Shown: positions 1-23,182 of the stretch, one piece after another | Position numbering within the stretch: the first letter of the stretch is position 1 | Layout of the letters: every line of letters starts with the position of its first letter | Virus record (IMG/VR): IMGVR_UViG_3300030331_000665 | Location: 1 to 23,182 of that record | From: a virus | DNA length: 23,182 bases | Reading direction: 5' to 3' (one strand) | Position numbers and translations under genes: made by a program | The notes under the pieces: model-generated | What the model was told of the DNA's origin: nothing | Database searches by the model: none | Seen by the model: the letters and a program-made list of their open reading frames with translations, nothing else

Positions 1-19
1 CAAAACAAGGAGATAAATT

Positions 20-211
20 ATGAGTGATAAATACATTCAAAATGTAATTACATTAAAAAGAATTAAGAATGTAGCTACAGATATTAAAAATGATTTTTAC
101 GAGGGAAACGATAGTCATTCTCGTGCAGAATACAAAGGTGCTTGTGAAAGTTTAGATATGCTTATCAGACACTTTGAAGAAGTTATTTATGGAAAGGAGA
201 ACGTATCATGA
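20..211 (+). CDS. Hypothetical 63-residue phage protein
   Basis: A short soluble protein, charged and mostly helical in composition, with no signal peptide, membrane segment or motif I recognise. The ATG at 20 follows an AAGGAG ribosome-binding site at about 7-12 with good spacing, so the start is well supported. The gene ends in an ATGA overlap with the cell-wall hydrolase gene, suggesting coupled translation. It is the first gene in the window, so whether it belongs to a longer upstream operon cannot be seen. Function unknown. Confidence 0.7.
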   Translation: MSDKYIQNVITLKRIKNVATDIKNDFYEGNDSHSRAEYKGACESLDMLIRHFEEVIYGKENVS

Positions 212-642
212 TAGCTGAAGCAATAGTATGTCTAGCACTCAATGTATATCACGAGGCTAAGAATCAAAGTTTATCAGGACAGATAGCAGTAGCAGAAGTC
301 GTGATGAACAGAGTAGCTGATTCACGTTATCCTAACAATGTGTGTGATGTTGTTAAACAAGGATTAACATATAGATGGAATCCTGGATTTCCTATAAGAA
401 ACAAATGTCAATTCAGTTGGTACTGTGATGGCAAGAGTGATGTAGCTAAAGAAAAAGATGCATGGGAAGAAGCTCTTTCAGTAGCTAAAGGTGTCTATCA
501 TGGATATCTTGATGCTTATCTTGAGGGTGCAACACATTATCATGCTCACTATGTTAATCCTAGTTGGGCAGAAACAAAAACTTATATAACTAGAATAGAT
601 GACCACATATTTTATAGGTGGGATTTAGAGAGGAGTAAATAA
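208..642 (+). CDS. SleB-type cell-wall hydrolase (phage endolysin)
   Basis: A 144-residue protein that matches the Hydrolase_2 (SleB/CwlJ) family almost end to end. It has the N-terminal ALNVYHEA segment with the presumed catalytic Glu16, then GQIAVAEVVMNRV at about 25-36, YPNNVCDVV at 41-49 and CQFSWYCDG at 67-75. The family cleaves peptidoglycan glycan strands, so this is the likely endolysin for host lysis. No clear cleavable signal peptide is present, so export would need a holin; a holin-like gene lies far away at 20137-20370 on the other strand. It overlaps its neighbours by 4 bases (ATGA) and 1 base (TAATG). A tail-associated or other peptidoglycan-cutting role is possible. Confidence 0.88.
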   Translation: MIAEAIVCLALNVYHEAKNQSLSGQIAVAEVVMNRVADSRYPNNVCDVVKQGLTYRWNPGFPIRNKCQFSWYCDGKSDVAKEKDAWEEALSVAKGVYHGYLDAYLEGATHYHAHYVNPSWAETKTYITRIDDHIFYRWDLERSK

Positions 643-863
643 TGGCAGTAGAACGAGATCAATTAGCACAAAAATTAATAGCTGCACATCATTTAGATAA
701 GCAGATAGAATCAAATGGTGTATTAAAAGCATTTAAGGATGGTGTAGCAGATGGTTTTTTTAAAGGCATCAGAGCAACCTATCATGGGGAAACATATTAT
801 TACAACCAAGGTTATGACTTTGGTATGACTTTATATAATAGACAACAGGAGAATGACGAATGA
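642..863 (+). CDS. Small protein with RMF-like glycine/aromatic motifs
   Basis: A 73-residue protein with a strong GAGGAG ribosome-binding site just before the TAATG junction. The N-terminal half is helical and charged. The C-terminal half contains KDGVADGFFKG (about 32-42) and YYYNQGYDFGM, a layout that recalls ribosome modulation factor: a G-x-x-x-G segment, a loop, then an aromatic-x-x-G-aromatic-x-x-small motif. The Pro-Tyr pair and the Trp residues of RMF are missing, so the resemblance is weak and may be chance. The gene at 12427-12678 shows a better version. Function unknown; a small host-interaction protein is a reasonable guess. Confidence 0.6.
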   Translation: MAVERDQLAQKLIAAHHLDKQIESNGVLKAFKDGVADGFFKGIRATYHGETYYYNQGYDFGMTLYNRQQENDE

Positions 864-943
864 ATAATGAAGATTTAATTTGGTTCATACTAGGTGCTAG
901 TTCAGTAGCATTTATATTTGGATATTTTGGAGTAGGATTATGA
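860..943 (+). CDS. 27-residue single-span membrane miniprotein
   Basis: A very short ORF that starts in an ATGA overlap with the gene before it and ends in an ATGA overlap with the gene after it. An AGGAG ribosome-binding site lies 8 bases before the ATG. The product has a short acidic N-terminus (MNNEDL) followed by one hydrophobic stretch that makes up most of the protein, so it should insert in the inner membrane. The tight coupling on both sides and the good ribosome-binding site argue that it is translated. No function can be assigned; small phage membrane proteins often act in lysis timing or host interference. Confidence 0.5.
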   Translation: MNNEDLIWFILGASSVAFIFGYFGVGL

Positions 944-1095
944 AAACATATTTCGTTACAGTTAAAGAAACTGTACAAAAACAATATCTTGTGGATGCTA
1001 AAAGCAAAAAAGAAGCAGAAGAAAACTACAAAGACGGAGAAGAGGGTGATTACAAGGCTCTTGAAGAAGTTGTAGTAGAGATAGAGGAAATGTAA
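940..1095 (+). CDS. Small acidic protein, DpnD/PcfM-like
   Basis: A 51-residue product with a GGAG ribosome-binding site 7 bases before the ATG and coupling at both ends. The pattern is one beta strand (KTYFVTVKETVQKQYLVDA), an acidic helix with SKKEAEENY, then a final strand EEVVVEIEEM. This beta-alpha-beta layout resembles the small DpnD/PcfM-like proteins common in phages and mobile elements, whose function is unknown. The match is by eye only. It is cytoplasmic and strongly acidic. Confidence 0.55.
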   Translation: MKTYFVTVKETVQKQYLVDAKSKKEAEENYKDGEEGDYKALEEVVVEIEEM

Positions 1096-1262
1096 TGACC
1101 AAAACAAAAGATCAAAAAAAAGAAGATGATATGATATTATTATCTTGGGAAGACTATTCAAAAAAGTATAACACATACTCAATACTTACTTGGATAGTTT
1201 ATATAATATTATTCATTCCCATGTTAATTGCATGGATTATAGTAGAGTTTAGAAAGGATTAA
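1095..1262 (+). CDS. 55-residue single-span membrane protein
   Basis: The start codon shares one base with the upstream stop (TAATG), and GAGG lies just before it. The N-terminal 30 residues are hydrophilic and rich in Lys and Asp. Residues about 31-51 (TWIVYIILFIPMLIAWIIV) form one clear membrane helix, followed by a short basic tail. The likely topology is an N-terminal soluble domain with a C-terminal anchor. It belongs to the run of tiny accessory genes between the hydrolase and the DenV-like gene. No family recognised. Confidence 0.55.
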   Translation: MTKTKDQKKEDDMILLSWEDYSKKYNTYSILTWIVYIILFIPMLIAWIIVEFRKD

Positions 1263-1264
1263 TT

Positions 1265-1774
1265 ATGAATAGATTTATTATTGAAGAGACACCATACTTA
1301 ATATCCAAGTCACTATGCGACCAACACATAGTAAAAATGCCACTAGAAGAAACACAGATGCTTTGCACAGCCTTATGGCATCATGCACCTAAGTATGCTG
1401 AGAAGAATGACTTATACAAACCTGTACATCAGAAGCATCCTTGTACATTGTGGGCGATGGAAACACAGAGTAACTACGAGTTTGCTTGGTCATTGCTTGG
1501 ACATATGCTTTACGAATATAAAGAAAGATTTAACAGAGAACATGGATGTATGAGGCATTACAAAACTTTAGAGAAGGGTGTTGTGTACATACCAAAAGGT
1601 AAATTAACAAGACATCCTCAATGTTTTAGTGGTCATGATAGACTCAAGACAGACGAGTTTTTTCCTATTGTTGCATACAGAAATTTTTATATTGTAGACA
1701 AATCTAAGTTTGCAAGGTATAACTATACAGATAAACCACAATGGATGGATGAAAATGAACTTAAAAGAGCTTAG
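1265..1774 (+). CDS. DenV-like phage protein (possible pyrimidine-dimer glycosylase family)
   Basis: A 169-residue protein of a type I know from many marine phages, marked by CDQHIVKMPLEETQMLCTA near the N-terminus, HPCTLWA at about 59-65, and an AYRNFYIVDKSKFARY segment near the C-terminus. The segment D19-Q20-H21 followed by Glu28 matches the spacing of DQH and catalytic Glu23 in T4 endonuclease V (DenV), which repairs UV pyrimidine dimers. DenV acts through its N-terminal Thr2; here residue 2 is Asn, which usually blocks removal of Met1, so glycosylase activity is uncertain. AAAGG precedes the ATG. It overlaps the integrase start by about 26 bases. UV repair would suit a surface-ocean phage, but this is inference. 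Confidence 0.6.
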   Translation: MNRFIIEETPYLISKSLCDQHIVKMPLEETQMLCTALWHHAPKYAEKNDLYKPVHQKHPCTLWAMETQSNYEFAWSLLGHMLYEYKERFNREHGCMRHYKTLEKGVVYIPKGKLTRHPQCFSGHDRLKTDEFFPIVAYRNFYIVDKSKFARYNYTDKPQWMDENELKRA

Positions 1775-2648
1775 TGAAAAGTATTATTTGTCTAGCGACT
1801 TCAATAGTTTAGCAGACAAAACTAAAGTAGATTATCAATACTGTTGTTCAAGATTATTGGACACAGAAGTTGATGGCAATTTTATGGCAGAAATGTGTCT
1901 AACAAAACTGAACGGTGCAACAGCAAGGCGAGGCTATGAGGTGTGGCTCAACAGAGGTACATTCTCAGCTAATGCAATATGTTCTGTGGCGAGAAAGATA
2001 TATTCTTTTGCTATGGAGATGGGATACGCAGAAACAAATCCATTTTCAACTTTCAAAAGAAAGGCAACGCAAGTGAGAAAGGTTGTTTGGACAAAAGAAC
2101 AAGTCAAGCAGTTTCTTGATACTGCCTATTCTAAGTTTAGATGGAGAAACATGGGTCTAATCGTACAAATGTCCTACGAATGGTGTCAAAGAGTTGGAGA
2201 TATGCGAATGCTAGAGTTTGAAAACATAGATTTTGACAAGCAAATACTAAATTTAGAGCAATCTAAACGAAGAGCATTAGTTCATCTACCAATTAGTAAT
2301 GAGTTAACAGAAATGTTACAACAACAACACCAGGAATTTGGTTTTCAGAAATATGTTGCACCTTATCCTTACCCATTTAAAGGCTCATACAAGCCATATT
2401 CACTTACTAGGCTGTCAAAGGTAGCTAGAGATGTAATGAATGCCTCAGAGCTTCCTAAAGAGCTACGAATAGCTGATCTAAGAAGGACTGGTACTACTGA
2501 AATGGTTGAAGCAGGTGTTCCTATGGGTCAAATTATGTCTGTTACAGGTCACGCAAATCCTAGTAGTGTGAAGCCTTATATGAAAAATACTTTAGCGTCA
2601 GCAGAAAATGCTTTGACAAAAAGAAATTTATATGGTAAAAGCATTTAA
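1749..2648 (+). CDS. int: Tyrosine recombinase / phage integrase
   Basis: About 299 residues with the tyrosine recombinase fold: an N-terminal core-binding domain (about 1-105) and a C-terminal catalytic domain. Visible catalytic residues are Arg148 in WCQRVGDMR, probable Lys173 in the EQSKRR turn, Arg245 in ADLRR, His268 in VTGHAN and the nucleophile Tyr277 in VKPYMKN. The first His of the usual HxxR box is Ala242 here, a position that varies in some phage integrases. The start could be ATG 1749 or 1755; a TTG at 1710 is open too but lies deep in the upstream gene. It would join phage and host attachment sites for lysogeny. Its position before a T7-like replication module resembles integrase-bearing marine podoviruses. 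No attachment site was identified. Confidence 0.88.
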   Translation: MKMNLKELSEKYYLSSDFNSLADKTKVDYQYCCSRLLDTEVDGNFMAEMCLTKLNGATARRGYEVWLNRGTFSANAICSVARKIYSFAMEMGYAETNPFSTFKRKATQVRKVVWTKEQVKQFLDTAYSKFRWRNMGLIVQMSYEWCQRVGDMRMLEFENIDFDKQILNLEQSKRRALVHLPISNELTEMLQQQHQEFGFQKYVAPYPYPFKGSYKPYSLTRLSKVARDVMNASELPKELRIADLRRTGTTEMVEAGVPMGQIMSVTGHANPSSVKPYMKNTLASAENALTKRNLYGKSI

Positions 2649-2669
2649 CTGCCGAAGGGGAACTGATAC

Positions 2670-3440
2670 ATGAATATACAAAACATCATAGATTCTGCCC
2701 AACTAGAGGTAGGTCAAACTAAAAGAATGGACTGCCCAATCTGTAGGGGAACTAAAACATTCACCATAACAAACGCAATGGGAAAAATAATATGGAACTG
2801 TTACAAAGCATCTTGTAGAGTTTCAGGTTCAAAAACAGGAAAAGTCTCAGCAGAAACTATAGAGAGAGCCATGCTAGGAAAAACTGTCATAGACTATGAC
2901 GATTTTGTTCTACCAAGTCATGTCGTTTACGGTGGTCTGAGAACACAAATAAAAAGATTCGCTTACGAGTATGGCATTCATCCTGCAAGTGTGCCTTTAT
3001 ATTATGACGTAAGAGAGAACAGAGTAGTTTTTCCTATTCGTAAAGATCACAAGAATGTTGATGCGATTGGTCGTTCACTAGGAATGTCTCTGCCTAAATG
3101 GAAGAGATATGGTAAAAGTGATACACCATATACTTATGGTAATGGAGATGTCGCAGTAATTGTTGAGGACTGCATTAGTGCTACGGTCATAGGTAACAAC
3201 AAAGTTCGTGGGGTAGCTTTGCTAGGCACATCGTTATCTGATGCCCACAGAGAATATCTGATGCAGTTCTCAACAATAATTGTGGCTTTAGACCCTGACG
3301 CATTGTCAAAGACACTTAGTATTGCTAGTGAGTTAAGAGCATACAAGCAGAATGTAAAAGTTCTGAAGCTTATAGATGATTTAAAGTATTGCAACGAAAC
3401 TGATTTTATAAACTTAAACAAACTCATAGGAGATAGATAA
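2670..3440 (+). CDS. DNA primase with zinc finger and Toprim domain
   Basis: A 256-residue primase equivalent to the N-terminal half of T7 gp4. The zinc-binding domain has Cys22, Cys25, Cys44 and Cys49 (CPIC...CYKASC). A linker with FPIRKDHKNVDAIGRSLG follows at about 121-138, then the Toprim domain with Glu166 in VIVEDCISA and Asp208/Asp210 in VALDPDA, which should bind the catalytic metals. It makes RNA primers for lagging-strand synthesis. The helicase is a separate gene that starts on the last base of this stop codon (TAATG), so the two halves of a T7-type gp4 are split but probably made in equal amounts. A GGGG-containing ribosome-binding site precedes the ATG. Confidence 0.85.
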   Translation: MNIQNIIDSAQLEVGQTKRMDCPICRGTKTFTITNAMGKIIWNCYKASCRVSGSKTGKVSAETIERAMLGKTVIDYDDFVLPSHVVYGGLRTQIKRFAYEYGIHPASVPLYYDVRENRVVFPIRKDHKNVDAIGRSLGMSLPKWKRYGKSDTPYTYGNGDVAVIVEDCISATVIGNNKVRGVALLGTSLSDAHREYLMQFSTIIVALDPDALSKTLSIASELRAYKQNVKVLKLIDDLKYCNETDFINLNKLIGDR

Positions 3441-4663
3441 TGGAGTTATCCTTAATAAGAAGCTTAATGGACAAAGGCTTTTATGACGAGCATAAAGGTT
3501 CAAAGTGTCCAACTAGACTTTTTAGCAAAGATGTTCAGAAGATAAAGAGAACAATAGATAATGCTATGGAGTCTTACAACAGAACAGTAACACCCGAAGA
3601 GATTGAAGCGTTGTTCTTTGCACAGAATCCTTCAATCACAACTGCACAGAAAACTGCATTTAGTGGTTTGTTTGCGTCTGTCAAAAGAGAACAACCTATG
3701 GGCAAGGATATCTCACAAGAGATACTATCCAAACTCTTCAGACAAGTTATTGGCGAAGATGTAGCCAACTTAGGCTTTGAGTATGTCAACGGTTCACAGA
3801 CTTCACTAGAGCCTCTCAGAAACATATTAGAAAGCTATGGAGATGACTTTACACCTAATCTAAATGTAGAGTGGGATGACATAAGCTTGGAAGGATTATT
3901 GACTAAGAATGACTTGGAGACCAAGTGGTCTTTCAATATACCTACACTTGTATCTAGATTAGAGGGAGTGAATGGTGGACATCTTATAGAGGTGGGTGCT
4001 AGACCGAATACTGGGAAGACCTCCTTTCATGCATCACTCATCGCTAGTGAGAATGGATTTGCTAGGCAAGGTGCTTTGTGCATTGTCTTATGTAACGAAG
4101 AATCATCTTACAGAGTTGGATCAAGATATCTTACTGCAGCGACTGGTATGAATATGTTTCAGATAAAAGAGAACATGGCAAAAGCACAAGAACTATACAC
4201 ACCCGTAAAGAATAATATTAAGATAAAAGATGCGATGAACAAAGACATGAATTGGGTAGAGAGTGTATGCAAAACTTACAAGCCTGATGTAGTAGTCCTG
4301 GACATGGGAGATAAGTTTGTATCTCATGGTAGCTTCGCAAGACAAGACGAAGCACTCAAGGCTAATGCAGTTCATGCTAGGCAGATTGCTAAAGCACATG
4401 GCTGTGCGATGTTCTATATGTCTCAACTCTCTGCAGAAGCAGAGGGTAAAGTATTACTCAACCAAGCTATGATGGAAGGAAGTCGTACAGGTAAAGCTGC
4501 AGAAGCAGATGTCATGATATTGATAGCTAAGAATCCACCCGTGGAAGGCAAAGACGAAGATGATCTACAAAGACATCTCAACGTAGTTAAGAATAAAGTT
4601 ACAGGTTGGCATGGCAAGATTGTCTGCGAGTTAGATTACAAGACAGCAAGGTATCAAGCGTGA
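3440..4663 (+). CDS. Replicative DNA helicase, DnaB/T7 gp4 C-terminal type
   Basis: A 407-residue RecA-fold helicase. The first 150 or so residues form a helical N-terminal region; the motor follows with Walker A GARPNTGKTS (186-195, Lys193), the glutamate-bearing motif CNEES (Glu220), Walker B VVVLDMGD (Asp288), the sensor glutamine in MSQLS (Gln329), and a late SRTGKAAEADVMI segment typical of DnaB-like helicases. It should form a hexamer that unwinds the fork and recruits the primase encoded just upstream. It joins the primase gene by TAATG and the next gene by a 4-base GTGA overlap. Confidence 0.88.
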   Translation: MELSLIRSLMDKGFYDEHKGSKCPTRLFSKDVQKIKRTIDNAMESYNRTVTPEEIEALFFAQNPSITTAQKTAFSGLFASVKREQPMGKDISQEILSKLFRQVIGEDVANLGFEYVNGSQTSLEPLRNILESYGDDFTPNLNVEWDDISLEGLLTKNDLETKWSFNIPTLVSRLEGVNGGHLIEVGARPNTGKTSFHASLIASENGFARQGALCIVLCNEESSYRVGSRYLTAATGMNMFQIKENMAKAQELYTPVKNNIKIKDAMNKDMNWVESVCKTYKPDVVVLDMGDKFVSHGSFARQDEALKANAVHARQIAKAHGCAMFYMSQLSAEAEGKVLLNQAMMEGSRTGKAAEADVMILIAKNPPVEGKDEDDLQRHLNVVKNKVTGWHGKIVCELDYKTARYQA

Positions 4664-5103
4664 GTCAGTTTACACTATTCAAAGACTTACCTAGAGATGA
4701 AAATCCTATTGAAGATGGTGTAGTATGTATCAAGTGTGGTATCAGACAGCCTATCTCAAAGTTCTCTGTCATGAAAGCTGGAGAGATAAAAAGAACGTGT
4801 AGGTCTTGTAAGAATGGACATAGAATAATAATAGAAAAACTAAGAAGAGAAAACGAGTACCCCAAAGAAGACTATAGATGTGCAATCTGTGAAAGAACAT
4901 TAGAAGAACTTAGCAAGTATGGACAGATCAGACTAAAGAGTTGGGTGTTAGATCATTGCCATAAAACGAATACATTTCGTGGTTGGATATGTCATAAGTG
5001 TAACACGGGTCTTGGTGGGTTCTCAGATAGTTTGACCAATTTAAAAAAAGCAGTTATATATTTAACCAAGCATAAGGAGAAGTTAGATGAAACTAACGAT
5101 TGA
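4660..5103 (+). CDS. Recombination endonuclease VII (Holliday-junction resolvase, HNH-like)
   Basis: Starting at GTG 4660 the product is 147 residues. I chose this start because it forms a GTGA overlap with the helicase stop and has AAGG 7 bases before it; upstream in-frame codons lie inside the helicase gene. There are two metal-binding regions: an N-terminal CIKC...CRSC finger (Cys23, 26, 47, 50) and the endonuclease VII core with CAIC (74, 77), the active-site DHCH (Asp98-His101) and CHKCN (Cys111, Cys114, Asn115). T4 endonuclease VII resolves branched DNA before packaging and cuts mismatches. The added N-terminal finger is also seen in other phage members. A simple homing-type HNH enzyme is less likely given the full family signature. 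Confidence 0.85.
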   Translation: MSQFTLFKDLPRDENPIEDGVVCIKCGIRQPISKFSVMKAGEIKRTCRSCKNGHRIIIEKLRRENEYPKEDYRCAICERTLEELSKYGQIRLKSWVLDHCHKTNTFRGWICHKCNTGLGGFSDSLTNLKKAVIYLTKHKEKLDETND

Positions 5104-7117
5104 CGTAGAAAATACAGTAACCAAAAGAGATGATAAAATGCACCTTGATCCTTTTGAACCTACTAATAAGTTAGTCATGGTAGGTTGTCTAGAAGACAAT
5201 GGCAAAGAACATCTAATGAATATAGACGGACCTATTGTTAATTGGACTAATATCATTCAAGATTTACTAGATAGGGCAACAATACTGATTGGACACAATG
5301 TTGTCTATGATTTGATGTGGCTTTGGGAGTCTGGCTTCAAGTATGAAGGACCTATATTTGACACTATGTTAGCAGAGTATGTGTTACAGAGAGGTCTCAA
5401 AGAGCCACTATCATTAGAAGCTTGTGCAGAAAGATATGCGTTAGCTACACAGAAGCAAGATACTTTGAAGGAATACTTCGCAAAAGGTTATGGGGTAGAC
5501 GAGATACCAAGAGAGGAACTATCACAGTATCTCTCTGCAGACCTTAAAGCTACACAAGAACTATCAGATAGGCAGTACAAAAGGCTAAATAGCCAAGAGG
5601 ATGGTGGTCTTTTAGATGTAGTGATATTCACTAATCGTGTAGCATTCTGTCTTGCCAAGATATACAAAAGAGGATTCCAAGTAGACCAAGAAGCACTTAA
5701 TAAGGTACGAGAAGAGTTTAACAAAGAGAAGTCTGATATAGAAGCAAGACTACAAGAACAAGTGAGAGAGTTGATGGGAGATACACCAATCAATCTTAAT
5801 AGTCCAGAGCAAATGTCTTGGATAATCTATAGCAGAAAACCCAAAGATAAAGCTATGTGGACAAATCACTTTACAAGACACATGAAAGATCACGAGTACA
5901 GACAGACTGTAAAGAACAATACAGAGGTTCTCTATAGGACAAGAGCAGAACAATGTCATGTCTGTAAGGGTGTTGGTACTATTAGAAAGATAAAGAAGGA
6001 TGGTAAACCTTATGCTAACCCAAGTAGATGTGTTAACTGTGATGGACATGGATATCTATTCATACCAACTGAAAGAATAGCTGGACTCAAGTTTACTGCA
6101 CCTACATCTAAATGGGTGAGTGCAAATGGATTTACTGTCAACAAAGGCAATCTGTCTATACTGCAGAATACTGCGAAGTCCAAAGGTATGGATAGTGCTT
6201 ACAAGTTTCTTGCAGATATACAGAGACTATCTGCGTTAGATACCTACTTGTCTTCCTTCGTAGAGGGCATACAGACATATACAAAGCCTGATGGTAAGCT
6301 TCATGTTAGATTACTACAACATAGAACTGCGACAGGAAGATTTAGTGGAGCAGACCCTAATATGCAGAATATGCCTAGAGGGGGAACTTTCCCTGTAAAG
6401 AAAGTATTTGTATCAAGGTGGGAAGGTGGCAAGATATTAGAAGCAGATTTTGCTCAGTTAGAATTTAGAACTGCAGCTTTTCTGTCACAAGATAAAACAG
6501 CAATGAAGGAGATAGAAGATGGATTTGATGTGCATAGTTATACTGCTAGTGTTATTAGTGATGCTGGTGAGCCTACTACTCGCCAAGAAGCTAAAGCTCA
6601 TACGTTTGCACCGTTATATGGAGCAACAGGCTTTGGAAGATCGGCTGCTCAAGCTACATATTATAAACACTTCACGGAAAAGTACAAAGAGGTTGGGGTA
6701 TGGCACTCCAGATTGGCTAAAGAAGTTTTAAATACAAATAAACTACGCATACCAACGGGTAGAGAGTTTGCTTTTCCTGACGTTGAAAGGTATGGTAGTG
6801 GCAAGATTTCACACTTTACACAAGTTAAAAACTATCCTGTACAATCACTAGCTACAGCAGACATTGTGCCTTGTGTATTACTTGAGATTGAGAATAAACT
6901 AGAACAACTTAAATCTTGTATAGTAAATAGTGTACACGATAGTATTGTTATTGACGTGCACCCATTAGAGGAGCAAAGAGTATTAACTTTAATAAAAAGT
7001 ATTGACAACAACTTGAAAGATTTGATTCAATCACAATTTAATATAGAGTTTAATGTTCCATTAAAATTAGATGTTAAGTTAGGCGATAATTGGCTTGACA
7101 CAAAAGACGTAGTATGA
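5087..7117 (+). CDS. Family A DNA polymerase with DnaJ-like zinc insertion
   Basis: A 676-residue replicative polymerase. The proofreading exonuclease is at the N-terminus: Asp6 and Glu8 in IDVEN, Asn71 and Asp75 in GHNVVYD, and Tyr148/Asp152 in YLSAD. In the middle, Cys290/Cys293 (CHVCKGVG) and Cys315/Cys318 (CVNCDGHG) form a zinc module like half of the DnaJ cysteine-rich domain. The polymerase domain has motif A with Asp454 (EADFAQLEFR), motif B with Lys503 and Tyr511 (RQEAKAHTFAPLYGATGFG), and motif C with His617-Asp618 (VHDS). All catalytic residues look intact. This polymerase type was noted in marine phage HMO-2011. A strong GGAGA site precedes the ATG. The first 17 bases overlap the endonuclease VII gene. 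Confidence 0.93.
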   Translation: MKLTIDVENTVTKRDDKMHLDPFEPTNKLVMVGCLEDNGKEHLMNIDGPIVNWTNIIQDLLDRATILIGHNVVYDLMWLWESGFKYEGPIFDTMLAEYVLQRGLKEPLSLEACAERYALATQKQDTLKEYFAKGYGVDEIPREELSQYLSADLKATQELSDRQYKRLNSQEDGGLLDVVIFTNRVAFCLAKIYKRGFQVDQEALNKVREEFNKEKSDIEARLQEQVRELMGDTPINLNSPEQMSWIIYSRKPKDKAMWTNHFTRHMKDHEYRQTVKNNTEVLYRTRAEQCHVCKGVGTIRKIKKDGKPYANPSRCVNCDGHGYLFIPTERIAGLKFTAPTSKWVSANGFTVNKGNLSILQNTAKSKGMDSAYKFLADIQRLSALDTYLSSFVEGIQTYTKPDGKLHVRLLQHRTATGRFSGADPNMQNMPRGGTFPVKKVFVSRWEGGKILEADFAQLEFRTAAFLSQDKTAMKEIEDGFDVHSYTASVISDAGEPTTRQEAKAHTFAPLYGATGFGRSAAQATYYKHFTEKYKEVGVWHSRLAKEVLNTNKLRIPTGREFAFPDVERYGSGKISHFTQVKNYPVQSLATADIVPCVLLEIENKLEQLKSCIVNSVHDSIVIDVHPLEEQRVLTLIKSIDNNLKDLIQSQFNIEFNVPLKLDVKLGDNWLDTKDVV

Positions 7118-7153
7118 TAAAACTAAAAGACTTAAATAAGGAGACAAACTATC

Positions 7154-8053
7154 ATGAATAATATTGTAAGTATAAATACAGATAACTATTCTGCTATGGC
7201 TAAAGCTATGGGTTTAGAGCAAGAGAGTTCCAAATCATCTAGCACTTTAGCTAGACTAAAAGTTAGCACTCAAGCAATTATGGGTGAAAAGGAAGTAGGT
7301 GGAACTATGGAGACTGTTCAAAAAGTTGCTCCAGGATCATTTTATCTTGAGCTTCCCGAAGAAAATGACGCTATGTACTACGGAAAGAATGTGGTCATGA
7401 GACCTTTTATGCAAAGATTTTTTCTAAGAAAGTGGGTTAATCCGTCTGAAGGCAAGAAAGGATACTATGTCAAGACGCTGATGGCAGACAATCTAAACAT
7501 TGATCTGAAAGATAATGGTGGAAGTTTTAATTGTGGTAGACCTACAGGGTATATTAAAGACTTTAAAAGCTTAGATAAGAGTATGCAAGAGTCTATCAAA
7601 GCTGTAAGTAGAATAAGAAGTGTTTTTGGTACTGTAAGTTTTAATACAGTAATAAATGCAGATGGTTCTGATTCAGACAAGGTTATCAAAGATGTCCCTT
7701 TTATATGGGAGATAAGTGGTTCAACTGCTTTTAAAGAAGTAGGAGAAGTTTTTAAATCACTATCAAGCATGAAAAGATTGCCTGTTCAGCATGATGCTAA
7801 AATAAGCTTAGACAAAAGAGCAACAGCAGCAGGTGGATCATTTTTCGTACCTAAAATTGACATTAACTTTAAGAACGTACTGAAGGTAGAAGAAAAAGAC
7901 CAAGAAACATTTGGTAACTTTATAGCTTGGATTGAAAATTTTAATGGGTATATATCATCAGCTTGGGATGAAAAGAATCGTAACAAAGTATCAGAAGAAG
8001 ATATGAAAGTTGTTGACGAGTTCATTGAAGTTGATGACGATGCCGAGAAGTAA
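7154..8053 (+). CDS. Probable single-stranded DNA-binding protein with acidic tail
   Basis: A 299-residue protein of a family I recognise from cyanophages and other marine podoviruses, where it sits directly after the polymerase. Landmarks are INTDNYSAMAKAMG near the N-terminus, RPFMQRFFLRKW at about 83-94, TLMADNLNIDLKDN and FIAWIENFNGYI near residue 270. The C-terminus ends in an acidic tail (EFIEVDDDAEK), as in T7 gp2.5 and bacterial SSB, where such tails contact the polymerase and other partners. The function is inferred from position and tail, not from a recognised OB-fold motif. A clean AGGAG site precedes the ATG and the gene has a 36-base leader gap, the largest in the plus block. Confidence 0.7.
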   Translation: MNNIVSINTDNYSAMAKAMGLEQESSKSSSTLARLKVSTQAIMGEKEVGGTMETVQKVAPGSFYLELPEENDAMYYGKNVVMRPFMQRFFLRKWVNPSEGKKGYYVKTLMADNLNIDLKDNGGSFNCGRPTGYIKDFKSLDKSMQESIKAVSRIRSVFGTVSFNTVINADGSDSDKVIKDVPFIWEISGSTAFKEVGEVFKSLSSMKRLPVQHDAKISLDKRATAAGGSFFVPKIDINFKNVLKVEEKDQETFGNFIAWIENFNGYISSAWDEKNRNKVSEEDMKVVDEFIEVDDDAEK

Positions 8054-8792
8054 TAACCCTTTCAAGGTACATAATATAAATTATCTTTCGCCTAGTAGTA
8101 TTAACACATATATTAATGATACTCCTATGTGGATAGCTAGATATTTATTTGGTGCTAAATCATCAAGTGGTCCAGGTGCTATACGAGGGATAGCTGAAGA
8201 GTTTGTACTTGCAAACAAATATGAAAAGGGATCATTTGACTTTGATCTTTTAAACTTTAAATTTATGTCTTTGTGTGCTGAATCTAATATAGACATAGGG
8301 GATGTAAAGACAATTAAAGAACAGAAAGTTCTCAAAGATTATGGAAACATAATAGATAAGCATTTTAGTTACAAAGAACTAGAAGACTATCAAGAAAAGG
8401 TAGAAGTACAAATTGACGATCTACCTATACCTATTATGGGTTATATTGACTTTAGATTTAAAGATACTATAGTTGATCTCAAGACAACGAGTAGAATGCC
8501 TTCTAGACCTACTGAAGCACAGAATAGACAGATGGCATTATATTCTATGGCTTACCCTAAAAAGAAAGTAGAGCTCTTCTTTGCTAGTCCAAAAGACTAC
8601 AAGAAGTTTCCTCTAAAGAATCTTTCTGCTTACAAGAAGCAACTACAAAAAGTAGCTTTTAGTATTCAGAAGTTTTTGTCTATCAGTGATGATAAGCATG
8701 AGTTAGCTTCTTTAGTTTATCCTAACTACGACTCATGGATGTGGTCAAGTGACATGAAAGAAGAAGCTAAAAAAATATGGAGTGTAAAATAG
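8040..8792 (+). CDS. PD-(D/E)XK nuclease, RecB/Cas4-like
   Basis: A 250-residue nuclease of the PDDEXK superfamily. Motifs are RGIAEE at about 49-54 (motif I), GYIDF with Asp137, the core VDLKTT with Asp146 and Lys148, and Q164-x-x-x-Y168 in RQMALY, which is typical of RecB-family nucleases. It probably works as the phage exonuclease in recombination and host-DNA turnover, taking the place of T7 gp6. ATG 8040 has GAAG 9 bases upstream; ATG 8034 in the same frame is also possible. The start overlaps the upstream gene by about 14 bases. Confidence 0.82.
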   Translation: MPRSNNPFKVHNINYLSPSSINTYINDTPMWIARYLFGAKSSSGPGAIRGIAEEFVLANKYEKGSFDFDLLNFKFMSLCAESNIDIGDVKTIKEQKVLKDYGNIIDKHFSYKELEDYQEKVEVQIDDLPIPIMGYIDFRFKDTIVDLKTTSRMPSRPTEAQNRQMALYSMAYPKKKVELFFASPKDYKKFPLKNLSAYKKQLQKVAFSIQKFLSISDDKHELASLVYPNYDSWMWSSDMKEEAKKIWSVK

Positions 8793-9025
8793 TGGCAGAT
8801 AAAAAGATAGAAGATTTGCAAAAAGACATTGAAACTATGGAAAAAGAATTAGCTGAAGCTAAGAAGACTCTTCGTGAAATGAAAACAAAAGGCTTACGTG
8901 AAGCAATGGAAGCTAAAAAACTAGCAGATGAAGCTGTAAGAGAAGAGATGAAAGCACTTGGCTATGACTATAGTAGATCAGAGTATGAGTTCAATCCTTT
9001 TGCAGGATGGAGAAGAATACTTTAG
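8792..9025 (+). CDS. Small coiled-coil protein
   Basis: Translation from GTG 8792 gives 77 residues starting MADKKIEDL. I prefer this to the in-frame ATG at 8777 because GTG forms a TAGTG junction with the upstream stop and has GGAG about 8 bases before it. Residues about 5-58 are nearly all Glu, Lys, Ala and Leu in a coiled-coil pattern. The C-terminal 20 residues (YDYSRSEYEFNPFAGW) are aromatic and probably form a separate short motif. It sits between two nucleases, so a structural or partner role in recombination is possible. No family recognised. Confidence 0.6.
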   Translation: MADKKIEDLQKDIETMEKELAEAKKTLREMKTKGLREAMEAKKLADEAVREEMKALGYDYSRSEYEFNPFAGWRRIL

Positions 9026-9474
9026 TGTCTCCTCATAGGGCATATCGTGTAGCATTGAAGAATGGATATAGGAGTGGTTTAGAACATAAACTATCCATTT
9101 ATCTAAAAGAATTAAAGTATAAATTTACTTATGAATCTTTAAAGATAGAGTGGCAAGATTTAGCTTATCGCACCTATACTCCAGACTTCATACTTAAAAA
9201 TGGAATTATAATAGAAACAAAAGGCAGATTCATAGCTGCCGATAGAAGAAAACATCTAGCTATAAAGAAGCAACATCCGTCTTTAGATATTAGATTTGTG
9301 TTTGAGAACAGCAGAAACAAACTTAGAAAAGGTGCTAAATCAACATACGCACAGTGGTGTCTGAAACATGATTTTCGTTACTATGATAGAATTATACCCG
9401 AAGATTGGTTGAAAGAAAAAGGCAAGAATAAACATCCCAAGTTTATTAAATACACAGGAATTAAAATAAAATAG
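9007..9474 (+). CDS. T7-type endonuclease I (Holliday-junction resolvase)
   Basis: A 155-residue protein matching phage endonuclease I (T7 gp3). The active-site residues line up with T7 spacing: Glu26 in SGLEHK, Asp60 in YTPDF, Glu70 and Lys72 in IIIETKGRF, equivalent to T7 Glu20, Asp55, Glu65 and Lys67. T7 gp3 acts as a dimer, cuts four-way junctions, and degrades host DNA. The start overlaps the previous gene by 19 bases and lacks a good ribosome-binding site at ideal spacing, so reinitiation is likely. With endonuclease VII at 4660-5103 this phage has two unrelated junction resolvases. Confidence 0.88.
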   Translation: MEKNTLVSPHRAYRVALKNGYRSGLEHKLSIYLKELKYKFTYESLKIEWQDLAYRTYTPDFILKNGIIIETKGRFIAADRRKHLAIKKQHPSLDIRFVFENSRNKLRKGAKSTYAQWCLKHDFRYYDRIIPEDWLKEKGKNKHPKFIKYTGIKIK

Positions 9475-9483
9475 GAGAAACAT

Positions 9484-9813
9484 ATGACAGACAAACTACA
9501 AGAACCTGGAAGAGACGATTTTCTTCTCGTGATTAAACCTCACGTAAACGAAGACAATAAATGGACAGGAGAGGTGTCAGTAAATATTGTTACCTCAGAA
9601 AATAATAAACTAGATGATGAAGATTATTTTTCTATGATGGACTTTACTAGACTTATAGGTGCGTCTATACCTGTTATGGAAGTTAATCCTAGATATAGAG
9701 CTTTACTTGAGAAACAAGCAGACAAATATATGCCTCTAAAAAAAGAAGAAAATATGTTGAAAGTTTCAGATGTGCGTGATAATGTTATAGAAGTTAATTT
9801 TAGGAAAGAGTAA
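9484..9813 (+). CDS. Conserved marine-phage protein, unknown function
   Basis: A 109-residue acidic protein with a good GGAGA ribosome-binding site. The pattern DFLLVIKPHVNEDNKWTGEV near the N-terminus followed by an acidic DDEDYFSMMDFTRLI segment is one I have seen in other marine phages near the replication genes. The C-terminal part is a predicted short strand (NVIEVNF). It is soluble and without catalytic motif. It lies between endonuclease I and the DUF3310 gene. Confidence 0.65.
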   Translation: MTDKLQEPGRDDFLLVIKPHVNEDNKWTGEVSVNIVTSENNKLDDEDYFSMMDFTRLIGASIPVMEVNPRYRALLEKQADKYMPLKKEENMLKVSDVRDNVIEVNFRKE

Positions 9814-9816
9814 TAT

Positions 9817-10134
9817 ATGGGACAGTATGCACAAGATATAAAAAAAGTATATAGAAGTATAGGCGATAAGGCTAGACAACAAGCACAAGAACAATCAGAC
9901 CATAAACAAACTTTGGACATGGTTAATAGTCCACCTCACTATAATAATTCAGGCATTGAATGCATAGAGGCTATCAAGGCTATGTTAGGTAGTGGTTTTA
10001 AGTATTACTTACAAGGTAATATTTTAAAATATTTATGGAGATACGAGTATAAAGATGGTGTACAAGACTTAAAAAAAGCACAATGGTATCTCAGTGAGCT
10101 CATAGATAACGTTGAGGAAAATGATACAACTTAA
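9817..10134 (+). CDS. DUF3310 protein (T7 gp1.7-related nucleotide kinase family)
   Basis: A 105-residue protein with the DUF3310 domain at about 35-98: VNSPPHY, GIECIEAI, then GNILKYLWRYEYKDGVQDLKKAQWYL in two blocks. The family includes T7 gp1.7, reported to be a nucleotide kinase acting on dTMP and dGMP. The position directly before the ribonucleotide reductase supports a role in dNTP supply. The first 30 residues are a Gln-rich, charged extension. It overlaps the next small gene by 14 bases. Enzymatic activity is inferred from the family only. Confidence 0.82.
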   Translation: MGQYAQDIKKVYRSIGDKARQQAQEQSDHKQTLDMVNSPPHYNNSGIECIEAIKAMLGSGFKYYLQGNILKYLWRYEYKDGVQDLKKAQWYLSELIDNVEENDTT

Positions 10135-10288
10135 AGTTTGGTTTACAATTATTGTAGACGAAGAAGAATACCCAGTACCTGCTGATGGCAAGGTTGAAAT
10201 AGAAATAGAGGATTATATGCAGAACATATTTCACGATATGGAAGGCTTGAAACTAAAAAATATAAAGATTATTAGGAGTGACAGATGA
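10121..10288 (+). CDS. 55-residue conserved small protein upstream of reductase
   Basis: The ATG at 10121 lies inside the end of the DUF3310 gene with GAGG close upstream, and the stop forms an ATGA overlap with the reductase start. The product has a beta strand LKVWFTIIVDEEEYPVP, an acidic loop, a helix around IEDYMQNIFHDMEG and a final strand LKNIKIIR. I have seen similar small proteins in marine phages but know no function. Coupling to the reductase makes a link to nucleotide metabolism possible, though unproven. Confidence 0.6.
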   Translation: MIQLKVWFTIIVDEEEYPVPADGKVEIEIEDYMQNIFHDMEGLKLKNIKIIRSDR

Positions 10289-12216
10289 ATAATTATTTAC
10301 CAACAGATTATCAAAATTTTATTGCGTTATCTCGTTACGCAAGATGGAAAGATGACGAACAAAGAAGAGAGACTTGGTTAGAAACTGTAGACAGATACTT
10401 TGACTACATGGAAAATCATCTAAAGAAAAAACATAATTATACTTTAACTAAAGCATTAAAACAAAAGCTTACAGACAGTATAATTTCACTAGGTATAATG
10501 CCTAGTATGAGAGCATTAATGACTGCAGGAGTTGCTCTAGATAGATGTCATGTAGCAGGTTATAACTGTAGCTATATACCTGTAGATAGTCCACGTTCAT
10601 TTGACGAGTGTATGTATATACTTATGTGTGGTACGGGTGTAGGATTCTCTGTAGAAAGAGAGAATGTGGATAAGTTACCTACAGTCAACGAACATTTTGA
10701 GAAAAGCACAACAGTCATAACTGTTGCAGATAGTAGACCTGGATGGGCAAGAGCTTTGCGTGAACTTATTGCTATGTTATATGTAGGTCAGATACCCTCT
10801 TTAGATGTATCTCAAGTTAGACCTGCAGGTGCTAGGCTCAAGACGTTTGGTGGTAGAGCATCAGGACCTCAACCTTTGGTTGATCTTTACAACTTTTGTG
10901 TAGCTATCTTCAAGAAAGCTGCAGGCAGAAGATTATATCCTATTGAGTGTCACGATATTATGTGTAAGATAGGAGAAGTTGTGGTTGTAGGTGGTGTTAG
11001 ACGTTCTGCATTAATTAGTTTGTCTAATCTTAACGATGACCAAATGAGACACGCAAAGTCAGGATCATGGTGGGAGAATGAAGGACACAGAGCATTGGCT
11101 AATAACTCTGTGGCATATAAAGGTAAACCCGACATGGGAACATTCATGAGAGAATGGTTAGCCTTGTATGAATCTAAGTCAGGTGAACGTGGTATATTTA
11201 ATCGTAAGTCTGCTATTAAAAAGGTAGAGGAGAACGGAAGACGTAAATCTAACTATGCTTTTGGTTGTAATCCTTGTAGTGAGATTATACTAAGACCATA
11301 TCAATTCTGTAATCTTACAGAAGTTGTCTGCAGAGAAGCAGATCATCTAGACATTTTGAAAGAAAAAGTTAGACTATCCACTATCCTTGGAACTTTTCAA
11401 TCTACGCTTACAGATTTTAAATATCTTAGGAAAGTATGGAAAGAAAATACAGAAGAAGAAAGACTATTAGGTGTATCACTTACAGGTATATTGGATTGTT
11501 ATTTACTAAATAATGGAACTAAAGAATCCATACAAAGAATGTTAATGGAGCTAAAAGAGGTAGCTGTTGAAACAAACAGAAAGTTCTCAAAAGATTTAGG
11601 TATACCACAGTCAACTGCAATAACTTGTGTTAAACCATCAGGAACTGTATCACAATTAGTTGATAGTGCTAGTGGTATTCACGCTAGACATAATGACTTC
11701 TACATTAGAACTGTGCGTGGAGATAATAAAGACCCACTTACGCAGTTTATGAAAGAAGTAGGCATACCTATAGAACCTGATATTACTAAGCCTGATAGTG
11801 TCTCTGTATTTAGTTTTCCTATGAAGTCTCCTATGGGTGCTATTACAAGAACAGACATGACTGCAATAGAACAGTTAGACTATTGGCTTATGTTTCAGAG
11901 ACATTGGTGTGAACACAAACCCTCTGTTACCGTTTCTGTGAAAGAGAATGAATGGATGGAAGTAGGTGCTTGGGTCTTTCAAAACTTTGATGAGGTTTCT
12001 GGAATATCTTTCTTACCTTTTAGTGAGCATACCTATAAACAAGCACCCTATCAAGACATAGACGAAAAAGAGTATGAAGAGTTGACAAAAAAGATGCCAA
12101 CTGCTATAGATTGGAGTAAGCTTCAAGACTTTGAAAAAGAAGACACGACTACAGGCACAAAAGATTTAGCTTGTGTGGCAGGGTCTTGTGAAATTGTTGA
12201 TATTGAAGGGAGATAA
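10285..12216 (+). CDS. nrdJ: Adenosylcobalamin-dependent (class II) ribonucleoside-triphosphate reductase
   Basis: A 643-residue monomeric class II reductase that makes dNTPs from NTPs using B12. The active site is NPCSEI with Asn329, Cys331 (thiyl radical site) and Glu333. The redox partner cysteines are Cys95 in GYNCSY and Cys342 in QFCNLTEV. The C-terminal pair Cys630/Cys635 in LACVAGSCEI matches the shuttle cysteines of the Lactobacillus enzyme, so a thioredoxin-type donor is needed; none is encoded in this window. Other landmarks are GTGVGFSVER at about 116-125 and VGGVRRSALIS at 235-245. It needs no partner subunit and no oxygen. AGGAG precedes the ATG. Confidence 0.93.
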   Translation: MNNYLPTDYQNFIALSRYARWKDDEQRRETWLETVDRYFDYMENHLKKKHNYTLTKALKQKLTDSIISLGIMPSMRALMTAGVALDRCHVAGYNCSYIPVDSPRSFDECMYILMCGTGVGFSVERENVDKLPTVNEHFEKSTTVITVADSRPGWARALRELIAMLYVGQIPSLDVSQVRPAGARLKTFGGRASGPQPLVDLYNFCVAIFKKAAGRRLYPIECHDIMCKIGEVVVVGGVRRSALISLSNLNDDQMRHAKSGSWWENEGHRALANNSVAYKGKPDMGTFMREWLALYESKSGERGIFNRKSAIKKVEENGRRKSNYAFGCNPCSEIILRPYQFCNLTEVVCREADHLDILKEKVRLSTILGTFQSTLTDFKYLRKVWKENTEEERLLGVSLTGILDCYLLNNGTKESIQRMLMELKEVAVETNRKFSKDLGIPQSTAITCVKPSGTVSQLVDSASGIHARHNDFYIRTVRGDNKDPLTQFMKEVGIPIEPDITKPDSVSVFSFPMKSPMGAITRTDMTAIEQLDYWLMFQRHWCEHKPSVTVSVKENEWMEVGAWVFQNFDEVSGISFLPFSEHTYKQAPYQDIDEKEYEELTKKMPTAIDWSKLQDFEKEDTTTGTKDLACVAGSCEIVDIEGR

Positions 12217-12218
12217 GT

Positions 12219-12464
12219 ATGAGAGATATAATGTTAGCTGCACTAAAATCTTTTTATGTTGGAAATATAAATAGGCACATAGCCAATGTAGAGGTTTATT
12301 TAAGAATGCCTGTAGGTATAGGAGAACACTCTGATATACAAGAATCTATTGATAAAGAGATAGAAAAGATTGCTCAGTTTGATGATAGGTTAGCTATGAT
12401 TCAAAAATACTTTGAGAGAAAAGAAGATGTCAAAAAAGAAGAAACGAAATCCAAATCTAAGTAA
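12219..12464 (+). CDS. Conserved small marine-phage protein, unknown function
   Basis: An 81-residue protein starting MRDIMLAALKSFY, with a middle motif MPVGIGEHSDI and a helical region with a Lys/Glu-rich tail. I recognise the RDIM...NVEVYL...PVGIGEH pattern from cyanophages and other marine phages, where no function has been assigned. GGGAG lies before the ATG, two bases after the reductase stop. It is soluble and probably helical. Confidence 0.7.
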   Translation: MRDIMLAALKSFYVGNINRHIANVEVYLRMPVGIGEHSDIQESIDKEIEKIAQFDDRLAMIQKYFERKEDVKKEETKSKSK

Positions 12465-12678
12465 GTACGATGCACCTTTACGGATTCAATTTGATAGGGG
12501 TGTGAATGCTTTTAGGGGTAAGCAGTATATTAAAAATGTTAAAGGACATAAAGTAATAGCTACAGAAAGTCCTTATCATTTGAACACGATGCAACATAGG
12601 GAGTGGCAAAGAGGATATAATTACGCTTACTTTAAACAGTTGGAAAAGGTAAAAAATGAAACTAGAAGAGGAAGCTAA
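12427..12678 (+). CDS. Ribosome modulation factor-like small basic protein
   Basis: Starting at ATG 12427 the product has 83 residues with a very basic N-terminus (MSKKKKRNPN). Residues 24-31 (RGVNAFRG), 49-50 (PY) and 60-67 (WQRGYNYA) follow the E. coli RMF plan: RGxxAGxxG, then CPY, then WxxGWxxA with identical spacing inside each motif and about 9 extra residues in the loop. RMF binds the 30S ribosome and drives 100S dimer formation, shutting down translation. The basic charge fits RNA binding. The upstream TTG at 12412 is less likely than the ATG. It overlaps the preceding gene by 38 bases. The function is inference from a short motif. Confidence 0.55.
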   Translation: MSKKKKRNPNLSKYDAPLRIQFDRGVNAFRGKQYIKNVKGHKVIATESPYHLNTMQHREWQRGYNYAYFKQLEKVKNETRRGS

Positions 12679-12820
12679 AAAATACATGGAAGAGAAGAAT
12701 AAAACTCTTCCTAAAAAGCTAGAAGAAATAATAGAAAATGTAAAGCTTTTGCATGGCTTGTCCGAAGTAGTTTTAAAAAAGTTAAAGGAGTTAAATGCAA
12801 AAAATAACTCCAACGCATGA
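12656..12820 (+). CDS. 54-residue helical charged protein
   Basis: The ATG lies inside the end of the RMF-like gene (23-base overlap) and the stop lies inside the start of the membrane-protein gene (26-base overlap). The product is Lys/Glu/Leu-rich, with predicted helices KLEEEAKKYMEEKNK and LPKKLEEIIENVKLL. The AT-rich context makes chance ORFs common, but the arrangement fills an otherwise empty gap between two genes and a purine-rich site precedes the start. No family recognised. Confidence 0.5.
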   Translation: MKLEEEAKKYMEEKNKTLPKKLEEIIENVKLLHGLSEVVLKKLKELNAKNNSNA

Positions 12821-13046
12821 CCTGTCTTGGTATCTAAAATGGACAGGTTCAATGTTCATCATGTCAGGGATAGTGTGTAGAGCAGTAGGAGTTTTCCCCT
12901 TTTACGACCTCTGTTCTTCATTCATAGGCACGGGACTGTTGGCTGGTATGGCTTATCTTTGGCATGATAGAGCATTACTCATGGTTAATGGGGTAGCTTG
13001 TGCTGCTCTAGCCATGGGTATTCTCAGATACATATCTTCTACTTAA
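12795..13046 (+). CDS. Small three-helix membrane protein, DUF6552-like
   Basis: An 83-residue protein with three hydrophobic segments at about 15-30, 38-56 and 61-79. Motifs include LSWYLKWTGS near the start and AYLWHDRALLMVNGVA, a WxDRAL pattern I recall from small cyanophage membrane proteins (I believe DUF6552; unverified). A strong AAAGGAG site precedes the ATG. It is the last gene of the plus block and its stop codon overlaps that of the opposing gene. Function unknown. Confidence 0.7.
   Translation: MQKITPTHDLSWYLKWTGSMFIMSGIVCRAVGVFPFYDLCSSFIGTGLLAGMAYLWHDRALLMVNGVACAALAMGILRYISST
13043..13046. other. Overlapping convergent stop codons (TTAA)
   Basis: The plus-strand TAA (13044-13046) and the minus-strand TAA (read from 13045 to 13043) share bases within TTAA. 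The replication block and the virion block therefore meet with no intergenic space. I saw no GC-rich hairpin followed by a T run near the junction on either strand. Confidence 0.9.
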
Positions 13047-16000
13047 TTATCTTTACCTACATCCTTTGGTAGTGGTTGTTGGTTCTTGTATGTCTTTGAC
13101 ATATGTTCAGGTAAATATTCCCAATAAGGTGTTTCTCTTCTTCTTTTAAAATAGTTTAGTTTAGCTTTCTTAAATAACTCAACTCCATGACTATCTAAAA
13201 CCATCGCCTTACCATAAGCACTAGCTGCTTGTTTAACTTGATTTATCATTTGTTTTTTCTCGTATGGTAAAGCTTTTTTGTAAGCCTCTGTTTGGATTAA
13301 CTCCAAGCCATACTGATGAAATTGAGCACCTGTGTATCCCTCTAATATGGAATACTGTTCTAAATCTAGCTCAACCCTAGTGCCATCAAATCCTTCAATA
13401 GACATTTTTCTAGAGGGTCTACTATGAGCATATTCCATTTTAATTAGTTCTTTTGCAAAAGGATCATCTTTAATAGAGTATTCTCTTGTAATACTTGTGA
13501 CTACTTCTAAAACATCGTTTGGCAGACCCCTATCTCCATACTGCTCTATATACATTAATCTACCAAACATATCATGTCTTATGGGCAGATCGTTTCTTAA
13601 AAAAGGTATAGCGTCTTTAATAACGTCTAAAGCTGTGTAGGTGTCTCTGATAAACGGGTCACTAGTTCTGCCATACATTCTTAAAGCGTTTGGTGTAGAA
13701 GCACGAGCAGCCTGCATTGAAAATTTATTTAGAGCGTACTCATAGGTATTAGTTCCCCCTTCTGCAGCTTTTGCAAACTGCTCTATGTCTTTAGACAACT
13801 GAGCAATTCCTGTTAACATGGCTTTATCAGCTATATTTGCCCATGCAGATGCTACTGTCATAGAAACTGCAGTTGAGAGATACTTTTCCATATCAGCATA
13901 TTTATCTGTATCTTTTATAGCACCCATTCTTCTATATATCTCATATATGTCTGCACCAAATCCTATTGGTGTAGCAAATGGATCAAAGCGATTAAAACTA
14001 TATGTTTTATCCCCTATTCTTACTGCTTTATCTTGGAAGCCTAGACCTTGAGTTTTTACCATGTCTTGCTTATAGCCATCAGTTGTTCCTGTAATTACAC
14101 CTTGAGAAGCTAGTATAGTTCCCCCTGCTATGACACCACTTCCAGCAACTATTCTTCCTATAGCCTCATCAGCTTCTGCACCACCTTTTGCTATGGCTCT
14201 AAGTATCGCAGGATTACCTAGAGCAAAAAATGAATTAGTTAAAGAGTATCCCGCTAAGTTAAGAGGTGTTCTTACAAATGGCAAATAAGTAGCTGTTATG
14301 TTTCCTATTATAGGAACTCTTTTTATTTTAGCTACACCTGAAGCTATCTTGTTATCTTTTGTAAAAGTAATTCTTGCCGCATCTTCAAGAGCCGCTTTTT
14401 CTAGTTGAGCTGGAGTATCATTTATTATTTTACTTACAAACTCTCCATGCTTTCTAGTTCCAGGAATCAATCCTTCTTTAGCAGCACCTCTATAAGCTTG
14501 TTGATATACAAAGGCTGATTTACCCATTGTCTTAAACAACGCATCAGTGGCTAACAATATCTTTCCAGGAAACCTAACCACACCACCTACTATTCGTCTA
14601 CCTATTCCAGCTCCTGCTTGAGCAGAACCTACCCCTACTATTTCTTCGTATTCACTTCTGCTCATCCTTTTTAATTCAGGTGGTAAATCACCATCTTTTA
14701 GAACTTTAATAAAGTTTTTTCCTGCCTCAAGCATAGAGTGTGCAGTTCCCATAGTTCTACCAGCGACCTCACTAAAGTAAACTCTATCTTTTGGAGCTTT
14801 AAGAAAAGGAGAACGAATAGCACCCACTATTGCTGCAGTAGGAGTTGCTACGAGAGTTTCATACAACTGTGTAAATGCGTTACCGACAGTATTCACAAGA
14901 TACGTACTAGGAGATGATAGGTAGTTAAAATATATTAACTGATTCAATTTATCTGTATTTGTATCAGTAAACTTATCTTTCATAAGTTTGTTTAGTGCTT
15001 CATCAGTATTGTTAGCTAAATCATTAGCTGCTTTGCTGATTTTAGCTATGTCTCCACCCAATACTGCAGCAGTAAGTTCACTTATCTGTTTATTTCTTAA
15101 ACTACTATTACTACCTACGGGTATGTTAAATGCTTGTAATGTTCTACCCGCGTTAGCTTGTAACCCTAAAACTTTTTCTTGTATAGCTCTATGTCTTAGC
15201 ACAGCTTTTGATAATTGTCCTTGTGCTTGTGTCCCACCTTTACCTGAGTCAACTAATATCGCTAATGATTTTACTTTATCAGCAGAGGCTATGAATAGTT
15301 GTCTTGTCGCAGTTACTAATTCTGGAGAACTAGGTTTTTCACCTAGCTGTTTAAAAAACGCTTCAAAATTCTCTTCTGTTAGACCTAACCTTTTAGCTCT
15401 CTCTTTAGTTTTTTTATTACTTGCTACACTACCTACAGCTTTTCCAAATTGTATTTTATTCTGCTTACTTATATTTTTGACCATATCACCTACACCATCA
15501 TTTACAGTCTCAAATAAGTCATCTCCTTCGTTATTCTTAAATTTAATTTCTAGGTTTACCTCTGGTCTTATTTTTCCACTTGGGTCTCTATAAACAGAAT
15601 CTATTTTTGCTGCATCAAATATAGGGTTAGGCAGTAATGCTTTAGAGTTTCCTGTTTTTTCTAATAAGTCTACAGTCTCGTCAGATGCTTTCTTTACATT
15701 TATAGCCTCTTCTGCGGCATCAACTGTCTCTTTACTAAGTGCTTTTCTAACAGGGTCTTTTGAACCTTTGAATAAAAGTTTAGCTGCCCTTACACCTATC
15801 TCTATAGGAAAGGCTACAACAGCGTCTTCTATAGCCATCTTCAATCTAGACTGTGCCTCTGTATCTTTTGGGTTGGATTTTAGTTGATCTATAGCATCGC
15901 CAACACCCGGAACTTCAGTCAGTTCAGGTATCTGTGCCAATATATCAGATAGTCTACCTTCATCTCCTGCAGATACAAGCTGTGATCCAACAACTGAATC

Positions 16001-16561
16001 AGCAACGTTAACAGCAAACTTAGCACCTTTTGATTTTGGGTCTTTTATTCTTAAACCTTTGGTTCTTATACCTCTAGCTAGAAAAGTGCCTGCAATAAAA
16101 CGTGTCAAGTCACGACCAATCTGACCTGCTATAGTTTCATTTTTATCTACTTCGGGAAGCATGAAAGGATCATCAGAAGTTTCTATTTCTACTTCTTCGT
16201 CTGTCATCCTTTTTATGGTAGGAACTCCATCACTAAAATTAACATCATAAGGTATTTTTTTAGTGAAATAGTCTGTTATTGTATCTTCTAAATTAAGAAC
16301 ACCTTGTGCGGCATCTCTGATACCACCAACTAATGCCCTTTTAGTTTCTCCTAAGAATGTAGGACCTTCTTCTTTTTCTAAATCTTTTTCTTCATAGTAA
16401 GCTATAGACTCGTTTAGTTTTATATTATCATTCATCTTATCAATCGGATTACGATTAGATGAATATTTATCTAAATTTAATTTCTCACGAATCCTATCTT
16501 TATAAGTTATAGGCTTATTATTTCTACGTTTATCTTTTAACTCTTGTAGATAATTCGTCAT
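13043..16561 (-). CDS. Large internal virion / DNA-ejection protein (putative)
   Basis: A 1172-residue protein, by far the longest in the window, last in the minus-strand virion operon. It has a charged N-terminus of about 60 residues, long helical and Ala/Lys-rich regions, and several hydrophobic stretches, such as GSGVIAGGTILASQGVI near residue 800. The region around 850-875 with FNRFDPFATPIGFGADIY recalls a motif found in very large structural proteins of other podoviruses. Size, position and membrane-like segments suggest a role like T7 gp15/gp16, which form the ejection channel. No lytic transglycosylase motif was seen. AAGGAC precedes the ATG. The function is inference; virion location is likely. 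Confidence 0.72.
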   Translation of the reverse strand: MTNYLQELKDKRRNNKPITYKDRIREKLNLDKYSSNRNPIDKMNDNIKLNESIAYYEEKDLEKEEGPTFLGETKRALVGGIRDAAQGVLNLEDTITDYFTKKIPYDVNFSDGVPTIKRMTDEEVEIETSDDPFMLPEVDKNETIAGQIGRDLTRFIAGTFLARGIRTKGLRIKDPKSKGAKFAVNVADSVVGSQLVSAGDEGRLSDILAQIPELTEVPGVGDAIDQLKSNPKDTEAQSRLKMAIEDAVVAFPIEIGVRAAKLLFKGSKDPVRKALSKETVDAAEEAINVKKASDETVDLLEKTGNSKALLPNPIFDAAKIDSVYRDPSGKIRPEVNLEIKFKNNEGDDLFETVNDGVGDMVKNISKQNKIQFGKAVGSVASNKKTKERAKRLGLTEENFEAFFKQLGEKPSSPELVTATRQLFIASADKVKSLAILVDSGKGGTQAQGQLSKAVLRHRAIQEKVLGLQANAGRTLQAFNIPVGSNSSLRNKQISELTAAVLGGDIAKISKAANDLANNTDEALNKLMKDKFTDTNTDKLNQLIYFNYLSSPSTYLVNTVGNAFTQLYETLVATPTAAIVGAIRSPFLKAPKDRVYFSEVAGRTMGTAHSMLEAGKNFIKVLKDGDLPPELKRMSRSEYEEIVGVGSAQAGAGIGRRIVGGVVRFPGKILLATDALFKTMGKSAFVYQQAYRGAAKEGLIPGTRKHGEFVSKIINDTPAQLEKAALEDAARITFTKDNKIASGVAKIKRVPIIGNITATYLPFVRTPLNLAGYSLTNSFFALGNPAILRAIAKGGAEADEAIGRIVAGSGVIAGGTILASQGVITGTTDGYKQDMVKTQGLGFQDKAVRIGDKTYSFNRFDPFATPIGFGADIYEIYRRMGAIKDTDKYADMEKYLSTAVSMTVASAWANIADKAMLTGIAQLSKDIEQFAKAAEGGTNTYEYALNKFSMQAARASTPNALRMYGRTSDPFIRDTYTALDVIKDAIPFLRNDLPIRHDMFGRLMYIEQYGDRGLPNDVLEVVTSITREYSIKDDPFAKELIKMEYAHSRPSRKMSIEGFDGTRVELDLEQYSILEGYTGAQFHQYGLELIQTEAYKKALPYEKKQMINQVKQAASAYGKAMVLDSHGVELFKKAKLNYFKRRRETPYWEYLPEHMSKTYKNQQPLPKDVGKDN

Positions 16562-16575
16562 TTTTTATGTCCTTA

Positions 16576-17478
16576 TTAATCTAAGCTGTCTAATATAGAA
16601 TCTGCGTAGTTAGGACCCATTATTTTTTCTATAGCGTCTATTTCTTTAGCTAGTTGCTCTTCAGCATTTTTGTCGCCATTCTTTGCTAATTTAGCTAAAT
16701 TTTTTAGTTGTTGCATATTTTGAGGTAATGTAGCACCACCTGATCCAGAGCTTCCACTAGGGAAACCAAAGCCTAAAATATTTGGTATTTTTCCACCCGC
16801 CTTAATGTTTATTATTATTTTGTCTTTTTCAATTTGGGGTATATCAAGACGATCTATAGCAGCTAAAACTCTTTTATCTATGGTATCCCCACTAGATGAA
16901 GCTAATAATTTTTTTATATCTGTTGGCACTGAACCCGGAGTCACAGCTATATCATCTCTAGTGGCTGTTGCTTTAGTCATGCCACCCACTCTTGTGTCAA
17001 TTCCACTTTTTATTCTAGTGCTTATGTCTTGCCCTAATCCCAGTGCAGACAACAAACTACCTTGTGGCTGAGATACTTTTAAATTACCCACATCAAATTT
17101 AGGGGTTTTTACTAGTTTATTTACTATATCTTGAACTGTTATGCCACTTTCTTCTGAGTATTTAGTTGTTCCATCCCATAATTTATTTGGATCACCTCTA
17201 TAATCTTCATCTAATGCTAATTTAGCCAACTCATTAGTTAATCCCGCTTTCACTATTGAAGCAGCTTTTGGTAAACTAAAGTTTAAACCAACTAAAGTAT
17301 CTATCTCATCTCTAATAGTCTTTTTTTCTTTTTTTATTTCTTCTTCATTTTCAAGGTATTTGTTAAGTCCTATCTTTACAGTATCATCAACTAATTTATT
17401 AGTTCTTTCAACGTCTTTATCAATAGCCTCTCCTACGGATTCAGCAAATCCTTGTACAAATCCACCCCAAAAACTCAT
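16576..17478 (-). CDS. Conserved structural-operon protein, possibly internal virion protein
   Basis: A 300-residue protein with an amphipathic N-terminus (MSFWGGFVQGFAESVGEAID), which I recognise from other marine phages at the same place in the operon. A charged helical region with likely coiled coil follows at about 20-65. A Gly/Ser-rich stretch (FGFPSGSSGSGG) at about 237-248 probably links to a C-terminal helical domain. It starts in an ATGA overlap with the upstream gene and has a GGAGA site. The 14-base gap to the next gene holds that gene's ribosome-binding site. A minor virion role is likely from context; no enzyme motif is visible. Confidence 0.7.
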   Translation of the reverse strand: MSFWGGFVQGFAESVGEAIDKDVERTNKLVDDTVKIGLNKYLENEEEIKKEKKTIRDEIDTLVGLNFSLPKAASIVKAGLTNELAKLALDEDYRGDPNKLWDGTTKYSEESGITVQDIVNKLVKTPKFDVGNLKVSQPQGSLLSALGLGQDISTRIKSGIDTRVGGMTKATATRDDIAVTPGSVPTDIKKLLASSSGDTIDKRVLAAIDRLDIPQIEKDKIIINIKAGGKIPNILGFGFPSGSSGSGGATLPQNMQQLKNLAKLAKNGDKNAEEQLAKEIDAIEKIMGPNYADSILDSLD

Positions 17479-17981
17479 GATGCTCTCCTAGACATTAAAC
17501 CCATAGGCTCTTCTTCAGCCTCAACAGTCTCTTCCTCCATCATTTCTTCTTCGTTTTCATCTAAACTTTGCTCTAATTCTTCTAACACAGAAGCTATGTT
17601 AGCATCTCTTGTTTCAGCTTTCACATCTTCTTCCATACCAGTATTATACTTGACACCTGCTTTATCTCCTACAAGCATCATCATCTCCATGATTACGGGT
17701 ATGACCATCATACCAGTATCAATAGTATGTCTACCTTCCATTACACCTGCAAGTTGTATGGTATTAGCTAGTGTTGTTATTGGCACACCAGACTCAAGAA
17801 CACCCACAAGTTGCTGTACAAAAGATGGGTCTTGCATCTTTGTTAGATAGTCTTGCATTACCTCATCAATAGTAGTAAGTTTAGGTGGTGTCTGCCAAGG
17901 TCTAGCTCCTACTTCATGAGTAAGTGCCATGCCTGGTGTAGGTGCGTCAAATCTAGGCTGTTCCTGTTCCATTTCTCTCAT
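17475..17981 (-). CDS. Conserved marine-phage structural-operon protein
   Basis: A 168-residue protein with QPRFDAPTPGMALTHEVGA near the N-terminus, a central ESGVPITTLANTIQLAGVM segment and a hydrophobic MMVIPVIMEMMMLVGD stretch, then a long Glu-rich tail. This set of motifs is common in marine podoviruses, where it sits among virion genes without a known function. The ATG at 17981 lies inside the upstream gene; an in-frame ATG at 17972 is the alternative, and neither has a strong ribosome-binding site, so coupling is likely. Confidence 0.72.
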   Translation of the reverse strand: MREMEQEQPRFDAPTPGMALTHEVGARPWQTPPKLTTIDEVMQDYLTKMQDPSFVQQLVGVLESGVPITTLANTIQLAGVMEGRHTIDTGMMVIPVIMEMMMLVGDKAGVKYNTGMEEDVKAETRDANIASVLEELEQSLDENEEEMMEEETVEAEEEPMGLMSRRAS

Positions 17982-18174
17982 CTTCTATTCTCATTAATAC
18001 TTCTGCTACTTTAGCATTCTCATCTATACCTTGTGGTTGTTTAGTCTGTCTCATGGCAAGTGACTTTCTTATCATTATTCCATCACCTTCCATTTTACTA
18101 GAACCACTATTTCTCATACGAGAAACTAATTGTTTCATGTTTTTATATATTCTTCCTGAAGGATTTGTTTCCAT
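17953..18174 (-). CDS. 73-residue basic protein of the virion operon
   Basis: I chose ATG 18174 because GGAG lies just upstream and it falls right after the stop of the 653-residue gene; a longer reading from 18216 would run into that gene. The product is basic in its first half (RIYKNMKQLVSRMR) and ends in an acidic helix. No domain recognised. It overlaps the next gene by 29 bases, so the two are probably co-translated. Confidence 0.6.
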   Translation of the reverse strand: METNPSGRIYKNMKQLVSRMRNSGSSKMEGDGIMIRKSLAMRQTKQPQGIDENAKVAEVLMRIEDERNGTGTA

Positions 18175-18175
18175 A

Positions 18176-20137
18176 TTAAGCTCCACCAAATGCCGCTGAG
18201 ATTGCCGCAGCTCCAAGTTTACCGACTAGACTTCCTACAGCGGCACCCCTTTGTCCCGATGCAGCTCTTTCAGCGGCTTCTTTCTGAGCATCTGCACTAA
18301 TATTTGCAACAGTCATATCTCTTATTCTATCAAACTCACTTTCAGAACTCTTCCATGCCCACTCCATAGTGTCTGCATAGAACTGCCATAAGTTATTGTA
18401 TTGTTCGTTAGATACATCTAGTACAGCTTTTGCATTAAGTTCATTAGCACGATTGACTATTGCAGTATCTGCTGTAGCTAGTTCTCTTCGCCATACTGCG
18501 TTGTTTTGTGCTATAGCTAATTGATTAGTAGCATTGAATTGGTCACGCTGATTAGCAATCTCACTGTTGAATCTTTGTAATGTGTTAAGCTCTCCTGCGT
18601 TAAACTGTGCTTGTGCATTTGCTTGAGAAGCATTAGCTTGTCCTACAGTTGCAGCAAGATTAGCAAAGAACTGCTCTACTTGATTCTGTGATGTAGCATT
18701 AAACTGTCTAGCAGCATTCTCGGCAGCTTGATCTGTAAAGAGTGATTGTATTCTTTGCTGTGCATTGAACACATCCATCTGCTGTCTGTTTGTTAGATTA
18801 GTCATGTCCATCTGTAAGAAAGACTGTGCATTTTGAACTGCGGCTTGTTGTCTGTTTGTTAGATTAGCTGTGTCTAGATTAGCTAAAGCAGAAGCTTGAG
18901 CAACAACTAATGCTTGTCTATTAGATAGGTTGTTTAGATTTACAGTATTACTTAATCTGCTGTTCTCTAATAAGACTTGCTGTTCAGATGTAAAGTTCTG
19001 ATTAGCTATATCACTTATCTTTGCAGCATTCTGAACCCTAGCTTGAAACGCTTGGTCAAACTCTATGCCTATAAACTGTGCTCTCTGTTGAGCCGCTAAC
19101 ATAGCTCTTTGTTGTCTGTTAGATAAGTTTTGTGTTTCAAACTGTGCTTGTACACTTGCGTCTGCTTGTGCTATCGGTAGTGCAGACTCCATAGCAGCTT
19201 GAACTAAAGCTTGTCCTGCTATACTTGATGCACCCAAGCCTCTTTGTTGCATAACTGCTTGAACACCTCTGATAGCTCCTGCCGCCCAAGACGGTGGGTT
19301 AGTGGCATCAAAGTTAGCAGTTAAACTAGCAAGTTGTCCTGCTACGGTTGCTTTGTCACTAGGTGTTGCTGTTGCAGCTTGAACTTGCTCAGTAAACTTT
19401 TTAGCTGTTTCTGCATTAGCTACCTCATTTATAAGCTCTCCTTCACGGACTTGTCTTTGTATAGGATTCTCTATGAGTATGGCATTGCCTTGAGCCGCTG
19501 ATAGGTTACCTACACTTGTAGCAGTTTCTTGAGCAGCAACAACTTGAGCTTTATTGCTTATGTCACCTTGAGCAGCTTGATTAGCAGATATTGCAGTGTT
19601 TACTGCTGGTGAAACTTTTTCTACTTGTAGTGCATCTGCTTGTGCTTTCTCAGGTGTGAGTGTCTGAGTTGTAGTGGCTTGAAAAGTTTGAGCTTGAGTA
19701 GGTTGTCCTAACTGTCCCTCTCTTGGGTCTATAAACTGTTGAGGTTGCTGTAAAGTCAACTGTGGTTGTGTAACAGCACCTACAGGTATAGCTCCTGTCT
19801 GAGCTAATGTTGAAGATACTTGTCCTATACCTTGAGGTTCACCACCAGTTTGACCATAGGCAGGTATTTGACCAGGTGCTTCTCCTAGTGTAGGAACATA
19901 GGATTGTGTTAGTGGATTAAATTGATTGGGTATGTTAGGTACGTTACCACCCTCTTGCATCTTAACAACACCACCACGAGCCATTCTTTTTGCAGCCTCT
20001 TCAAATACAACCATCTGTCTTTTTTTCTCAGGATTCTGTTCTAAGAAGTTATCAAACTCTTCCATAGAACCTTTGTATCCAAGTCTACCTGCAATCTTTT
20101 GCATTGCCTGTGGTTTAAAACCTGTAAATATTGCCAC
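18176..20137 (-). CDS. Repeat-rich Gln/Ala/Asn structural protein
   Basis: A 653-residue protein starting at GTG in a TAGTG junction with GGAG upstream. The N-terminus (FKPQAMQKIAGRLGYKG and MARGGVVKMQEGG) is a conserved marker of marine podovirus virion proteins. Residues about 60-250 are low complexity and rich in Gln, Pro and Thr. From about 337 to 556 the chain is built on a 22-residue repeat, clearest as NLSNRQQ or NLTNRQQ at 337, 403, 425 and 447. The C-terminus (GAAVGSLVGKLGAAAISAAF) is Gly/Ala-rich and may insert in membranes. Cysteine is absent. An internal or tail-tube-associated fibrous role is likely; which one cannot be told from sequence. Confidence 0.75.
   Translation of the reverse strand: MAIFTGFKPQAMQKIAGRLGYKGSMEEFDNFLEQNPEKKRQMVVFEEAAKRMARGGVVKMQEGGNVPNIPNQFNPLTQSYVPTLGEAPGQIPAYGQTGGEPQGIGQVSSTLAQTGAIPVGAVTQPQLTLQQPQQFIDPREGQLGQPTQAQTFQATTTQTLTPEKAQADALQVEKVSPAVNTAISANQAAQGDISNKAQVVAAQETATSVGNLSAAQGNAILIENPIQRQVREGELINEVANAETAKKFTEQVQAATATPSDKATVAGQLASLTANFDATNPPSWAAGAIRGVQAVMQQRGLGASSIAGQALVQAAMESALPIAQADASVQAQFETQNLSNRQQRAMLAAQQRAQFIGIEFDQAFQARVQNAAKISDIANQNFTSEQQVLLENSRLSNTVNLNNLSNRQALVVAQASALANLDTANLTNRQQAAVQNAQSFLQMDMTNLTNRQQMDVFNAQQRIQSLFTDQAAENAARQFNATSQNQVEQFFANLAATVGQANASQANAQAQFNAGELNTLQRFNSEIANQRDQFNATNQLAIAQNNAVWRRELATADTAIVNRANELNAKAVLDVSNEQYNNLWQFYADTMEWAWKSSESEFDRIRDMTVANISADAQKEAAERAASGQRGAAVGSLVGKLGAAAISAAFGGA
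18734..19129 (-). repeat. 22-residue (66-base) coding repeats
   Basis: Within the 653-residue gene, residues 337-468 fall into six units of exactly 22 residues (starts 337, 359, 381, 403, 425, 447). Units at 337, 403, 425 and 447 begin N-L-(S/T)-N-R-Q; units at 359 and 381 are degenerate. At DNA level the copies share a TGTCTGTTTGTTAGATTA-like stretch. More degenerate units may go on to residue 556. Twenty-two is twice eleven, compatible with a hendecad coiled coil. Confidence 0.75.
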
Positions 20138-20370
20138 TATTTAGCTCCAATTAATATCTTATCTAACTTATCTTCTAATCTTTTCATTGCATCCATGATG
20201 TCATGCATATCTTCTTTGACATCATCTTTACGTGCATATTCTTCTCGTGTCTTATTTAATAATATTTGTAATCTCTTTACTTCACCAAACATCTTGTTGA
20301 ACGCCCAACCAAATGGTACAACGACCATAGTTAGGATGATGTTCCAAAATAACATTGCATCTATTTCCAT
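20137..20370 (-). CDS. Holin-like membrane-anchored coiled-coil protein
   Basis: A 77-residue protein with one N-terminal membrane helix (about 6-24, LFWNIILTMVVVPFGWAF) followed by a charged coiled coil to the end. Small proteins of this layout lie next to tail-fibre genes in many podoviruses, as the T7 holin gene 17.5 does after gene 17. It could be a holin, a spanin-like or other lysis protein acting with the hydrolase at 208-642, or a small virion component. The next gene starts on the last base of its stop codon. Confidence 0.6.
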   Translation of the reverse strand: MEIDAMLFWNIILTMVVVPFGWAFNKMFGEVKRLQILLNKTREEYARKDDVKEDMHDIMDAMKRLEDKLDKILIGAK

Positions 20371-20372
20371 GT

Positions 20373-20543
20373 TTAGTCGGCATCCTTGATGGTTAGTGTT
20401 CCTGCATTTACTTGTTTCAGTATTTCTGCGTAATGTATGTTATTAGGGTCAAAAGGCACAGACATTACAACTCCATTTATGGTAGCGATTATATGGTTAT
20501 GTTCTCCATCTCTATCCCAATATTGAGCAGAAGTAATTTTCAT
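20373..20543 (-). CDS. 56-residue conserved small phage protein
   Basis: ATG 20543 has an ideal GGAGA site 6-9 bases upstream; the longer reading from 20591 runs back into the fibre gene and is rejected. The product begins MKITSAQYWDRDGEHNHI, with two strands (IIATINGVVMSVPFD) and a helix. Small proteins of this type follow tail-fibre genes in marine phages. No function is known; a chaperone for the fibre is a guess. Confidence 0.68.
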   Translation of the reverse strand: MKITSAQYWDRDGEHNHIIATINGVVMSVPFDPNNIHYAEILKQVNAGTLTIKDAD

Positions 20544-20551
20544 ATTATCTC

Positions 20552-21550
20552 CTATAATTCTGCACTTGCTGAAAAGCCAGTTAATTGCCAACTTGCTCCT
20601 GACCCTATGCTACCTTTATACCCTTGAAAGCCTTGTGTTGTAATTGACTCATTTGCAGTAGCATTACTTCCACTAATTGAAGGTGCAGCTCTCATAGTAA
20701 CTTTCCAAAAGTGAGGTATAGACACTGCAATAGATGAGCCAGTAAAATTTCTCATTGAAACACCATCTTCTTTTAAAAAATATCTTTGACATAAACTTAG
20801 CTCTTCCCCAAATGACCTATGCTCAAATGGTGTGGCTACTTCGCCTACTTCTAACTGAACTCCAGTTAAATAAAAATTAGCACTAGATGTATCAATCCAA
20901 TTAGCTTGATTTGTTGTGCTAAATTTTTGACCAGATGCCCAAGTGTCTGCTGTACCTTGATACGTTGAGCCACTTCCTAAATCCCAATATATTCTTAAAC
21001 CATTACCATCTGTTTTATTCCAACTTCCAGTAGTGTCTCCACTTGCTATGGTTATAGTTTTCTTTTCCCAAGTATCTGCACTTGAAATAGTGTATTCTTT
21101 TATTTGATATCTACTTGCTGTAGTAGAATATAAAGCAATACAATAAGTTCCTGCTAAACTTGCTTTCACCCAAAAACTTAGTGTAACTGCTTTTGCATCT
21201 GAAGAACCATAAGCTAATTGAGCAACATTGTAACCCTCTATATCTGTGGCATAAACATAAAAATCACCTGCAGCAATAGAACTATCAACTCCTGTATTTA
21301 TAAGTTTTGCACTAAATTCAAATTCATTATCTGGAACATCTGTTGATTGTTCAACAGTATATGTGCCACCACCATTTGCCCAACCTTTAAATCTATCTGC
21401 TGCAAATACATCATCAGTATTTACTGTTGTTGCTGAAGTTCCTCTTTGGAATATTTGAAATTTTCCATTAATCACCATGCTTCTGCGACTTCCAATCTGT
21501 CCGTTGGTTAGGACTTCACCCATCTTTGCTAATTCTGCTGCTTTACTCAT
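20552..21550 (-). CDS. Tail fibre / receptor-binding protein
   Basis: A 332-residue fibre-like protein. The N-terminus AELAKMGEVLTNGQIGSRRS followed by MVINGKFQIFQRGTS is a common phage fibre entry, probably the virion attachment and trimerisation part. Residues about 60-240 are rich in Ser, Thr, Tyr and Trp and look like a beta-sandwich carbohydrate-binding domain. The segment TGVQLEVGEVATPFEHR and the following LSLCQRYFLKE form a conserved phage module. The last 70 residues are variable, as expected for a tip that meets the host surface. It starts in an ATGA overlap with the third small paralog. Role in host recognition is likely from family and context. Confidence 0.8.
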   Translation of the reverse strand: MSKAAELAKMGEVLTNGQIGSRRSMVINGKFQIFQRGTSATTVNTDDVFAADRFKGWANGGGTYTVEQSTDVPDNEFEFSAKLINTGVDSSIAAGDFYVYATDIEGYNVAQLAYGSSDAKAVTLSFWVKASLAGTYCIALYSTTASRYQIKEYTISSADTWEKKTITIASGDTTGSWNKTDGNGLRIYWDLGSGSTYQGTADTWASGQKFSTTNQANWIDTSSANFYLTGVQLEVGEVATPFEHRSFGEELSLCQRYFLKEDGVSMRNFTGSSIAVSIPHFWKVTMRAAPSISGSNATANESITTQGFQGYKGSIGSGASWQLTGFSASAEL

Positions 21551-21951
21551 GCTAAGTCTCCGTGATTTGTAAATGATAACAGTTCAGCATCTGTTTTTGT
21601 ACCACTACTTGCAGGAGATGTAGAACTTACACTACAAGAGGATGTGCCTGTACCACCATTAGAAGCATCGTGGTTTAAAATTAAATACACATTGTAGCTA
21701 CCGGGGTCGTGTGTTCCTCCACCTGCAAAAGCATAATTTGTGTTTGCAAAATTGGTTGTATTTGCAAGAGTATAATCTCCTGTGCCATCATCTGTAATAC
21801 TTGCATTGTTTGTGCTATCTGATACTGCTACTGTTCCATCTCCTTCAAACTTAACCCAATGTTTACAACTTCCTTGATTAATTACAGATACAGCAGTAGA
21901 ATTATTACTACTTGCATCTGTTAATGTGTTTACTCTTAATATACTAGCCAT
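21547..21951 (-). CDS. Small fibre-like protein, tandem paralog 3
   Basis: A 134-residue protein, third in transcription order of three tandem paralogs. It starts MASILRVNTLTD, the typical opening of marine phage fibre proteins, and has the shared core INQGSCKHWVKFEG, then ITDDGTGDYTL, and the C-terminal HGDLA. It is rich in Ser, Thr, Asn and Gly with beta-strand character. The start shares one base with the upstream stop (TAATG) and the end overlaps the large fibre gene by ATGA. Likely a virion surface or fibre-tip component; a decoration protein is an alternative. Confidence 0.72.
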   Translation of the reverse strand: MASILRVNTLTDASSNNSTAVSVINQGSCKHWVKFEGDGTVAVSDSTNNASITDDGTGDYTLANTTNFANTNYAFAGGGTHDPGSYNVYLILNHDASNGGTGTSSCSVSSTSPASSGTKTDAELLSFTNHGDLA

Positions 21952-21968
21952 TATGCTAAGTCTCCGTG
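21549..21968. repeat. 16-base direct repeat at the ends of two fibre paralogs
   Basis: The sequence atgctaagtctccgtg is found at 21549-21564 and again at 21953-21968 on the plus strand. On the coding strand it is the end of each gene, coding HGDLA and the stop. The 404-base distance equals one paralog unit, as expected from tandem duplication or from recombination between units. Confidence 0.85.
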
Positions 21969-22373
21969 TATTGTTACAGAATGAACTAATGAGTCAAAAT
22001 AATTACCTGCTCTTGTAGCACACCCAACTTGAACCGACCCTGTGGCAAGAGATGCAACATTAGTAATAATATCACCTATTGCTGTTGCACTTTGTGCTAC
22101 TGTGCTATGAACAGCATAGTCATTATTATTCATATCATTGTTGATATTAACTGTGTACCTACCAGTATTATCATCTGTCATACTTGTTAAGTTAAAAGAG
22201 TCATCTACCCCTGTAGTGCCAGTACCTGATAAAGACGCACCTGCAAATTGCACCCAACATTTACACAACCCTTGTTGCAGATTAGTTGTTGTGCTATTGC
22301 CTTCACCTGTAACAAGTATAGAACCTGCTGTGGTTACACCTGTAAATTTATCTACTTTAAGTTCACTAGCCAT
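21951..22373 (-). CDS. Small fibre-like protein, tandem paralog 2
   Basis: A 140-residue protein starting MASELKVDKFTG at ATG 22373, one base overlapped with the upstream stop; a longer reading from 22391 is rejected because it starts inside the neighbour. The shared core is LQQGLCKCWVQFAG, then DDSFNLTSMTDDNTGRYTV, ending HGDLA. It has a short Gly/Thr insert (SLSGTGTTG) not found in the others. Its closing sequence matches paralog 3 at DNA level. Role as for paralog 3. Confidence 0.72.
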   Translation of the reverse strand: MASELKVDKFTGVTTAGSILVTGEGNSTTTNLQQGLCKCWVQFAGASLSGTGTTGVDDSFNLTSMTDDNTGRYTVNINNDMNNNDYAVHSTVAQSATAIGDIITNVASLATGSVQVGCATRAGNYFDSLVHSVTIHGDLA

Positions 22374-22795
22374 TATGCTAAACTCCCACAAAGATGTATG
22401 GCTTGGTCATTAGCGTCTATTCCCCCACCATTTTGATATGCAATCGTATTTTGTATGGATGTAGTTCCATAACTAACTATAGCAGGACATCTAATTCCTC
22501 CACTACTTGTTTTACCTACTCCTGCACCCACAATTTCGTCTGCACTATTAAAAGCATTAGTCATAGTTATTGTGTATAAACCTGTGCCATCATCTGTACC
22601 ACTTGCACAATTAAAAGAATCGTCAAAAGTATTATCACTTATGTCATACTTCCACCAAGTTTTAACTATGCCTTGTGTTAAATTCTGTGTGGTTGTACCA
22701 TCTACATAAGTAGAGTTAGAACCTTTAACTTTTATATTCGTGCCACCACTACCTGCTTTATCTACAATGGTATCTACATTTAATTGACTTGTCAT
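22373..22795 (-). CDS. Small fibre-like protein, tandem paralog 1
   Basis: A 140-residue protein starting MTSQLNVDTIVDKAG. ATG 22795 is chosen over 22807 because it forms an ATGA overlap with the preceding fibre gene and has GGAG 8 bases upstream. It has the shared core LTQGIVKTWWKYD, DDSFNCASGTDDGTGLYTI, and ends LCGSLA instead of HGDLA, making it the most divergent of the three. First of the tandem set, directly after the main fibre gene. Confidence 0.72.
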   Translation of the reverse strand: MTSQLNVDTIVDKAGSGGTNIKVKGSNSTYVDGTTTQNLTQGIVKTWWKYDISDNTFDDSFNCASGTDDGTGLYTITMTNAFNSADEIVGAGVGKTSSGGIRCPAIVSYGTTSIQNTIAYQNGGGIDANDQAIHLCGSLA

Positions 22796-23182
22796 ACGAT
22801 ACTCCAATAACCATTAACAGTAACTGTCGCTGATTGTGTTATAGGACCTGCTGATAATCCATTCGTTGTTGAACTGATTGTTATATCTGCACTTATAGTC
22901 TGTCCATTTGTTCTGATAATACTGTTGTTGCCTAAGAATGGATATCTGTCATCTGATTCAGTTTTAGTGTAGGTTTCGTTTACGGAGAACACATCGTAAA
23001 CAATCATCTCTACATGGTCATTTAAACTTGCACCCTGCACTAAGACAACACTTGTACCACTTGTTGCAGTGTAATCTGTTCCTGCCTTGAGTAACACACC
23101 ATTCTGATACACATCCATGTACAAACTATCTGTGTAGTTTAGTGTCAAAGAGTTTGCATCACTACCACTGAAAGTTGTTTGA
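22792..23182 (-). CDS. Tail fibre protein, 3' part (5' end beyond window)
   Basis: The reading frame is open to the window edge; a TTG at 23148 is not a convincing start because the codons before it continue a known motif. From the edge the product reads QTTFSGSDANSLTLNYTD, then LYMDVYQNGVLLKAGTDYTA, SGTSVVLVQGASLNDHVEMI and DVFS. This is the repeated beta domain of marine phage tail fibres, with its NGVxL core. It is followed by TKTESDDRYPFLG, another fibre motif. The visible part has about 130 residues. The N-terminal virion-binding part must lie to the right of the window. Confidence 0.75.
   Translation of the reverse strand, partial: QTTFSGSDANSLTLNYTDSLYMDVYQNGVLLKAGTDYTATSGTSVVLVQGASLNDHVEMIVYDVFSVNETYTKTESDDRYPFLGNNSIIRTNGQTISADITISSTTNGLSAGPITQSATVTVNGYWSIV

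Follow-up and report, generated by a model that had tools for sequence, protein, structure and literature searches.

The family A DNA polymerase encoded by the marine phage record IMGVR_UViG_3300030331_000665, whose 23,182 nucleotides form the window analysed here, has in its thumb tip a small, predicted zinc-finger hairpin that probably helps the enzyme to hold DNA or replication partners. The DnaJ-like module is already known as a trait and is ordinary for its group. Indeed, a partial DnaJ domain in the polymerase is a published diagnostic trait of HMO-2011-type phages (PMC9038755), the same trait was stated for the phages treated in two other papers (PMC6918029; PMC8528129), and PF00684 is listed on the polymerase gene in the HMO-2011 GenBank entry. 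These three papers place the partial domain between two enzyme domains and show no role for it. What is added here is the exact location in the thumb, the reading of the module as a single zinc site, the contrast with T7 polymerase and testable predictions. The trait has been used to recognise a phage group that abounds in the ocean. The defined thumb point, the single zinc hairpin, the conserved basic loop and the cysteine-poor sister inserts lead to a specific, testable model of how such a polymerase would stay on DNA.

The polymerase gene and its relatives

The 676-residue polymerase is encoded by codons 5087-7114 on the plus strand (Table 1). The Pfam scan identified a polymerase domain with its catalytic motifs (PF00476, E=1.3e-50) and a 3'-5' exonuclease domain (PF01612, E=2.9e-8), which together define the product as a family A polymerase. 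In tblastn searches of phage records, it was 62.9% identical to the DNAP of HMO-2011 over 100% of its length. The top 12 records, all full length, were of HMO-2011 type (HMO-2011, CRP-345, CRP-1 and nine others), and the next phage records dropped to about 27% identity. Polymerases are assigned to the HMO-2011 type when they show at least 25% identity to HMO-2011-type isolates across 80% or more of their length (PMC9038755). The window's polymerase lies within these limits, with its full-length match to HMO-2011 and an identity of 34-63% to 11 isolates.

A maximum-likelihood tree of 39 polymerases was inferred after removal of the insert columns, so that the zinc-module trait could not place itself. 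All 25 zinc-module polymerases were found on one side of a single branch (support 92/93, recovered in 94% of bootstrap trees), and the window's polymerase stood beside IMG/VR relatives, nested in the part of the tree formed by HMO-2011, CRP-1 and CRP-345. Some outgroup branches are long and no order is claimed among the outgroups. The initial annotation had matched the polymerase to the unusual enzyme of HMO-2011, had assigned the window to that group and had proposed a polymerase phylogeny as a check; identity, tree and published limits all agree with this assignment, the phylogeny placing the window within the HMO-2011 relatives and not away from them.

HMO-2011, the roseophages CRP-1/2/3 and the pelagiphage HTVC033P share with the window the polymerase, the two CxxCxGxG motifs, their position and the order of replication genes, and polymerases of this type differ from the window's only by sequence divergence (63% identity to HMO-2011). 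Both in the window and in HMO-2011, the genes succeed each other as primase, helicase, polymerase, a protein of about 300 residues and endonuclease I. In the window, an endonuclease VII-like ORF (PF02945; 4606-5103, plus strand) is present between helicase and polymerase and overlaps both, whereas HMO-2011 has no such ORF at this place. Elsewhere in the window, a cell wall hydrolase gene (PF07486; 208-642, plus strand) precedes the genes for integrase and replication, and a long ORF rich in Ala, Gln and Asn (18176-20137, minus strand), with internal repeats such as NLTNRQQ, has no Pfam match. A tblastn search of 50,697 phage records with the module alone returned no sequences other than one DnaJ and the 12 records of HMO-2011 type. 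A scan of genome contigs gave matches only in marine MAG contigs, which are probably of phage origin.

Table 1. Coordinates in the window of the polymerase gene, the elements of its thumb insert and the downstream gene
Feature	Position	Strand	Basis or conservation
Family A DNA polymerase with 3'-5' exonuclease, HMO-2011 type, 676 aa	5087..7117	+	Translation, Pfam, tblastn
Thumb insert, residues 250-347 (98 residues; 12 in T7, 13 in E. coli Pol I)	5834..6127	+	Alignment, residue counts
Zinc module (query of the profile and fold searches), residues 279-338	5921..6100	+	Alignment, fragment model, HMM, Foldseek
First knuckle CHVCKGVG, residues 290-297	5954..5977	+	Sequence; C290, C293, G295, G297 in 240/240
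Basic loop between knuckles, residues 298-314 (TIRKIKKDGKPYANPSR), net +5	5978..6028	+	Sequence
Second knuckle CVNCDGHG, residues 315-322	6029..6052	+	C318, G322 in 240/240; C315 in 238/240; G320 in 168/240
299-aa protein, acidic at its C terminus; candidate ssDNA binder that might contact the basic loop	7154..8053	+	Directly after polymerase

A predicted zinc hairpin of DnaJ type with a basic loop

The four cysteines of the module are encoded at 5954-5956 (Cys290), 5963-5965 (Cys293), 6029-6031 (Cys315) and 6038-6040 (Cys318). Both motifs fit in full the CxxCxGxG spacing claimed by the initial annotation, whose coordinates 5954-6040 begin exactly with the codon of Cys290 and end exactly with that of Cys318. 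A chance origin of the two motifs is excluded because none of 50,000 composition-preserving shuffles of the polymerase reproduced the pair, a single motif being obtained in 18 of 50,000.

The peptide patterns used to retrieve relatives all lie outside the zinc module, so that its conservation was not produced by the search itself. Cys290, Cys293, Gly295, Gly297, Cys318 and Gly322 are invariant among the 240 relatives retrieved. These columns are also invariant, alongside the catalytic residues D6, E8, D454, H617 and D618, in an alignment of 52 polymerases whose identity is as low as 34%. The polymerase's five other cysteines vary freely among the 240 relatives. The sole break of the four-cysteine pattern among these is an aspartate at position 315, found in two IMG/VR contigs (L064 and L070). 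Aspartate is also able to bind zinc. CxxC-type cysteine pairs can be redox active, and the four residues might form a redox switch or disulfides with no zinc at all; this we judge very improbable, since the conservation of the knuckle glycines equals that of the cysteines and two phages have Asp at position 315, so that metal binding fits better than disulfide chemistry.

Basic residues are conserved as well. Lys or Arg occupies position 301 in 97% of relatives, 303 and 284 in 100%, and 335 in 98%, and the loop between the knuckles has a net charge of +4 to +11 in all 240 sequences. In 66 of the 240, the loop contains 12-13 extra residues and is more basic (median +9). A CRP-738-like subgroup (L182-L261, e.g. 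L218:2395-2610) shows an extension of 12-13 mostly basic residues.

When a profile of residues 279-338 was searched, the first match was the cysteine-rich domain of E. coli DnaJ (1exk, E=0.0013), aligned on motifs 2 and 3. PF00684 was detected at E<=0.01 in 50 of 51 module members. The window's polymerase does not reach the curated cut-off of 32.7 bits, scoring 19.3 bits over its full length and 23.8-25.6 bits when the fragment is taken by itself. The fragment was also modelled on its own (pLDDT 89.2) and compared with the PDB by Foldseek: DnaJA2 came first (rmsd 2.2-2.3 Å over 40 columns, probability 0.97-0.98), followed by anti-TRAP and BSD2, and further down by UvrA (rmsd 1.5-2.0 Å over 35-36 columns, probability 0.69-0.82). 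All these Foldseek E-values exceed 0.1 and none is significant, as expected for a fragment of only 60 residues, and the structural support comes from the probabilities and rmsd only. Together, the Pfam, profile and fold matches bear out the DnaJ-like nature initially proposed for the module.

The resemblance to the DnaJ central domain (PF00684) extends to the CxxCxGxG pairs, the spacing of motifs 2 and 3 and the predicted fold, the motif-to-motif distance between cysteines being 25 in the module against 22 in E. coli DnaJ. However, the DnaJ domain has four motifs and two zinc sites, whereas the module has only two motifs, equivalent to motifs 2 and 3, and one predicted site. It also differs from DnaJ by the basic loop between its knuckles, by its score below the Pfam cut-off and by the missing J domain; none was detected by Pfam in the polymerase or in the other window proteins scanned. 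From sequence and model, we infer that the module amounts to half a DnaJ-type domain, with one zinc site instead of two. The same features bear on a DnaJ-like action, by which the module would recruit the host DnaK or bind unfolded peptides, for instance in replisome loading or remodelling as in phage lambda. The sequence match to the DnaJ central domain and the lambda link noted in the literature (PMC9038755) speak for such an action, which is nonetheless hardly credible for a module with two of four motifs and a PF00684 score under the curated cut-off, in a window where the scanned proteins contain no J domain.

The C-terminal zinc finger of E. coli UvrA (Zn3) has the same layout as the module: a CxxCxGxG first knuckle followed by IK, then a second knuckle with CxxCxG and a following aromatic residue. 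Like the polymerase, UvrA is a DNA-handling enzyme, and a hairpin joined to its Zn3 module was reported to contact DNA (PMC7835731). However, the UvrA module sits in an ABC-type repair ATPase, and the Foldseek E-value of about 2-3 is not significant alone; a common origin is not claimed.

Location in the thumb and sister inserts

The AlphaFold2 model of the polymerase, built with 52 relatives, has a mean pLDDT of 90.1, with values of about 85-93 in the module, and its best PDB matches as a whole are Pol I enzymes. In this model, thumb helix H (201-230) is followed by nine residues and then by helix H1 (240-248), which corresponds to the NxxSxxQ segment of Pol I enzymes. After H1 come two short helices, a strand (283-289), the two knuckles and a second strand (323-331), and the polymerase fold resumes at a helix formed by residues 353-365. 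The initial annotation named a predicted fold with separated cysteines as a refuting outcome; the model confidence, the arrangement of strands and the fold matches all agree with cysteines that would come together. The module thus makes up most of an insert of about 85 residues at the thumb tip, after H1. The initial annotation had located it between the exonuclease and polymerase domains; the module is indeed present, but this wording is loose, as it interrupts the thumb of the polymerase domain itself.

It had also been proposed that the module could replace the thioredoxin-binding loop of T7 polymerase. In a multiple alignment, on which the placement of T7 rests since a profile alignment with T7 covered the palm and fingers only, the numbers of residues between H and H1 and after H1 are 73 and 12 in T7, 4 and 13 in E. 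coli Pol I, and 9 and 98 in the window. The T7 loop lies before H1 and the module after it, so they are not the same insertion. A T7-type thioredoxin-binding domain, which would be inserted between H and H1, is absent from the window's polymerase, and the equivalence was rejected on the residue counts either side of H1. The two elements have in common that they are thumb-tip inserts with basic residues in family A phage polymerases. The T7 domain differs from the module in that it precedes H1, has no zinc knuckles and needs the host thioredoxin. As both lie in the region of the thumb tip, it is possible that they do a similar job.

Polymerases of Zobellviridae, of an Alcaligenes phage, of Friunavirus and of KBC54-like phages harbour inserts at this same place behind H1, with lengths of 50-124 residues. 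These sister inserts contain zero to two cysteines and no CxxCxGxG motif. A basic G-x-P-K stretch is common to several of them, and is paired by hhalign with KKDGKP of the module. The Zobellviridae, Friunavirus and KBC54-like inserts thus resemble the module by their position and often by a basic G-x-P-K loop, but are devoid of the four-cysteine pattern, which suggests, at the level of sequence comparison, that zinc knuckles may have been added to an older thumb insert. Since the insert can exist without zinc, as these sister polymerases show, the metal might be structural only, stapling a long thumb insert against unfolding while the insert makes no contact of its own. We consider this unlikely, for it leaves unexplained the near-invariant lysines 301 and 303 and a loop that is positive in 240 of 240 sequences.

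In four phages (MEP402, QDWS535, VP41s3 and Saratov-12; L093-L096), the family A polymerase is split into two genes. Their thumb inserts share the location of the zinc module but do not contain it, and in MEP402 and VP41s3 an ORF is found between the two polymerase genes.

Possible contacts with DNA or with replication partners

The module may be pictured as a single zinc hairpin of DnaJ/UvrA type set in the tip of the thumb. The four cysteines of the two CxxCxGxG knuckles would bind one zinc, which would hold together, at its base, an element of two predicted strands (283-289 and 323-331), and the basic loop between the knuckles would project from the thumb tip. The zinc-pinned loop would contact the DNA backbone beside the thumb and slow dissociation, and the polymerase would thereby be processive without a clamp of thioredoxin type. 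The loop's function would parallel that of the basic T7 loop residues, but from a different insertion point and with a rigidity provided by zinc, not by thioredoxin. Simulations of T7 polymerase show its thumb loop touching the DNA backbone through basic residues (PMC5984650). No thioredoxin gene was found in the 23-kb fragment, and a processivity factor could be supplied by the host or by the rest of the genome. By analogy with the hairpin of the UvrA Zn3 module and with the T7 thumb loop, we tentatively regard contact of the zinc-pinned basic hairpin with DNA near the thumb as its likeliest role, with a chance close to even.

The basic residues of the loop would suit the docking of an acidic protein tail equally well. 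DnaJ-type zinc hairpins, such as those of DnaJ, BSD2 and anti-TRAP, mostly serve protein-protein contacts. The module may then be a protein dock that anchors the polymerase in the replisome, its basic loop binding either the DnaB-like helicase or the acidic C terminus of the protein encoded at 7154-8053, a reading that we hold to be possible at clearly less than even chances. A precedent exists in T7, where the single-stranded binding protein contacts its polymerase via its C-terminal tail and the thioredoxin-binding domain of the thumb (PMC7699545). In 169 loci, the polymerase gene is followed, at a distance of no more than about 700 nt, by the start of an ORF of at least 150 codons, and the last 15 residues of its product have a net charge of -2 or lower in 167 of them. 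Fifteen of these acidic-tailed proteins, one of them from HMO-2011, aligned as one family, and homology covers these 15.

Several observations weigh against such docking. The DNA-binding identity of the downstream protein has no informative database match to lean on: Pfam, NCBIfam and the PDB gave no match for the 7154-8053 product, and PHROGs matches were weak and carried no annotated function. Moreover, loops of 29-30 residues have a charge of +9 versus +5, but the medians of the last 20 tail residues stay at -5 to -7, and those of the last 15 are, if anything, less acidic with more basic loops. Loop charge and downstream tail charge show a weak positive correlation, opposite to simple charge matching and confounded by descent. 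Finally, the window's helicase has no acidic tail. The grip on DNA that we favour and the docking of proteins may also both hold together.

More broadly, a built-in, zinc-pinned basic hairpin could constitute the processivity device of this abundant ocean phage group, its knuckles having been added to the thumb insert of an ancestor shared with the Zobellviridae and Friunavirus polymerases, and would do with zinc, at another insertion point, what the thioredoxin clamp does in T7. Taken as a whole, this scenario is speculative and rather doubtful.

The BFVD contains many small free-standing phage proteins (46-80 aa) with a similar predicted fold of DnaJ-type zinc hairpin. Judging from these predicted structures, it is possible that such proteins formed the donor pool of the inserted module.
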